DNA from: Verrucomicrobiaceae bacterium
Lineage (GTDB): Bacteria > Verrucomicrobiota > Verrucomicrobiia > Verrucomicrobiales > Akkermansiaceae
Length of the DNA: 64,000 bases
Direction: 5' to 3'
Assembly (NCBI GenBank): GCA_027487435.1
Contig: JAIYDP010000246.1
Location: 62,001 to 126,000 of the forward strand
The notes under the pieces were generated by a model that worked only from the letters and a program-made list of their open reading frames with translations, ran no database searches and had not been told where the DNA came from. Below, piece after piece: positions 1-64,000 of this stretch. The position numbers were made by a program, and so were the translations under genes. Numbering within the stretch: position 1 is the first letter of the stretch; every line of letters starts with the position of its first letter.

Positions 1-2
1 AT

Positions 3-389
3 ACCTACGTTATTACTATAAAAAATGTTATTAGATTGACTTTATACTCAGTACCAGAGTGTTCATCAATTCGTGCAGAAAAATGGATGATCGATAATAA
101 ACTTGATCATACATCCTTGCATGGAAGTGACGCAAAATCAATGTGGGTAAAATTACAAGATTATACGGATCTATCAGCAGATAATATGAATAAAAGAAGA
201 ATAATTAACCAAGATTATCAGCTCGTTATGGAGGCAGATAATCACGTCAAAACTACGCTAATCATTACACAATGTAAGTATTCTAGCCAGACAGATGATG
301 TTGTGTTATTTGCTATTAAAGAAGATCGTTTGTGTCAGATAATTCTTCAAAGACCTATTGCAATAAAATTAGGAATTAAAGGTCTCTGA
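3..389 (+). CDS. 3' end of an AT-rich gene of unknown function (partial)
   Basis: The reading frame is open from the left edge of the window to a TGA at 387-389, so this is the C-terminal part (about 128 residues) of a protein starting upstream; the TTG at 36 could be a start but nothing favours it. The visible part is polar and has no signal peptide, membrane segment or motif I recognise. Its base composition is much more AT-rich than everything after about position 430, which hints at a different origin from the rest of the window. It could be an orphan gene of an accessory region; no function is assigned. Confidence 0.5.
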   Translation, partial: TYVITIKNVIRLTLYSVPECSSIRAEKWMIDNKLDHTSLHGSDAKSMWVKLQDYTDLSADNMNKRRIINQDYQLVMEADNHVKTTLIITQCKYSSQTDDVVLFAIKEDRLCQIILQRPIAIKLGIKGL

Positions 390-466
390 AAACCCTCAAT
401 GACTGATCTTCTGTTATGATACAATTCGCATGCCTCGGTGGAGGAGATTGATTTTGCTGCTTGGCG

Positions 467-760
467 ATACTTGGTGAAAATTTCGCTATGGACCACACAC
501 GTGTGCTGCCCTATTTCCAAAATCGGAAATGCCTCGGCACAGGCGTGTTGCCCTATTTCCGAAATCGGAAATGCCCCAGCACAGGTGTGCTGCCCTATTT
601 CCAAAATCGGAAATGCCTCAGCACACGTGTGCTGCCCTATTTCCGAAATCGGAAATGCCTTAGCACACGTGTGTTGCCCTATTTCCGAAATCGGAAATGC
701 CCCTCCGAACGTTAGGTGGCTACTTGTCAAAACTTGCAATGCCTTGGCAAACGCTTGTTT
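467..760. repeat. 42-bp tandem repeat array, about 5 clear units plus degenerate units in phase at both ends
   Basis: The word ccctatttcc recurs at 509, 551, 593, 635 and 677, exactly 42 bases apart. Units differ at only a few positions. Each has two dyads: ATTTCCGAAATCGGAAAT (8-bp arms, two-base centre; one arm base is changed in units 1 and 3) and, best in units 3 and 4, GCACACGTGTGC (perfect 12-bp palindrome). Degenerate but phase-keeping copies lie at 467-508 (matching mainly in the second dyad) and 719-760 (sharing aatgcc.tggca). Because 42 is a multiple of three and no stop occurs, several frames stay open through it on both strands. Most differences between units would be non-synonymous, so I treat it as non-coding. 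Units are contiguous, so this is not a CRISPR. Confidence 0.9.
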
Positions 761-848
761 GATATGCGAGCGGGTATGATGGTTTTTTGGTGGCTCGACT
801 GGGAGGGAAGAATCATTTTCGCCATCGGATGCTTAGGGAGGGGAGAAA

Positions 849-892
849 ACAGGCGGGACGCCTGTTTGCCGAGACAGGCGGGGACGCCTGTC
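849..892. repeat. Two tandem stem-loops (REP-like), possible terminator for the minus-strand gene at 914
   Basis: Two short inverted repeats sit side by side: aacaggcg/cgcctgtt around a 3-base loop (849-867) and gacaggcg/cgcctgtc around a 4-base loop (873-892). Their arms are nearly the same, so the pair looks like two copies of one dispersed palindromic element. They lie 21 bases past the stop codon of the dehydrogenase gene. Read on the minus strand, the second stem ends in TTTTC, so the pair could end transcription of that gene. Confidence 0.6.
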
Positions 893-913
893 CTCCTAGT
901 GATGCAAGACAGC

Positions 914-2137
914 TTAGGCTACGGTGAAGCTTGCGGCTTGCTCGGGGGTGAGTTCGATGTATTGCCAGGGCAGGCCGTATTGGTTGAGGTCGGCCATGAA
1001 GGAGTCGGGATCGTATTGTTCGATGTTCCAGACTCCGGGTTTGTTCCAGTCGCCGGCGAGCATTTGTTTTGCCCCGATCATTGCGGGAACGCCAGTGGTG
1101 TAGGAAATGGCTTGGCTGCCTACCTCGCGGAAGCATTCTTCGTGGTCGCAGATGTTGTAAATGTAGATCGCTTTGGCTTTGCCGTCTTTGATGCCGGTGA
1201 TGACGTTGCCGATGCAGGTTCTGCCTTTGGTGGTAACGCCGAGGTCGCCAGGATTGGGCAGCACAGCTTTGAGGAACTGGAGGGGGATGATTTCTACGCC
1301 GTTGTAGGTGACAGGATCGATGCGGGTCATGCCGACGTTTTGCAGGACTTCGAGGTGCTTGAGGTAGTTTTGCGAGAAGCTCATCCAGAATTGCGCGCGG
1401 CGGATGGTGGGGATGTGCTTCACGAGGGACTCGAGTTCTTCGTGGTACATGCGGTAAATTTCGTATGTGCCGACTTCTTGCGGGCAGGTAAATGGCTGGT
1501 GCAAGGACATCGGAGACGTTTCGACAAATTCGCCGTTTTCCCAGTGTCGGCACGGGGCTGTGACCTCGCGGATGTTGATTTCGGGATTGAAATTGGTGGC
1601 AAAGGCGTGGCCGTGATTGCCGCCGTTGACGTCGATGATGTCGAGGGTGTGGATTTCATCGAAGTGATGCTTGAGCGCCCATGCGGTATAAACGTTCGTG
1701 ACACCGGGATCGAAGCCGGAGCCGAGCAACGCACTGAGACCCGCGGCGGTGAATTTTTCTTGGTAGGCCCATTGCCAGGAATACTCGAACTTTGCGACAT
1801 CGGGCGGCTCGTAGTTTGCGGTGTCGAGGTAATCGATGCCCGCAGCGAGGCAGGCATCCATGAGCGGCAGATCTTGGTACGGCAGAGCGACGTTGAGGAC
1901 GAGGTCGGGCTGGAGCGCGCGCAGGTATTCGGTGGTGGCGGCGACGTTATCGGCGTCGATGGCAGCGGTTTGGATTGTCACACCGAAGCGCTCTTTGACA
2001 GATGCGGCGATGGCATCGCATTTGGATACGGTGCGGGAGGCGAGAGTGATTTGCGAGAAAACGGTAGGGACTTGAGCGCACTTGTGGGCGACGACGCTGC
2101 CGACTCCGCCGGCACCGATGATAAGAACGTGTGACAT
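914..2137 (-). CDS. Carboxynorspermidine / saccharopine dehydrogenase family protein
   Basis: The 407-residue protein opens with a Rossmann nucleotide-binding motif (IIGAGGVGSVVAHK, residues 5-18), continues with the Asp/Asn-rich segment LNVALPYQD and the GFDPG turn, and has the length and layout of carboxynorspermidine dehydrogenase (Lys1/saccharopine reductase fold). That enzyme reduces the imine of aspartate semialdehyde and a diamine with NADPH to give carboxy(nor)spermidine in the alternative polyamine pathway. The usual partner, carboxynorspermidine decarboxylase (nspC), is not adjacent, so the exact substrate stays open. The ATG at 2137 fits the start of the Rossmann fold. A long open frame on the opposite strand is only a shadow of this gene. 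Confidence 0.8.
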   Translation of the reverse strand: MSHVLIIGAGGVGSVVAHKCAQVPTVFSQITLASRTVSKCDAIAASVKERFGVTIQTAAIDADNVAATTEYLRALQPDLVLNVALPYQDLPLMDACLAAGIDYLDTANYEPPDVAKFEYSWQWAYQEKFTAAGLSALLGSGFDPGVTNVYTAWALKHHFDEIHTLDIIDVNGGNHGHAFATNFNPEINIREVTAPCRHWENGEFVETSPMSLHQPFTCPQEVGTYEIYRMYHEELESLVKHIPTIRRAQFWMSFSQNYLKHLEVLQNVGMTRIDPVTYNGVEIIPLQFLKAVLPNPGDLGVTTKGRTCIGNVITGIKDGKAKAIYIYNICDHEECFREVGSQAISYTTGVPAMIGAKQMLAGDWNKPGVWNIEQYDPDSFMADLNQYGLPWQYIELTPEQAASFTVA

Positions 2138-2315
2138 GCGGAGTTGATAGCGATCAGGTCATCGAGAAGCAAGTGTCAAAATGTGACGAATGAGTGAGGA
2201 AGGCGAGGATTTGCGGAATTTGTGGCATTTTTTGAAAAGATACTGACAAAAGTGGGCTTCTCTGGTGTTTTCTCCACGAAGGCTTTCGCCGGAAACGCTA
2301 TCAATACAATCTACT
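2138..2315. other. Intergenic region between divergent dehydrogenase and T2SS operon
   Basis: This 178-base spacer separates the minus-strand dehydrogenase from the first T2SS gene and must hold promoters for both. I see no convincing -35/-10 pair or operator. Confidence 0.3.
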
Positions 2316-2759
2316 ATGAATACGACGCAGAATCGGACAAAAAAAATCAAGAAGGCAGCAGGTTTCACTTTGCTGGAAATGGTCATCGTGCTTGGCATCA
2401 TTGGCCTGATCATCGGTGGAGCCATCGGGGTGATGGGCAGAGTCGGCGCGGGTGCCGCGGTTCAGCGTGTGAAGGGCGATATGCAAGCAATGAGTAGCGC
2501 CTTAAAGATGTATAAGATCAACAATGGCTTTTATCCATCAGGTGCTCAAGGACTGAAAGCTTTAGTCGCTCGTCCGGGAGGTTCGCCTGCTCCGAAGTCA
2601 TGGACACAGCTCGCAGACCGCGTGCCGATGGATCCATGGGGACAAGAATACCTTTACAAATTTCCAGGCACAAAAACGCCATCAGAATTTGAGATCATCA
2701 GCAAAGGCGAAGACACGCAGCAAGGAACCGAGGATGACATCACCAGCCAAGGTGAGTGA
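2316..2759 (+). CDS. gspG: Type II secretion major pseudopilin GspG
   Basis: The 147-residue protein has a basic leader ending in Gly16, followed by the type IV pilin N-terminal helix FTLLEMVIVLGIIGLIIGGA with Glu at mature position 5. Its C-terminal half holds the GspG signature (NNGFYPSGAQGLKALV..., DPWGQEYLYKFPG, FEIISKGED), including the acidic end that binds calcium in known GspG proteins. It is the main subunit of the T2SS pseudopilus. A longer frame from 2265 exists, but the ATG at 2316 gives a normal leader length. It begins an operon with the minor pseudopilins; the stop lies three bases before the next start. Confidence 0.95.
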   Translation: MNTTQNRTKKIKKAAGFTLLEMVIVLGIIGLIIGGAIGVMGRVGAGAAVQRVKGDMQAMSSALKMYKINNGFYPSGAQGLKALVARPGGSPAPKSWTQLADRVPMDPWGQEYLYKFPGTKTPSEFEIISKGEDTQQGTEDDITSQGE

Positions 2760-2762
2760 TGA

Positions 2763-3377
2763 TTGAATCGATTGCTACTACCAACCATCATGCGCCGCTC
2801 CTGTTTAGCCAATCCTGTGAGACATCGTCAGCGGCGAGGTTTCACCTTGCTGGAGATGGTTTTCGTGCTGGCGCTGATCGGTATAGCGATGGGAGGGGCG
2901 ATTACATTTTTCGTGGTTTCATCATCGGAACGCCAACTCAAGGGAGCAGCAAAAGATATTGAGCTACTGTCGCAGAAAGCTCGTGCTATTTCGCTGATTC
3001 AACAAATTCCTTACGCCATTACCGTATCCGAAGGAAATCTGCGGATGGGGCCACTGGTAGAGGCGGGATTTTCCGAGCGCGACTTGCTCGAACGTGAAGC
3101 TTACGAAAATTCTATGATGCAGAATGGCGAGGCGAGGCCAAAGTTTTCTCCGGTGCGAACGGACTTGGATCTTTCGGCTTTTGCGGTCTCGATCCGCCGC
3201 TGGGGTGGCTCGCAGTATCAACCGATGCGTCGATCCGACCCCGAGGTCTGGAGGTTTGATCCAAACGGGCTATGTGAACCCATCGGACTTCGCTTAGAAT
3301 ACGAGGATGGTTGGATCGAGATGGAATTTCACCCCTTATCCGCAACGATCAGAGATCAATCCATGGAAGCCCGATGA
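2763..3377 (+). CDS. gspH: GspH-like minor pseudopilin
   Basis: About 204 residues with a basic leader ending at Gly26, then FTLLEMVFVLALIGIAMGGA, the pilin helix with Glu at +5, and a beta-rich C-terminal part without other clear motifs. Position after gspG and before gspI makes GspH the natural call. A TGA at 2760-2762 blocks upstream extension, so the start is either TTG 2763 (preceded by aaggtg at a fair Shine-Dalgarno distance) or ATG 2790, which would give a more usual 17-residue leader. The stop overlaps the gspI start (ATGA). Confidence 0.8.
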   Translation: MNRLLLPTIMRRSCLANPVRHRQRRGFTLLEMVFVLALIGIAMGGAITFFVVSSSERQLKGAAKDIELLSQKARAISLIQQIPYAITVSEGNLRMGPLVEAGFSERDLLEREAYENSMMQNGEARPKFSPVRTDLDLSAFAVSIRRWGGSQYQPMRRSDPEVWRFDPNGLCEPIGLRLEYEDGWIEMEFHPLSATIRDQSMEAR

Positions 3378-3786
3378 AACATTTCCGCAAAACTCGTCGT
3401 CGCAATGGCTACCTCTTGATGGAGGTCGTGATCGCGCTGGCCATTTTTTCCTTGGTGGCAGTAGGTTTCACAAAGGCACTGAACAAAGCGGCGGATGCAT
3501 CCGATTTGGCAGCGAAGAGCGTGCAAATCACCCGCATTTTGTCCAGCGCGATGGATGAGGCGATATCGACACCCATCCTTGAAGAACAACAGATCGTCGT
3601 GGACTTGGAAGAAAGAAACATGACAATCACCACGCTTTACGAGCCAATGATCGAGGAATTGCAAAATAGAGATGAACAGTTCTTGCAAGATATGTGGCGG
3701 ATTACCGTCATCGGCACCTACATAGAAGACGGAAATAAGATCGAGCGATCGATGGTAACTTGGCGCTACGGAAAACTCTATCAGCC

Positions 3787-3790
<4 letters not shown>
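3374..3790 (+). CDS. gspI: GspI-like minor pseudopilin
   Basis: The ATG at 3374 overlaps the stop of the previous gene (ATGA) and gives a 138-residue protein with the leader MKHFRKTRRRNG, cleaved before YLLMEVVIALAIFSLVAVG, Glu at +5. Small size and place in the gene order match GspI, which together with GspJ and GspK forms the pseudopilus tip. The soluble part is short and acidic. It overlaps the next gene by four bases. Confidence 0.8.
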
Positions 3791-4553
<763 letters not shown>

Positions 4554-4557
<4 letters not shown>

Positions 4558-5537
4558 AAAATCTTACCTCTGATCAACATTGCAATCCTCGCATCCGCAG
4601 GCAACGCGGCATGGCTTTGGTGGCTGTGCTTTGGCTCATCGTCATCCTCGGGTTCGCCGCCGTTACAGCCATTAGCTTGCTCAATTTCCAACTCGACGTC
4701 GCTGATTCCCAAATCAATGGCTTTCGCGCACGCATGGCCGCAGAAATGGGAATTGCCGTTGGCTGCAACCCCGCAGTTGAGCGCGGCGACCCCGTCCTCC
4801 AATTCGCCAACGAAGACGGCGAAAGTTATGAGGTCGATCTGAAAACGGAAGGCGGTCGATTCAATATCAATTACCTCCTCGCCGAAAAAGCAGGAGGCAA
4901 CGACAAGCGACTGATCAAGGAAATCATGATACGATGGGGCATCGAAAATGATATTGCGCAAGAGATTTCTGATGCCTTAATGGACTGGACTGATCCAAAT
5001 GATGAAGTACAAGCCAATGGCGCGGAACGAGAAGATTATGAGAAAATAGGCCGCCTCAATCAGCCCTTCAATCGCCCATTTTACTCGCTCGATGAAGTGC
5101 GTTTCGTGCGAGGTTGGGATCTTGTCGAGCGCGTGCGTCCGGATTGGCGTGATTGGTTTACCGTATGGAGCCAGGGTGGGCTTGATGTCAATGAAGCCGA
5201 TGCCGAAAAAATTTCGATTGCCGCTGAGTGCAACATCGAAGACGCAGACGCGTTGGTAGAGATCGTTCGTGGAGCCGATGGCCTGCGAGGAACCGAGGAT
5301 GATATGCCGTTTCAAAATCTCGTAGCAGGACAAAACGGCCCCGGTGTCATGGATATCTTGCGCGTACCTGACTTTTACTCTTCTATCATCTCCGCACGCT
5401 TGGCAGTGAATGATGCAACCGTACGCATCGAAAGCATTGGCACGGCTGGTGCAACGAAACGAAAAATCATTCTCGTCGTCCGCAACCGCGCAGGCAAGCC
5501 CGTCATTTTACAGAAAACCGAAGAAGTTATACCGTGA
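4554..5537 (+). CDS. gspK: GspK-like minor pseudopilin
   Basis: The 327-residue protein has a basic leader to Gly19 and then MALVAVLWLIVILGFAAVTA. It lacks Glu at +5, which is the hallmark of GspK among pseudopilins. The large periplasmic part has features of the family's SAM-like domain (RFNINYLLAEK..., ALMDWTDPNDE, FYSLDEVRFVRGW, LDVNEADAE). GspK caps the pseudopilus with GspI and GspJ. It starts inside the last codons of gspJ (ATGA) and its own stop overlaps the GTG of the next gene. Confidence 0.88.
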
Positions 5538-6775
5538 GCAAAAAAGCAGAAATCACCGCACTAGTACCGGGAGCCTCCGGTTGGGAAATTTGGCAAGGAC
5601 AGCCATCCGCAGGATTGACACGCCGCGAAAGTAGCGATGTCACACACGCTGGCGAAATCCTAAACCTCCCCAACCTTGACGTGGTGCTCTTTTTCCCTGT
5701 AAAAGATGCCACTGTTCTGCCGTTTCGCGCCGCTTCTGCGGACGAATCGCTCTTCGCCGACCTCGCACAAATGCATTGCGAGCGTATGGGCATTCGCACC
5801 GACCCCGATGCAGGAAAGCTCATCGACAGCTTCGTCCTCGAAACATCGACCGACAGTGCCGTGCTGGCCACCGTTGCATTACGCGCCCCACAGCCTGGGG
5901 ACATGCCCACTCGTAGCCCCAAGGAATTTGACTACTCCCCGCGCGCATTCGCCTTCCCCGCCAGTGGCATCGCTGTCTGGAAGGAATTCGGTCACTGGGT
6001 ATTTGCCTTTTACCAAAATGGGAAAATGCTCTACGCCCAATCCACATCCAACGATGCAGAAAACCCGAACGATGCCCTGCTGCGGGACATCAAGCTCGCT
6101 CTCGTTCAGCTATCGTTTCAAAACATCGCGATTTCCACTGACGAAGTTCGCATTTGGCACCCCGCCGGTGACTTGGGCGAAGCAGGCAGTCTCACAGAGG
6201 CACTGGGCGTTACCGCCATCGTCACACGCCGGCCCGATCCTGCAATATCGGCCATTCCCAGCAAGCTGTTGCCAGCCGACGTGCAAGCCTTACGCCGCAT
6301 TGCAGCTCAGCGCATGCAGATCAAAATCATCGCCTCCGTCGCCGCCATTGCTGTGCTATCGCTCATCGGCTGGGCAGGATGGGATCTTTCCAAACTCAAA
6401 AAGAAGACCGACGATGCTTCTGCCGCCGCCGCTGAAGTGCAACCACAAATCGAAGAATACACAAAGCACAAAGACAAATGGAACGAACTGGGTCCAGTCG
6501 TCGATTCCCAGCAATGGCCTGTGGAAATTCTCTTTAACATCGCCAAAAGTATCCCGCCCGTAGGTGGCATGCGCCTCAAAGAAGCCCGCATCAACAACAT
6601 GGAAGTCGATGTCAAAGGCAGTTCGCAAGATTCCATCCCGATTGGAACGTTCGCCGTCAACATCGAACGAAATGAAGCCCTACAACGATTCAAATTTGAC
6701 TCCCCACAACGTAACAACAGTTCCAAAGGCTGGGAATTCACATTAAAAGGTGAAGTGCCGCAAATCCCAAAATAA
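5534..6775 (+). CDS. gspL: GspL-like inner membrane platform protein
   Basis: This 413-residue protein has a long cytoplasmic N-terminal part (about 1-258, compatible with the actin-like GspL/PilM fold), one membrane helix at roughly 262-283, a coiled-coil stretch, and a C-terminal PilN-like periplasmic domain (about 325-405). GspL links the secretion ATPase GspE to the inner membrane platform. The GTG start at 5534 overlaps the gspK stop (GTGA). Identity rests on topology and position between gspK and gspM, because the family is poorly conserved. Confidence 0.7.
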   Translation: MSKKAEITALVPGASGWEIWQGQPSAGLTRRESSDVTHAGEILNLPNLDVVLFFPVKDATVLPFRAASADESLFADLAQMHCERMGIRTDPDAGKLIDSFVLETSTDSAVLATVALRAPQPGDMPTRSPKEFDYSPRAFAFPASGIAVWKEFGHWVFAFYQNGKMLYAQSTSNDAENPNDALLRDIKLALVQLSFQNIAISTDEVRIWHPAGDLGEAGSLTEALGVTAIVTRRPDPAISAIPSKLLPADVQALRRIAAQRMQIKIIASVAAIAVLSLIGWAGWDLSKLKKKTDDASAAAAEVQPQIEEYTKHKDKWNELGPVVDSQQWPVEILFNIAKSIPPVGGMRLKEARINNMEVDVKGSSQDSIPIGTFAVNIERNEALQRFKFDSPQRNNSSKGWEFTLKGEVPQIPK

Positions 6776-6868
6776 AATCGACTTTTTCCCACGATCACAG
6801 ACAGAAATCCTCTTCCTCGGCTTTCCCTCTGACAAGCACACATTCCTTTTCCTTCTCATCACCTACTC

Positions 6869-7444
6869 ATGTCCGAACGCGAAAAAAAACTTCTCTACCT
6901 CTTTGCCGTAGCCGGTGTCATTCTTATCGGTTTCTGGGGTTACAGCACTTTCTTGAATTACAAACAAGACCTGACGAGGAAGCTAGACAAAGCACAAGAG
7001 GATCTCGATACGGCAAAAATGGCGATCGCCTCCCGTGATGCCATTATCGAGGAAATCGAATGGCTGGCGACCCATGAACCACAACCACGAGCCAGCTTGC
7101 AAGCTCCTGATGAAATTGCGAAATTTGCCGACACTGAAGCGCTCAGTTCAGGCCTGAATGTGAAGAATAAAAAAATCCTTAGCACCCTCGAAGCTGGTAC
7201 CGAAGGCAACCTCGTCAACTACTCCATCGCCCAAGTTGAGTTCCAAGTCACCGGCACCGAAAAAAACCTCTACACTTGGTTCGATAAAATGCACGAACCG
7301 ACGAAATTCCGCGTGATCTCCAACATTTCACTGATGCCGAACAAAGAAAACGATACCCTCATCGACTGCAACGTCATTTTTGACCAATGGTTCATCGCTG
7401 CACCGCTCGATAGCCCAGAACCCGAGACAGCTTCTACGCCATGA
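6869..7444 (+). CDS. gspM: GspM-like inner membrane protein
   Basis: A 191-residue bitopic protein: short cytoplasmic N-terminus, one membrane helix at about 8-27, a helical stretch (LDKAQEDLDTAKMAIASRDAI), then a small alpha/beta periplasmic domain as in GspM/PilO. It would pair with the GspL-like protein to anchor the secretion ATPase. A 93-base spacer separates it from gspL, the only sizeable gap in the operon, and it ends in an ATGA overlap with the next gene. Low sequence conservation limits the call. Confidence 0.65.
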   Translation: MSEREKKLLYLFAVAGVILIGFWGYSTFLNYKQDLTRKLDKAQEDLDTAKMAIASRDAIIEEIEWLATHEPQPRASLQAPDEIAKFADTEALSSGLNVKNKKILSTLEAGTEGNLVNYSIAQVEFQVTGTEKNLYTWFDKMHEPTKFRVISNISLMPNKENDTLIDCNVIFDQWFIAAPLDSPEPETASTP

Positions 7445-7899
7445 TCATTTCTCGTTCCATCTCCCACCTAAGCTGCTTTTTGCTCGGATTGTTGGCTTTC
7501 ATTGCCTTTTCTTTGCCTGCACAGGCTCAAGCTCCACGCAAAACCTCGCGCGAAGTCTATCACTACCTATCCTGGAGGTCGCCCTTCACAGCCAATCGAC
7601 ATGCAGAGCCACCCATCACGCGCAATCATGCGGAAAACCTCACCATCACTGGCATGACCAAGTTTCCCGACGGATACTTCATCGTTCTCGAAGATCGCAC
7701 CGATCCAAAAAAAACTCTCTTCATCCAACCCGGCGTCCCCAGTCCGGTGGAAATCCTCGATATCTCTGACGAGAGCGAAAACATTCAGCTTCACATCAAG
7801 TATCTCGGCGAAACCGCTCGCATTGGCTTCGCCACGACCACGAAAAAAACCTCCGCCAAATCGACAAAAAGCGCATCCCCTACCCCATCATCACCATGA
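7441..7899 (+). CDS. Small secreted protein, first of a GspC-like paralog pair
   Basis: A 152-residue protein with a Sec signal peptide (to about residue 30, ending AQA) and a single small beta domain, followed by a Lys/Ser/Thr/Pro tail. It shares a pattern with the next gene: SPFT, then G[MV]T[KQ]FPDGYF[IV]VL, a Lys/Pro loop, QPGV and a short V.[IV]L strand. The layout resembles the periplasmic homology region of GspC (strand, turn, strand, ligand loop, strand), the piece that binds the secretin. Unlike GspC it has no lasting membrane anchor. Its place directly between gspM and gspD supports a T2SS role; the GspC link is my inference. Confidence 0.6.
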   Translation: MIISRSISHLSCFLLGLLAFIAFSLPAQAQAPRKTSREVYHYLSWRSPFTANRHAEPPITRNHAENLTITGMTKFPDGYFIVLEDRTDPKKTLFIQPGVPSPVEILDISDESENIQLHIKYLGETARIGFATTTKKTSAKSTKSASPTPSSP

Positions 7900-8546
7900 A
7901 ATCACTCGCCATTCTTTCTGCTTTGCTGGCATTTCCTGTGCTTGCCGCACCACCTGTCAAGCCCGAGAAGACCCGCTACGCTCCGCTTTGGGTCAATTCG
8001 CCCTTCACTGAAAAGCCCGTCGTAGCTGCCCCAAGCGGCCCGCCTCCAGTTAATCCCCTCGATGACTACGCCCTCGGCGGTGTCACGCAATTTCCCGACG
8101 GCTACTTCGTTGTGCTTATCAACAAAAAAAATCCAGCCAAAAAAATCACTGTGCAGCCGGGTGTTTATAGTGAGTTTAAAGTCCTCAGTGTCGATATGGG
8201 CAAAGAAAGCCTTTCCGAAGATGGAACGATGATCAACGAAGGAGCCAGCGTCAAACTCGCCAATGGTTCTATGCAAGGAGAAGTTAAATATGACACTAAG
8301 ATTATGGCCATGAGAGGTGCCAGCGCAAATCCAGCACAATCCATGAATCCTCAGGGCAACCGTACCATTTCCCCACAAGGAGGCTTCCCACCGGGATTTA
8401 TCGCTCCAAACGGCAACAATTCTACCCGGCCAACCCGCATGCGCACCATTCCGCCTCCTACAGCAGTTGACCAGTCGCAAATTCCTCAACCCCAAGTGCC
8501 GCAACCGCAAGTACCGCAAGGCTCACCCGCCCTACCTGTCCAATAA
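7896..8546 (+). CDS. Small secreted protein, second of a GspC-like paralog pair, with Pro/Gln-rich tail
   Basis: A 216-residue protein with a signal peptide ending near residue 18 (VLAAPP). Its domain at about 55-130 matches the preceding gene product (NSPFT..., GGVTQFPDGYFVVL, VQPGV), so the two arose by tandem duplication. The C-terminal third is disordered: Gly/Asn/Pro-rich, then repeated PQVPQPQVPQ. A possible function is the GspC-like bridge between inner membrane platform and secretin, or a chaperone of the secretin encoded just downstream. ATGA overlap with the previous gene, 24 bases to gspD. Confidence 0.6.
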   Translation: MKSLAILSALLAFPVLAAPPVKPEKTRYAPLWVNSPFTEKPVVAAPSGPPPVNPLDDYALGGVTQFPDGYFVVLINKKNPAKKITVQPGVYSEFKVLSVDMGKESLSEDGTMINEGASVKLANGSMQGEVKYDTKIMAMRGASANPAQSMNPQGNRTISPQGGFPPGFIAPNGNNSTRPTRMRTIPPPTAVDQSQIPQPQVPQPQVPQGSPALPVQ

Positions 8547-8570
8547 TTCCGATATACCCTTTTCTACATT

Positions 8571-11129
8571 ATGAGCAAACGTATCCTCTATTTCTCCAGC
8601 CTCGCTTCCCTATTCGCCGTATGGGTCGTCGGACAAGTTCCGCAACCTACCGTTCCAGGGCAATTGCGACCACCTGTTCCAGGTGTACCAAACACGAAAG
8701 TTCCCGCCGCAGAGAACAAGGAGGCTGGACCCAAAGCCTTTGGCGTTACACCTGACGGCAAGTTGCCCAACTTGCCAGCAGGCCAAGACAACCGCGCCAT
8801 CAATGCACCTAACCCGAACGATGTTTGTACTATTGGTTTGAATTTTGAAAAATGCAATGCCCAAGTTCTCAGCTACCTCTACCGCCAACTCACCGGACGC
8901 CGTGTCGTCATGTCGGCCGAAGTAAAAGACTTAGAACTCTACTTTGTTCAGCCCCCTCCGATCACCTACGGCGAGGCTCTAGAGTTGCTAAAGGCTGCTT
9001 GCCTGATACACGGCTTCGTCTTTTCTCCAGGCGGTGACGGCTGGGATCAACTCAGCGCCGCAGCAAGCTCCGTTAAGCCACCTCTCTCGGGAAACATTCC
9101 CTTCATCACCAATGAAGTTTCTCTTCCCGACTCCAACGTCGTGGTTCGATACGTCATGGCTCTCAAGCACATCAAGCCGGACGAAGCGACACGCGTTTTC
9201 CAAACCGTGCTCGGCGGTGCTTTCAATACCTACGGAACCATCGTCGCTGTGCCAAATGCCGCGTCTCTGGTCATTACCGATAACGTTGCGTTGATCCGCT
9301 TCCTCATCGAACTCCAGAAAAAAATCGATGTCCCTTCCTCCGATATCGAGACCAAATTTCTCAAAGTCCAGTATGGCGATGTCGAAGAACTTTCCGCCAC
9401 ACTCAGCGAACTCTTCACCGCCCAGACCGGAGCGCAAAGCACTGCTGGCACCCAGCGCGTGCAGCAAAACAATATCCCTGTGACACCACAAGGTGGCGGT
9501 ATCATCAATATGCCAAATATGCCCTCTGGTGCTGGCAGTAGCAATGCAGTAGAGGCCCCGCCCGTGCAGATCATTCCGGATCTCCGCACCAACCGCATTT
9601 TCGTCATGGCTCGCCCCATCGATGTGGTGTTTGTCGAAAATCTCGTCAAGCAATTCGATGTTGAATCGGACTCACGCAATTTCATGCGCCGCAAGCTGCG
9701 TTTCCTCCCTGTCGGTGACTTTCTCGACGTAGCTGGCGATGCCCTCACCCGTGCCTTCGGCGGTGCGGCGGAAGGCGGCAGCGCTGGCGGCGGCGGTCGT
9801 GCAGCTACGGCGACTTCTACGGGTCGAGGCGCAAGCTCAAGTCTCGGCGCGGGCACTGGGCGTAGCTCACGCGGCGGCGCAGGCACCAGCCAATTCGGCG
9901 GCGCTGGCGGTGCTAGCGGCGGCGGCTTCGGCGGCAATACTGGCTTCGGCGGCGGCAGCAGCTTCAGCGGTGGTGGTGGCATCGGCACTGGCGGCAGCGG
10001 AGGCCTTAGCGGCGCCGATGGCGACATTCGCCCCGTATCTCTCATCGTCGGGCGCACCCTTCTTGTTGCCGACAAAATCTCCAACTCGATTGTCGTCCAA
10101 GGCCCCCCTAGCGGCGTGGAAATCATCAACAACTTGCTTGATGAAATCGATGTCAAAGCCGACCAGGTGATGATTAGCACCGTATTCGGCCAACTCACTT
10201 TAGGCGACAGAAAAACACTCGGCGCGGATTGGGTAAGATCGCTCAAAGATACAGGAGATGGATCTCTTGGCTTTAACTCAGGCAATGTGCTTCCCACCGG
10301 AAACGGCGTGTTCAATGGCGGCTTAGGCCTTTACGGCACGTTAGGCAATTCGCTTGATTTCTACGTAAGAGCCATCCAAGACAACAGTGATTTCAATGTT
10401 ATCTCGACACCAAGCATCGTTGCAAACAACAATCAAACAGGCCTCATCTCCAGCGGTCAGCAGATTGCTGTGCCTGCCAACAGTTTCAATGGCGGACTCA
10501 ATGGTGGTCAAACCACCAACATCGAATATCGTGATGTTGTGCTCTCTTTGCAGGTGACTCCACTTGTGAACGACGAAAACACGGTCACACTGAACATCGA
10601 ACTTATCAGCCAAGGTGTCGGCAATAACCGATCCATCGGCTCCGGTGATAACGCCTTTGTTGTCCCAGATATTATCCAACGAACGCTTCTGACAACCGTG
10701 ACCGTGCCAAACAACCAAACCGTCGTGCTTGGGGGATTGATCACCAAAGAGTCGAGTGAAAGTGTGAAAGGCATACCTTATCTCAGCCAAATCCCTGGTC
10801 TTGGGCGACTTTTCTCCACGAAAACCACCGATATCAACCGCAACGAATTGCTGATTTTCATACAACCGCAAATCATTCGAGACAAGAATTCCGAAGATCG
10901 TGTCAACACTTGGATGGACAACCGCTACGATATGTCTGATGAGATGCGTCGCTCCATGGACGACACCAGCCTTCTACCACCCCTCGTCGCTCCACCGGTG
11001 GGAAAAAATAGCAACGCATCACCGACTGCTAAACCCGCATCCGTTCCCAGCACGCCAGCGAAAGCCGTCGATACCTCCACCGCACCCAAGGCGCGGCCAA
11101 CGAATGTGACGAGTAATCGATTTCGTTGA
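8571..11129 (+). CDS. gspD: Type II secretion secretin GspD
   Basis: An 852-residue secretin. A signal peptide (1-21) and a Pro-rich linker are followed by N-domains: about 85-160, 188-255 (VVRYVMALKHIKPDEA... repeat) and 258-365 with a Gln/Gly insert. Residues 397-483 are a large Gly/Ser/Ala-rich low-complexity insert inside the next N-domain. The C-terminal secretin beta-barrel spans about 530-772, with the family signature VPNNQTVVLGGLI (712-724) and GIPYLSQIPGLGRLF. It forms the outer membrane channel. A Ser/Pro/Thr tail follows. Length is greater than usual (about 650-750) because of the insert. Its stop overlaps the TTG of the following gene. Confidence 0.95.
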   Translation: MSKRILYFSSLASLFAVWVVGQVPQPTVPGQLRPPVPGVPNTKVPAAENKEAGPKAFGVTPDGKLPNLPAGQDNRAINAPNPNDVCTIGLNFEKCNAQVLSYLYRQLTGRRVVMSAEVKDLELYFVQPPPITYGEALELLKAACLIHGFVFSPGGDGWDQLSAAASSVKPPLSGNIPFITNEVSLPDSNVVVRYVMALKHIKPDEATRVFQTVLGGAFNTYGTIVAVPNAASLVITDNVALIRFLIELQKKIDVPSSDIETKFLKVQYGDVEELSATLSELFTAQTGAQSTAGTQRVQQNNIPVTPQGGGIINMPNMPSGAGSSNAVEAPPVQIIPDLRTNRIFVMARPIDVVFVENLVKQFDVESDSRNFMRRKLRFLPVGDFLDVAGDALTRAFGGAAEGGSAGGGGRAATATSTGRGASSSLGAGTGRSSRGGAGTSQFGGAGGASGGGFGGNTGFGGGSSFSGGGGIGTGGSGGLSGADGDIRPVSLIVGRTLLVADKISNSIVVQGPPSGVEIINNLLDEIDVKADQVMISTVFGQLTLGDRKTLGADWVRSLKDTGDGSLGFNSGNVLPTGNGVFNGGLGLYGTLGNSLDFYVRAIQDNSDFNVISTPSIVANNNQTGLISSGQQIAVPANSFNGGLNGGQTTNIEYRDVVLSLQVTPLVNDENTVTLNIELISQGVGNNRSIGSGDNAFVVPDIIQRTLLTTVTVPNNQTVVLGGLITKESSESVKGIPYLSQIPGLGRLFSTKTTDINRNELLIFIQPQIIRDKNSEDRVNTWMDNRYDMSDEMRRSMDDTSLLPPLVAPPVGKNSNASPTAKPASVPSTPAKAVDTSTAPKARPTNVTSNRFR

Positions 11130-11977
11130 GACAAAATCATCATCGTAAGCCCCCAAAAAGCGTGTTTATACAAATCCTCTTCCCTGTGAAATTCGTTCCA
11201 CACGCTTGGTGTCGTTTGATCGCGATGTTTCTGCTTTTCGCTACGATTGCCGAAGCGCAAACCATCGCTGCTACGAATGGAGCTTTGCAATCGTCGCGTG
11301 CCGTATTCTTTCCCTCATCAGGAGCATTTTTCCCTTTCGCCAGCACGACTGCCGTGGAGTCAAATCGATTCCCTTTATCGCTGACGACCGATTTTGCAAA
11401 ACCCGCCACATCCACAGCTTATAGTGTTTCGGAGATGTATCGCTATCAGTTGCGCTTGCTCGATTCCGACAACAAAGTTGTCATCCTGAGCTCTGGCAAC
11501 AGCTTAATCACCACTGAAGATTTCACCATCAGTTTGACAGATTTAGGTAAAAATGAGAGTCGAACGCAGAGCTTCATGGTTCAGCCGAATGTCGCACTAC
11601 CGATATCGAGTAAGAACCATTCGGTAAGCGTGGTATTGCAGCGTAGAACCTTGGATACCAGCGGCTTCCCTAAGCATGTGTGGGTCGATCAAGGCGCAGC
11701 CGTAATACTCGCTTTGACACAAGAAATTGGCACCCCACAACTGCGGATCAGCTCGGCCAGTGCGACAGAAATGCGACTCTCCTACACCTACGCCACGCCC
11801 TACGGCGCGGAAGTTTATGCGCGTTGGAAATTGCTGGCATCCCCGTCGTTAGAGGCAAACTCGTTTTCAGCCGTCACGGGACTCACTGTCACGGCTGGCC
11901 CAAACAACGAATATAGCTACACCGTCCCGATTTCCCCCACCACGACGCCCAAGCAATTCTTTCGTCTCGGCAACTAA
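11126..11977 (+). CDS. Secreted protein of unknown function at the end of the T2SS operon
   Basis: The frame begins with TTG at 11126, overlapping the gspD stop in the NTGA style of this operon; a GTG at 11186 would give a cleaner signal peptide (MKFVPHAWCRLIAMFLLFATIAEA). The mature protein of about 235 residues looks beta-rich, without cysteines in motifs or catalytic residues I recognise. The last 80 residues (RLSYTYATPYGAEVYARWKL...) resemble a small beta-sandwich. Translational coupling to gspD suggests an accessory part or a substrate of the secretion system. Start choice is uncertain. Confidence 0.55.
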   Translation: MRQNHHRKPPKSVFIQILFPVKFVPHAWCRLIAMFLLFATIAEAQTIAATNGALQSSRAVFFPSSGAFFPFASTTAVESNRFPLSLTTDFAKPATSTAYSVSEMYRYQLRLLDSDNKVVILSSGNSLITTEDFTISLTDLGKNESRTQSFMVQPNVALPISSKNHSVSVVLQRRTLDTSGFPKHVWVDQGAAVILALTQEIGTPQLRISSASATEMRLSYTYATPYGAEVYARWKLLASPSLEANSFSAVTGLTVTAGPNNEYSYTVPISPTTTPKQFFRLGN

Positions 11978-11994
11978 TCATCGAAGCACGTCTC

Positions 11995-13167
11995 TCATGA
12001 TCCAGCTTTTTTGACATCAATGGTCAATACCTTATCGAGTGTCGCGCCTTCAACGTCAGTAGCACGTATGCGAATGCTGCGCGTCGCCCCGTCTTTGTGA
12101 TGCAAGGTCTGCTTGGTTTTCAAGACCGATGTCCGTGTTTCGCCAGAGAGAAAAGAGATGGAAAATGCGCCATTGTGTGTCGAGCCTTCGCCGCCCACTA
12201 AGGCGTAACTGACGACCTCTGCCGGATCGGGATCCAGCACGGCAAGATTCCCGACGATGGTGCCAGCTGGTTGATTTTCACTGACCGTTTTTGCCGTCAA
12301 TCCTACATTGGTCGGCGCTCCATTTTTGGTGTATCCTTCCCAGACGCGCACGTAATCGACATGGTAACGCAGCGGAAATGTCGTCTTCGAGGGATCACCC
12401 CCAGCACCACCAATGGCCAAATTTAACAAAATGTCATGTGGCTGTTTGAAGGGATTCTTCGGCCCATGCTTGGTATCAGGATTGACCAACCACGACTGCG
12501 CGGTGGTGTTGAGCAAGGTGCTATCGATGTAAAGTCGGATATGTTCCTCGTCCCATTGCATGGTCCAAACGTGGTAGCTTTCACGCCACTTTGGATCGAC
12601 CTTGGTAAAGTGCTGATTCACCGAGAATTTCGCCGTGTCCCACACGGAACCGTAGGCTTGCGCATTGCCCTTGACGAGATTGGCAAGAATGATGTCGGGC
12701 TTGTAGTATTCTAAGACATCGCACTCCCCGTTGTGAGGCCAAGTGCCTTGTTTGCCAAGTGTCCAAATTGCAGGCCAAGCTCCCATCACGCTAGGGATTT
12801 TCGCTCGCACTTGCATGCGTCCATATTGAAAATCATACTTCCCCACTGTGCGTAGGCTAGCTGAGGTATATTCGCCAAACTGACGGTTTTCGTTCCACTT
12901 TTTGCTCTTCGCATCGTAGTTGGCATTTTTGACTTTGTCGCGCCGAGCTTCAATGATCAATTCGCCGTTCTCCATCCATGCATTGTTCTGATAGTACTGG
13001 AGCTCTTGATTGCGCTGAAACCCTTGCTCAAACGTCCATTTAGTTGGATCTGGGGAACCTTTGCCCTGAAATTCATCGGCCCATGTGGGAGGCATCTTGT
13101 TTTGCGCCGAAGCCTGAATCAACAAAGAGGAGATGCAGGCGATCGAAACAGCAGTATATTTCGTCAT
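11995..13167 (-). CDS. Exported GH16 beta-glucanase-like enzyme with C-terminal cadherin-like domain
   Basis: The 390-residue protein has a signal peptide (to about 21), a GH16 catalytic domain (about 28-276) and a C-terminal cadherin-like beta-sandwich (about 280-388, VSENQPAGTIVG..., ALVGGEG). The GH16 active site is visible as GECDVLE with Glu148, Asp150 and Glu153, the ExDxxE form typical of laminarinases, preceded by PAIWTLG and WPHNGE. Such enzymes cleave beta-1,3-glucans such as laminarin with retention of configuration. The exact glucan cannot be told from the sequence. It converges with the T2SS operon and could be one of its cargoes, though that is speculation. Confidence 0.88.
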   Translation of the reverse strand: MTKYTAVSIACISSLLIQASAQNKMPPTWADEFQGKGSPDPTKWTFEQGFQRNQELQYYQNNAWMENGELIIEARRDKVKNANYDAKSKKWNENRQFGEYTSASLRTVGKYDFQYGRMQVRAKIPSVMGAWPAIWTLGKQGTWPHNGECDVLEYYKPDIILANLVKGNAQAYGSVWDTAKFSVNQHFTKVDPKWRESYHVWTMQWDEEHIRLYIDSTLLNTTAQSWLVNPDTKHGPKNPFKQPHDILLNLAIGGAGGDPSKTTFPLRYHVDYVRVWEGYTKNGAPTNVGLTAKTVSENQPAGTIVGNLAVLDPDPAEVVSYALVGGEGSTHNGAFSISFLSGETRTSVLKTKQTLHHKDGATRSIRIRATDVEGATLDKVLTIDVKKAGS

Positions 13168-13284
13168 GCCAAGAGTATCTCTTATGATCTGCGAGTTAGC
13201 AAAGTGAATTGCTGATTTTTCATGCTACTTTCAACTGTGGAAAAATAAAATTTGCAGCTCTAGGAATTCGTGCGAAAGTGCCGC

Positions 13285-13794
13285 ATGAACGCACTACGTT
13301 TTCTTGCCCCTGCCGCTGCCGCCATTGGTCTTACCATTCCTGGATTAGCCGAACCTCTTGCCATAGGGTCAGACATTCCCCAAGTGACATGCACCGGCCA
13401 CAATGGCACAGAAGTGAAACTCGGTGACGCAACCAAAGGATGGGTGATGGTCTATTTTTATCCTAAGGCCGATACTCCAGGCTGCACCAAGCAAGCATGC
13501 AGCTTGCGCGACTCCTTCGCCGTGCTCACAGAGAAAAACGTTACTGTGTATGGTGTCAGTCTCGATGACGTAGCGGCACAAAAAGCATTTGCAGAGAAAT
13601 ACAAACTCCCTTTCACCTTGCTAGCAGACAAAGAAGGCAAAGTTGCTGATGCATTCAAAGTTCCACACATTGCAGGCTTTGCCAAACGCCAAGCATTTCT
13701 TTTCAAAGAAGGCAAGCTCGCTTGGCTTGATCTCAGTGCTTCCACAGAGCAACAAGCCGCGGATATTCTAGCGTTCCTCGCAAAGCAGTCGTAA
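13285..13794 (+). CDS. Exported peroxiredoxin (BCP/PrxQ type)
   Basis: The ATG at 13285 gives a 169-residue protein with a Sec signal peptide (to about 22, PGLAEP). The thioredoxin-like domain carries the PrxQ motif YPKADTPGCTKQAC: Cys67 is the peroxidatic residue in TPGCT and Cys72, five residues on, is the resolving one, as in atypical two-cysteine BCP enzymes. It would reduce peroxides in the periplasm using a thiol donor not encoded nearby. Most BCPs are cytoplasmic, so the signal peptide is worth noting. A GTG at 13270 would add five residues and spoil the signal peptide. Confidence 0.88.
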   Translation: MNALRFLAPAAAAIGLTIPGLAEPLAIGSDIPQVTCTGHNGTEVKLGDATKGWVMVYFYPKADTPGCTKQACSLRDSFAVLTEKNVTVYGVSLDDVAAQKAFAEKYKLPFTLLADKEGKVADAFKVPHIAGFAKRQAFLFKEGKLAWLDLSASTEQQAADILAFLAKQS

Positions 13795-13815
13795 AGCGAC
13801 TCGATTGCGGCACTG

Positions 13816-14952
13816 CTAACGGATTTCCACCGTTGTGCCTGGGGAAATGAAATTCGGAAGGCGAATCACGTCCCAGTTAGCCAAGCGGATGCAGCCCGCC
13901 GACATAGCACGCCCGATGGTTTCAGGATCAGCTGTTCCATGAAGGCCTATACCGCTTTTGCTGAGTCCGCACCACAGCACCCCCACTGGACTGTTCGGTC
14001 CGGGAGGCAGGTCAAAAATTTTCTTCGGATCCTTGCTGCGAACGCCTTTTTCGAGCTGCAACTTATCGTAGCGCCATGAGGGAAACTCGACCTGATTTCG
14101 CACCTCCCATGTCCCGTAGTGAATGAACTTTGGTTGTCCGGGAGTGATGGGAAATGTGGCAAGCAATGAGCGATTTGCTTTGGGTCTCGCAATCGCCGCA
14201 TTCGGATCCTGATCGACCACTAAGGCCACCAACGATGCGGCAAAGATTCGCAGTTGATTGCGCTTGGTGTCCACCACAACGTGGCGCGCGGCATTACTCT
14301 CATCCTTGGGAAATTTTACACCAGTAATCGATTCGACCAAAAATGGTGAAACATTGGGAACTTTGATCACAGCATCGGCGGCGAGATTTTTCGGAAATTT
14401 CGGTCCGTTGATTTCACTGAGAAAATCGATATCGGTGTGATAGCGCTCGCTCATGAACTCCGCGATACTTCGGTAAGCCAGTATTTTTTTTGCCTTTGCT
14501 TGTTCGATTCGATCATAGGAAAGTTCGGGATTGACCCATTTTTTTAGAATGTCGGGCACTTTCACCTCAACGATAGGAATCGGCACGCTACGCCGCGCTT
14601 CCACCAATGCAGCATTCCAGTCATCGATCGGATGCCCATGCACTTCATTCCATGCCTTGACCGCCTGCTCAGTGAAAAGGCCCGGTTTACCATCGATCAC
14701 ACCTGGCCCAAAGTTCTGCTGATCAAGGAAAATTTGCAAACGAATCGCATCATCGCCCGTCGGTTTACCAAGCGTCGCGACATTCGTTTCGAGAGGCTTG
14801 TCGAGCGGCACAGACTCTGGATCCAGCTTAGGACGAACCAAAACAGCTTCGCTGGGCGCGGGCTTATTTGGTTTCACCCGAATCGCCTGCGCACCAAGAA
14901 AATGCGGCATGATGAACATACCAAAAAATATCAAAAAAGCGGGGGACTTCAT
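13816..14952 (-). CDS. L,D-transpeptidase (YkuD family) with peptidoglycan-binding-like N-terminal region
   Basis: The 378-residue protein starts at ATG 14952 with a signal peptide (LIFFGMFIMPHFLGAQA). A region at about 60-100 (IRLQIFLDQQNFGPGVIDGKPG, FTEQAVKAW) looks like a PG_binding_1 helix bundle. The C-terminal YkuD domain holds GLHGT with His338 and SAGCIRL with catalytic Cys354, followed by GTTVEI. Such enzymes crosslink or remodel peptidoglycan stem peptides. A frame continuing upstream to 15060 has no reason to be translated. It converges on the peroxiredoxin gene with only 21 bases between. Confidence 0.9.
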   Translation of the reverse strand: MKSPAFLIFFGMFIMPHFLGAQAIRVKPNKPAPSEAVLVRPKLDPESVPLDKPLETNVATLGKPTGDDAIRLQIFLDQQNFGPGVIDGKPGLFTEQAVKAWNEVHGHPIDDWNAALVEARRSVPIPIVEVKVPDILKKWVNPELSYDRIEQAKAKKILAYRSIAEFMSERYHTDIDFLSEINGPKFPKNLAADAVIKVPNVSPFLVESITGVKFPKDESNAARHVVVDTKRNQLRIFAASLVALVVDQDPNAAIARPKANRSLLATFPITPGQPKFIHYGTWEVRNQVEFPSWRYDKLQLEKGVRSKDPKKIFDLPPGPNSPVGVLWCGLSKSGIGLHGTADPETIGRAMSAGCIRLANWDVIRLPNFISPGTTVEIR

Positions 14953-15070
14953 AAAGAATCTAAGTAACGAAAGATACGCAATTTTTTTTGCGCGGATTTC
15001 ATAGAAGAACGCTTGCCATACGTCAAGCAGACAGCATTTTTTCTCGATGAAAAAAAACATTGCCGACTCA

Positions 15071-15676
15071 TCATTTCACCAATGATTTCAAAGATCGGCG
15101 ATCAATCTCGCGCAGTAATTTCAGCATCATGTCTTCTTCTGCGCCGTCTTTGCCCGTAAGCTTAATCATCACCTCATCATCCAATGGCATGCTTATTTCG
15201 CAGTTGTCGCCAGGCAAAACTTTGATCAAGACTTTCTCGCCAGCTGCGCTTTTCACCTTGTAGCCCTGCGCTTTTGCAATGGCATCATTGGCAAACATTC
15301 CGCGAAGTAATGGGATATAGGAAGAACCATAGAACACTTCTAGCTGTACTTCTTCTTGTCCTTTTTTGGCTTTATAGAGCTTTTTGACCGCCTTACCGCC
15401 GCCGAGATAAGCTGGCAGGTCTTCGACTTTCATTTCCTCCGCTTTCCAATCGGCAGGAGCATCAGGCAAAACTTTCCCGACTTGGGTGCTTTGTTCTTTT
15501 TCTAACAGGGCTTTGGCTTTCGTTAAAAAAGTAAGTGCCTCGCTAACGTCTCCGCTGCGATAGCGCATCACGGACTCCTTCATCTCTTTTTCAAATGCAG
15601 ATGGACTGTCCGCCGCAAATCCTTGAGCGGCAAACAAGCTCGTTATCCCGACAATCATTGTCCATTGTTGATTCAT
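15071..15676 (-). CDS. Secreted protein of unknown function
   Basis: A 201-residue protein with a signal peptide (ITSLFAAQGFAADS, cleavage near 22). The mature part has a helical N-terminal stretch and then a single alpha/beta domain (LPAYLGGGKAVKKLYKAKKGQEEVQLEVFYGSSYIPLLRGMF). I recognise no family. The shape suggests a small periplasmic protein. It lies divergent from proS and 118 bases upstream of the transpeptidase gene on the same strand, so the two may be cotranscribed. Confidence 0.65.
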   Translation of the reverse strand: MNQQWTMIVGITSLFAAQGFAADSPSAFEKEMKESVMRYRSGDVSEALTFLTKAKALLEKEQSTQVGKVLPDAPADWKAEEMKVEDLPAYLGGGKAVKKLYKAKKGQEEVQLEVFYGSSYIPLLRGMFANDAIAKAQGYKVKSAAGEKVLIKVLPGDNCEISMPLDDEVMIKLTGKDGAEEDMMLKLLREIDRRSLKSLVK

Positions 15677-15792
15677 ACTAAGACTCTTAATTCAATCTAC
15701 AGGGCCTAGCAAGGAACATTTCCCGTTTTGCGTGAAAAAATGAAAAAAGCCGTGATTTTTTGACGTGCCTGTGGAACTGTGGCTCTGTTCTT

Positions 15793-17322
15793 ATGTCCGA
15801 CACGAAATCAGCCATCTCTCCGACCCGCAGCGAAAACTTTCCCGAATGGTACCAACAAGTCATCAAAGGTGCCGATCTAGCAGAAAACTCCGAAACCCGC
15901 GGTTGCATGGTGATCAAACCTTGGGGTTATGGCATTTGGGAACTGATTCAGCAGCAACTCGACCGTAGATTCAAAGCCACGGGGCATCAAAATGCCTACT
16001 TTCCATTGCTGATTCCCTTATCCTATTTGGAAAAAGAAGCCGAACACGCCGAAGGCTTTGCCACCGAGTGCGCTGTGGTAACCCATCATCGCCTCGAAAC
16101 GGTGAAGGATCCAGAAACTGGCAAAACCCGCATGATTCCTGCGGGGAAGTTGGATGAACCCTACGTCATTCGCCCCACGTCCGAAACCATCATCGGCGCA
16201 GCTTTTGCTCGATGGATCAATTCTTACCGCGACCTGCCTCTGCTGATCAATCAGTGGGCCAATGTCATGCGCTGGGAAATGCGGCCTCGTATGTTCCTCC
16301 GCACCGCCGAGTTTCTTTGGCAAGAAGGGCATACCGCGCACGAAACGAAAGATGAAGCCGTCGCCGAAACCCGCCTGATGCATCGGGAATACGAAGCATT
16401 TCTGCGCGACCATCTTGCGATTCCTGTCATCCCTGGCGAAAAGACCGAAAACGAACGCTTCCCTGGTGCCGAGATGACACTCACGGTCGAGGCCATGGTT
16501 CAGGATAAAAAAGCCATCCAAGCTGGAACATCGCACTACCTAGCACAAAATTTTTCTCGCGCCCAAGACATCAAATTCACCGGTCGCGATGGATCCATTC
16601 AGCACGTTCACACCACTTCTTGGGGAGTGTCCACTCGCATGATTGGAACTTTGATCATGGCTCATTCAGACGATGACGGTCTCGTGCTTCCTCCTCGGGT
16701 TGCTACCCAGCAAATCGTTATCATTCCTGTCACCCCAAAAGAAGACACCAAACAAGCAGTGATCGATTCCTGCCAAGCTCTCGCCACTCTGCTCCGCAAC
16801 CAAAGTTTCCACGGCGATCCTCTGCGGGTTATCGTCGATACCCGGGACATCAACGGCGGCACGAAAAAATGGGACTGGGTCAAGAAAGGTGTGCCCATCC
16901 GTATTGAGATCGGTCCACGTGACATCGAGTCACGAAAAGTCGCTCTCTCTCGCCGTGATCAAGCAACCTCAGAAAAGTCTTTCATCGAGAAAGAAGAATT
17001 TCTCCGCGATGCCGTAGAAATCCTTGTGAGCATCCACCAAAACTTGCTTGATCGAGCGACGACTCTTCGTGACAATCACATTCGCGTATGCACAAGCATC
17101 GAGGAATTTCATGCCCATTGGTCGAACGAAAGTCCTGCATGGTTGCTGACTCCATGGGCTGGATCTCCAGAAGAAGAAGAACTTCTCGCCAAACAGCACA
17201 AAATCACCATCCGCTGCATTCCACTTGCCGATGCACCCCTGCCGTCGCTTCCCGACCAAAGCCGCTGCATACTGACAGGCAAGCAAGTCACTCAGGCAGC
17301 ACTGTGGGCCAGAAGCTATTAA
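15793..17322 (+). CDS. proS: Prolyl-tRNA synthetase, eukaryotic/archaeal-type (ProS type 3)
   Basis: The 509-residue protein has class II synthetase motifs in order: motif 1 near GCMVIKPWGYGIWE, the proline-binding RPTSE segment, motif 2 RPRMFLRTAEFLWQEGHTAH, and motif 3 HTTSWGVSTRMIG, then an anticodon-binding domain and a C-terminal zinc-domain-like region. It lacks the editing insert of the long bacterial form, so it is the short type 3 enzyme found in archaea, eukaryotes and a minority of bacteria. It charges tRNA-Pro. The ATG at 15793 gives the usual N-terminus; an upstream ATG in frame adds only an unlikely 11 residues. Confidence 0.95.
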   Translation: MSDTKSAISPTRSENFPEWYQQVIKGADLAENSETRGCMVIKPWGYGIWELIQQQLDRRFKATGHQNAYFPLLIPLSYLEKEAEHAEGFATECAVVTHHRLETVKDPETGKTRMIPAGKLDEPYVIRPTSETIIGAAFARWINSYRDLPLLINQWANVMRWEMRPRMFLRTAEFLWQEGHTAHETKDEAVAETRLMHREYEAFLRDHLAIPVIPGEKTENERFPGAEMTLTVEAMVQDKKAIQAGTSHYLAQNFSRAQDIKFTGRDGSIQHVHTTSWGVSTRMIGTLIMAHSDDDGLVLPPRVATQQIVIIPVTPKEDTKQAVIDSCQALATLLRNQSFHGDPLRVIVDTRDINGGTKKWDWVKKGVPIRIEIGPRDIESRKVALSRRDQATSEKSFIEKEEFLRDAVEILVSIHQNLLDRATTLRDNHIRVCTSIEEFHAHWSNESPAWLLTPWAGSPEEEELLAKQHKITIRCIPLADAPLPSLPDQSRCILTGKQVTQAALWARSY

Positions 17323-17353
17323 TTTTTTACTCACCGCTCCCCTCGCTACCTCA

Positions 17354-17677
17354 ATGACGACTCGCTTCGCCCAATTTCGCAATGGCTTCCTTATCATCTT
17401 TTCTTTGATGCTGGTACTTGGTGGACTGTTCATGGCCATGCACATTCCAGGGAAAGTCGGGCATCTTGTTTCGACATTTGTATTACGTATCACCACACCC
17501 ATCATCCTGGAAATCAGCTTCGGCACTCTAGGTATCATCATCGTGGTTGCTCTAGCCTTTTACAATTCCCGGCGCGAAGATGAATATGTAGAAATGGAAA
17601 TCCCTCAAAATCCTGAAAATAGCGATACGCTAGATTCTTCTTCGCCATCGAGCCAGTCGTCCGAAACGCTACGGTAA
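17354..17677 (+). CDS. Small membrane protein of unknown function
   Basis: A 107-residue protein with two predicted membrane helices (about 10-32 and 48-70) and an acidic, Ser-rich tail. It follows proS by 31 bases on the same strand and may be read through from it. No family recognised. Confidence 0.6.
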   Translation: MTTRFAQFRNGFLIIFSLMLVLGGLFMAMHIPGKVGHLVSTFVLRITTPIILEISFGTLGIIIVVALAFYNSRREDEYVEMEIPQNPENSDTLDSSSPSSQSSETLR

Positions 17678-17887
17678 TACTGCCTCTGTTTTGAGCTTTT
17701 TTCACAGTTCCACAGGTGGGATGGTTGGCCGCTCCATTCTCTGCTTGTTTGCATTGATTTCTCGTGGGGGGAATAAGTTACCATTGCATTGCCTACGCAC
17801 GTCGCACGTTGCGAATTATCGCGCTCACAAACCATTGATTATTGACTTGCCGCTCAACCGAAAAACCACCATCTTTTGCCCCACTCT
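17678..17887. other. Intergenic region upstream of the sugar block
   Basis: A 210-base spacer before the first gene of the sugar-metabolism block. It should contain the promoter of that block, but I find no convincing promoter pair, operator or riboswitch-like fold. Confidence 0.3.
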
Positions 17888-18277
17888 ATGTTGCAAAACG
17901 GTATTCTCAACCCACAAATGCTCGAGCTTATCGCTCGCATCCGCCACACCAACACCTTGGTTATTGCCGATTGGGCTTTCCCTTTTTGGCCTGATATCGA
18001 AACAGTGGACATCTCTCTCACTCGCGGAATTCCTATGATCCTCGACGTGCTCGATCTCCTGAAACCGAACTTCAAAATCGGTCGCATCTGGCAAGCTGAG
18101 GAGTTTCTTCACACCAATCCTCAACAAATCGTCGATCGTTACGCTCAATCTTTTGGCAACATTCCACTCACGCGCGAACCTCACCTCGATTTCAAAAAGC
18201 GTGTTCCTCAGGCCATCGGCTTGATTCGCACAGGCGACCCTACCGCGTACGGCAACATCATCATTGAATCAGAATAA
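17888..18277 (+). CDS. RbsD/FucU family sugar mutarotase (D-ribose pyranase or L-fucose mutarotase type)
   Basis: The 129-residue protein keeps the family landmarks: an N-terminal LN..LLEL helix, a histidine before the LVIADWAFPFWP strand (equivalent of the GH-D motif), PHLDFKKRV, and the C-terminal IRTGDPTAYGNIII signature. These proteins interconvert anomers or ring forms of free ribose or fucose. Neighbouring oxidoreductases favour a fucose/galactose-type substrate over ribose, but I cannot decide. The ATG at 17888 is preferred over a TTG four codons upstream. Its TAA overlaps the next start (TAATG). Confidence 0.8.
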   Translation: MLQNGILNPQMLELIARIRHTNTLVIADWAFPFWPDIETVDISLTRGIPMILDVLDLLKPNFKIGRIWQAEEFLHTNPQQIVDRYAQSFGNIPLTREPHLDFKKRVPQAIGLIRTGDPTAYGNIIIESE

Positions 18278-19086
18278 TGAAGACTGCTGTCACTCTCTGC
18301 CGCGTCGCTGAAGCTGCCGCTGGCCCCTTCGTCTTCCATCAGGATCTTTCCCATGGCTTTGCCAAGGCCGCCGAACATGGATTTGATGCCGTCGAGTTGT
18401 TTCTCCCTTCCGCCGACGAAATCTCCATCGCTGAGGTAAAAAAACTGCAAGCAGAACATGGTCTAAAGATCGCCGCAGTAGGCACAGGTGCCGGCATGGT
18501 CAAATACGGACTCAGCCTCACCGATGCAGATCCACTCATTCGCCAAAAAGCCCTCGATTTCATCCTCGAACTTGTCGATTTTGGAGGACAACTTGGCGCA
18601 CCAGCCATTCTCGGATCGATGCAAGGTCGCAGCTCCACAACCGTTCCTCATCAGCTGGCTATAAGCTATCTTGCAGATGCCTTGCGCACCATCGCTTCGC
18701 ACGCAGCTCGTTTCGATGTACCCTTCATTTACGAACCTCTAAATCGCTACGAAACCAACCTCTTCAACCGCATCGGCGACGCAGTAGCATTTCTAACCGA
18801 GCATAACCTCGAAAATATTACGCTTCTTGCTGACCTCTTCCACATGAACATCGAGGAGGTTTCGTTGGAAAAATCTCTAGCCGATCACATCGCACACATC
18901 GGCCACATCCATTTCGCCGATAGCAACCGCCGTGCCATGGGCTTCGGCCATACCGATTCAGTCAAACTTCTTCGCCTTCTTCAGAACATCGGCTATGAAG
19001 GATATTTATCAGCAGAAATCCTTCCTCTTCCTACGCCTGATGCGGCAGCAGCTCAATTCATCAAGTCCACCCAACCAAACCTCTAG
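18277..19086 (+). CDS. Sugar phosphate isomerase/epimerase family protein (AP_endonuc_2 TIM barrel)
   Basis: A 269-residue TIM-barrel protein with the metal-binding residues of the xylose-isomerase-like superfamily: Glu153 in YEPLNRYETN, Asp186 in LLADLFHMN, His212 in GHIHFAD and Glu247 in YLSAEILP. The EPLNRYE motif is shared with hydroxypyruvate isomerase and ketose 3-epimerase relatives. It probably isomerises or epimerises a sugar or sugar acid of the pathway encoded around it. No signal peptide, so cytoplasmic. It overlaps the mutarotase gene by one base and is seven bases upstream of the reductase gene. Confidence 0.85.
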   Translation: MKTAVTLCRVAEAAAGPFVFHQDLSHGFAKAAEHGFDAVELFLPSADEISIAEVKKLQAEHGLKIAAVGTGAGMVKYGLSLTDADPLIRQKALDFILELVDFGGQLGAPAILGSMQGRSSTTVPHQLAISYLADALRTIASHAARFDVPFIYEPLNRYETNLFNRIGDAVAFLTEHNLENITLLADLFHMNIEEVSLEKSLADHIAHIGHIHFADSNRRAMGFGHTDSVKLLRLLQNIGYEGYLSAEILPLPTPDAAAAQFIKSTQPNL

Positions 19087-19092
19087 TCCCAC

Positions 19093-20037
19093 ATGGAAAC
19101 ACGTCATCTCGGCAATTCGGGCCTACAACTTCCGGTCCTATCCTTCGGTGCTTCTTCTCTCGGCGCGGAATTTCGCTCCGTGGATGTCAATGAAGCGCTT
19201 CAATCCGTCCACACCGCACTTGAGCATGGGATGAATTTCATCGACACCTCACCCTTCTACGGACGCGGTATGTCGGAAGTTCTGTTAGGCATTGCCCTCA
19301 AACAACACAAACGCGAAAACTACCTGCTCGGCACCAAGCTCGGACGTTACTCCTTGGAGCACTTTGATTTTTCCGCCAAACGCGTGGAAGAATCCGTCCA
19401 CGTTTCCCTGCATCGCCTCGGCACGGATCATCTCGATGTCCTGCTCCTCCACGATGTCGAGTTCGTAAAACTCCCGCAAATCTGGGAAGAAACCATCCCC
19501 GCAGTGCTTAAGCTCAAGGAGCGCGGCATCGTCAAAGCCATAGGCTTCTCCTGCTACCCCATGAAAACTTTCGACACCGTGCTCGACCACGTCGAAAATG
19601 AAATCGACTGCGTGCTCTCCTACAACCAATACACCCTACAAAACACCCGCTTTGCCGATCACCTCATGCCGCGCCTCCAGGCCAAAGGCATCGGAGCCAT
19701 CAATGCCGGCCCCTTCTCCGCCCGGCTCCTCACCAACGCCGAACTCCCCGCCTGGCTCAAAGAACCCGAAGAAGTCAAAGCTGCCGCCCGCGCCGCCGCA
19801 AAACTTTGTGCCGATCACGGCATCGATATCGCCCAACTCGCTCTTCAATACTCCTGCGCCAACCCTGCTATCACCTCCACCGTCGCCGGTTCCGCCAATC
19901 CAAAAAACATCGCGAAATGGGCCCAATGGCTTGCAGAGCCCATCGATGAAAACCTCCTCGATGCCGTCCTTCAGATCTTCGCCCCTGTCAAGAACATCGG
20001 CCACCGCGAAGGTCTTCCCGAGAACAACGAACCGTGA
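19093..20037 (+). CDS. Aldo/keto reductase, L-fucose/L-galactose dehydrogenase-like
   Basis: The 314-residue protein has the aldo/keto reductase tetrad in place: Asp and Tyr in FIDTSPFYGRG, Lys in LGTKLGRY, His in LLLHDVEF. The start (METRHLGNSGLQLPVLSFGASSLGAEF) and overall similarity pattern point to the L-galactose / D-threo-aldose 1-dehydrogenase branch, which oxidises free L-fucose, L-galactose or D-arabinose to lactones with NAD(P). Combined with the mutarotase this suggests an oxidative route for a non-phosphorylated sugar. Substrate assignment is an inference. Confidence 0.82.
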   Translation: METRHLGNSGLQLPVLSFGASSLGAEFRSVDVNEALQSVHTALEHGMNFIDTSPFYGRGMSEVLLGIALKQHKRENYLLGTKLGRYSLEHFDFSAKRVEESVHVSLHRLGTDHLDVLLLHDVEFVKLPQIWEETIPAVLKLKERGIVKAIGFSCYPMKTFDTVLDHVENEIDCVLSYNQYTLQNTRFADHLMPRLQAKGIGAINAGPFSARLLTNAELPAWLKEPEEVKAAARAAAKLCADHGIDIAQLALQYSCANPAITSTVAGSANPKNIAKWAQWLAEPIDENLLDAVLQIFAPVKNIGHREGLPENNEP

Positions 20038-20113
20038 AGGCGGATTCCACACCATTTCAAAAAATAACTCTTCTTTCACTGCTCACTGATCATTTCCCAC
20101 TCACCACTTTGCT

Positions 20114-21148
20114 ATGAACGCCATCGAATTCACCGAACCGAAACTCATTACCGTCATCGACCGCCCCGACGAACTGAACCCCGCTCCCGGCGAGGCCGTT
20201 GTGCGCACCCATCGCATGGGCATTTGCGGCACCGATCTATCATGCTACCTCGGAAAATTTCCTTTCTTCGCCTACCCTCGCACCCCCGGCCATGAACTCG
20301 GGCTCGAAGTCGTAGCCGTCGGCGAAGGCGTCACCAACGTCAAGCCCGGCGACAAATGCTCGCTCGAACCTTATTTTAACGATCCCACATCCCCCACCTC
20401 GCAGAAAGGTAACTCGAACTGCTGCCCTAGCGTGCAAGTAATCGGCGTCCACAACAATGGCGGCCTGCGCAAGGGAACCTTCATCGTCCCCGCCCGCAAG
20501 CTCCACCCTGGCAACGACCTCACCTACGATCAACTCGCCCTCGTCGAGACCCTCGCCATCGGCTACCATGCCGTGCAACGCGGCAACCCGAAGCCCGGCG
20601 AAACAGTGCTGGTCATCGGTGCCGGTCCCATCGGCCTCGCCTGCCTCGAATTCCTCAAACTCATGGTAGGAATCAATGTCATCGTCATGGATATGGTCCA
20701 AGGCCGCCTCGATTTCTGCGCCAAAAACCTCGGTATCACCAACGGTATCCTCGCCAAAGCCGACGGCTCCCACCTCGCCAACCTCGAAAAACTCACCCAC
20801 GGAAATCTCGCTGACGTCATCATCGATGCGACCGGCTCGCCGCGCTCCATGTCCACCTGCTTCGAGTTCGCCGCCTTCACAGGGCGCGTCGTTTACGTCG
20901 GCATCACCACCTCCGATCTCACCTTTCCCCACGCCCCCATCTTCCATCGTCGCGAAATCACTCTCCTCGCCTCACGCAACGCACTCCCTTCCGATTTCCC
21001 AGAAATCATCAACCTAATACGCCAAGGAAAAATCAACACCGACCTCTGGATCACCCACCGCATCTCCTTCGACGAAGTCCCAGAAAAATTCGCCCAATTC
21101 ACCGACCCCAACCTCGGCGCCATCAAAGCCATCATCGAAGTACAATAA
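20114..21148 (+). CDS. Zinc-containing alcohol dehydrogenase family protein lacking the structural-zinc cysteines
   Basis: A 344-residue MDR-family dehydrogenase: catalytic zinc ligands Cys38 (GICGTD) and His59-Glu60 (TPGHELG), and a Rossmann motif VIGAGPIGLACLEF for NAD(P). The lobe that normally binds structural zinc through four cysteines is rewritten here (EPYFNDPTSPTSQKGNSNCC), leaving only a Cys pair. It probably oxidises a sugar, polyol or sugar acid hydroxyl. A similar dehydrogenase is known beside the UxaE gene in Thermotoga, which supports a uronate/aldonate role. A 76-base spacer with tgctcactgatca words precedes it. Confidence 0.82.
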   Translation: MNAIEFTEPKLITVIDRPDELNPAPGEAVVRTHRMGICGTDLSCYLGKFPFFAYPRTPGHELGLEVVAVGEGVTNVKPGDKCSLEPYFNDPTSPTSQKGNSNCCPSVQVIGVHNNGGLRKGTFIVPARKLHPGNDLTYDQLALVETLAIGYHAVQRGNPKPGETVLVIGAGPIGLACLEFLKLMVGINVIVMDMVQGRLDFCAKNLGITNGILAKADGSHLANLEKLTHGNLADVIIDATGSPRSMSTCFEFAAFTGRVVYVGITTSDLTFPHAPIFHRREITLLASRNALPSDFPEIINLIRQGKINTDLWITHRISFDEVPEKFAQFTDPNLGAIKAIIEVQ

Positions 21149-21191
21149 TACACTGATCACTGCTCACGATCCACTCAGCACTAAATTCACC

Positions 21192-22445
21192 ATGAAATCC
21201 ATCTCACTCTACACCTTCGGCGTCGGCGACCGCTTCGCCCACCAAGCAGAATCCCAACTGACCGCATTCATCGAGGCCGCCAAGCTCGGTGCCGACATCG
21301 TCCCCGTCTGGAACAAATCCAACCGCGAGCACACCATCATTGGTTCCGAACCCAGCGGCACCCGCGAGGCTGCTGACAGTGCCGTCGCCGCACTCGGATG
21401 GAAAAACGACTACCTCCTCGATGCCGACCATATCAACCTCAACACCGTCGATCGTTTCCTCGAGCCCTGCGATTTCTTTACGCTCGACGTCGCCGACGAC
21501 ATCGGTCAACCCGCCAGCGAAGAGGACGTCACCGCATTCCTCGACCGCCACCCCGAAATCATCGGCACCATCACTATCGAAGGAATCGATGAGCCCTTCG
21601 AAATTTCGCGCGACGAAGCCACCCGTATCGCTCACAAATTCCTGCTCGCCACCCAAAAAGCCGGCGCGATTTATCAATACATCATCATGCACAAGAGCGA
21701 TGACTTCATCACCGAAGTCTCTATGGATGAAACCGATAGCCCGCAAACCCCTGCCGAACTTCTCATCATCCTCGCCGCTCTCAGCGATGCCAAAGTGCCA
21801 GTGCAAACCATCGCACCGAAATTCACCGGACGCTTCAACAAGGGCGTTGATTACGTTGGCGACGTAGCAAAATTTGAAAAAGAATTCAACGACGACCTCG
21901 CCGTCATCGCTCACGCCATCAAGGCCTACGCCTTGCCCGAGACTCTGAAACTCAGCGTCCACTCCGGTTCTGATAAATTCTCCATCTACCCCGCCATCCG
22001 CCGTGCCATCCAGCGCACCGGTGCTGGCCTCCACATCAAAACTGCGGGCACCAATTGGCTCGAAGAACTCATCGGCCTCGCCGAAGCCGGTGGCGAAGCC
22101 CTCGACCTCGCCAAGGAAATCTACGCCAAGGCCCTCGACTACAAAGACGCCCTCTGCCAACCCTACGCCACCGTCATTGACATCAACGACAGCCTGCTCC
22201 CCACCGCCGAGACCGTGCTTTCATGGACTAGCGAGCAATACGTCAACGCCCTGCGCCACATCCCCACCTGCCCCGACTACAATCCGCATTTCCGCCAACT
22301 TCTCCACGTCGGCTTCAAAATCGCCGCCCAACTCGGTACCCGCTACACCGACGCCCTAAAAACGCACCGCGAGATCATTGCCAAAAACGTGACCATCAAC
22401 TTGCTGGACCGACACATCAAACCACTCTTCCTCGCTTCACACTAA
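21192..22445 (+). CDS. uxaE: Tagaturonate epimerase family protein (UxaE-like)
   Basis: The 417-residue protein aligns by eye with Thermotoga UxaE over its C-terminal half: the words VDET/MDETDSP, G.DY.GD.A.FE.E, LSVHSGSDKFSIYPA and H.KTAGTNWLE are shared. UxaE interconverts D-tagaturonate and D-fructuronate, joining galacturonate and glucuronate breakdown. The N-terminal part is diverged and shorter than in Thermotoga, so the substrate here may be another keto-acid. Cytoplasmic, no signal peptide. Next gene starts 14 bases on. Confidence 0.82.
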   Translation: MKSISLYTFGVGDRFAHQAESQLTAFIEAAKLGADIVPVWNKSNREHTIIGSEPSGTREAADSAVAALGWKNDYLLDADHINLNTVDRFLEPCDFFTLDVADDIGQPASEEDVTAFLDRHPEIIGTITIEGIDEPFEISRDEATRIAHKFLLATQKAGAIYQYIIMHKSDDFITEVSMDETDSPQTPAELLIILAALSDAKVPVQTIAPKFTGRFNKGVDYVGDVAKFEKEFNDDLAVIAHAIKAYALPETLKLSVHSGSDKFSIYPAIRRAIQRTGAGLHIKTAGTNWLEELIGLAEAGGEALDLAKEIYAKALDYKDALCQPYATVIDINDSLLPTAETVLSWTSEQYVNALRHIPTCPDYNPHFRQLLHVGFKIAAQLGTRYTDALKTHREIIAKNVTINLLDRHIKPLFLASH

Positions 22446-22459
22446 AGAAGAAACAAACC

Positions 22460-23374
22460 ATGTCTTCACCCACTCTTCTCATCCTCGCCGCAGGCATGGG
22501 TTCTCGCTACGGCGGACTCAAACAAATGGACCCCATGGGCCCTAATGGCGAAACGGTACTCGACTACTCCGTCTTTGACGCCATTCGCGCCGGATTCAAA
22601 CGCGTCGTCTTTATCATCCGCAAAGATTTTGCAGAAGCCTTCGAGTCTGGCATCGGTGCCCGCTTCGCGGACCGCATCGAAGTCGCCTACGCTTACCAAT
22701 CCCTCGACGATCTGCCCGATGGATTTTCCGTGCCAGAAGGCCGCACCAAACCATGGGGCACGAGCCACGCCATCCGCGCCGCGCGAAACCTCGTCCAAGG
22801 CCCCTTCGCTGTCATCAATGCCGATGACTTTTACGGACGCGATTCCTACGTGCAAGCCGCTGCATTCCTCAATCGCCCCGTCACCGATGACTCAAAACAA
22901 CACTACGCCATGGTCGGCTTCCAACTCGAAAAAACCCTATCCGACCATGGAGACGTCAATCGCGGTATTTGCAAGACCGATGAAAACGGCTTCCTTATTT
23001 CCGTTGAAGAAGTCGTCAAAATTCAACGCGAAGCCGACGGCATCGTTTATGGCGACTACCTCTCCGGCGAGCGCAACGAAGTAACCGCAGGCTCCATGGT
23101 TTCGATGAACTTCTGGGCCTTCAGCGCCACTTTCCTTCATCACATCGAAGTCCACTTTCACCAGTTCCTCACCGATCACGGTCAAAAAGAAAAATCCGAA
23201 TGCTACATCCCGACGATCGTCGATGAATGCATCCGCAAAAACACCGCAGATTGCGCCGTTCTCCCCACTTCAAGCTCATGGTTCGGCGTCACCTACCCTG
23301 ATGACAAACCACACGTCGTCGCCAATATCCGCGCACTCATCGACGCCGGCGAATATCCTGCCAACTTGGCATAA
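22460..23374 (+). CDS. Sugar nucleotidyltransferase (NTP_transferase family)
   Basis: A 304-residue protein beginning with the nucleotide-binding loop LAAGMGSRYGGLKQMDPMG, followed by the metal/sugar-binding NADDFYGR segment typical of enzymes that join a sugar 1-phosphate with NTP. The specific sugar is not clear; the family is close to uncharacterised MurNAc/GlcNAc or dTDP-sugar types. It is 20 bases upstream of a NahK-like kinase, and the two together could turn a free sugar into its 1-phosphate and then a nucleotide sugar. Good Shine-Dalgarno-like AAAGAAGAAA before the ATG. Confidence 0.85.
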   Translation: MSSPTLLILAAGMGSRYGGLKQMDPMGPNGETVLDYSVFDAIRAGFKRVVFIIRKDFAEAFESGIGARFADRIEVAYAYQSLDDLPDGFSVPEGRTKPWGTSHAIRAARNLVQGPFAVINADDFYGRDSYVQAAAFLNRPVTDDSKQHYAMVGFQLEKTLSDHGDVNRGICKTDENGFLISVEEVVKIQREADGIVYGDYLSGERNEVTAGSMVSMNFWAFSATFLHHIEVHFHQFLTDHGQKEKSECYIPTIVDECIRKNTADCAVLPTSSSWFGVTYPDDKPHVVANIRALIDAGEYPANLA

Positions 23375-23394
23375 AAACCATACTCCCCGCACGC

Positions 23395-24513
23395 ATGCAC
23401 GACATCCGAGAAATCTCTCGTCTCTTCGACATGCGCGCGGGCTTTCTCCACGCTCATCCCTACGGCTCAGGCCACATCAACGACACCTACTGCGCCTCCT
23501 ACGATGCTGCTGGGCTCCGCCTTCGCTTCATCCACCAGCGCATCAACCACAACGTCTTCCATCGACCCGATCTGTTGATGGAAAACATCGAGCGCGTCAC
23601 GCACCATAGCCTGCATCAACTCAAGGAACAGCAACATCCTGAAGCCTACCGCCGCACCCTCACCTGCGTGCCTTGTCTCGACGGCAAACCCTTCGCTCGC
23701 GATGACGATGGCAATCACTGGCGCACCTACCCCTTCATCGAACGCACCCGCAGCTTGGATGTCGTCGAGACCGCGCAACAAGCCACACAAGCAGCCCGAG
23801 CTTTTGGCGCATTCCAAAACCTCACCGCCACTCTCCCAGGCCCTAGGCTCCATGAAACCATCCCCCATTTCCACCACACGGCGCAACGCCTTGCCGCGCT
23901 CCAACAAGCCGTCCTCGACGACCCACTCCATCGCGCCTCAGCAGTCATGGCAGAAATCGATTTCGCCCTCGAACGTAGTGCCGATTGCCACCGCATCATC
24001 GACCTGATCGCCAAGGGCGAAATCCCCGAACGCATCACCCACAACGACACAAAACTCAACAATGTTTTGCTCGACGATGTCACCGAAGAAGGCGTGTGCG
24101 TCATCGATCTCGATACCACCATGCCCGGTTCATCACTCTACGACTTTGGCGACATGGTGCGTAATTCTGTCGCCTTGCTTTCAGAAAACGCCACCGACCT
24201 CACTTCCATCGGCGTCCGCATCGACCTCTACCAAGCCCTCGTCAACGGATACCTCAGCACCGCCCATTTCCTTAACCCGCAAGAAAAAAACCACCTCGCC
24301 TTCTCCGGGAAACTTCTTACCCTCGAATGCGGCATCCGATTCCTTACCGACTACCTACTCGGTGACTGCTACTTCAAAATCAAGACTCCCACCCAAAATA
24401 TCGACCGCTGCCGGAACCAATTCGCTCTAGTCCGCGCCCTAGAATCCCGAATGCCGGAACTCGAAGACCTCACCGCCTGCATGGCGCAAAAATACGATCC
24501 TGACTTTCCTTAG
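23395..24513 (+). CDS. NahK-like anomeric sugar kinase (APH phosphotransferase fold)
   Basis: A 372-residue aminoglycoside-phosphotransferase-fold protein. Catalytic loop ITHNDTKLNNVLLD and metal-binding VIDLDTTMPGSSLYDFGDMVR match N-acetylhexosamine 1-kinase (NahK), as does the N-terminal YGSGHINDTY nucleotide loop. NahK phosphorylates GlcNAc/GalNAc at C1 in salvage of lacto-N-biose type sugars. Last gene of the block, paired with the nucleotidyltransferase. The start ATG at 23395 is in context; no signal peptide. Confidence 0.82.
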   Translation: MHDIREISRLFDMRAGFLHAHPYGSGHINDTYCASYDAAGLRLRFIHQRINHNVFHRPDLLMENIERVTHHSLHQLKEQQHPEAYRRTLTCVPCLDGKPFARDDDGNHWRTYPFIERTRSLDVVETAQQATQAARAFGAFQNLTATLPGPRLHETIPHFHHTAQRLAALQQAVLDDPLHRASAVMAEIDFALERSADCHRIIDLIAKGEIPERITHNDTKLNNVLLDDVTEEGVCVIDLDTTMPGSSLYDFGDMVRNSVALLSENATDLTSIGVRIDLYQALVNGYLSTAHFLNPQEKNHLAFSGKLLTLECGIRFLTDYLLGDCYFKIKTPTQNIDRCRNQFALVRALESRMPELEDLTACMAQKYDPDFP

Positions 24514-24617
24514 ACTCTTCGATCATGCAAGGAGTCACAAGCTTTTGGCTTTCCGATCTTAGAAAGATCTGAGACCGGGCAAAAATGGATCGGATTATCT
24601 TTCGACAAAGCTCTGTT
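24514..24617. other. Convergent intergenic region with a small hairpin
   Basis: Between the kinase and the minus-strand CorC gene. A GATCTT-AGA-AAGATC hairpin lies at 24555-24569. It has a 6-bp stem and no T-run, so a terminator role is only possible. Confidence 0.35.
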
Positions 24618-26051
24618 TCAACTCGATCGCGCAGAGTCAGCGACTTCTGCTGTATCGCCTGGAGCTTGGGTCTTGGTGAAATGGATTTGCCCCACCATTC
24701 GCTCGCCAACACTGGTAACGCGAGCGTGGTAACCTAGTATTTCCAAGGTTTCGCCACACTCGGGGAAACGGCCCAGCACCTGAGTAATGTAGCCGCCGAC
24801 AGTCGTGACTTCGCCGCTTTCGATGTAGAGGTCTTCTTCGTAGTGTGCCAGATCGAGCAGAGTCGTGGTGCCTTCTACGACGAACTCGTGCGCATTGATA
24901 CGGACAAATTCGGGTTTTTCGTTATCGAACTCATCTTGGATATCGCCGACAAGTTCTTCGATCACATTGTCGAGGAAGACAATTCCGCCAATATGGCCAA
25001 ACTCGTCGGCTACAAGGGCAAAATGGGCTTTTTCTTTGAGGAAAAACTTCAACAGCACGTCGAGAGGCATGGTCTCTGGCACGACTTTGATGTCGCGCTT
25101 GATGCGCATGAGATCTGGTGCCGGATCTTTGATCAATTTGAGAATGTCTTTGATATGGATCAAACCGATGGTGTTTTCCAAGTGACCACGCACCAAGGGG
25201 AAGCGAGTGTGCTTGGATTGCATGGCAATTTCTAAGTTTTTCTCGAAGGATTCTTCGGCATCGAGAAAGGTCACATCGCCGCGATGGGTCATGACGTCGC
25301 GCACCCAGACTTCGTTAAGCTCTAGGGCGTTTTCCATGATTTCGCGTTCTGTCTCGGTGACTTTCTGATTGCGTTCGCTTTCGGCTACCAAATAGGCCAG
25401 TTCTTCTGCGGTATGAGCTTGAGCATGCTCGGACACAGGCTGGATACGGAAAATGTAAATGAGGATCCAATTTGCTGTGGAATTCATCAGCCGTATCGGC
25501 AGCGAGCAAATTCCAGCAAAGGTAATGAGCAATCGGGATAAGTTGAGAGAAGTTTCGAGAGATCGACGAATGGCGATGGATTTCGGCACGAGCTCACCAA
25601 CCACTACGTGAAGTGCGGTGAAGGACAGCATGGCAATCGAAAATGAAATCGCCGAAATCCAATTGGCATTTGTCCATGGGATCGTGGCGTCCTTTAGAGC
25701 AGGGAAAACCTGACCGAGGAAAGGCCTTGCAACGCTATCAACAAGTGGTTCACCGAGGAAGCCGAGGATCAGCGAGAAGATGGTGATGCCGAATTGACAT
25801 GCCGAGAGAAAGGAATCGAGGTGAGCAACGACGTATTTTGCCGATTCGGCACTGCGGGGTCGCAATTTTGCGGCTTCTTCGAGTTGGCTCGGGCGAACGC
25901 GGGCAACGGCAAACTCGGCGGCGACGAAAAAGGCGTTTCCTAACAAAGCAAGAACGATGCCGAGAATGAACAGTATAATTTCCCAGCCACCAGGGTATTG
26001 CCAAGGATTCACTGATGATGTCGAAGCGAGTAGATTCATCATGATCGTCAT
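24618..26051 (-). CDS. CNNM/CorC family membrane protein with CBS pair (HlyC/CorC)
   Basis: A 477-residue protein: N-terminal CNNM (DUF21) membrane domain with about four helices (residues 20-215, including the FVAAEFAVARVR motif), a CBS-domain pair (about 250-365, VMTHRGDVTFLDAEES..., HFALVADEFGHIGGIV) and a C-terminal CorC_HlyC domain (about 370-455, EGTTTLLDL, TVGGYITQVLGRFPE). The family is linked to divalent cation (Mg/Co) transport; haemolysin is a historical label. Its ATG overlaps the stop of the FmdB-like gene (ATGA), so both are cotranscribed. Confidence 0.92.
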   Translation of the reverse strand: MTIMMNLLASTSSVNPWQYPGGWEIILFILGIVLALLGNAFFVAAEFAVARVRPSQLEEAAKLRPRSAESAKYVVAHLDSFLSACQFGITIFSLILGFLGEPLVDSVARPFLGQVFPALKDATIPWTNANWISAISFSIAMLSFTALHVVVGELVPKSIAIRRSLETSLNLSRLLITFAGICSLPIRLMNSTANWILIYIFRIQPVSEHAQAHTAEELAYLVAESERNQKVTETEREIMENALELNEVWVRDVMTHRGDVTFLDAEESFEKNLEIAMQSKHTRFPLVRGHLENTIGLIHIKDILKLIKDPAPDLMRIKRDIKVVPETMPLDVLLKFFLKEKAHFALVADEFGHIGGIVFLDNVIEELVGDIQDEFDNEKPEFVRINAHEFVVEGTTTLLDLAHYEEDLYIESGEVTTVGGYITQVLGRFPECGETLEILGYHARVTSVGERMVGQIHFTKTQAPGDTAEVADSARSS

Positions 26052-26311
26052 CAGAGTTTTTCGTAAACGCCTGTGTCACGACGTTCCATCACAGTGAATC
26101 CCGCTTTCTTCGCATCAACGACAGAGAGCGGCTTGGTGATGGTGGGAGTATTGATCCGAGAAATCAATTTTTTCACCGGATTTTTGCAAAGAGGACAAAC
26201 CAAAAGAGGTGGTCGGTCAATGGGGCGGCGAAGGTCAAATCCTTTCGAACATACCCGGCATGATTTTCCAGCTTCGTTGGGGGACTCGGAGATGTATTCG
26301 TAAATTGGCAT
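26051..26311 (-). CDS. FmdB-type zinc ribbon regulatory protein
   Basis: The ATG at 26311 gives 86 residues starting MPIYEY, the classic FmdB N-terminus, with two CxxC pairs: Cys18/Cys21 and Cys39/Cys42, forming a zinc ribbon. Family members are small putative regulators. A frame extending 28 codons upstream lacks family support. The start codon lies just after a stem-loop (see 26317-26352). ATGA-coupled to the downstream CorC gene. Confidence 0.85.
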   Translation of the reverse strand: MPIYEYISESPNEAGKSCRVCSKGFDLRRPIDRPPLLVCPLCKNPVKKLISRINTPTITKPLSVVDAKKAGFTVMERRDTGVYEKL

Positions 26312-26316
26312 AAAAG

Positions 26317-26352
26317 AACGCGGGGTTGGGGAAATTTCCCATACTCCGCGTT
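26317..26352 (-). terminator. Stem-loop with inner palindrome just upstream of the FmdB gene
   Basis: Outer arms aacgcgg / ccgcgtt (7 bp, perfect) enclose a perfect 12-bp palindrome gggaaatttccc at 26329-26340. On the minus strand the stem is followed by CTTTTATG, where ATG is the FmdB start. It may be a weak terminator after rpsN or a hairpin controlling translation of the next gene. Confidence 0.5.
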
Positions 26353-26376
26353 GAAGGTAGCAGGTTATGTGCCGTG

Positions 26377-26395
26377 TTGGCAAGTACTTTGCCAA
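26377..26395 (-). other. Small hairpin between rpsN and the FmdB gene
   Basis: Perfect 7-bp arms ttggcaa / ttgccaa around a gtact loop, 41 bases past the rpsN stop. It has no T-run. With the larger stem-loop at 26317-26352 it makes the rpsN-fmdB spacer unusually structured. Confidence 0.45.
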
Positions 26396-26436
26396 ACAAT
26401 CATGGTAGCACGGCAGAAACCTGCACCAAGCAAGTC

Positions 26437-26706
26437 TTACCAGCTTGATTTAGTCACCCCTGGAATCAGTCCAGCAGAAGCCATTTCACGGAAGCTGATC
26501 CGGGAAAGACGGAAGCGACGAAGGAAAGCGCGACGACGACCGCTGAATTCGCAGCGATTTACGACTCGAGTTGGGCTAGCATCACGTGGGAGCATGCTGA
26601 GGCCAATGTAGTCTTTTTCATCTTTCAGTTTCAAGCGCAGGGTGGCATACTTTGCCACTGTTGCTTGTTTGCGTTTGTTGCGTGCGATCCAACTCTTTTT
26701 TGCCAT
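26437..26706 (-). CDS. rpsN: 30S ribosomal protein S14 (zinc-free type)
   Basis: An 89-residue basic protein, [14 protein letters not shown]..., with the family signature [25 protein letters not shown] and the C-terminal [11 protein letters not shown]. It has the longer form without CxxC zinc pairs (C- type). Here it is a lone gene outside the large ribosomal protein operons, which is common for this type of S14 in several phyla. Confidence 0.96.
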
Positions 26707-26800
26707 AATTTCGGGACGCGAAACTTAGATACTACGGAAGGTATGGCAAGCATAAAGTTACCTTTTTTTGAATTATTTTTTCTTGCTGGGGCATTCTCGC

Positions 26801-28177
26801 TCAAAAGGACCCGCCAAGCGCGAGGTGGAGGTCGATGCGAGCTTGAAATCTTTCGTTGCGTAGTCGAATCAAACTAGAGCGCGCATTGTTGGCACGGCGT
26901 TGGGATTCGAGCACGCTGAGGATGTCAGCACCTTCGATGCCTTCCGAGTAGTCGCGTTCGGATTGTCGCTCCGCAAGGGCAGCTTGTTCGACTTCTTTGC
27001 GTAGGAAGGTTTCTTGTGCGGCGAGAGAATGTTCCGTGGCAAGTGAGGTTTCGACTTCACGAAACGCCTCGAGTGCGAGTTGGGAAAAATCGTGCACTGC
27101 GGCACGGTTGCGCTCTACGGCTGCACGAGCTTCTGCGGGGTTCGCTCCGCCAGTAAAAAGGTTTTGCGTGAGATTCGCGGTGACTTGGGACAGTAGAGAA
27201 TCGAAGTCGAGCAAATTGGCGAGGCTGGTGGAAGATTGACCGCTGCTGGCAGTGAGAGAAAGCGCGGGCAGTAAGTTTTTGCGAGCCGCATCAGCACGTC
27301 GGGCAGATGCATAGAGACGCGCACGGGCAGCGGCAAGATCGGGACGTCGCTCAATGGCATTGGCGGGAATGCTAACGGCAACACGTTGCTTGATAGGAGG
27401 CAAGTCCCCTGCCCCAAGCAAAACTGCTGACGGGTATCGACCAAGGAGAACCTCTAAGCTGCGGGCGGCGTTGTCGCGCTCAAGTTCGCGGTCACGTGAG
27501 GAACGTTGTGCAGCCGAGACATTCGATCTGCCGAGCTGAACATCGAGAGCGCGGACATTTGGCACGCCGGCTTTGTAGTTGCGCTCAATGATACGAAGAT
27601 TTTTCTCGAAGGATGCTTGGGTTTCTTGTGCAAGCTGCAGTTGTTGTGCTGCGCTGATGAGATTGGCGTAGCTTTTTGCGGTGAGAGCAGCGAGGGACAA
27701 ACGCGCAGCACGGAACTGAGAAACAGCAGCATCGAAGTCAGCAACAGAAGCGTTTTCAAGATCGCGCAGACGGCCCCAGAGGTCGATTTCCCATGAAGCA
27801 GATAGATTTAGTCCGTAGCGATCAGGATTGGTGTCTGAAGTGAAAGATTGGGAGCCTGAAGTGCCGGCGTTGATGCGAGGCAATCGTGCGGCACGAGCAA
27901 GCATGGGGTTTTCTCTGGCAGCGCGCAGGCGGGCCGCAGCAGCCTGCATGTCTTGGTTATGAGCTAAGGCTTCGCGGACGAGAGAACTCAGCTTCGGGTC
28001 ATGACACTCTTCAAGCCAATGGGTCGCAATGTGGCTGGATTCCGCCGATGTTGCCGCTTTCCAAACTTCAGGAGTGTGGATTTTCATTTGATCCTGCGGC
28101 GATGGCAAAGGAATGATCTCGCAGGAAGAAATGGCGAAAAACATGGCAACGCCAAACGCATGATGGGAACGAAACAT
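26801..28177 (-). CDS. TolC-like outer membrane efflux lipoprotein (NodT family)
   Basis: The ATG at 28177 gives a 458-residue protein with a lipoprotein signal ending ISSC (Cys19). It has two OEP repeats of long helices, with characteristic words LSASWEIDLWGRLRD, RRPDLAAARARL and EGIEGADILSVLESQRR. These proteins form the outer membrane channel of RND or ABC export systems. The inner membrane pump and adaptor genes are not adjacent. An upstream in-frame extension lacks a signal peptide. Confidence 0.9.
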   Translation of the reverse strand: MFRSHHAFGVAMFFAISSCEIIPLPSPQDQMKIHTPEVWKAATSAESSHIATHWLEECHDPKLSSLVREALAHNQDMQAAAARLRAARENPMLARAARLPRINAGTSGSQSFTSDTNPDRYGLNLSASWEIDLWGRLRDLENASVADFDAAVSQFRAARLSLAALTAKSYANLISAAQQLQLAQETQASFEKNLRIIERNYKAGVPNVRALDVQLGRSNVSAAQRSSRDRELERDNAARSLEVLLGRYPSAVLLGAGDLPPIKQRVAVSIPANAIERRPDLAAARARLYASARRADAARKNLLPALSLTASSGQSSTSLANLLDFDSLLSQVTANLTQNLFTGGANPAEARAAVERNRAAVHDFSQLALEAFREVETSLATEHSLAAQETFLRKEVEQAALAERQSERDYSEGIEGADILSVLESQRRANNARSSLIRLRNERFQARIDLHLALGGSF

Positions 28178-28607
28178 GGTCACTGCGGAAAAGATAGCGG
28201 CAAATGGATTGTAAGCAAGAGCAGATGAGAGCGGTGAGTGGTTGTACCAATTCTTCGTTTCAGGCAATTTGGTTAAACGTTAGGATCAAGAATCACAACT
28301 GATTTAAACCGAAATTCCGCAGTTGCGGTCACCAATCAGAGGTATCCCTCAACAACCGGAGCGCAGCGGAGATGGCGAAACTGGTTCGTTCACATTGATT
28401 TTCGCAAATTTCACAGGCATTTGAATGATTTTTTTGTAGGAATTACAATGAATACGGTGCAGGAAGTTTGAATAAAAAATTCACTGCCCTTTCACCTATT
28501 GAGTGAAATGACCGACTTCAAAATCTCCTCTTCAATTCAGTTGAATCAGCCTAATCAGTGGTTAGAACTACGGATTTTAGGTATATCATGCCTTTGGCTT
28601 TCTGGGC
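28178..28607. other. 430-base non-coding stretch upstream of the efflux lipoprotein gene
   Basis: No credible gene. It holds a small palindrome CCGCA-GT-TGCGG at 28317-28328 and AT-rich tracts around 28420-28480. The right end is the downstream flank of the DUF1573 gene. It should contain the promoter for the minus-strand efflux gene, but none is clear. Confidence 0.4.
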
Positions 28608-29264
28608 TTAGCGGTCTTTCGGACGCAGAAGCACGAAACATTCTTTGCTTTTGTGACGGGAATATTTGCTATCGGTCTCGATTTGCAATCTGCCAAAAAC
28701 AGCAGCTGTGATTTGTTCTTGTGGCGGCGTAACGGTGATTTCGTAGATTTTTCCTTCTTCTACGGTTCGTTTTTCACATGTAAATGCGTTGTTAAGAGAT
28801 TTGACCGATAGAAGCTGAATCGGAGTATCATGCTTCATCGTGACGCGTACGGTCTTTGCAGCACGAGGCTCGGTAAACGACCACTGCAAGCTGCGTGGTT
28901 CGATAGTGACGAACTCGGGAATATTGGCCTTGACCGTGATGTATTGTGGTTTACTTGATCCAGCCAGATGAACCTCTGCGGTTTTTGAAACGATCGAATG
29001 AAGGTTTTTGATATCGAGCGTTGCACGTAACACCCCCTTTCCACCAGCGGCGATTTTTTGAGAAGTCGCTTTCACTTCCATGCAAGAGCAGTAGGATTGT
29101 ATGGAGCTGATGGTCTGTTCGTTTGCGGTGTTGTTGACGAAGGGAAACTCGACTACCAGCGAATCTTCATCAGGCTTCGCCGTGATCTCCATTTCCGCCT
29201 TATCGAAGGTCAGTTGTGCACAGGCTGTCGTAACAAGCAGAAGTATGCTCAGCAAATAGCTCAT
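28608..29264 (-). CDS. DUF1573 secreted protein
   Basis: The ATG at 29264, overlapping the previous stop (ATGA), gives 217 residues with a signal sequence (LLSILLLVTTACAQ; the Cys could be a lipoprotein site, though the lipobox is imperfect). The mature part matches DUF1573: FDKAEMEITAK, FPFVNNT, and the SYCSC pair Cys59/Cys61, then Ig-like strands. Function is unknown; it is the last gene of an ECF-sigma operon. Confidence 0.8.
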   Translation of the reverse strand: MSYLLSILLLVTTACAQLTFDKAEMEITAKPDEDSLVVEFPFVNNTANEQTISSIQSYCSCMEVKATSQKIAAGGKGVLRATLDIKNLHSIVSKTAEVHLAGSSKPQYITVKANIPEFVTIEPRSLQWSFTEPRAAKTVRVTMKHDTPIQLLSVKSLNNAFTCEKRTVEEGKIYEITVTPPQEQITAAVFGRLQIETDSKYSRHKSKECFVLLRPKDR

Positions 29265-29779
29265 TGTTGTGGAGCTTTGATGGGTGTTTGGTAGGGTTCT
29301 AGTTGGATCGCGAGGATGATATTGCCTTCTTTCCATTGGGGGCCAACGATGAAGAGAGGTGCATCAGCGGAAAGAGCTACGCCAACTTTGAGGGATTTGC
29401 GGCGACTTAGCCACACTTCCAAGTCCAGGCGTGTGAGTTCTTTGGAAGGTCGGGCCTGAGGCTCGAAACGCACCATAATATCACCGGAAGTTGCGATCGG
29501 TTGCGACCAGTTTTCTACACTGCGAAATAGAGATTTCGTATCAACTCCGACGATCGCATAATGCGCGAAGCGAAGCTTAGGATCTTTGATCAAACGCTCG
29601 CGAAAGTCTGCTGGCAGTGGCGTGGTTTTTCCCACGCTACTTTTGATCGGTGAATTGCTGGCGTAAATGACCTGAACAGTGACAGAACCAATGACATCAC
29701 GAGCGCGTTCGCCAGAGGCCTGCATCATCGTGGTGAAACAGCAGCAAAGAAGAAGCGGGATGCGAAAAATGTCCCTCAT
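29261..29779 (-). CDS. Secreted protein of unknown function in the ECF sigma operon
   Basis: A 172-residue protein with a signal peptide (IPLLLCCCFTTMMQASG). The mature part looks like one beta-rich domain (VTVQVIYASN, FAHYAIVGVDTKSLF, IMVRFEPQ, LEVWLSRRKSLKVGVAL). No family recognised. It is tied to both neighbours by ATGA overlaps, so it is made together with the anti-sigma-like and DUF1573 proteins. Confidence 0.7.
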   Translation of the reverse strand: MRDIFRIPLLLCCCFTTMMQASGERARDVIGSVTVQVIYASNSPIKSSVGKTTPLPADFRERLIKDPKLRFAHYAIVGVDTKSLFRSVENWSQPIATSGDIMVRFEPQARPSKELTRLDLEVWLSRRKSLKVGVALSADAPLFIVGPQWKEGNIILAIQLEPYQTPIKAPQQ

Positions 29780-30342
29780 GGTGCCAAGGTGTTAGCGGCT
29801 TGATCCGATTCTTGATCGTTCGGTGCGGGATGGGAAGCCGTTTCCTTGTCCATCAAGTTCTCTGGCAAAGGCTTGATACCATTGAGCACGATGACCGTAG
29901 CTTCAGCAGGACTGGCAACGAAATATTCCGCTTTCACGCCCTCTTCAGGCGTGTAGGTGATGAGAGGCGGTGGCGTTTGATAGGTTAATCTACCGATCGT
30001 GAAGCATGCAGCGGCGCAAGCGGCTAGCCCCAACGTGGGAAGAAGCCATTTTCTCCATGATCGTTGTTGCTGAACCACAGGCAAGGGCTCTACGGGAGTC
30101 GCAACAGACGTTTCTTCGATGGAACGCATGACGCGATGTTGAAAAAAGTCACCGTAAGGTATCTCTTGGGTGGCTGGCAAAGCGCTAGCGAGTTGAGATT
30201 TCCATGCACGCAGTTCATCGCGCTGCGCAAGATGGGATGGCATGTGGGCGATGACCCAATTCTCTACTGCGGCAGCAGAGCTAGCATCGAGTTCATCATC
30301 CAGCCAAAGCAGGATTTGCGTATCATCGGGCTTGGTATTCAT
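29776..30342 (-). CDS. Anti-sigma-factor-like membrane protein
   Basis: A 188-residue protein with an acidic N-terminal helical region (about 1-60), one membrane helix (LLPTLGLAACAAACFTIG, about 100-117) and a periplasmic tail. It overlaps the sigma factor gene by 20 bases, the normal arrangement for an anti-sigma factor. The zinc-binding HxxxCxxC of ZAS-type anti-sigmas is absent, so the assignment rests on topology and position. Confidence 0.7.
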   Translation of the reverse strand: MNTKPDDTQILLWLDDELDASSAAAVENWVIAHMPSHLAQRDELRAWKSQLASALPATQEIPYGDFFQHRVMRSIEETSVATPVEPLPVVQQQRSWRKWLLPTLGLAACAAACFTIGRLTYQTPPPLITYTPEEGVKAEYFVASPAEATVIVLNGIKPLPENLMDKETASHPAPNDQESDQAANTLAP

Positions 30343-31006
30343 CTTTCAGGAGTGTTTGTAGTTTTTGTCTGGCGTAAAACAAGCGGCTCATGACGGTACC
30401 GATTTCACAGCCAATGACATCGGCAATTTCTTTGTAGGATAGTCCTTGAACATCTTTGAGAAGAACAATTTGGCGCTGGTCAGGCGAAACTTTTGCTAAA
30501 GCAGCCTCGATTTTTGCTTGGAGCTCGCTGCGCTCCATTTGGATGTCGGGGCTTGCGTCGATTCGTGGAATGGCTATCGCGCACGGATCGATGCTTTCGG
30601 TTTGCAGCAGCTCGTCGTTGAGTTCGCCCGCCTGTTCCTTTTTGCGGCGTCGGTTCCAATCGTAAACAACGTTGTGGGCGATGCGAAAAAGCCACGTGCT
30701 AAATTTCGCCTTAGACTCGAAGGAGGCAAGTGCATTCCATGCTTTAATGAACACGTCTTGGGAAAGATCCCAAGCGTCAGCTTCATTGTGTGTCATGTTG
30801 CGAATCATAGCGAAGATACGGTTGCGATGGCGTAGCACCAATTGATCGTAAGCGCGGGTATCACCTTTTTGAGCCGAAGCAATTAAGGCAAAATCGTCTG
30901 GCTCCGCATCATCCACAGATGGAGGTAATCCGTTTCCGAACCTTGCGTTGCCGTCAGCCTGAGGCGCTTGCACAACTTGAGACGGACGTCTGAGCCAAAT
31001 ATTCAT
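30323..31006 (-). CDS. ECF-type RNA polymerase sigma factor (sigma-70 family)
   Basis: The ATG at 31006 gives 227 residues: sigma region 2 (about 52-120, LVLRHRNRIFAMIRN, DLSQDVFIKAW, FSTWLFRIAHN) and region 4 (about 170-222, LPDQRQI-like SPDQRQIVLLKDVQGLSYKEIADVIG, helix-turn-helix). The N-terminal 45 residues are an extra tail. It likely directs its own operon (anti-sigma, secreted protein, DUF1573) in answer to an envelope signal. Confidence 0.92.
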   Translation of the reverse strand: MNIWLRRPSQVVQAPQADGNARFGNGLPPSVDDAEPDDFALIASAQKGDTRAYDQLVLRHRNRIFAMIRNMTHNEADAWDLSQDVFIKAWNALASFESKAKFSTWLFRIAHNVVYDWNRRRKKEQAGELNDELLQTESIDPCAIAIPRIDASPDIQMERSELQAKIEAALAKVSPDQRQIVLLKDVQGLSYKEIADVIGCEIGTVMSRLFYARQKLQTLLKDEYQAR

Positions 31007-31180
31007 TCGATTTACAAAAAAATGCCGTTTTTTCTTCGGCACAACCAAGATAGAGGATCGACAGCGGTGTGGCAATGCTTGAATGTTGTTCTACCAACAA
31101 TAGATTTTTAAGAACAACGCATGGGAAAATCGAAGAGTTGCAGTATCATCTGCGTCTCGGATTTTACGCAACGCACATCG

Positions 31181-32137
31181 TTATTTGCCAATCCATTCGC
31201 CATATTGGCGGAATTTTTTGTAGCGTTGTTGGAGCAAGTCTTCTTTGCTGAGTTCCGCTAAAGTCTGGATTTGACTTGCTACCGCAGCGCGTAAGGCAAG
31301 TGCAGCGGCAGCGTGATCATGATGCGCCCCACCCGTTGGCTCGGGGATGATTCCATCGATGAGATTAAGTTTTTTGAGATCAGGCGCTGCAATTTTCATC
31401 GCTTCTGCTGCCTCTGGAGCATGCTTACGATGTTTCCATAGAATCGCTGCGCAGCCTTCTGGTGAAATCACCGAGTAATAAGCATTTTCCATCATTAACA
31501 CTCGATCCGCGACGCCGATGCCAAGGGCACCGCCGGATCCACCTTCACCAAGAACAACTGCGACGATCGGCATGGTAAGAACCATCATTTCTCGCAGGTT
31601 GTAGCCGATGGCTTCGGCAATGTTGCGTTCTTCCGCGCCGATACCAGGAAAGGCGCCTGGGGTATCGATCAAGCATACGATGGGCACACGAAATTTCTCG
31701 GCCATGCGCATCAGGCGAATCGCCTTGCGGTAACCTTCGGGATGGGCCGAACCAAAGTTACGGAGTAGATTCTCTTTGGTATCGCGACCTTTTTGGTGGC
31801 CAATGACCATGATTTTTTGATCACCAAGCATCGCGAAACCGCCGGGCATGGATTTATCGTCGCCGATGTGCCGATCACCGTGAAGTTCGCAAAAATCAGT
31901 AAAGGCAAGGGATACGTAGTCGAGCATATACGGGCGCTGGACGTGGCGGGCGATTTGCACGCGTTGCCATGGGCTAAGGTTTTGATAAATAGAAGAGCGG
32001 GTTTCGGCGAGTTTTTGCTCCATTTCAGAGATTTGCTGGGAAAGATCGATATTTTGAGACGCGGATTTGGTGCGAAGTTTATCGATTTCGCGTTCCATTT
32101 CAGCGATAGGTTTTTCGAATTCGAGTAGCTGTGTCAT
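31181..32137 (-). CDS. accA: Acetyl-CoA carboxylase carboxyltransferase subunit alpha
   Basis: A 318-residue protein with the AccA layout: N-terminal coiled helix, NLSPWQRVQIARHVQRP, LHGDRHIGDD, GHQKGRDTKENLLRNFG, the oxyanion GEGGSGGALGIG and SPEGCAAILW. With AccD it transfers the carboxyl from biotin to acetyl-CoA to make malonyl-CoA for fatty acid synthesis. ATG 32137 gives the usual start; an earlier in-frame ATG adds 16 unlikely residues. acpP lies nearby on the same strand. Confidence 0.97.
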   Translation of the reverse strand: MTQLLEFEKPIAEMEREIDKLRTKSASQNIDLSQQISEMEQKLAETRSSIYQNLSPWQRVQIARHVQRPYMLDYVSLAFTDFCELHGDRHIGDDKSMPGGFAMLGDQKIMVIGHQKGRDTKENLLRNFGSAHPEGYRKAIRLMRMAEKFRVPIVCLIDTPGAFPGIGAEERNIAEAIGYNLREMMVLTMPIVAVVLGEGGSGGALGIGVADRVLMMENAYYSVISPEGCAAILWKHRKHAPEAAEAMKIAAPDLKKLNLIDGIIPEPTGGAHHDHAAAALALRAAVASQIQTLAELSKEDLLQQRYKKFRQYGEWIGK

Positions 32138-32162
32138 AGTGCGTGGCAAGAGTGTGGTAAAA

Positions 32163-33065
32163 TTACGGACGAATTTCCACATCATTTCCGACGCGGAGAA
32201 TTAAAGCAAGTTCTTCAGCATCTGCTGAGTCAATGTGGAAGCCGCGAGCAGGAGAATCATTTTGAGGGTCGTGAGCAAGGATGAAAAAGCCTTTGCCCAG
32301 AGAAATCGTTTTTTGAGATCCGCGATATTCCTTCATCGTCGGCGTGATTTTACGGGTTCCTATGATGCCACCCTTGCTTTCAATCTTCGTTGTAAAGGTG
32401 GCACTAGGTGGGGAAACAGCGCGATGAATGGGATATTCTTTGAGGAAAATATTCTTATTGGTGATGGTAATGGCCTTACGAGTTGGCTCGATGGTGAGTC
32501 GCAGATTCAACGGCATTAGGCTGATTTCATCGCCAGGTTGGAGGGCACGCAATTCAAGAAAGCCATTAAAATGCATAATACAATCGAGCGATGTTTGATG
32601 CTTAGCACAGATGCCGAGATAGGAATCACCACGAGCGACTTTGTAAGCAGTGACGTTGGGATTGTTGCGAAGGGCAAGATAATCGTCCATGTTCATTTCG
32701 CCAAGAATATGGCGGGCTGCGGCAGAGGAATTGCAGACGGGATAGTAATTGATCAGAAATAGCAATTTTTCTCGGGCTATAGCGGTTTTGCCACTGGCGA
32801 GCAACTCTGAAGCTACCTGAAATGCGCGGTCTCCAGGCTCAATGTCATTCATTTCACCTGCTTCGAGCATTTTCAAGTGCTCGTCATTGCTGGTCATCGG
32901 CTCAGCGATCAGCGGCGCAGGCTCGGGCATGTAGCGAGAAAAAAACGTAGCCAGTGAGGTTGGAACTTCTTTCCCAAGCACATACAACGTGAAAAAGTAC
33001 GACAAGGCAACGATGCCAATGACCAAAAGCGCGCTAAGGATTTTTGCAGCGGTCCAGATTCGCAT
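32163..33065 (-). CDS. Membrane-anchored LysM protein with a degenerate L,D-transpeptidase-like domain
   Basis: The ATG at 33065 gives 300 residues: a membrane helix (about 8-30), a linker, a helical repeat region (75-130), a LysM domain (about 140-184, YKVARGDSYLGICAKHQTSL, LQPGDEISL) and a C-terminal domain (about 186-298) with YkuD-like strand order (TNKNIFLKEYPI, GIIGTRKITP, GFHIDSADAEELALIL, GNDVEI). His277 may match the YkuD histidine, but the SxGC catalytic cysteine is missing, so it is probably inactive. It lies 25 bases upstream of accA. Confidence 0.75.
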   Translation of the reverse strand: MRIWTAAKILSALLVIGIVALSYFFTLYVLGKEVPTSLATFFSRYMPEPAPLIAEPMTSNDEHLKMLEAGEMNDIEPGDRAFQVASELLASGKTAIAREKLLFLINYYPVCNSSAAARHILGEMNMDDYLALRNNPNVTAYKVARGDSYLGICAKHQTSLDCIMHFNGFLELRALQPGDEISLMPLNLRLTIEPTRKAITITNKNIFLKEYPIHRAVSPPSATFTTKIESKGGIIGTRKITPTMKEYRGSQKTISLGKGFFILAHDPQNDSPARGFHIDSADAEELALILRVGNDVEIRP

Positions 33066-33111
33066 GGCAGTTTGGTGCGTATGAGCGAGGATAGAATGAT
33101 CAACGAGGTTT

Positions 33112-33645
33112 TTAGAGCAACTTGCGACGCTTGAGATCAAATGTATTGATCTCGTGGGACTGGGTGATCATTTCGAGGGCAAATTTGACGAGCGAAATCT
33201 CCCAATTGTCATCGACACCAGCAATGATGGCTAACATTGGATCACCACTGCGGCGAACATCTTGAAGGAGTGACTCGCAAACGGCATCGAATGGCTCATG
33301 AACAATTTCTTCGGTGACATTGGAACGACGGAAACGAAATCCATATTGGAGAAACGCCAAATCTACCCCATTTTGGCGCATCGTTTCGAGCATCTGCATG
33401 AATTTGTCGTGGGACTCTTCATTGAATCCCTCAAATTCCATGTCACGACTAGGTTTGATCAGCAAAGGTTTCGATGCTTCGACTTCACCAGAGCGAATGC
33501 GAACTTTTCCGACAGAGTCCATGAGTTCGGAGACAAGCTTATAGGTAAAGCGTGTTTCGCCAAAGGTGGCTATGCGACGATCAGGCTCGCGCAAGACCCG
33601 TGTGGTCTCCATGGCGTAGTGAAAGTTGTCAGCAGAGAGATTCAT
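33112..33645 (-). CDS. Conserved protein of unknown function
   Basis: A 177-residue cytoplasmic protein from ATG 33645 (a GTG at 33663 is also possible). It is charged, without membrane segments. No family recognised. It sits 46 bases upstream of the LysM gene on the same strand and downstream of the acpP terminator. Confidence 0.6.
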   Translation of the reverse strand: MNLSADNFHYAMETTRVLREPDRRIATFGETRFTYKLVSELMDSVGKVRIRSGEVEASKPLLIKPSRDMEFEGFNEESHDKFMQMLETMRQNGVDLAFLQYGFRFRRSNVTEEIVHEPFDAVCESLLQDVRRSGDPMLAIIAGVDDNWEISLVKFALEMITQSHEINTFDLKRRKLL

Positions 33646-33713
33646 TTCAGGAGAACGATGCACCAGAGTCGATGGTTTGGCAAATACGAAGGGAAAATTG
33701 GAAAAAATAAAAA

Positions 33714-33742
33714 CGGGCGGTTTTCATGAGGAAAACCGCCCG
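33714..33742 (-). terminator. Rho-independent terminator of acpP
   Basis: Perfect 12-bp arms cgggcggttttc / gaaaaccgcccg around a 5-base loop. Read on the minus strand the stem is followed by TTTTTATTTTTT, a strong intrinsic terminator 33 bases past the acpP stop. Confidence 0.92.
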
Positions 33743-33775
33743 GGATCGTGGGCTACGATACGATAATCAAGCGTC

Positions 33776-34015
33776 TCAAGCTACGCTCTCGATGTAACGA
33801 ACAACGTCGCCGACGGATTGGAGTTTCTCAGCTTCCTCATCGGGAACTTCGATGCCGAACTCTTCTTCGAATGCCATGACGAGTTCCACGGTATCGAGTG
33901 AATCGGCTCCGAGGTCTTCGATGAATTTCGCATCGGTAGTCACTTGATCGGCGTTCACGCCAAGTTGCTCAACGATGATATCTTTGACTCGTTCTTCGGT
34001 GGATTTATCGGACAT
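33776..34015 (-). CDS. acpP: Acyl carrier protein
   Basis: A 79-residue, very acidic protein with the phosphopantetheine motif GADSLD (Ser39) and the typical [13 protein letters not shown] helix. It carries acyl chains in fatty acid synthesis. It is a single gene with its own terminator at 33714-33742; fab genes are not next to it. Confidence 0.98.
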
Positions 34016-34122
34016 GTGTTTGTAATGTGGTTATGGAAATGTTGCGGCACTGATTTACTGCCTCAGTGAGATCTTGGCAATAGCGAATTTTGCTTTTTTC
34101 ATTCTCATGGTTAAGCCGACTT

Positions 34123-34953
34123 TCAAGGCAATGGCTTTCGATGACTTAAAAATTCGCCGAGCATTTCTTTGATCTTTGGCTCCATGGCTTTTGCCCAGAC
34201 ACGGTATCCTGCTTCATTGGGGTGTAAACCATCGGGCATGAGTTCTTTTTTGGTGGATCCGTCTTCATTGAGGAAGACATTGCCAATATCGAGCCAAAAC
34301 ACGGTTTGGGAATCAACGTAGCTTCTGATGATTTTGTTGATCTCCTCGTTGAACATTCGTCGTGGGTCTTGGGCATTTTTTCCGCGAGGAAATATCGGCA
34401 TGAGCAAGATTTGAGATTTGGGAAGTTGTTGATGAATTTCCTTCAACAAAGCAAGGATGCCATAGGCCGTGTCATAACCACGCAATTCCGGTATGCCGAC
34501 ATTGTTGGTGCCTATCATTAGGAGAACGACTTTGGGATTGTTTTCCTTCATGCCAGCAAGGCCACCATTCTGGAAATGCCAAAGCATGTGTTTTGTCTCG
34601 TCGCCGCTCGATCCGATATTCACGGCATTGCGTTTTTCATAAAACTCTTTCCAGACGGAGTTGCCTTCGCGAGCCCATCCGAACACGATGGAATCTCCTA
34701 CCATAAGAAGATCGACCTTTTTTTCTGCTACCCATTGCGAGCGATTTTGATGATGTTTCATCCACAAGGGCCAGCCTTGTTCAACGCCAGCTTCTGGTCG
34801 CGATGTGGCCATGGTTGCTGGAATCGTCTTTGCATAAGCTGGACTTTTCCATGGTAATGTTTTTGCAATCGGCGTTGATTGAGCCTCAGCAGTGGGTTGG
34901 AAAAGAAAAGAAACGGTAGCCAAACATAAGCTAGAAATAATCCTGTGATTCAT
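34123..34953 (-). CDS. Exported SGNH/GDSL hydrolase
   Basis: The ATG at 34953 gives a 276-residue protein with a signal peptide (SLCLATVSFLFQPTAEAQ). SGNH blocks are all present: block I GDSIV (Ser88), block II around GSSGDE, block III IGTNN (Asn150) and block V DGLHP (Asp241, His244). The pattern is that of the platelet-activating-factor acetylhydrolase-like branch, often sugar deacetylases in polysaccharide degraders. It is 117 bases downstream of the last gene of the moxR cluster and could belong to it. Confidence 0.87.
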   Translation of the reverse strand: MNHRIISSLCLATVSFLFQPTAEAQSTPIAKTLPWKSPAYAKTIPATMATSRPEAGVEQGWPLWMKHHQNRSQWVAEKKVDLLMVGDSIVFGWAREGNSVWKEFYEKRNAVNIGSSGDETKHMLWHFQNGGLAGMKENNPKVVLLMIGTNNVGIPELRGYDTAYGILALLKEIHQQLPKSQILLMPIFPRGKNAQDPRRMFNEEINKIIRSYVDSQTVFWLDIGNVFLNEDGSTKKELMPDGLHPNEAGYRVWAKAMEPKIKEMLGEFLSHRKPLP

Positions 34954-35070
34954 TTTGTTAAGACCAAATTCGGTATTCGATGAAATGCATGATAGCAAGA
35001 AAAATGGTAGGCTTATCGAAAAGGACAAATGACCCTACCCATCAAAATACAGTAGCAGTCCCTGTGCCCT

Positions 35071-37752
35071 TCACTCTCGATTCTTCGTTCCAAGTAGCTC
35101 GCGCAGCTTGTCTCGAAATGCTTCAGCGTCATCTAAGGTTTTTGTACGCATGCTCATGCCACCGTCTGTGCCGATCTGCCTGCTGATGCAAGCTTCTACA
35201 TCCACAAGTGCTTTATCGTATTCTTTGAGGGCATAATACACGCGAGCTCTGCTCATCAAATGTGGCAAATTCACTGGCTTGGGTTTGATGATCTTCTTTT
35301 TGGGATTCGTTGTATCAGGCAGTTCGGTAGGGGCATAGAGTAGCGCGATACGCTTTGCTTCTTCGATGTCATTGCGCCCTAAAGCATCCGTGACAGATTT
35401 TTCGTCATGCCATTCGATGATGTTTTGCAGCACTGGGATGACATGCCGACCTTGCGCGGCAAGTCCAGACAACATGGCCGCTATAGTTCCATCAGGCCGC
35501 AAAAGCACTGCATTGCAGCTTTTGTTTTCGGATATCACGCCAAGTTGTTGGACGAATGGATTTTTAAGTCCTCCCGGCACCAGCAATACGGGGAAGCCGA
35601 GGTTTTGTTCGTTCGCGAAGGCTCCAACTTTCGTAGCATCATCATCAAGAAATGCCGTGAAGCCTTGCACATCTTGGGAGGCACGATTTTCAATGAATGC
35701 TTTTAAGCCTTTCATTTCACCTAAAAGTGTTTTCATTCTTTGAACGGATCCTTCTTCCTGCTGCGCAGAATTGATCACAAGCACCGTCCACTTTCCTGCA
35801 TGGTCATTCGGGAGTGTGACTTTTTTTCCATCGAGCGATTGAAACTCCGCGGTAAAACGCCTCTTACAGTCTTCCGGTTCTCCCGATGACATAAAATAAT
35901 CCTCGCGCCGACCATAAGTCCAACCTTGAACAAAGGGAACTTGGTAGAGCCAATAGCGACTGTAGCGACAGAGCATGAACGACACGGGCAACCACGTCAT
36001 GGGTTGCTCAGAGAATTGCGCGAGAATGGTTTTACGCAACTCCTCGTGAAGTGCGCGATCTCCGATCTCCAATGCCAGCATCGCGGCTGCGGCCATGGCT
36101 GGACCCGAGGCTTTTTCACCGCCAACAGTGGTGAGAAAATCTGCGATCACTGTTTTTGGATTTGCATCTCTGGAACGCAAATCATCACGAACAAGGCAAT
36201 ATCTCGCTAAAAGATCCACCCCAGAAGGTGGCTTGGATGCAAGAACGAGCTTCGCTTCGGCAGCGGCACGATCATAATCATCGGACTGAGAAGTAAGTTT
36301 CCACAAACCTAACAAAGCGACAATGCGACGATTGCGCACCATCCATAGATCGGGAGCTTGCGGATGCTCCGCGATCACCTTGGCGCAGAGCTCGGCTGTT
36401 TTTTCAAAATGGGCTTTCTGCTCAATTTTTGAGATACTAAAACGCAATGGCGGCGAAACAAAACTATCTTGAATGGCGAGCAACTTTGCTTCGGGAACAC
36501 TCGAAGCATCGCGCGTGAGAAGTGCTGGCGTAGCTGACGCTACGGCCTTCATCTCAGGTGGCCTCGTTGGATCCAGCGGGCCCTCAGGATCAAGCACGAG
36601 AAACTCCCCGCTGAGCAGCGAATTCATTCGGTTGGCGCTAACGGGATTTGTCCATTCGCGTGTGATTTCGACGGTAAACAAACGCGTGTAGTCTGGATCA
36701 CTGGCGGACTGATCTGATTTCGGGTTATTGTTTCTGGTCGAACCTGCCATGACAAGTGCAGCTTGGCCGCTAGCACTGAGTGAAATCAGAGCTGGAGTTT
36801 TTGCCGCAAATGCAAGATAATGAGGATCTTTTCGCCCTGCCGGTAGCTGGATGGCTGGCCAATCAATACCCAACCCACGGAGAATGCTTTCCCCTGCATC
36901 GGGCAATTGATCGACATTGAAACTTACGACTTGGATCCGTCCGAAACTTTCTGCTTGGTGTTCTTTCTGCGATGCCGCAATCGCCTTGAGATGCTTCAGA
37001 CTCAGTTCATCGTTCGACCAAAAAAACAGCACCGTGGTTTTTGCCAAGCCATCCATGGGGAAGCGCATTTTCTTGCCATTCGATGTTTCAAATGCACCAC
37101 AGAAAGGCGCACCGATCACTTGACCTCCCAACTTGTCACGCTGGAAATCAATCATATCGACATCTCCGGCGTATCGCTCTGAAATCACTTGCTGCAATTC
37201 ATTGACGAGCCGAGTGTCCCCCATTTCGAGCGCCATCACGATCGCGACTTTCACCGCCTTCGTTTCGACTGTCGTGCCGCGATACTTTTCCACGAGTGGC
37301 ATCAGTGCGCTTGCGCGCGCTCGAACATCAGCGCCCTTACGAACCATCTCGCTTTGGGAGAGCAAAAGATCTGCATCAAAACGTAATGAAGCATATTCAT
37401 CAGGCGCGGTTGCAAGTTGCTTGGCGGTTTCAAGAAATGCGGCGCGATTTTCGGCGGAGCCATCCGCTGCGACCAATTCCTTCTGCGCATGTAATAACAT
37501 TCCTAGCACCACAAATCGATTCGGTGCTGTAGCATGATCCTTGAGTAACTCCCCCGCATCTTTGATCATGCGCTTCACCGCCAGTCGCTTGCGAGCGGGC
37601 GAAGATTCGTCCTTGCTGCTAGATGAAGCAGCCTCAAGCTTGATGATTTTCTCGGCAGGAATGGGTGCGGCTTGGGCGTAAGTGCTTGGCACGTACGCAC
37701 AACTCAGCACGGCGATCAATGGCGCGATGCGAAAATGAATAAGGTACTTCAT
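35071..37752 (-). CDS. Large secreted protein with two cysteine-less thioredoxin-like domains and helical repeats
   Basis: The 893-residue protein has a signal peptide (LIAVLSCAYVPSTYAQ), an N-terminal helical region, a redoxin-like domain at about 225-370 (IGAPFCGAF..., TTVLFFWSNDELS), a middle helical region, and a second redoxin-like domain at about 610-765 (FTAEFQSLDGKKVTL, WTVLVINSAQQEEG, FPVLLVPGG, LLRPDGTI). At both places where a CxxC should follow the first strand the residues are SNDE and SAQQ, so neither can do disulfide chemistry. The C-terminus looks TPR-like. It is 27 bases past the transglutaminase-like gene and is probably the tail of the moxR cluster. Confidence 0.75.
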   Translation of the reverse strand: MKYLIHFRIAPLIAVLSCAYVPSTYAQAAPIPAEKIIKLEAASSSSKDESSPARKRLAVKRMIKDAGELLKDHATAPNRFVVLGMLLHAQKELVAADGSAENRAAFLETAKQLATAPDEYASLRFDADLLLSQSEMVRKGADVRARASALMPLVEKYRGTTVETKAVKVAIVMALEMGDTRLVNELQQVISERYAGDVDMIDFQRDKLGGQVIGAPFCGAFETSNGKKMRFPMDGLAKTTVLFFWSNDELSLKHLKAIAASQKEHQAESFGRIQVVSFNVDQLPDAGESILRGLGIDWPAIQLPAGRKDPHYLAFAAKTPALISLSASGQAALVMAGSTRNNNPKSDQSASDPDYTRLFTVEITREWTNPVSANRMNSLLSGEFLVLDPEGPLDPTRPPEMKAVASATPALLTRDASSVPEAKLLAIQDSFVSPPLRFSISKIEQKAHFEKTAELCAKVIAEHPQAPDLWMVRNRRIVALLGLWKLTSQSDDYDRAAAEAKLVLASKPPSGVDLLARYCLVRDDLRSRDANPKTVIADFLTTVGGEKASGPAMAAAAMLALEIGDRALHEELRKTILAQFSEQPMTWLPVSFMLCRYSRYWLYQVPFVQGWTYGRREDYFMSSGEPEDCKRRFTAEFQSLDGKKVTLPNDHAGKWTVLVINSAQQEEGSVQRMKTLLGEMKGLKAFIENRASQDVQGFTAFLDDDATKVGAFANEQNLGFPVLLVPGGLKNPFVQQLGVISENKSCNAVLLRPDGTIAAMLSGLAAQGRHVIPVLQNIIEWHDEKSVTDALGRNDIEEAKRIALLYAPTELPDTTNPKKKIIKPKPVNLPHLMSRARVYYALKEYDKALVDVEACISRQIGTDGGMSMRTKTLDDAEAFRDKLRELLGTKNRE

Positions 37753-37779
37753 AGGCGTGGAGAAGATGGTCAACGATTC

Positions 37780-39708
37780 TTACTTCACTGGCTTGAGTGA
37801 AAAACTTTTGAAGGTTACACCACGATTGGGGGCACGAGCAGTCATGCTGATCGTGTTTCGTCCTTCTTCGAGTTTGACTTTCAAAGGAGGCATCTGCCCC
37901 CATAGTCCCTTAGTGTAAGGAATTCCATGAGTAACTGGCTCTTCACGATTGATACGGAAAATCAATTCTTGCTTGAATGAAACGGTAGCGAGCTGTGCGG
38001 TGAGCTCGAATTCTCCTGCGGCTGGCACTTCGACCCGATACTTGACCAACTCTGGTCGGCTGCCAAGGCGACTGTAGTGAAGTTGAAAATCTTTCTCGTC
38101 CCATGATTTCATAAACAGAATCCGATCCGAAGGTTTGCGCGGGGAATAGCAGGCAACGCTGGGAATGGTGATCACGCCATCCTTGTCGGTGCCGATTTTT
38201 ATGTAGTCTTCTGGAATCTCGATGGCTTTGCCGACTTCATCACCAAGCAGCTCGTCCGATTCGCCGAGTTTCATTCCGCCTGTCAATTCCAGCGCCTTCA
38301 TTTCGGCATCCTTGACCAAGGCGAGTTTTTTACAAAATGCAAGACTCTCCCAGAAACCGCCACCTACGCCGTATTTCATCAAATCGACATCGTCCTCGCC
38401 CAGCGCATCACCGATCCATTGAGCTCGCATGACTTTGAAATATTCAGCGAAGAATTTGCGCGACTGAGATTCGAGTAAGAAATCAAGCCCCCCTTGTGGG
38501 CCGCACCATGCCTCTGACCACCATGCACCAAAACAAATCGTCCATCCTTCCGGTGTCCAGTGGCTCAACGCGCCGTGCCCTGACTGAGTGGACGCCTTCG
38601 AAGGAATGCCGAAGGCGCGCAACGAGTGCCTACCAAAAAATGCGCGCGGGCCGCAAATGCCGCCAAGAGCGAGAATCTGCTGTGTCATGTCACCTAGCTC
38701 GGGCATATCCCCTAACAGATTTTGACCGTTCTGGTCTTTCGGACTGCCGTAAGGCACATCCGATTTGACGATGCGAGCATAACGCCACTGGTAGTCTGGC
38801 GTGGTGATATGGTCGGGACGGTAGGTCCGCATCATCTCTCGCAACCACGTGAGCTCTGCGTTGCTGTAGGGATCATCGGTGATGAATCGACATTCCCAGG
38901 TTGTCATGTCCTTGAAGGCGGGATCGAGTTCGCCATCGAGATAGGCTTTTTCGTAATATTTGTAGCGCTCCACTTGATCTCCACGAAAATCTGTTCGATG
39001 AACAACTCCGTAAACGCCCGTTTTGGGATTACCACCTTTCCAGGGCGTATGCAAACTCGTGCCAAGAGCCAAACGCTGAAAAATACTACCGATTTCACGA
39101 GTTCGTTCACTGGACTGCTGGATCGCAGCATAGGTCTGCATGGCATCTCCGTATGATCCGCCATTCGCCCCACCTGCTTCAAGAATTTGCTTCATGAGCG
39201 GCTGATTGGCCAATAGGTCATCAAGGAGCTTTTCCTGCGCTGCGCCACCTTGAGCAAACTCCGCCATGCCATGCGGTGTTGCATGCGAGAGGATGGCAAT
39301 TTTCATCAATGTGGCATCGAGTTGATCACTCCCTAAAAACGCATCCAAATCGGCAAGAATCACCCGGGCCGCAGCAAGAGACTTAGCCTCGGTCTGCTCT
39401 CGAGCTTCGCTATAAATCTTTTGCTCTGCGGGCTTAGCATTTTCTCCTGGTGCCTTGAGCGCGTTCCACTCGGCACGAGCAGCCATCAATGCGGATTTCT
39501 TTGCCTCATCCACCACGGGCAATGCTCCTTTAACTTGAGTATTCAAGCCATCGAGCAGGCTGGAGTATTTCTTGAGCAACGTTTCGCCTTTGGGAGAAAG
39601 CGGTGTTTTTTCGACCTGTTTGGGCGCAGTGTAGGCAGGCAAGCAAAGCCCGAGTGTGGCCACTAGGGATAGCAATAAAGGTTTTTTGATCAAATCTGAA
39701 GCGTTCAT
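37780..39708 (-). CDS. Secreted transglutaminase-like protein with C-terminal beta domain
   Basis: A 642-residue protein with a signal peptide (LVATLGLCLPAYTAP). After a helical N-terminal half, the segment GGICGPRAFFGRHSLRAFGI (Cys352) and SGHGALSHWTPEGW (His378) reads as the Cys-His core of a transglutaminase/papain-like fold; an acidic partner is not certain. The last 150 residues (RVEVPAAGEFELTAQLATV, LEEGRNTISMTARAPNRGVTFKSF) look like a carbohydrate-binding beta-sandwich. Transglutaminase-like TgpA proteins often accompany MoxR/DUF58 genes, but are membrane proteins; this one is secreted. Enzymatic activity is unproven. Confidence 0.65.
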   Translation of the reverse strand: MNASDLIKKPLLLSLVATLGLCLPAYTAPKQVEKTPLSPKGETLLKKYSSLLDGLNTQVKGALPVVDEAKKSALMAARAEWNALKAPGENAKPAEQKIYSEAREQTEAKSLAAARVILADLDAFLGSDQLDATLMKIAILSHATPHGMAEFAQGGAAQEKLLDDLLANQPLMKQILEAGGANGGSYGDAMQTYAAIQQSSERTREIGSIFQRLALGTSLHTPWKGGNPKTGVYGVVHRTDFRGDQVERYKYYEKAYLDGELDPAFKDMTTWECRFITDDPYSNAELTWLREMMRTYRPDHITTPDYQWRYARIVKSDVPYGSPKDQNGQNLLGDMPELGDMTQQILALGGICGPRAFFGRHSLRAFGIPSKASTQSGHGALSHWTPEGWTICFGAWWSEAWCGPQGGLDFLLESQSRKFFAEYFKVMRAQWIGDALGEDDVDLMKYGVGGGFWESLAFCKKLALVKDAEMKALELTGGMKLGESDELLGDEVGKAIEIPEDYIKIGTDKDGVITIPSVACYSPRKPSDRILFMKSWDEKDFQLHYSRLGSRPELVKYRVEVPAAGEFELTAQLATVSFKQELIFRINREEPVTHGIPYTKGLWGQMPPLKVKLEEGRNTISMTARAPNRGVTFKSFSLKPVK

Positions 39709-39750
39709 CGGTGGAAGTAGCTGTATTACGTAAAAGCAGTGGGAAAAATA

Positions 39751-40818
39751 TCAACGCTGGTAAATCGGGATATAGCAATGTGGCGCACCTAGAATGATGA
39801 TTGCCATGGGAGTGTTGCTTGGATAGTCATTTTCTTTTTCATTCCATGATCCGTTCGGTTTTTGCAACTGAATCAACGAATCGCGAATTTTCGGATACCA
39901 CTTGGCATAATGATCTCCGCCTGACTGAATCATAGCGGAAATCGCATAGTAATGAGCGTAGTAGTAATAGCCGATTTCCTGACGAGTGAATACTTTCGGA
40001 TTATTTTCAAGATAGCGAATGGCAGCAGAAACCCACTCCGTATCCCGCTTGCCGCAGAGTTGAGCCGCATAAGCTCCACCTGCGGTGCAGGCGATCGTTG
40101 TGCCGGTGTTACCTTGATAGCCAAAGCCCCCCGTTGCTTCATTCCAAACTTGCTCGCGGAGGTAGCCGACCACGCGTTCAATGGTTTCGGTCGGCACCAA
40201 TATTCCAGCCTGTTGCGCGGATGCGAGAGAAACAAAAACGGTAGCGGTAACCGAGGTGTCTTGCCCAGCGTCTGGCCGCGCAGAATAGCGCCAACCACCA
40301 AGCGGACTTTGTGCGCGCAACACCACTTGCACCGCTTTTTCCAAGGCTGCTTGGATTTCCTTGTTGTCTTCCACGTCGCGGGTCATCCCCCACAATTCCG
40401 AGAGCGCGAGAGTGAATAAACCATGTTCATACATGCCGCCTACGACTCCACTTTGCGATTCTTTGGCTTTGGTTAGCAGAAATTTCTTCGCCTTATCCAG
40501 TGGTGCCCCATAACGACCAAAACCAGGAAAGTGTCCTTTCACCATGAAGGCCATCAGACCAAGGGAAGTGCCTCCGATTTCATAACCTCCATCTTCTCTC
40601 GACCATGAACCATTAGGGTTTTGGCTGGCGATCAAAAAGCTGAAACCTTTCTCAATGGCACGATCTGCCGCTTCCGTTAGCTCTGTCGGACTTACTTCTT
40701 CCGCATTCTCTTGTGCCGAAATTTCTTGGGCCCAAAGCACAAGAGGCTGGAGACAAGCTGCCAGAACACTTAATACGATGGTAAAGTTTCTCAAATTTTT
40801 GAAGTGGATGATGTTCAT
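39751..40818 (-). CDS. Secreted prenyltransferase/squalene-oxidase-repeat protein
   Basis: The ATG at 40818 gives 355 residues: signal peptide (IVLSVLAACLQPLVLWAQE), then an alpha/alpha-barrel of repeats with the marker turns NPNGSW, SPLGGW, ATGGFGY and KPNGSW. The same fold occurs in terpene cyclases and in thioester-domain proteins, but no DxDD or prenyl-binding motif is seen, so it is probably a binding module, not a cyclase. Such repeat proteins are common next to MoxR/VWA genes in Planctomycetes and Verrucomicrobia. One base after the SASA gene stop. Confidence 0.78.
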   Translation of the reverse strand: MNIIHFKNLRNFTIVLSVLAACLQPLVLWAQEISAQENAEEVSPTELTEAADRAIEKGFSFLIASQNPNGSWSREDGGYEIGGTSLGLMAFMVKGHFPGFGRYGAPLDKAKKFLLTKAKESQSGVVGGMYEHGLFTLALSELWGMTRDVEDNKEIQAALEKAVQVVLRAQSPLGGWRYSARPDAGQDTSVTATVFVSLASAQQAGILVPTETIERVVGYLREQVWNEATGGFGYQGNTGTTIACTAGGAYAAQLCGKRDTEWVSAAIRYLENNPKVFTRQEIGYYYYAHYYAISAMIQSGGDHYAKWYPKIRDSLIQLQKPNGSWNEKENDYPSNTPMAIIILGAPHCYIPIYQR

Positions 40819-40819
40819 A

Positions 40820-41617
40820 TCACTGTTCTTTCGTGTTTCTTGGTTTGTTAGATTTTTTAACTCGTTCAATCATCTCGATGGCTTTCGATGCAAAGCGCTC
40901 ACCTAATTTCTCTGATGCATCCATTCCATAATGCAAATTACCGGAAGCGTTTGGATCTTCATCAATAAAGTCATCAGTATCGATCCACTCTCCCTCATCA
41001 TGATCTTCTGCAAGCTTTACCTGCACCTCGCGCATCTTAGTCCAGTGTGGACTTTTCTGATTATTCATATCGAAGTCGCTTAAACGGCCAATCACAAACT
41101 TCATGTCATCACTTTTCAAATCGCTCTTGAGTCGATTGAAGAGCTTCATGAAACTTTCCGCATAAGCCTCCGAGTAACCTTTGGCAGCATCGGACTCTCC
41201 TTGCATCCAGATGAATGTGACCGTGGCAAAGGTTTTATCACCCGCCGCAAGTTTGACCGCGTCAAGCAAAGGTTTATAAAGACTGCCATGATCGGCCTTT
41301 TCTTGCTCGCTCGGCTTATGATGATCCGGAAAACGATAGTCAAAACACCAATAACGAATGCCTCTGCCACTCTTCATGCTCATCGCGACGGTTACGTTGT
41401 CATTGCCGAATGCATCTTCTACTTTAGCGGAAAAGCCCTTAACTAGGTTACCCGTCATGTTCGATTGACCCGATAGAATGAACAAATGATTTTCGAGCTT
41501 TGGCGCAACATCAGGCGTAGTAAGTTGTCCCATCACCGGAACGCCATGGATACTAGCAACGACAAGAACCAATCTTGTAAATGCTGCAAAATCGATGCGA
41601 TGAATGAATTTGATCAT
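40820..41617 (-). CDS. SASA-family carbohydrate esterase (sialate O-acetylesterase-like)
   Basis: A 265-residue exported protein with the SASA (DUF303) signature ILSGQSNM (Ser52), WMQGESDA and a C-terminal LHYGM containing the catalytic His. The family removes O-acetyl groups from sugars. Its ATG overlaps the stop of the 1501-residue gene (ATGA), so it is made with the moxR cluster, an unusual place for a sugar esterase. Confidence 0.87.
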   Translation of the reverse strand: MIKFIHRIDFAAFTRLVLVVASIHGVPVMGQLTTPDVAPKLENHLFILSGQSNMTGNLVKGFSAKVEDAFGNDNVTVAMSMKSGRGIRYWCFDYRFPDHHKPSEQEKADHGSLYKPLLDAVKLAAGDKTFATVTFIWMQGESDAAKGYSEAYAESFMKLFNRLKSDLKSDDMKFVIGRLSDFDMNNQKSPHWTKMREVQVKLAEDHDEGEWIDTDDFIDEDPNASGNLHYGMDASEKLGERFASKAIEMIERVKKSNKPRNTKEQ

Positions 41618-44600
41618 TTTGCCACTTTCTCGTAATAATCTTTAAGCATCGCGCGGAATTCCAGCGGAAGCTCTCTTGCAAAGTTCTGGTTGAGAGCGGC
41701 ACGATTCCGCGTGCCCAGCACCTCCCACTCCGTGCGCTTATCTTTTGGTGCTTCGCCACTTACGAAGTCCGATACACTTCCTACCAAATCAGATACGGTG
41801 AGATCATCCGTTTCCGACTCTGATGGAACAGGCTCCGATACCATTGGTGGTTTGAGAGAAGTATCTAACACGAGTGCTTGCTCGATGATAAACTGTCGAA
41901 GCGCTTCGTCGGCGATGGTGAGGTATCGAATGGCTTCATCGCGCGTGGTTGACTGCATGACGGTTTGTGTATGTTGCTGCGCTTTGACTAACAACGGATG
42001 CGGTACTTCCACTTGAATCAGTTTTAAATATTTCGGATCGAGCTTGATCTGCCGTTTCTTGCATTCAGCCATGGCATCGTCTTTACCAAAACGTGCGAGT
42101 AGGAAAATTTGCCTCTGATCACTCGCGAGAGCCAGCGCGTCTAACAAAATTGGCAATTCTGGCGGCGATGTCGAAAGCACTTCGACGATCGAGAGGCCGT
42201 GAAGCATGGTGATGACAGTGAAAATCTGTTCTTCGTTTTCCTTGAGCACGGCTTCCGCCAGTTTCATTTGCTCGACTGCGGCAGCGGCATCGCCTGATTT
42301 GCCGAGACGCAGTGCTTCAGCCATCAATTCTGCAGCTTTGGTGAATTCGGCTGTTCCAGGAGCTTCGGTGACGACGATTGGCTCAGTGGTTTTCTGCAAT
42401 TGCTGAAGTCGAGCGGTTTCCTGTTTGATACGGAGCACTTTGTAGTTCTCCAAGCTGCCCATGATGGACTTAAGAGTCTGGCCTTGTGCAACAGCAGATT
42501 TTTGTAGGTTTTCCAATCGGGTAACAACATCGGCAGTCATCGACTCTGGCTTTGCTTCGAGCGCTAGCCGAATTTGTGTTTGATCGGATTCTAACACCGC
42601 CAGATCCGTCATCGATTCGTGAAGATACTGAATCATTTCTGCCAAGTAGTTGGTTTGCTCTCTAACGGATTGAATCAGAACCTGTACTTTGCCTAGGGAA
42701 TCGGCGGCGACTTGCTGTGCATCCACGGCATCTTCGAAGTCGCCATCTTCGATTGCAGCAATCGCATCTTCCATATCAGACCCTGCAAACAAAAGAGCAG
42801 AACCCGCATCCAATCTTGCCGCCACGGCATCCAGTAACGGCGCAACGTCCGTGAGACATTGAAGCATGTTTTTCATCAAAGGAAGTATGTCCTTTGCGCT
42901 ATCTTCATCGGCATCTTCCGTAGCAGCGATCAAATCGTTTTGTTGATCCACAATGTCCTGCGTCGCTTCAAACGAACGACTCACGGAGCGATGGAACGAG
43001 AAAATGTCCTGCAACAACGTCAATCTCGCATTCTGCGCTAGGATCAATTCTTTTGCTGCGATCAATGCATTGGAGGCATCTTCTTGAGCGACAGCTGCTT
43101 CATCGGCATTGCCGGAGTCAAGCGATGCCGCCGCACTCGTCATGGTGGCAATCACTCGTTCCATTCGGTTCAAAAGTGGCTGCGTATCCTTGCTGGGATT
43201 GGCTCGATCTTGTTCCAGCAGCTCATTTTTGAATGCGTTCATATCATTCACAAGATTCCGCTGAGATTCGGCTAAAGGCTTGGTGGGCTTCTCGTCCAGT
43301 GTTGCTTCAAAAATACCAATTTGTCGATTTTCGCAGTCTTCAATGCGCGCGATGCGGGTGATGGAGTTCGAAACCATTACGGTCAGGCCTTTCGTTTGCA
43401 TCGCCAATTCAGACGACCATGCATTGAGAATGGTTGTGAGTTCTTGGAAGGGCTTCTCGGTGGCTTGGAGTTTTGCAACAACATCGCTTTTTCGTCCACC
43501 TTCGAGCATGGCAAGCGCTTCGTTGATTCCCTTTTCCGTAGCGGCACGCAGGGCATCCACCGGAGGCGGCATAGGCATGGCTTGATCAAACAAACGTGTT
43601 CGTGCCGCAGGTATGGTTGAAATGAGAGCCTGTAGCAGAGGCTTGCGGATGAGTTTCAAACGAGTCTCTAGCTCTGCGCGCTTAGCAACATATTGATCTT
43701 CTGTTAGAGAGTCACATTCTTCTCGGAGTTTGACGAATTGATCTAGCAGGGAAATAAGAAGATCGCGGTTTGCTGTCGTTGCCGAATATTCCGCACCAGT
43801 GCGAACGCTATATTCGGCTTTCAGTAAGGGCTTCATAATCTGCAACTGTTGATCTGTCGCTTGGACGAACTCACGTTTTTCTAGCAGTGATGATGTTGCC
43901 TTCATGGTCGTTTCTGCTCCCGATTTGCGGATTTCCTTCATGCGACGCATCAGGCCAAGAACCGACATAGGACGTTTGTCATAGCGCATTCCTTGATCCA
44001 ATCGCTTCAATAAATCGCCAGTCCATACGGCGAGGTCTTGTTGATATTTTGATACTTTCGCCAATTCCTGAGCATCCGCAGCAAGCGAACTTTCCGCACT
44101 ACGTCCGCGAAGTTTTGCTTGCGCTTGTGCGAGCATGTTGACTTCTAAGGCGAAAACTTCACGGGCGGCATCAATACCACTCTGCAATACAATGTTGGCC
44201 AGTTCCATCGCGGCTTGGTTAACCATCGCATTCGCAGCTGTTAGATCTGGATTGATGTTTGTTTTCTTTCGATCAATCCCTGCTTGGTCTCGTAACAAAT
44301 TCGCGGCTTGGGCAATTTGCACATCGGCGATGGAATCCAATCCTGCACAGATTTTTTTGAGCGAATCGTTTTCGACAGCATCGGTAATGTTGTTCAGGGC
44401 AAGATCGGCGAGTAGCGATCGCACTTCCGCCGAAGTTCCCTTGATTTGTTCGCGCAACATTTCTTGGCGAATGGCCTCCAATTGGCAGGTTTGAGAGAAG
44501 CTCTCCAGCTTGACATCAAGGTTTTCTACGAATGCATGTGCGGAGCGCTCTTGACGATAGATCGCACGCACTCTTGATAACAGGCGGTCGAGTTTTTTCT

Positions 44601-46119
44601 CCACTTGGGCGAGATAATCTTCCTTGGAAAGAAACGTAATCCGACGGGTATCTGAGCGAGCAACATGGGGGCCTTGTGAGCCAGGAAATCGATCTCTCAC
44701 CTCGACAACAAAGGATATGCTATCGCCAATCGCAAGATCCGTGAGTTCCTTGCGATAGTCCCAATCCAGCTTTTGCTCACCCTCGCCATTCCGCAGAGGA
44801 CTGGTGAGTGGAATGGTTTTTTCTGGGCGAAGATTGACTCGATAGGTGATCGTTGCAGCAGCGATTCCATGATCGTCTTGCGCACGCACCACGAGATCGA
44901 GCGGACGACCGAGAAGCGCTAGAACATTTGATTCAGGCGAGACGATTTCTACCCGTGGCACTTGATCCGAAGCCACCTGCAAATGATAGCGAGGACTGGT
45001 GAACTCAAAGCCATGTTTGTTTTCCACCCAAGAAAAACTGTAGCCACGAGACGCTTGAACCAGTTCATCGATCACAAGCTGACGACCGCTGCCGCTGATT
45101 TCAAGCTGCAGTGGCTTTTGACCATCGCGATTGAGGACCGCGGAACGAATCGGCTGATCTAACGTAAACTGCCATTTCACCCGCGTGCCTTCTGGTACCG
45201 TGAGTGTCAATGACTCGACTGTCTCAGCGGGCTTTTGAAGGTAGGCAGGAAATTCTAACAGAACTTTTACGTCATCGATGCGAGGCGCTGGGATCACTCG
45301 CACGTTGTGCCAATCGCTACGCGCGTCGCCTGCTTTGATGCGGTAACGAAAATCACGCGAAGCAGAGGAGATTTGATAAGTAGCAATGCCATTGACGACC
45401 TCTATGTCAATGTCCTTGGGTCGGCCTTCGCCAGTGATCAATTCGAACTCTGCCGTCTCTGGAACATCTCCTGAGAGGCGCGCTTCGATTTTCGCAGCAT
45501 CGCCTTCTTTCAGTATCATAGTAAGCTCCCCGAGTTGGATGCGGGTTTTCGTGGGATAGGAAACCATCGACCATGGTGAAAAAATCCGTGCGAGGCCAGC
45601 GGCAAGAAACGAGCCATGGCTGACTGCTAGGATACCAATGAGAAGAATCATCATTGCCGCAAAACCGAGCGGGCGTTTTAGCACGGCGAAACTGACGATT
45701 TCTGTTACGCGCAGGCTTTTGACTGATTCCTCCGCCTTGCGTAAAGTGGCTTGCCATAACGATGACGAAGTGCCTGGAGTCGCACCACTATCACGGAATT
45801 GCACCGCAGTGACGAGCAAACTATCGAGTTCGGCATGATGCGTTTCGATCTGCTTTGCGCTGTGAACCGGATCGAAGCGGCGGCAATTTTTGAAACCGTG
45901 CCGCCATGCTTGAAACAGCGAGATTCCTACCAAAAGAAAAAGAATAACCCATCGGCCCGAAGAAGGAAGATAGGCATAACGATCCACCAAAATGCCAAGG
46001 AGAAAAATCGGGATCGCCGCCATACATAAGGCAAGCACTCCCGCGATGAGATGTTTTTTTTGCGTGCGCCGCCATACGCTCGCTAGGCAATGATTCAGTG
46101 CAGTGGATTGATTTTCCAT
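41614..46119 (-). CDS. Very large membrane and coiled-coil protein (DUF4175-like) of the moxR cluster
   Basis: At 1501 residues this is the largest protein here. It has two membrane helices near the start (about 25-47, 56-74), a third at about 150-172, then a beta-rich region (about 175-500, several Ig-like strands), then some 800 residues of mostly helical heptad-like sequence (from about 505), and a short C-terminal region. Size and topology match DUF4175-type proteins found beside MoxR/VWA genes. It may be the scaffold of an envelope complex. It follows the second VWA gene with two bases between and overlaps the esterase gene. Confidence 0.7.
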   Translation of the reverse strand: MENQSTALNHCLASVWRRTQKKHLIAGVLALCMAAIPIFLLGILVDRYAYLPSSGRWVILFLLVGISLFQAWRHGFKNCRRFDPVHSAKQIETHHAELDSLLVTAVQFRDSGATPGTSSSLWQATLRKAEESVKSLRVTEIVSFAVLKRPLGFAAMMILLIGILAVSHGSFLAAGLARIFSPWSMVSYPTKTRIQLGELTMILKEGDAAKIEARLSGDVPETAEFELITGEGRPKDIDIEVVNGIATYQISSASRDFRYRIKAGDARSDWHNVRVIPAPRIDDVKVLLEFPAYLQKPAETVESLTLTVPEGTRVKWQFTLDQPIRSAVLNRDGQKPLQLEISGSGRQLVIDELVQASRGYSFSWVENKHGFEFTSPRYHLQVASDQVPRVEIVSPESNVLALLGRPLDLVVRAQDDHGIAAATITYRVNLRPEKTIPLTSPLRNGEGEQKLDWDYRKELTDLAIGDSISFVVEVRDRFPGSQGPHVARSDTRRITFLSKEDYLAQVEKKLDRLLSRVRAIYRQERSAHAFVENLDVKLESFSQTCQLEAIRQEMLREQIKGTSAEVRSLLADLALNNITDAVENDSLKKICAGLDSIADVQIAQAANLLRDQAGIDRKKTNINPDLTAANAMVNQAAMELANIVLQSGIDAAREVFALEVNMLAQAQAKLRGRSAESSLAADAQELAKVSKYQQDLAVWTGDLLKRLDQGMRYDKRPMSVLGLMRRMKEIRKSGAETTMKATSSLLEKREFVQATDQQLQIMKPLLKAEYSVRTGAEYSATTANRDLLISLLDQFVKLREECDSLTEDQYVAKRAELETRLKLIRKPLLQALISTIPAARTRLFDQAMPMPPPVDALRAATEKGINEALAMLEGGRKSDVVAKLQATEKPFQELTTILNAWSSELAMQTKGLTVMVSNSITRIARIEDCENRQIGIFEATLDEKPTKPLAESQRNLVNDMNAFKNELLEQDRANPSKDTQPLLNRMERVIATMTSAAASLDSGNADEAAVAQEDASNALIAAKELILAQNARLTLLQDIFSFHRSVSRSFEATQDIVDQQNDLIAATEDADEDSAKDILPLMKNMLQCLTDVAPLLDAVAARLDAGSALLFAGSDMEDAIAAIEDGDFEDAVDAQQVAADSLGKVQVLIQSVREQTNYLAEMIQYLHESMTDLAVLESDQTQIRLALEAKPESMTADVVTRLENLQKSAVAQGQTLKSIMGSLENYKVLRIKQETARLQQLQKTTEPIVVTEAPGTAEFTKAAELMAEALRLGKSGDAAAAVEQMKLAEAVLKENEEQIFTVITMLHGLSIVEVLSTSPPELPILLDALALASDQRQIFLLARFGKDDAMAECKKRQIKLDPKYLKLIQVEVPHPLLVKAQQHTQTVMQSTTRDEAIRYLTIADEALRQFIIEQALVLDTSLKPPMVSEPVPSESETDDLTVSDLVGSVSDFVSGEAPKDKRTEWEVLGTRNRAALNQNFARELPLEFRAMLKDYYEKVAK

Positions 46120-46121
46120 AG

Positions 46122-48506
46122 TTAAGGAAGGTCGTGTTTTCTACGCAGAATCCACTCAGCCCCGAGCAGAGCGATGAGCAACAAGGCAACCAAGCCATTG
46201 TCCCAAAGGGCGCGCTCCGAGCGAACGGTGGTGGTAATCGGCTCGTTATTGACGAGCGAAGTAAGCTGAGAAAGTTCTTGAATGGAAAGACAGGCTCCTC
46301 CTGTGATTTCGGCGATGCGTTTCATTTGCTCGAGGTTCGTATTCGTATCGATCAATTCGTTCTTCGCATCCACTACTTGAAATTCTGTGGTATTCGAAAC
46401 AGGTTGGTCATCCTCGTTTGCTTCAACGCGATAACGTCCCGCACCTGGTGGAGAAAAATACCCTTCATACAGCCCCGGTTGGGTGCGGTCAGGACGCAGT
46501 GTGACACGCTCCTTGGTTTCAGAACCATCCAGCGCCACGACAAATGCATCGAATCCAGATTGCACCATTGGTTCGAAATTTTCATCTAGCACATGAGCAT
46601 AAACTCGGCTCTGTCCAGCTAAAGGATAAGCCGCACGATCTGTTTCTAGGCGGATGCGTTTATGTTCTCCCATGAGGCGGGAAAGCGTGAGAAATTGGAT
46701 GCTTTGCGACCAAATGCGCCAGTGATATTTATCGCCAGTATTGAAACGCAAGCGCCACAAACGATCTGTGGCGAGCGACATACATTTGCCAGTTCCGTAG
46801 CGCTGCCATGCAACGAGAGGGTAACGCTGAGATCCAGAACCACCATCGGATAGAGTAGCTAATACCGTGGCGCCAGGCTTCGGTCCGATCAAGGGCGGCA
46901 AATGATCAAGCGGTGCAACCCGACTCCAGACGCGGTCGTTGTCGGCTGTTTTCGGCTCAAGCGTCATCACCATACTACTGCGCCCTTCCGAGGTCAGCAC
47001 CGGATACACAGACTCGGAAACCTCATCCCATTTGCCTTCGGGATCGAAACGCACTGGCAACATCGATTCCACTGGAGTGCCAGCGTAGGAAAGTGGCGAA
47101 TGCATAGGCCCGCAAAGCATCAACAATGAAGCACCGCGATCACGAATCAGCTCTTCTAACAATTCGAATTCTTCTTGGCTGAAAAACTTTGCATCAGTAT
47201 CGCCAAGGATCACCAAATCATACTTGAATGCTTCTTCCCGTTTGCTAGGAAAACGCTCAATATGATCAGGTGAATTTCTCGCAATTTCTGGACCGACACT
47301 CGACGCGATGAAGGTGACGTCGATACGCGGGTCGCGTTTCAGAATCGCTGAAAGGTAGCGGAATTCCCATCGGGCATTACCTTCGATGTAAAGCACTTTG
47401 ACCTTCTCATTGACCACGCGGATGCTGCGCTCGATGCGATTGTTCTCTGCGGATATTTCATCACCAAAGGGTTCAATGATGACAGCGATTCGTGCCGCGC
47501 CTTTCTCATAAAGATCAACACGGAAGTCGATGTCCACAAACTGCAAGCCGCCTTCCAGAATCACATCCTTTTGTGAAACGCTCCGATCATTGAGTAGCAC
47601 CGAAAGTCGCGCGGTGCGTTTTTCATAGCCTTTCGATTCGACCTGCAATCGTACCGGCACGCGGTCACCCGAGAAGGCCACTTCCTGCATCACGATGTTA
47701 CGTAGCGATACGTCATCGGGATCGCTAAGGCCAACTGGAACGGTAAACACAGGAATTCCGCGCGAACCGAGATCTCGTAAGATGGCTTCGGAGCGCAGTG
47801 ATGAGGCGTTATCGATACCATCAGAAAATAGCACTATCCCCGCTGGTGGCACGCTGCCAGAATTCGCAACGAAATCTAACGATTCAGCAATCGATGTCGT
47901 CGGCTGATCGGCTTGCAAGTCGCTAACTTCCGTTGCCTTCAGGAGTAACGAATCACTGATCATGCGTGGGGATTTGCCGAAGCTATGGTAACTGAGATCC
48001 AGCTTCTCGCCGAGCGATGAAAAAAGCGGGTGCGAGGTCTTAGTGAGATATTCTTTGGCGAGATCCAGACGTGACGACGCAGCGATGGCTTGCCGTTGCT
48101 TGGTATCAAGCAACATTACCGCTCGATCCGCAGAAATTTTCTCCTCCTGTGATGCGATACCCAATGCAGATGCTGCCTCCATGATGTCTTCGGGGCGCTT
48201 GCGTTGATCCTTCATCGACATACTTGCAGAAACATCTAACAGAACTGGCAGGCCACGCATGCGCGACTGAGTTTCCTTGATGACAGCTGTAGGTTCCATC
48301 AAGATCGCCACCATCATGGCCAAAGCCATCACACGTACCACAAGAAGAAAGATCCGCGTTTTTGTGCTTAGTCCCCACGAGCGCCGGTAGAGATAAGCAC
48401 CTAGTGATAGAATGCCAATGACAATAGCCAGCGTGGCGATCGCACCCATCGGGCGTGCCAAAAAGACTTCTTCCATCTGAGTGAAGCTGGATATTTCCTC
48501 AAGCAT
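46122..48506 (-). CDS. Membrane VWA-domain protein with glutamine-amidotransferase-like region
   Basis: A 794-residue protein with N-terminal membrane helices (about 20-40, 52-70), a VWA domain starting VLLDVSASMSM (MIDAS residues Asp91, Ser93, Ser95) and VLFSDGIDN, then a class I glutamine amidotransferase-like flavodoxin fold (about 365-600, VLYIEGNARWEFRYL, YDLVILGDTD, LLMLCG) without a clear catalytic triad, a beta domain, and a C-terminal helix. The set is typical of Planctomycetes/Verrucomicrobia VWA proteins. It overlaps the next gene upstream by 8 bases. Confidence 0.82.
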   Translation of the reverse strand: MLEEISSFTQMEEVFLARPMGAIATLAIVIGILSLGAYLYRRSWGLSTKTRIFLLVVRVMALAMMVAILMEPTAVIKETQSRMRGLPVLLDVSASMSMKDQRKRPEDIMEAASALGIASQEEKISADRAVMLLDTKQRQAIAASSRLDLAKEYLTKTSHPLFSSLGEKLDLSYHSFGKSPRMISDSLLLKATEVSDLQADQPTTSIAESLDFVANSGSVPPAGIVLFSDGIDNASSLRSEAILRDLGSRGIPVFTVPVGLSDPDDVSLRNIVMQEVAFSGDRVPVRLQVESKGYEKRTARLSVLLNDRSVSQKDVILEGGLQFVDIDFRVDLYEKGAARIAVIIEPFGDEISAENNRIERSIRVVNEKVKVLYIEGNARWEFRYLSAILKRDPRIDVTFIASSVGPEIARNSPDHIERFPSKREEAFKYDLVILGDTDAKFFSQEEFELLEELIRDRGASLLMLCGPMHSPLSYAGTPVESMLPVRFDPEGKWDEVSESVYPVLTSEGRSSMVMTLEPKTADNDRVWSRVAPLDHLPPLIGPKPGATVLATLSDGGSGSQRYPLVAWQRYGTGKCMSLATDRLWRLRFNTGDKYHWRIWSQSIQFLTLSRLMGEHKRIRLETDRAAYPLAGQSRVYAHVLDENFEPMVQSGFDAFVVALDGSETKERVTLRPDRTQPGLYEGYFSPPGAGRYRVEANEDDQPVSNTTEFQVVDAKNELIDTNTNLEQMKRIAEITGGACLSIQELSQLTSLVNNEPITTTVRSERALWDNGLVALLLIALLGAEWILRRKHDLP

Positions 48507-50670
48507 CTTGTGTTCCTAAATCGCCCGAAGGCATGGTTTCGTATGGAGTTTGGCGTGATTGTTGACGACGCAACATGCGATCCGCAAAAAGACTTTCAAT
48601 AAGTAACAACGCCAAGGCCACGATCATAAAAAACCTCCAAGACGAGCGGCCTGTGCGCGTTGTATCGATTGCGGCTAACAGTTCCGCTTCATTCGCCGCA
48701 ATGTTGATGCCAGTGCCCTCGAGTTGTGTCGTAAGCTCCGCAATAGGCAAACAGGCAACATCCGACTCCAGAGTATCGACATTGACGGCAACAGGAATCC
48801 CAGCGGACTGAACGCTCACACGTGCTAGATAAAATCCCGCTTCTTCGGCATTCTCCAGCATTGCCACAAACTGCTTGCGGTATTCGCGCACCGGCACAGT
48901 GATAGATTTTCCGGAAGGCGCATCGAAAACAGCATCGCTCACATCGGGTTGTTCAACGAACGAAAGGGACAGTGTATCGCCCACCGTCTGAGGACGTTCA
49001 AACTCGCGACCCGCGAGGTAGGTGACGATCTGCTGCATCAGCATCGGGAACACCGGTGTGAGAGCCATGTTGTTCCACGTCGTCTGCGCTGTGGTGGAAA
49101 ACATAAAAACCTGCCCACGCCCGAGCGCATGCTCTAACAAAATCGGCGATCCACTGCCGGCCAATTGCAAAAGGGCGAAACTCGATGGTGTCGGCTTCAG
49201 ATCCAAGCATTTGAGGAAACGAGTTTCGCTCAACAAATCCTCGGCCAATGAACGCAAAGGCATGCACACCGTATGATCTGGCATATTCGGATCGAGCGGC
49301 TTGCCAGCACCCAGAGCATCGCTGGAATCGAGTAACGGACCGATTGTTGCAGGTAGCAGTTCTTTGGCGCGTTCATTCCAAGAGGCGGGCTTCACATCGT
49401 CGCCAGCGAACCAAACGAGACCATTTCCTCCACGAACGAAGCGCGAGAGTTGCTTGGATTGATCTTCTGTGATTTCCGGCACATCAGCGAGGACGATCAC
49501 ATCGATTTTCGCCAGGTCTTCGGCAGGAAATGCAAGCCATGGGATGGAGCGCACCGTGTAATCTTCATCATCCGAGCCATCGCCTCGGGCAATCAGTGCA
49601 GCACTGATCAGCCTGCCAGCATCGCTGTTCGGTGAGCCATCGACGCACAAGACTGCGACCCGATCTTTCACCACTGCTACGGCGCGCCGCACATTATCGA
49701 CGGCGAGGGAATCACCCGATATTTCTGCGGTGATCGGCGTTGCTCCGGCGTTATAGAATGGCACAAATAAAGAAACGGTTTCCGCTGCGCCAGCGGCGAT
49801 GAGAGGGATCGACTTGCTATCGATCTGCGCTCCATCGACCTTGCAGCGCACTTCAACATTGGAAACTGGGGATGTTCCGAAATTTCTCACTGTCGCTTGG
49901 TAGCGGGCGATCGTTCCTTTGCGAAGCGCACCCGAAATGAGATCCAAATCAGTCACGGCCAAGTTCGCCAATTCACCCGCGACTGGCACCATGAATACCG
50001 AGGCGCTCTTGCCTAATTCCGTGAGTGCCTCTTTGCATTGCACGGAGCAATTTTTCCAATCGCGAGACTGAACATCGGTGATGATGTAGATTTCCTTTTG
50101 AGAAGCATCCATGCCTTCGGCCAATTCCTTGAGGCGCTTCGGCACGCTGTCCCACTCAAGTGCGGAGGGTGTTGCTACAACAGATTCCATGACAGCATCC
50201 CAGCGCTGCGGATCAAAGGCCATGTTATGCGTGAGAAGCTTTTCCTGCCCGCCTAACAAGAGCAGTGTGACTGGATCTCCTTTTTTGATTTTCCCACTGA
50301 TCACCTCGACCTGTTTCAAAGCACGTTGGAATCGAGTGGCTCCTTCTGCGCCTTCTTGCATGCTGAAAGAAGCGTCCACCGCGATGACCACGCCCGCTCT
50401 CTTTTCGCTGGGAATCCAGGAGGCTGTATCACCCTGCCATGCAGGACGAGCCAGCGCAAAAGCAAACAGTAGCAGCACAAGACAACGCAGGATGAGCAGC
50501 AACAAATCGCGGAGTTTGATCTGACGAGAACGAACTCGCACACTGCGGTTGAGAAACTGCATGGCCGCCCAATCGGTATGCTGCACTTGCAGACGATTGA
50601 GCAAGTGCGCGAGTATCGGCAACGCGATCCCGAGTGTTGCAAGAAGTAAAAGTGGATTGAGAAAACTCAT
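48499..50670 (-). CDS. BatA-like membrane VWA protein
   Basis: The 723-residue protein starts with the BatA N-terminal motif MSFLNPLLLLATLGIALPIL...HLLNR, a second helix (about 54-74) and a VWA domain with VIAVDASFSM (Asp99, Ser101, Ser103). A CARDB-like Ig domain (about 240-320) and a glutamine-amidotransferase-like domain (about 340-560) follow, ending in a membrane helix and basic tail. With MoxR and DUF58 it forms the core of the MoxR-VWA system. ATGA overlap with DUF58. Confidence 0.85.
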   Translation of the reverse strand: MSFLNPLLLLATLGIALPILAHLLNRLQVQHTDWAAMQFLNRSVRVRSRQIKLRDLLLLILRCLVLLLFAFALARPAWQGDTASWIPSEKRAGVVIAVDASFSMQEGAEGATRFQRALKQVEVISGKIKKGDPVTLLLLGGQEKLLTHNMAFDPQRWDAVMESVVATPSALEWDSVPKRLKELAEGMDASQKEIYIITDVQSRDWKNCSVQCKEALTELGKSASVFMVPVAGELANLAVTDLDLISGALRKGTIARYQATVRNFGTSPVSNVEVRCKVDGAQIDSKSIPLIAAGAAETVSLFVPFYNAGATPITAEISGDSLAVDNVRRAVAVVKDRVAVLCVDGSPNSDAGRLISAALIARGDGSDDEDYTVRSIPWLAFPAEDLAKIDVIVLADVPEITEDQSKQLSRFVRGGNGLVWFAGDDVKPASWNERAKELLPATIGPLLDSSDALGAGKPLDPNMPDHTVCMPLRSLAEDLLSETRFLKCLDLKPTPSSFALLQLAGSGSPILLEHALGRGQVFMFSTTAQTTWNNMALTPVFPMLMQQIVTYLAGREFERPQTVGDTLSLSFVEQPDVSDAVFDAPSGKSITVPVREYRKQFVAMLENAEEAGFYLARVSVQSAGIPVAVNVDTLESDVACLPIAELTTQLEGTGINIAANEAELLAAIDTTRTGRSSWRFFMIVALALLLIESLFADRMLRRQQSRQTPYETMPSGDLGTQDA

Positions 50671-51593
50671 GAACGGGCTTGGGCTGAGGGAGCACTGAGG
50701 TTTTGGCGTTTCAGAACAATTTCACTGAGAACCGCATGCAGTGGCAGCTTGGTGTTTGCCATGGTGTAATCGATCTGGCTTCCTACGCATCGTGCGCTGA
50801 TGTTGGCGAGATACTGATTGAGATTTGCGAGATAGGACTCTCTCATGCGATCCGTCTGAGTTGTTAGAGGTTCTTCGCCTTCGAGACCATCGAAGCGCCA
50901 CGTGCCTTGAAACGGAAACTCTAACTCATACGCATCTAACGTTTGCACAACTACGACGTTGTGTCCCGCGAATTTCAGATGCTCCAGCCCTGCTATGATG
51001 TCATCTACATCGGAAAACAAATCCGAGATCAACACTACAAACGAACGCCGCTTCATCAACAACGCAATATCATGCAACTGCTTCGCTACGGTGGTTTTTG
51101 GAATCGGTTTCGTAACGCGCAACATCCGGTCAATTTCCAAAATCACACTCATCGAAGAACGCGGTGGCATATAGGCTCGCACCTCAGAGTCAAAGACCGA
51201 TAGCCCAACCGAATCCCGCTGTTTCAGCACAAGGTAGGCGATGGATGCCGCGAGAAATTTTGCGTATTCCAACTTCGAAACTTTTCCAGAGCCATAGGTC
51301 ATCGAGGCACTGGAATCCATGAGAATATGACAATCGTAATTCGTTTCCGCCTCGTAGAGTTTGGTGAAATATTTTTCCGTGCGGCCAAAGACGCGCCAAT
51401 CGATCGAACGAATCGGGTCCCCTGGCGAATACTGCCGGTGGTGAGCAAACTCGGTGCTAAATCCTTTGAGCGGGCTGCGGTGACTACCCACCCGCAAGCC
51501 TTCTACGACTTCGCGAGCGATCAGTTCGAGATCGCCAAGTTTCTGTAATACCTCAGGATCGAGATACTGCGTTTCTGGTAGTTGCAATGACAT
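50667..51593 (-). CDS. DUF58 domain protein of the moxR cluster
   Basis: A 308-residue soluble protein with the DUF58 signature YSPGDPIRSIDWRVFGR (about 55-71) and a VWA-like fold with DSSAS (93-97), DRDS-type KQRDSVGLSVF and VVLISDLFSD. DUF58 proteins accompany MoxR ATPases and are thought to be their partner or substrate. Nine bases after the moxR stop. Confidence 0.93.
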   Translation of the reverse strand: MSLQLPETQYLDPEVLQKLGDLELIAREVVEGLRVGSHRSPLKGFSTEFAHHRQYSPGDPIRSIDWRVFGRTEKYFTKLYEAETNYDCHILMDSSASMTYGSGKVSKLEYAKFLAASIAYLVLKQRDSVGLSVFDSEVRAYMPPRSSMSVILEIDRMLRVTKPIPKTTVAKQLHDIALLMKRRSFVVLISDLFSDVDDIIAGLEHLKFAGHNVVVVQTLDAYELEFPFQGTWRFDGLEGEEPLTTQTDRMRESYLANLNQYLANISARCVGSQIDYTMANTKLPLHAVLSEIVLKRQNLSAPSAQARS

Positions 51594-51602
51594 GGATGAA
51601 GA

Positions 51603-52637
51603 TTACTTGCCTGAAGCAGGAATCGTTTCTAACAGTTTTGTGATCAGCGTATCAGACGTCATGCCTTCGGAACGGGCGGCAAAGTTCGGAATGATACGAT
51701 GACGAAGGATTGGCAAGCATAGCTCGCGAATATCTTCGATCGTCACATGGCATCGTCCGCGCAGAGCGGCGCGAGCTTTACCAGCGACGATGAGATTGAG
51801 CGAGGCACGAGGACCTGCTCCCCACGACATGAGCTTGTTGACAAAATCAGGCGTGCCGGGTTGCCCTGGACGTGTAGCCCTTACTAAGGCCGCAGCATAT
51901 TCAAAAACATTGTCGGCTACCGGAATGCGGCGCACCAGATGTTGGAAATCGAGGATCGTCGGGCCATCGACGACTTGATTGGTCACAGGCTCGTGATCGG
52001 TAGTCACACTGCGCATGATTTCGAGCTCCTCGGATTGGCTCGGATATTTGACCAAGATGTTGAAGAGGAAACGGTCAAGCTGAGCTTCGGGAAGCGGATA
52101 CGTACCCTCTTGCTCGATAGGGTTTTGCGTTGCCAAAACGAAGAATGGCGCGTCCAGTTTGTAATCTTCACCGCCCGAGGAAACTCGTTTTTCTTGCATC
52201 GCTTCAAGAAGAGCTGCCTGCGTTTTCGGCGGTGTCCGGTTGATCTCATCGGCAAGCAAAAGATTGGTGAAGACCGGTCCTTTTTGAAACTTGAAACTAC
52301 GACGATGCGTCTCGGGATCCTCCTGCAATAACTCGGTTCCGGTGATATCGGAAGGCATCAAGTCGGGCGTGAACTGAATGCGCTTAAAGCCCAATGCCAT
52401 GGTTTTCGCAAGCGAACTAACAAGAAGAGTTTTCGCCAGACCAGGTACACCTACGAGCAAGCAGTGTCCCCTTGCGAAAATGGCGATCATCATTTCATCA
52501 ATGACATCCTCCATTCCCATAATCGTTTTACGCAGTTCTTTGACGATTGCGTCTCTGGCTTCGCCGAGTTTCTCCACGGCTTGTATATCATCGGTCTCTT
52601 TCGTCATGGGCTTGTGCTGATTTTCTACAGGCTGCAT
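51603..52637 (-). CDS. moxR: MoxR-family AAA ATPase
   Basis: A 344-residue AAA+ protein: Walker A GVPGLAKT (63-70), Walker B LLLADEINR (Asp130, Glu131), sensor ATQNP, and the family word EGTYPLPEAQLDRF. MoxR ATPases act as chaperones that assemble or activate VWA-domain complexes. It is the first gene of a nine-gene minus-strand cluster (to 35071). The shared upstream region with the divergent sulfatase is only 130 bases. Confidence 0.95.
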   Translation of the reverse strand: MQPVENQHKPMTKETDDIQAVEKLGEARDAIVKELRKTIMGMEDVIDEMMIAIFARGHCLLVGVPGLAKTLLVSSLAKTMALGFKRIQFTPDLMPSDITGTELLQEDPETHRRSFKFQKGPVFTNLLLADEINRTPPKTQAALLEAMQEKRVSSGGEDYKLDAPFFVLATQNPIEQEGTYPLPEAQLDRFLFNILVKYPSQSEELEIMRSVTTDHEPVTNQVVDGPTILDFQHLVRRIPVADNVFEYAAALVRATRPGQPGTPDFVNKLMSWGAGPRASLNLIVAGKARAALRGRCHVTIEDIRELCLPILRHRIIPNFAARSEGMTSDTLITKLLETIPASGK

Positions 52638-52721
52638 AATACCTTAGGTGTTTTGATTTCTTTCAAAGATGTTTCTGTAATTCGTAAATAACGAGCAATG
52701 CTAATGAGCTTTCATCAACTT

Positions 52722-52752
52722 TTGACAGATTCATGATCGAACCGCGTAAAAT
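52722..52752 (+). promoter_or_regulatory. Possible sigma-70 promoter of the first sulfatase gene
   Basis: TTGACA at 52722-52727 and TAAAAT at 52747-52752 with a 19-base spacer, about 15 bases before the GTG start. The -35 box is perfect but the spacer is long and the leader would be very short. Confidence 0.35.
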
Positions 52753-52767
52753 CACATTAGCCCTATT

Positions 52768-54237
52768 GTGAAATCCCTATTCCGTATCTTTGCCATTGTT
52801 TTGCTAGTGTCATTCGTCGCTCAAGCTGCGCCGCCGAATATCCTTTTCATCCTCGTTGATGATCAATCTCCCTTCGATTTCAAATGTCATAATTCGGCTT
52901 CTACTCTCGATACTCCAAACATCGACCGCCTTGCATCTTCCGGCATGATCATCGACACAGCCCATCACATGGGTTCGTTCTCTGGAGCGGTGTGTATCCC
53001 CTCTCGCCACATGATCTCAAGCGGTCGCACCGTCTGGCATCTTCCCGTCGGTCCCGGTGCGGAAAACTGCCCACCGCAACTCGAAAATTTCACTCTTGGT
53101 CCAGTATTCAGCCGCGCTGGTTATGCGACGATGCGCACCTGCAAGCAGGGCAACAGCTACACCGCTGCCGACAAATTATTTGACGTCGTCCATGATGCCA
53201 CGAAACGCGGCGGCACCAACGAAACCGGAAGCGCTTGGCATGCCGAACGCGTTCTCGATTATCTCGGCGAGCGAAAATCCAAATCGGACAAGCGCCCGTT
53301 CTTCATCCATCTCGGCTTCTCCCATCCTCACGACGTCCGCGATGGCACGCCGGAGTTGCTTGCCAAATATGGAGCTACGAACCACACTGATGCATCCACC
53401 CTCCCTCCGACCAATACCGCCCAGCCGCCCCTACCACCTAACTGGCTACCCGCACATCCTTTCAACAATACGGATATGAAGGTGCGGGACGAAGTCAATG
53501 TCTCGGGAGTTTGGCAACGTCGCGACGAGGCCACGATCCGCAACGAGATCGGTCGCGAATACGCCTGTGCAGAATACATCGATCAACAAATCGGCAGAGT
53601 CCTTGCCAAACTTGAAGAGATGGGCGAACTCGAAAATACCTACATCTTCTACACTGCCGACCACGGCATCGCCATAGGCCGCCACGGCTTGCAAGGAAAA
53701 CAAAACCTCTACGAACACACGTGGCGCGTGCCGATGTTCGTCAAAGGTCCCGGCATCAAGCCTGGCACTCGCACGCCCGGCAATATCTACTTGGGCGACC
53801 TACTCGCGACGTTTTGTGACCTCACCGGCATCGCAGCACCAACAACCAATGAAGGAACCAGTTTCAAGCCCGTTCTTTTTGGCGAAAAACCATCCATCCG
53901 CGATACCATCTACGGCGTTTACAACGGCGGCCAAAAGCCAGGCATGCGCAGTGTCAAAAAGGGTAATTGGAAACTTATCGAATACGAATCCACCTTTTCC
54001 GGTGTTCGCGAAACTCAGTTATTCGACCTCAACACAAACCCCCACGAATTGCTCGACGAACACAAAAACTCCAAAGCTACCAACCTCGCCAAAGACCCGC
54101 AGCACGCGGCCAAGCTTTCAGAAATGCGGCTACTTCTCCTTAGCGAAATGCGCCGCCACAATGATCCTTGGCGCTTTTCTGATCAACCGCAGGACGGCCT
54201 GAAGGCTCCAAAAAATCAAAGACGAGGGAAGAAATAA
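52768..54237 (+). CDS. Exported arylsulfatase-family sulfatase (CIPSR type)
   Basis: A 489-residue protein from a GTG start with a signal peptide (IFAIVLLVSFVAQAA). The metal site ILVDDQ and the formylglycine motif CIPSRHMISSGRT (Cys76) are present, and YTADHGIAIGRHGLQGK supplies the second metal cluster. Family sulfatases remove sulfate esters from glycans or small molecules after Cys is converted to formylglycine; the maturase is not in the window. A Lys/Arg-rich tail ends the protein. Confidence 0.92.
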   Translation: MKSLFRIFAIVLLVSFVAQAAPPNILFILVDDQSPFDFKCHNSASTLDTPNIDRLASSGMIIDTAHHMGSFSGAVCIPSRHMISSGRTVWHLPVGPGAENCPPQLENFTLGPVFSRAGYATMRTCKQGNSYTAADKLFDVVHDATKRGGTNETGSAWHAERVLDYLGERKSKSDKRPFFIHLGFSHPHDVRDGTPELLAKYGATNHTDASTLPPTNTAQPPLPPNWLPAHPFNNTDMKVRDEVNVSGVWQRRDEATIRNEIGREYACAEYIDQQIGRVLAKLEEMGELENTYIFYTADHGIAIGRHGLQGKQNLYEHTWRVPMFVKGPGIKPGTRTPGNIYLGDLLATFCDLTGIAAPTTNEGTSFKPVLFGEKPSIRDTIYGVYNGGQKPGMRSVKKGNWKLIEYESTFSGVRETQLFDLNTNPHELLDEHKNSKATNLAKDPQHAAKLSEMRLLLLSEMRRHNDPWRFSDQPQDGLKAPKNQRRGKK

Positions 54238-54371
54238 ATCAGCTTGTCCGCGTTTCTTCGATCCTCGCCGCAAGCCAATCAAACAAACGTCACCGGTAGC
54301 GGGACGATCCCTCCTGCAAACAAAGAAGCCCAAAAAATAGCTACCCATTGAACCACTTAGCCTAACAACTC

Positions 54372-55889
54372 ATGAATACCAATCTGCTTCGATCCGTATT
54401 TTCTGCGCTAGCAACATTCGTCGCCCTCTCGCTTACCCCCATCCATGCGGAGTCCCCCAAACCGAACATCATCCTCGTCATGCCTGACGACGTAGGCTAC
54501 GGCGACTACGCATGCCTCGGCAATCCCATCATGCGCACGCCCGCCGTGGATGCCTTCAAAAAGCAAAGCCTGCTCTTCACGCAATTTCATGTCAGCCCGA
54601 CATGCTCTCCGACGCGCGCGGCTCTGATGAGCGGACGGCACGAGTTCAAGAACGGCGTGACCCACACGATCCTCGAGCGCGAGCGACTGGCGCTCTCGAC
54701 ATTCACCCTGCCGCAGATGCTCAAGACAGTCGGTTACACGTCGGGCATTTTCGGCAAATGGCATCTTGGCGATGAAGCCGCGTATCGCCCGGAGAGCCGC
54801 GGCTTCGACGAGGTGTATATTCACGGCGGCGGCGGCATCGGACAGACCTACCCAGGCAGCTGCGGCGATGCTCCCGGCAACACCAACATCAACCCAGCCC
54901 TCTGGCACAATGGAACATGGGTGAAGACTAAGGGCTACTGCACCGATCTTTTTTTTCATCAAGCGATTCAATGGATGGATCAAAAACGTTCCACAAAGCA
55001 ACCGTTCTTCGCCTACATCCCGCTCAATGCAGCGCACGGACCACATGTTTTGCCGCAAGAATATTACCAGCATTACATGGGCAAACCCGGCGTAAGTGCA
55101 GACACCGCGAAGTTCCTCGGGATGGTGGAAAACGTCGATACCAACTTCGGCAAGCTGTTGACCAAGCTCAAGGAATGGAACATCGCGGACCACACTCTCG
55201 TCATTTACCTCGGTTCTGACAATGGAGGAACTGCTGGCCGTGAGATATGCAACGCCGGCATGAATGGCGGCAAGGGCTCCGTCGCACAAGGCGGCACGCG
55301 TGTGCCCGTCTTTTTTCGCTGGCCCGCAGGCGGTATCAAGGCCAACGAAGAGACTCCCGCGTTGAGTGCTCATCTCGACATCTATCCGACCCTCGCCGAG
55401 ATCACTGGCGCCACGCTCTCCGACAACGTGCAAAAACAAATCGAAGGCCGCAGCCTTTTTCCTTTGTTAAAAAATCCCCAAGCGGAATGGGCGGATCGCA
55501 CTCTCGTCCATCACGTCGGACGCTGGGCGAAGGGTGAGGCGGCGAATGCTAAGTTGAAAAATTCTGCCATCCAGAACAGTCGCTTCACGCTGGTAAACGA
55601 CAAGGAACTCTTCGACCTGCAAGCAGACCCTGGCGAGAAAACCAACGTCATCGCCAAGCACCCCGAAGTGGTGGCAATACTCCGCGCCACCTATGACCAA
55701 TGGTGGACCGATGTGCAGCCCTTGCTCATCAACGAGAACGTCACCGACATTCCAAAAATCAATCCCTTGAAGGAACTCTATTGGAAACAATTCGGCGGCG
55801 AGCCCAGCGAAGCCATGCTCAAGCAAATGGATCCCACCAAAGTCATTGGCGGCAAAAATGCACCGAAAAAGAAGAGAAAGAACCAATAG
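54372..55889 (+). CDS. Exported sulfatase (CSPTR type)
   Basis: A 505-residue sulfatase with a signal peptide (ALATFVALSLTPIHAES), metal site MPDDVGYGD, formylglycine motif CSPTRAALMSGR (Cys78), GIFGKWHLGD and the GSDNGG second metal site. It is diverged from its three neighbours, so its substrate is probably different. The C-terminus is basic (KKKRKNQ). Preceded by a 134-base spacer. Confidence 0.93.
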   Translation: MNTNLLRSVFSALATFVALSLTPIHAESPKPNIILVMPDDVGYGDYACLGNPIMRTPAVDAFKKQSLLFTQFHVSPTCSPTRAALMSGRHEFKNGVTHTILERERLALSTFTLPQMLKTVGYTSGIFGKWHLGDEAAYRPESRGFDEVYIHGGGGIGQTYPGSCGDAPGNTNINPALWHNGTWVKTKGYCTDLFFHQAIQWMDQKRSTKQPFFAYIPLNAAHGPHVLPQEYYQHYMGKPGVSADTAKFLGMVENVDTNFGKLLTKLKEWNIADHTLVIYLGSDNGGTAGREICNAGMNGGKGSVAQGGTRVPVFFRWPAGGIKANEETPALSAHLDIYPTLAEITGATLSDNVQKQIEGRSLFPLLKNPQAEWADRTLVHHVGRWAKGEAANAKLKNSAIQNSRFTLVNDKELFDLQADPGEKTNVIAKHPEVVAILRATYDQWWTDVQPLLINENVTDIPKINPLKELYWKQFGGEPSEAMLKQMDPTKVIGGKNAPKKKRKNQ

Positions 55890-56338
55890 CTCCCATCTCC
55901 CTTACACCCCACGCAAGAGCCGTTTAGGCTCCCACAACCGCCGTTTAAGCTTTCATAGGCTATCTGAAAGCCTGCGAGAATCACACTTTAGAATGGTCTT
56001 TCCGCACTGAGCACCAACATAGTTCAGGGAAGACTGTTGCTGTATCTCATATCGGATGTAATCTACATTTTGGAAAACTGTAAAAATAGTATTGCAGCTA
56101 AATATCTCAACTCTGTCCATTTTTGGCAATGTCAGACTCAAAGGTCTCGCAGCCTTTCTCACGTTGTGGCAAGCTCAATGAAACGTTGCAGACTAACCTA
56201 ATAGAAAGAAAAAATGAATCCAAGATTGACCGAGCGGCGTCGGCAAAAGTAAGAAAGATAGGATTCTCCGCGTATTGCATGAGAATTTTACATGAGGTGA
56301 AGTTGTTACCCAAATTTCTACCTTCGCACCGACCCAAC
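55890..56338. other. 449-base intergenic stretch between sulfatase genes
   Basis: No gene I can support; the open frame leading into the next sulfatase is just its upstream extension. It holds an inverted repeat ctttca...tgaaag at 55950-55970 overlapping a second aggc/gcct pair, and two copies of the word gccgttta about 25 bases apart. It probably carries the promoter for the next sulfatase. Confidence 0.4.
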
Positions 56339-57649
56339 ATGCACCAAAAACTCATAGCACTCCTCGTCGCTCTTTGCTTCGCTACCGCGACTGCATTTTC
56401 CCAGCAAAAGCCGAATATCGTTTTGATCATGGCTGATGATCTTGGTTATGGCTCGCTGGGTTGCTACGGACATCCTGAAATCAAGACGCCTCACATCGAT
56501 GAACTCGCCGCAACTGGGATACGCTTTACTGATTTTCATAGCAACGGCGCAATGTGTACCCCCACTCGCGCCGCCTTGATGACAGGGCGTTACCAACAGC
56601 GTTGTGCATGGGTGCCAGATTCCGAACTCACTCCCCTCTTTCGCAAGCAACGATCAGAAAACCTAAAGCAGCGCTGGGCATGGGGCGTTTCTCAGGATGA
56701 AATCTTCCTTCCCGAGTTGTTAGGCCAGTCTGGATACCGCAGCACTTTGATCGGGAAATGGCATCTCGGGTATGATCGAAAATTCCATCCGATGAACCAA
56801 GGCTTCGATGAATTCCGCGGCTTCATCGGCGGCGCGGTGGATTACCACAGCCATGTTTCGGAAGCTGGATCTCGAGAATTGGATTGGTGGGAGAATGAAA
56901 AGATCGAGAACGAACAGGCCTACGCCACCGACTTGCTCACTCGTTACGCCACCCAATTCATCAGCGAGAACAAACAACGCCCCTTCTTTGCCTATCTCGC
57001 CTATGGTGCGCCACACACGCCTTTGCAAGGTCGTGATGCAGGACAGAAAAAACCGGCAGCGAAAGTCTATCAGGAAATGATCGAGATTCTCGATGAGTCG
57101 GTCGGCGCGGTGATGCAATCGCTGCGAGAACATGGACTAGAAAAGAACACATTGGTGATATTCTGTTCCGATAATGGAGGCGCGCCAGCGAAAGGTTTCA
57201 AAGGGGCAAACGGGGTCTTGCAAGGCAACAAAGGTAGCATGAATGAGGGTGGCCATCGCGTGCCCTGCATTGCGACCTGGCCGGGAGTGATCCCCGGCGG
57301 ACGCACCAGTGAGGATGTGGTCATGTCGATGGATTTTCTTCCTACTTTCGTTAGACTAGCGGGCGCGAGCACTCCAGACAATCACAAGATCGACGGAATC
57401 GATCTCATGCCGATTCTGCGAGGCGAAGCCAAAGCTCCAGCAAGAAATCTCCATTGGCTGTTCGGCGGCGCATGGGCCGTGCGCAAAGGTTCATGGAAAT
57501 TGATCGGCAAAGGCGATCGTGCCGAAGCGCTCTACGACCTCCATGAGGACCTTTCGGAAAAAAACAACCTCATCAAACAAAATCCGCAAACGGTGGATGA
57601 GTTGCTAGCACTGCACCGAAAATGGATCGCGGAGGTAGGCAGCAAGTGA
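56339..57649 (+). CDS. Exported sulfatase (CTPTR type)
   Basis: The ATG at 56339 gives 436 residues with a signal peptide (LIALLVALCFATATAFSQQ). Metal site MADDLGYGSLGCYG, formylglycine motif CTPTRAALMTGR (Cys73), GKWHLGYD and FCSDNGG are all present. Shorter than its neighbours. An in-frame extension 72 codons upstream has no signal peptide and is unlikely. It resembles N-acetylgalactosamine-6-sulfatase-like sulfatases in motif pattern. Confidence 0.93.
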   Translation: MHQKLIALLVALCFATATAFSQQKPNIVLIMADDLGYGSLGCYGHPEIKTPHIDELAATGIRFTDFHSNGAMCTPTRAALMTGRYQQRCAWVPDSELTPLFRKQRSENLKQRWAWGVSQDEIFLPELLGQSGYRSTLIGKWHLGYDRKFHPMNQGFDEFRGFIGGAVDYHSHVSEAGSRELDWWENEKIENEQAYATDLLTRYATQFISENKQRPFFAYLAYGAPHTPLQGRDAGQKKPAAKVYQEMIEILDESVGAVMQSLREHGLEKNTLVIFCSDNGGAPAKGFKGANGVLQGNKGSMNEGGHRVPCIATWPGVIPGGRTSEDVVMSMDFLPTFVRLAGASTPDNHKIDGIDLMPILRGEAKAPARNLHWLFGGAWAVRKGSWKLIGKGDRAEALYDLHEDLSEKNNLIKQNPQTVDELLALHRKWIAEVGSK

Positions 57650-57798
57650 TGCTTTCGTTTTCCGAAGAATTTCATGATTTCTTGTGATTTCTTTCGCCAC
57701 AGGTGAAGTCCACCTGCGCAGATCATTTCGTAAAGAGCGAAAGATCCCTTAGCAATGAGCGTATTAGTTGATTCGGTAGGCAACCCAATCCCATTCAG

Positions 57799-59403
57799 AT
57801 GAACATCAGCAGACGATTCTTCTCAGCTCTTCCATTCCTAGCCTCGATCGTCTCAAGTTTCGCCCAGAACACAGCCGATGTCATAGTCTATGGCTCCACG
57901 CCTGGAGGCTTCTGCTCCGCCATTGCTGCCGCCCGCGAGGGGGCTTCGGTCATTTTGTTAGAACCCACAGCACACATCGGCGGTCTCAGCACAGGAGGTT
58001 TAAGTCACTGCGACTCAAACCAAATGCGCCGCGAGACCTTGATGGGACTTTTTGACGAATGGCATCGCCGCGTGGTCAAAGATTATACCGACCGCGGTTT
58101 GCCTGCCCCTTATGATGCTGCAAAGAAAGACTCTGCCAAATGGACATTCGAGCCACATGTGGCGACTCGTGTCACCAATGCCATGCTCAAAGAAGCTGGC
58201 GTCGCAGTGCTGACCAATCGATATCTGAAATCGGTCACGAAAGATGGCCCACGCATTACTTCGCTTGTCACCAAGGATGGCGCCTTCAAGGCCAAAGTGT
58301 TCGTGGATGGCTCCTACGAGGGCGACCTGATGGCAGCAGCGGGGGTGGAATGGACAATCGGGCGCGAGGGACGCGCGGAATTCGGGGAGTCCTACGCAGG
58401 GAAGCAATACCCCAAAGCAAAAATAAACATCAGTGGCTTCGATGATGCCGGCAACCTTCTTCCCCTTGTCGCCGCAAGCGATGCCGGGCCGGATGAAAAT
58501 GGCGACAAAAACATCATGACATACAGTTTCCGTCTGTGCTTGACGCGCGATCCGAAAAACAAAGTCCCCATGCCAAAACCGGCTAAATACGATCCTACGC
58601 GCTTTGAAATTGCCCGCCGTATGCTCCAAGCCGGAACCAAGGTAGGCTTCGATCTCTATCCCTTGCCAGGCAGTAAAATTGACGGCAATAACTCGATTCA
58701 CGGTCAATTCTCACTAGGTTTGGTTGGCGGTTGCAACACCTGGCATAGCGCCGATGAAGCTGGCCGTGCAAAGATCTGGGAAGAACACAAGCAATACACG
58801 CTAGAATTCATCCACTTCCTGAATACCGATGCAGCTGTGCCGAAACAGATTCGCTCCAAGTTCGCAGGACTAGGCCTCTGTAAGGACGAGTTCGCATCCA
58901 CCGATCACTTCCCTCCCGCTCTGTATGTGCGCGAATCGCGGCGAATGAAGGGCATGGCAGTGATTTCTCAAAAAGATATCATCGACTCTCCTGAAAAGGA
59001 AGATGCCATTGCCATTTCCTCCTTCCCGATTGATTCGCACGATTGCCAACGCATCGCCCAGAAAGGGGGCGGCGTGATCAACGAAGGCACGATACTTCCG
59101 GTGCGAGTTCCGGGAACAGGTTTGGGCTATGCCTACCATGTTCCCTATCGCTCAGTTCTTCCCAAAGCCCATCAATGCAACAATCTGCTCGTGCCCATTG
59201 CACTGTCCAGCACGCATGTGAGCATTTCCTCGTTGCGTATCGAAGGCGCTTGGATGGTCATCGGTCAGGGAGCGGGAGTCGCGGCGGCCATGGCAGCAAA
59301 ACAAGGTGTCGCCGTGCAAAATGTGCCCTATCCCCTGTTGCGCGAAAGACTTTTAGCGCAAGGGCAAGTCCTCGTTCTTCCGCCTTTGCCCCAAAAAAAG
59401 TAA
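57799..59403 (+). CDS. Exported FAD-dependent oxidoreductase (FAD_oxidored family) with Tat-type signal
   Basis: A 534-residue protein. The signal MNISRRFFSALPFLASIVSSFAQ carries an SRRFF twin-arginine motif, so it probably crosses the membrane folded with its cofactor. FAD binding is shown by DVIVYGSTPGGFCSAIAAAREGASVILLEP (about 26-55), the following HIGGLSTGGLS, and a C-terminal IGQGAGVAAAMA. Members occur in polysaccharide loci of Bacteroidetes and Verrucomicrobia; the substrate is unknown. It lies between sulfatases on the same strand. Confidence 0.88.
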   Translation: MNISRRFFSALPFLASIVSSFAQNTADVIVYGSTPGGFCSAIAAAREGASVILLEPTAHIGGLSTGGLSHCDSNQMRRETLMGLFDEWHRRVVKDYTDRGLPAPYDAAKKDSAKWTFEPHVATRVTNAMLKEAGVAVLTNRYLKSVTKDGPRITSLVTKDGAFKAKVFVDGSYEGDLMAAAGVEWTIGREGRAEFGESYAGKQYPKAKINISGFDDAGNLLPLVAASDAGPDENGDKNIMTYSFRLCLTRDPKNKVPMPKPAKYDPTRFEIARRMLQAGTKVGFDLYPLPGSKIDGNNSIHGQFSLGLVGGCNTWHSADEAGRAKIWEEHKQYTLEFIHFLNTDAAVPKQIRSKFAGLGLCKDEFASTDHFPPALYVRESRRMKGMAVISQKDIIDSPEKEDAIAISSFPIDSHDCQRIAQKGGGVINEGTILPVRVPGTGLGYAYHVPYRSVLPKAHQCNNLLVPIALSSTHVSISSLRIEGAWMVIGQGAGVAAAMAAKQGVAVQNVPYPLLRERLLAQGQVLVLPPLPQKK

Positions 59404-59438
59404 GCCCTGTAAACTGAAGTGGTAACGCATCCAATATC

Positions 59439-61019
59439 ATGAAAATTCTATCACTTTTCCTCAGCTTTCTCGTGATCGTCCCAATCCACGCAGCGACGAA
59501 AAAGCCAAACATCGTCATCATTCTCGCCGACGATTTAGGATATGGTGATGTGCAATGTTACAACCCACAACGCGGGAAAATCCCAACGCCAAACATTGAT
59601 CGGCTTGCCAAGCAAGGCATGCGTTTCACCGATGGACATTCTTCCTCGGGCGTTTGCTCGCCATCGCGTTACACCTTATTGACGGGGCGATATCATTGGC
59701 GGACTAGTTTGCAGAAAGGGATCGTCGGCGTTTTCGGCGAGCCATTGATAGAGCCTGATCGCATGACCATCGGCACGCTCGCCAAGCAACACGGCTACCG
59801 CACGGCAACCATCGGCAAATGGCATCTTGGGTGGGATTGGCCGATTGCGAAGGAGCAGAAGCGTTTTTTTCAAAACCCCAAAGGAGGCGACCAAGCAACA
59901 ATCGAAAGCGAACGACGCGGGGCCTGGAACGAGGTCTTTTCCAAGCCCATTCTTGGCGGCCCGACAACGCGGGGATTCGATGAGTATTTCGGAACCGATG
60001 TGCCGAACTGGCCGCCCTTTTGTTTCATTGAGAACGACCGAACACGTGGAATTCCAAGCGAGTTATTGCCTAAACCGTTGCTCGAAAACAACCTCGCCAG
60101 CCAAATGGGCCCTGCACTAAAGGATTGGCAACTCGAAGGAATTCTGCCAGCCATCACCGACCGCGCATGCTCCTTCATCACTAAGCGCGCTGCGGCAAAA
60201 GAGAACTTCTTGCTTTATCTGCCACTCACGACACCCCATACACCGCTATCGGTTAACGAAGCATGGCGCGGCAAGAGTGGCCTCGATAGTGCCGTGGCCG
60301 ACCTCACCATAGAAACCGATGCCATGGTAGGCCGTGTTCTCGATGCGTTAGAAAAAAGCGGCACAGCAAGCGACACCTTGGTCATTTTCACCAGCGACAA
60401 TGGATTTGCGCCATACGTCGGCTTAGAAAAACTGGAAAAGCAAGGTCATTTCCCTAGCGGCCCTCTGCGCGGATACAAGGGTGACGCATGGGAAGGTGGC
60501 CATCGGGTTCCCTTCATGGTTCGCTGGCCCGGCGTGGTCAAACCAAGAAGTGTCTGTGACCAACTAGTGCATCAGGCTGACCTCATGCGGACGCTCGCCG
60601 ACATTCTCGGAACAAAATTGCCAGACAACGCCGGTGAAGACAGTTTCAGTTTCCTCCCACAATTGAAAGGCGAAGATCGCCCGATTCGCCAACACGCCGT
60701 GAGTTGCTCAATGGGCGGAATTCCGGCGTTACGGGAAGGATCATGGAAACTCATCGCCGCAGCTTCCGGGAATGGCGGATGGAACCAAAGCCCAAACCCG
60801 GAACCCGCGACGCGCGTTCTGCTCTTCAACCTTGCGGATGATCTTGGTGAAACCAGAAACCTTGCCGCTGATCTACCTCAGCGGGTCAGTGAAATGAAAA
60901 CATCTTTAGAGAAACTCATCGCCGATGGCCGCAGCACGATTGGCGCGGTTCAGCAAAACGACGTTCACGTTCAACGATACCCTAATCAACAAAATCGCCC
61001 GAAGCTGAAAAAACAATAA
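59439..61019 (+). CDS. Exported sulfatase (CSPSR type)
   Basis: A 526-residue sulfatase with a short signal peptide (ILSLFLSFLVIVPIHAA), metal site LADDLGYGDVQCY, formylglycine motif CSPSRYTLLTGR (Cys73), IGKWHLGWD and FTSDNGFAPYVG. Motifs and length are those of cerebroside-sulfatase/arylsulfatase A-like enzymes. It is 35 bases after the FAD oxidoreductase gene and 59 before the SASA esterase, so the three may be cotranscribed. Confidence 0.94.
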   Translation: MKILSLFLSFLVIVPIHAATKKPNIVIILADDLGYGDVQCYNPQRGKIPTPNIDRLAKQGMRFTDGHSSSGVCSPSRYTLLTGRYHWRTSLQKGIVGVFGEPLIEPDRMTIGTLAKQHGYRTATIGKWHLGWDWPIAKEQKRFFQNPKGGDQATIESERRGAWNEVFSKPILGGPTTRGFDEYFGTDVPNWPPFCFIENDRTRGIPSELLPKPLLENNLASQMGPALKDWQLEGILPAITDRACSFITKRAAAKENFLLYLPLTTPHTPLSVNEAWRGKSGLDSAVADLTIETDAMVGRVLDALEKSGTASDTLVIFTSDNGFAPYVGLEKLEKQGHFPSGPLRGYKGDAWEGGHRVPFMVRWPGVVKPRSVCDQLVHQADLMRTLADILGTKLPDNAGEDSFSFLPQLKGEDRPIRQHAVSCSMGGIPALREGSWKLIAAASGNGGWNQSPNPEPATRVLLFNLADDLGETRNLAADLPQRVSEMKTSLEKLIADGRSTIGAVQQNDVHVQRYPNQQNRPKLKKQ

Positions 61020-61078
61020 AATCTGCATTCTCTCCATCTCCCACATCGCAGGTAACTGCATCAAACATCGTAAACAAC

Positions 61079-62725
61079 ATGAAACATCATCCATTCAAAC
61101 GTATCACCACAGTTGTGATGACAGCATTGCTCTTCAGCACCAACAGTGGTGCCGCAGAAAAAAGCCCAAGCAACAAGAAATTACTGGTTTATATACTCGC
61201 TGGGCAGTCGAACATGCAAGGTCACGCCGAAGTCTCGACCTTGGCCTATTTGCCCAAACCCGCTTATGTCCCTACTAAGGAAGAATGGGGCATGCTCACC
61301 ACAGGGATCGACCGTGAAATTCGCCTCAAAATGGAGCCATCCCTGCGAGAAAATCTCCTCAAGGATCCCGTTCTCGCAAAACTCCCCAAAAAAGAATTCG
61401 GCGAGGTGGTGCAAAATGCCTTACAAAAGGAAACGGATAAGGTGCGAAGTGAGCGCTACGAGGTCTTCAAGCAACGCCAAACCAATCCTGCTCGTGTTGC
61501 TCGCGACAAGGAACTTGCGAAAATTTTCACTCCCAATCTCACCGATAAGCAAACTCTCGATGCCGTAAATGCGAGCAAAGCACTCAAAGGCACTTCGCTG
61601 GATGTTGCCAATCTTTTGGCGGAAAAAACCATGGTTCCGCAAGGCAAACGAACCTACATTGCAGCCTATGGAGGAGTGAATCGCGGTCTGGAACCTGGCA
61701 TGGCCACCGGCCCCCTAAGCACAGGGTATGGTGCGCGTCCCAGCGCTTTTGGCCCGGAATACGCCTTTGGCATCCTGATGGAAAAATCGCTCGATCAGCC
61801 GATCCTGCTCATCAAGACGGCTTGGGGCGGCAAGTCACTGCACTATGATTTCCGTCCACCTTCGGCAGGCAAGTACCAACCGACGGCGGCTCAGATGAAG
61901 CAACTCGAGGATTGGAAGATCAGAAAAGCCACATGGGACAAATACCTCGCTGACGGAGGATCGGCCCAAGCAATGGCAAAAATGGATAAAACCATCAAGT
62001 CACTCGAAAATGAAAAGCGCGGATTGCAGACTGCGCTAACGAAATTGCCAAAAGACCAACAAGCTGAAGTGCAGGAAAAAATTGCCACAATCAACGCCCA
62101 AAGCTCCGAGCTCCGCAAACAGTATGTCCGCCCACCCGGCGATATGCCTAACCATGATGCGGCTGGTTACTATTGGAATGAAATGATCGGATTTGTCCGC
62201 AAAGTCCTAGCTGACCCCAAAGCGTATCACCCCGAATACGATGCAAAGATCGGTTTCGAAGTCGCTGGCGGCGTATGGTTTCAAGGGTTTAATGACCAGT
62301 TCGACCCCGAATACTACGGCAACTACGCAAAAAACATGGTGCATTTCATCCAAGACATGCGCGCTGAAGTAAAGCAGCCGAAAATGCCTTTCGTCATAGG
62401 CATCTTAGGGACGCCTGCATTCCCTGAAGAAGCGATGACCAATAACGTTGCCAACGGTCAACGAGAAGCGGCGAAAGCTCCAGAACTTGCAGGAACCGTT
62501 GCTGCCATCGAAAGCTGGCCGCTCACCACCCCAGAAGTTGCGATCTGGCGTATGAAGCGCGAGAGCGTAACTGCCAATGGCGACAAAGCCGCGGCACAGG
62601 TTGCTGAACAACAATGGATTCTTCACGGCAGCAATCTCGGCTACCACTACGATGGCAGCGGTCGTTTCTTCATCCGTCTCGGCGATGAGTTGGCCTCCGC
62701 CATGCTCAAGCTGATGGGCAAATGA
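61079..62725 (+). CDS. Exported SASA-family esterase with long helical insertions
   Basis: A 548-residue protein with a signal peptide (VVMTALLFSTNSGAAE) and the SASA motif ILAGQSNMQG (Ser44). Two long charged helical segments interrupt the domain: about 65-190 and 280-345 (LEDWKIRKATWDKY..., SLENEKRGLQTALTKLPKDQ), the second a likely coiled coil. The VWFQGFND segment and the C-terminal GSNLGYHYDGSGRFF (with the His) complete the active site. It likely removes acetyl groups from a sulfated, acetylated glycan together with the neighbouring sulfatases. Confidence 0.85.
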   Translation: MKHHPFKRITTVVMTALLFSTNSGAAEKSPSNKKLLVYILAGQSNMQGHAEVSTLAYLPKPAYVPTKEEWGMLTTGIDREIRLKMEPSLRENLLKDPVLAKLPKKEFGEVVQNALQKETDKVRSERYEVFKQRQTNPARVARDKELAKIFTPNLTDKQTLDAVNASKALKGTSLDVANLLAEKTMVPQGKRTYIAAYGGVNRGLEPGMATGPLSTGYGARPSAFGPEYAFGILMEKSLDQPILLIKTAWGGKSLHYDFRPPSAGKYQPTAAQMKQLEDWKIRKATWDKYLADGGSAQAMAKMDKTIKSLENEKRGLQTALTKLPKDQQAEVQEKIATINAQSSELRKQYVRPPGDMPNHDAAGYYWNEMIGFVRKVLADPKAYHPEYDAKIGFEVAGGVWFQGFNDQFDPEYYGNYAKNMVHFIQDMRAEVKQPKMPFVIGILGTPAFPEEAMTNNVANGQREAAKAPELAGTVAAIESWPLTTPEVAIWRMKRESVTANGDKAAAQVAEQQWILHGSNLGYHYDGSGRFFIRLGDELASAMLKLMGK

Positions 62726-62862
62726 TAGTGGTCCACACGCGGTCAACTTCGGATCCCGGGTTTATGAGGCAGCTTGATCCCACCAATAGCATTCAAAGCA
62801 AGGCTTGTTGATAAAATCCCCCCTTGCCATGATCAGGTAGCCCCGCTAGCCTCACCGCCGAC

Positions 62863-63615
62863 ATGCGGGTCTTCTCCATTATCTATCGCAAGGAACTACG
62901 CGGATTCCTTTTCAATCCCTTGGGCTGGATCGTCATCGCTTTTGTCGTCCTCATGCACGGTGTTTCTTTGTCCACCGCGATCAAAGTTTTCAGCGATTCG
63001 CCCAATGCGAGCAGTTTGGTCTTTTTTGCCTTCCAAACCCCCATTTTCTGGTTCAGCTACTTATTCGTGTTTCCTCTTTTAACGATGAAACTATTCGCTG
63101 ACGAACAACGCCACGGAACCCTTGAGACACTGATGACAGCTCCCGTGACGACAAATCAAGTTGTCCTAGCCAAATATTTTGCAGCCCTCAGCTTCTACTG
63201 CATCATGTGGATACCGAGCTGGTTCCAATTTCAATTCTATCCATGGATCACAAAAATGCCGCCCGCGTGGAATAACGGATCCATCGTGGGAGCCTACATC
63301 ATTTTATTCCTCATGGGCACATTTTTCGTCGCCATCGGATGTTTTGCCTCGTCGCTTACCTCGAATTCCATCGTTGCGGCCATTGTCACATTAGGCTTGC
63401 TGGTGATTCATTATTTCCTCGGCTTTGTCACGACCATCTGGGGTGAAAATTTCGTCGGTGCGTCATTGTTTGATGCGATTTCCTCTCGACAGCATGTGCA
63501 AGACTTCACGTCTGGCTTATTGGACACACGGGTCATCGTGTATTACTTGAGCCTTACCATTTTTACTGTCGCCATGACATTCCATGCCCTTGATTATCGC
63601 CGCTGGCGTCGTTGA
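62863..63615 (+). CDS. GldF-type ABC transporter permease
   Basis: A 250-residue protein with six predicted membrane helices. The start IIYRKELRGFLFNPLGWIVIA and the motif ADEQRHGTLETLMTAPVTTNQVVLAKY are characteristic of ABC-2 permeases of the GldF/NosY branch. It pairs with the GldG-like gene starting at 63636. The ATPase gene (gldA type) is not directly upstream. Confidence 0.85.
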   Translation: MRVFSIIYRKELRGFLFNPLGWIVIAFVVLMHGVSLSTAIKVFSDSPNASSLVFFAFQTPIFWFSYLFVFPLLTMKLFADEQRHGTLETLMTAPVTTNQVVLAKYFAALSFYCIMWIPSWFQFQFYPWITKMPPAWNNGSIVGAYIILFLMGTFFVAIGCFASSLTSNSIVAAIVTLGLLVIHYFLGFVTTIWGENFVGASLFDAISSRQHVQDFTSGLLDTRVIVYYLSLTIFTVAMTFHALDYRRWRR

Positions 63616-63635
63616 AAAAATCCCTGTCATTTCTC

Positions 63636-64000
63636 ATGCCTGATACCACAAAACTTGAAGACAGTGCTGCCACTGAAAAAAAACCATCCAAGCCCCTCAA
63701 TCGATGGGGTATGGGTACATTGTCCCTAATTCAGATCATCGCGATTTTCATTCTCGTCATTACAGGAAATATCATTGCCTCACACTACTACAAACGCAGA
63801 GATCTTTCCCGTGGCGAAAACTACACACTATCTTCTTGGACGCTTGGTCTTCTCCGTTCAACAAAGATCCAAGAACGCGCCACTCCGATAAAAATTCTCG
63901 TAGCTTTCCGTCGCTCTTCACCTTTCATTGATCGCGTTCGCAAGCTCGCTGAAGAGTACGGGCACCACTCAAATGGCAAAGTGATCATCGAGCGTTTCGA
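63636..64000 (+). CDS. GldG-like ABC auxiliary protein, 5' part (partial)
   Basis: The frame from ATG 63636 runs to the right window edge. It reads MPDTTKLEDSAATEKKPSK, a membrane helix (LIQIIAIFILVITGNIIAS) and then a periplasmic start with YYKRRDLSRGENYTLSSWTLGLL, the opening of the ABC_transp_aux (GldG) domain. It follows the permease gene by 20 bases. GldG-type proteins work with a GldF-type permease. Confidence 0.8.
   Translation, partial: MPDTTKLEDSAATEKKPSKPLNRWGMGTLSLIQIIAIFILVITGNIIASHYYKRRDLSRGENYTLSSWTLGLLRSTKIQERATPIKILVAFRRSSPFIDRVRKLAEEYGHHSNGKVIIERF

Follow-up and report, generated by a model that had tools for sequence, protein, structure and literature searches.

Between gspM and gspD, the type II secretion system (T2SS) operon of this Verrucomicrobiaceae bacterium encodes two small paralogous proteins, named here P1 and P2. 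P2 is probably the verrucomicrobial equivalent of GspC and PilP: an exported, apparently unanchored periplasmic bridge whose HR-like domain would sit on the N0 domain of the secretin GspD, with P1 as its lineage-specific, tail-less duplicate. In the T2SS as described so far, the HR domain of GspC binds secretin N0 (PMC3169554), and GspC itself reaches across the periplasm from the GspL/GspM platform (PMC6882859; PMC11981180).

Two paralogous genes between gspM and gspD

The operon lies on the + strand at positions 2265–11129 of the window (the whole stretch of 64,000 nucleotides analysed), in the order G-H-I-J-K-L-M-P1-P2-D, as established from open reading frame (ORF) calls and Pfam and NCBIfam matches. 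Its features are the following:

2265–2759, +, gspG, major pseudopilin (TIGR01710, E 1.1e-33, above cut-off)
2763–3377, +, gspH-like minor pseudopilin (prepilin-type N terminus; counterpart in 15 of 15 family loci)
3311–3790, +, gspI-like minor pseudopilin (ORF; comparison of family loci)
3760–4557, +, gspJ-like minor pseudopilin with a Gly-rich tail (T2SSJ, E 2.2e-4, below cut-off)
4554–5537, +, gspK (T2SSK_1st, E 2.1e-13, above cut-off)
5534–6775, +, gspL-like platform protein (best Pfam match PilN, E 0.0048, below cut-off; GspL_C, E 0.12)
6869–7444, +, gspM-like platform protein (T2SSM, E 0.0084, below cut-off; conserved position)
7441–7899, +, P1, extra, fast-evolving copy of the HR-like domain, 152 aa, without Pro-rich tail or basic motif
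7441–7527, +, P1 signal-peptide-like segment, ending in AQA (heuristic pattern)
7639–7830, +, P1 predicted HR-like six-stranded domain (AlphaFold2 model, strands at core residues 38–101)
7896–8546, +, P2, 216 aa, copy that resembles the lone P gene of relatives
7896–7946, +, P2 signal-peptide-like segment (heuristic pattern)
7998–8009, +, SPFT motif of P2, following the YAPLW helix (consensus in the family RYxxLWxxSPF)
8067–8291, +, P2 predicted HR-like six-stranded domain (AlphaFold2 model, core residues 39–113; fold matches)
8331–8543, +, P2 Pro/Gln-rich C-terminal tail
8427–8459, +, basic motif RPTRMRTIPPP within the P2 tail (relatives carry similar motifs)
8571–11129, +, gspD, secretin (Secretin, E 2.7e-42; TIGR02517, E 1.3e-79, under its equivalog cut-off)
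8841–9029, +, N0-like domain of gspD, presumed partner of the HR-like domain (PF21305, E 0.029, below cut-off)

The initial annotation had described tandem secreted paralogs at this place, and their coordinates, kinship and shared motifs are borne out. P1 and P2 align by BLASTP with E 1e-17 and 31% identity across 134 columns and have SPFT, FPDGYF-VL and QPGV in common; this match, together with conservation, rules out a chance similarity. Within the aligned stretch examined, 40 residues are identical, and 23 of these are encoded by different synonymous codons, which speaks for an old duplication under selection and not for a recent copy. Start and stop codons overlap as ATGA at 7441 (gspM/P1) and 7896 (P1/P2), so that M, P1 and P2 look translationally coupled. 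Neither protein matches a Pfam or NCBIfam family above cut-off, or a GspC-type family at E ≤ 1.

The N0-like model PF21305 is matched at E ≤ 0.1 by 25 of 43 secretins, with the window's GspD at 0.029. Scans for promoters and terminators over 6700–8700 gave no excess over shuffles, and no gspA was seen among the ORFs of the operon. An ORF of 283 aa with a hydrophobic N terminus (11126–11977) begins where gspD ends; it has no Pfam or NCBIfam match at E ≤ 1 and no counterpart in the 15 family loci. The tail of GspJ is encoded by a Gly-rich, hexamer-type repeat (4445–4522). Upstream of the operon, at 496–753, about five units of 42 bp form an array with a near-palindrome in each (ATTTCCGAAATCGGAAAT); its core pattern, with up to two mismatches, occurs at a single place in the 82%-complete genome.

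Predicted fold of P1 and P2

We modelled the cores of P2 and P1, and the cores alone, with AlphaFold2 from an alignment of 58 core sequences. The P2 model has six strands, with a mean pLDDT of 81.9 and a pTM of 0.59; that of P1 repeats their order (pLDDT 80.1, pTM 0.55). The HR domain of GspC is likewise described as six-stranded (PMC3169554).

In VIA-align, the best seven rows for P2 are all of HR type, with Z from 5.7 to 4.6, and the next row, an unrelated one, is at 3.0. They comprise PilP of M. xanthus (Z 5.7, 5.1 Å over 68), the GspC HR domain of E. coli (3oss_C; Z 5.6, 2.9 Å, 62/65), PilP of P. aeruginosa (Z 5.4, 4.9 and 4.6), the Dot/Icm chain 7muc_Af (Z 4.9) and PilP of N. meningitidis (Z 4.6). 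The PilP entries are 3jc8, 2lc4, 2y4y, 2ivw and 2y4x, chain 3jc8_Pa being assigned to PilP from the title of its entry. Chain 7muc_Af is presumably DotF (PDB 7MUC), a protein that has been likened to GspC and PilP (PMC8486379); unlike P, it belongs to a different machine, a type IV secretion system. For P1, the GspC HR domain takes Foldseek rank 1 (probability 0.98, E 0.14) and a VIA Z of 4.6. PilP, GspC HR and PulC HR lead its VIA list at 5.0 to 4.5, followed by lactoglobulins at Z 4.0.

These scores are modest: no Foldseek match of P1 or P2 reaches E 0.001, and every VIA Z is below 8, a range in which the tool warns of common arrangements. P2's are nevertheless clear of unrelated folds, and both cores are predicted to be HR-like. 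The call is founded on the whole top of the match list being one functional fold, together with the gene position, and on no single score. The likeness to the GspC homology region that the initial annotation had read from the domain pattern thus reappears in the predicted models, both six-stranded and both closest in the PDB to HR-fold proteins.

At the sequence level the relation fades. A profile search of PDB sequences returned chance-level matches only, and hhalign of the P profile with one E. coli GspC gave a probability of 1.3% and P 0.04, the aligned stretch being the HR region. Among 58 family members, Pfam T2SSC is matched by a single one (E 0.024), amid unrelated families. NCBIfam at E ≤ 0.5 yields 18 families, three of them GspC-type: XpsN (0.0054), GspC_delta (0.052) and gspC (0.059), each in one member and possibly in one and the same. 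No PilP family is matched by the 58 members at E ≤ 1 (Pfam) or E ≤ 0.5 (NCBIfam), and family searches found no PDZ match in P1, P2 or the 58, models being of the core only. By current definitions, the P family falls outside both the GspC and the PilP families. As a lead only, residues 62–70 of E. coli K-12 GspC, which precede its HR domain (LAALWRNEN), bear a slight likeness to the LWxxSPF of the P family.

Distribution of P and the search for gspC

With P2 alone as query, a 387-genome sample of the phylum yielded relatives in 15 other genomes, all of the same family. The order G-H-I-J-K-L-M-P-D is kept in all 15 of these loci, with one P in 14 and two in genome G251. A profile built from these relatives (A1) detects P in 110 of 384 genomes of the class at E ≤ 0.05, and in 107 at E ≤ 0.001. 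The initial annotation had proposed looking for conservation next to gspD in other Verrucomicrobiota, and it is found: among 54 loci chosen from the profile matches, gspM adjoins P in 48, gspD in 40 (within 500 nt), and both, as M-P-D, in 38. The M-P count uses stop-to-stop ORFs and scores two loci (L082, L104) as misses though gspM lies just upstream. Elsewhere among the loci, P stands apart from the operon in L068 and 3' of gspD in L105, and L103, a weak match counted among the 54, has no P according to the scoring model. A stretch of only 100 bases, L096, is excluded from the counts.

GspK (PF21687) is present in 294 of the 384 class genomes. The first profile detects P in 102 of them, and in a further 8 genomes that have no GspK match. 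Within the window's family, the same 34 sampled genomes carry GspK and P, as compared by eye. The 20 listed genomes of genus g2, in the same family, match neither GspK nor P; the whole T2SS may be missing from them. Beyond the family the correspondence is partial, and many GspK-positive genomes are without a detected P. We sampled 80 of the other 192 GspK-positive genomes, picked across the list and more thinly toward its end, and 53 of the 80 match a wider profile at E ≤ 0.01. For the 20 of these 53 with both places listed, inspection by eye puts P on the strand of gspK, 2–9 kb downstream of it, in 13 and elsewhere in 7. An 8.6-Mb genome of the same order (G217) matches the P family at six places spread over five contigs, a hint that it carries several T2SS loci, each equipped with a P of its own. 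P is a widespread family of the class, for which we found no Pfam or NCBIfam model.

No anchored gspC was thought to be encoded here, and none was recognised. The GspC model T2SSC (PF11356) has no match at E ≤ 0.001 in the window's genome; the assembly being 82.38% complete, absence of gspC is not proven. Above cut-off, T2SSC matches 0 of the 384 class genomes, while E. coli and Caulobacter do match. Its sub-threshold matches, in 24 class genomes, fall at least three times on P-type genes: in G427, where the order is L-M-P-D; in G515, by coordinates; and in G525, where no gspM or gspD was found beside the gene. In the window's genome, the wider P profile at E ≤ 5 returns P1 and P2 only, and a scan of the contigs with P2 alone as query found nothing. 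A canonical gspC beside gspE and gspF was also sought there and rejected: reading the ORFs of at least 140 aa, together with the P model, revealed no HR-type gene in the regions C315 (two gspE-type genes and one gspF-type gene) and C356 (gspE and gspF). A third region, C442, has two shorter T2SSE matches.

The sub-threshold T2SSC matches also led to five further proteins that look HR-like by eye (L106, L110, L114, L119 and L120). In four of them the N terminus resembles MSLVHEALRKA, and the loci, each about 3 kb long, showed no gspM or gspD.

A PilP-like bridge among T2SS pseudopilins

We propose that a signal peptide exports P2 to the periplasm, free of a membrane anchor, where its HR-like domain would dock on the N0 domain of GspD. 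The RYxxLWxxSPF segment, a predicted helix followed by SPF that is conserved N-terminal to the HR-like domain, would tie P to the platform; the Pro-rich tail with its basic motif could be a further tether. P1, with the same HR-like domain and no tail, would be a second HR protein with an auxiliary role or one that is diverging.

Several known proteins share part of this design. As in GspC (E. coli 3OSS, PulC, XpsC), the predicted fold of P is six-stranded and HR-like, and its gene adjoins gspD; in contrast to GspC, P has no evident anchor, PDZ match or family-level sequence match, although some GspC proteins are also described as devoid of PDZ (PMC11981180). The gene follows gspM, whereas gspC of E. 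coli K-12 directly precedes gspD and gspE. With PilP, P shares the predicted HR-like fold, a segment before the domain (that of PilP binds PilN/PilO; PMC5805733), and a place between a GspM/PilO-type gene and that of the secretin, comparable to pilMNOPQ (PMC3724824). It differs from PilP in that P1 and P2 have no lipobox, no PilP family is matched and the operon carries T2SS pseudopilins. In type IV pili, the unstructured N terminus of PilP is reported to bind PilN/PilO and its folded domain the secretin (PMC5805733). P has the parts for a similar scheme, given RYxxLWxxSPF before the HR-like domain, the pilP-like position and PilN as the best sub-threshold match of GspL. The M-P-D position, equivalent to pilO-pilP-pilQ, and the absence of an evident anchor make P more PilP-like than GspC-like, though set among T2SS pseudopilins.

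The initial annotation had suggested a soluble bridge, and of this idea the HR-like fold, the conserved position and the lack of a recognised gspC stand, while export and freedom from the membrane are read from sequence features. A small-x-Ala pattern follows the hydrophobic stretch, at residues 13–31, in 18 of 18 family proteins, often with prolines next; the pattern is a loose heuristic, applied without a control and in place of a dedicated predictor. No lipobox occurs in P1 or P2, and a simple pattern finds one in 1 of the 18 (L029). P is thus apparently exported without an evident membrane anchor, and would be soluble. P might instead be an ordinary membrane-anchored GspC, divergent in sequence only, whose hydrophobic N terminus stays uncut. 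We regard this as rather unlikely in view of the small-x-Ala pattern, loose as it is; yet P N termini and GspM anchors overlap in their best 19-residue hydrophobicity (medians 1.67 and 2.07, respectively). Moreover, a genome from another family of the class (G552) encodes, by ORF reading, a protein judged by eye to be of HR type, whose N terminus is hydrophobic (L136, 8936–9433), 3' of a gspM-type gene and 5' of gspE; some lineages of the class may therefore retain an anchored form of GspC. The tail raises another alternative, a scaffold like GspB/OutB whose HR domain helps to place the secretin while the tail holds peptidoglycan, another protein playing the part of GspC. OutB indeed combines an HR domain that binds N0 with a C-terminal extension attached to peptidoglycan (PMC9239104), and P2 has a C-terminal extension too, whose basic motif is found again in 42 of 56 relatives; 500 shuffles gave 10.6 on average and 19 at most. 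This pattern was written after the tails had been inspected; a first, narrower one matched 23 of 56 and a later strict form 34 of 56. OutB-type proteins, however, have a transmembrane segment and gspB mostly accompanies gspA (PMC9239104), whereas P lies between gspM and gspD, and the 82%-complete genome yielded no T2SSC match or further P-type gene to serve as GspC; such a scaffold seems improbable.

The two copies also invite the reading of a heteromeric split bridge, as the initial annotation had it, with P1 contacting the platform and P2 the secretin. Both are intact, apparently translationally coupled and equipped with the same motifs, and G251, G551 and G566 likewise have tandem copies. 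Yet a single copy is the rule: P is present once in 30 and twice in 4 of the 34 family genomes that have it, two additional, very short G307 matches being set aside. Each copy, besides, is predicted to hold a whole six-stranded HR-like domain, and the pairs look like separate local duplications, so a division of labour of this kind appears highly improbable. In the tree, the G251 copies are sisters (98/89), both G551 copies group with the single copy of G307 (98/97), and P1 falls with the window's genus, on a branch of 4.0 (the clade that includes P2 has 82/96). Such long branches make the placement of P1 unsure, and an older duplication followed by losses is possible; the ten best BLAST matches of P1 are P genes of close relatives, at 33–38% identity. 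The basic tail motif is missing from the second G551 copy and both G566 copies and kept in both of G251. As far as the tree can tell, these are apparently separate local duplications; from the groupings and the motif losses, duplication seems recurrent, the copy often losing its tail motif. P1 is probably a second HR protein, auxiliary or diverging, and our best guess places it on the same N0 ring, since OutB beside OutC is a precedent (PMC9239104).

Returning to P2 as an unanchored bridge, RYxxLWxxSPF and the basic C-terminal motif suggest that the protein is tethered at each end. A further step, which we put forward tentatively and with some doubt, is that the bridge is a freely diffusing, replaceable HR protein held by motifs instead of an anchor: RYxxLWxxSPF to the platform and the basic motif to peptidoglycan, the membrane or the secretin.

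Among the titles listed by a literature search, with most subscription journals outside its scope, none concerned a missing, soluble or PilP-like GspC in the T2SS of Verrucomicrobia or the PVC group. In a survey of type IV filaments, the main text does not contain "Verrucomicrob-", and the final T4aP model no longer forbids gspC (PMC6668835). In current views GspC links the motor in the inner membrane with the gate in the outer one, and its anchored, flexible linkers are what models of the symmetry mismatch depend on (PMC6882859; PMC11981180). If our proposal is true, the T2SS of this class would be a mosaic of T2SS pseudopilins and a T4P-style L-M-P-secretin arrangement, in which the anchor of GspC is dispensable. 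An unanchored bridge in a large class would then show the minimum requirements for such a bridge and represent an intermediate form linking the T2SS and type IV pili.
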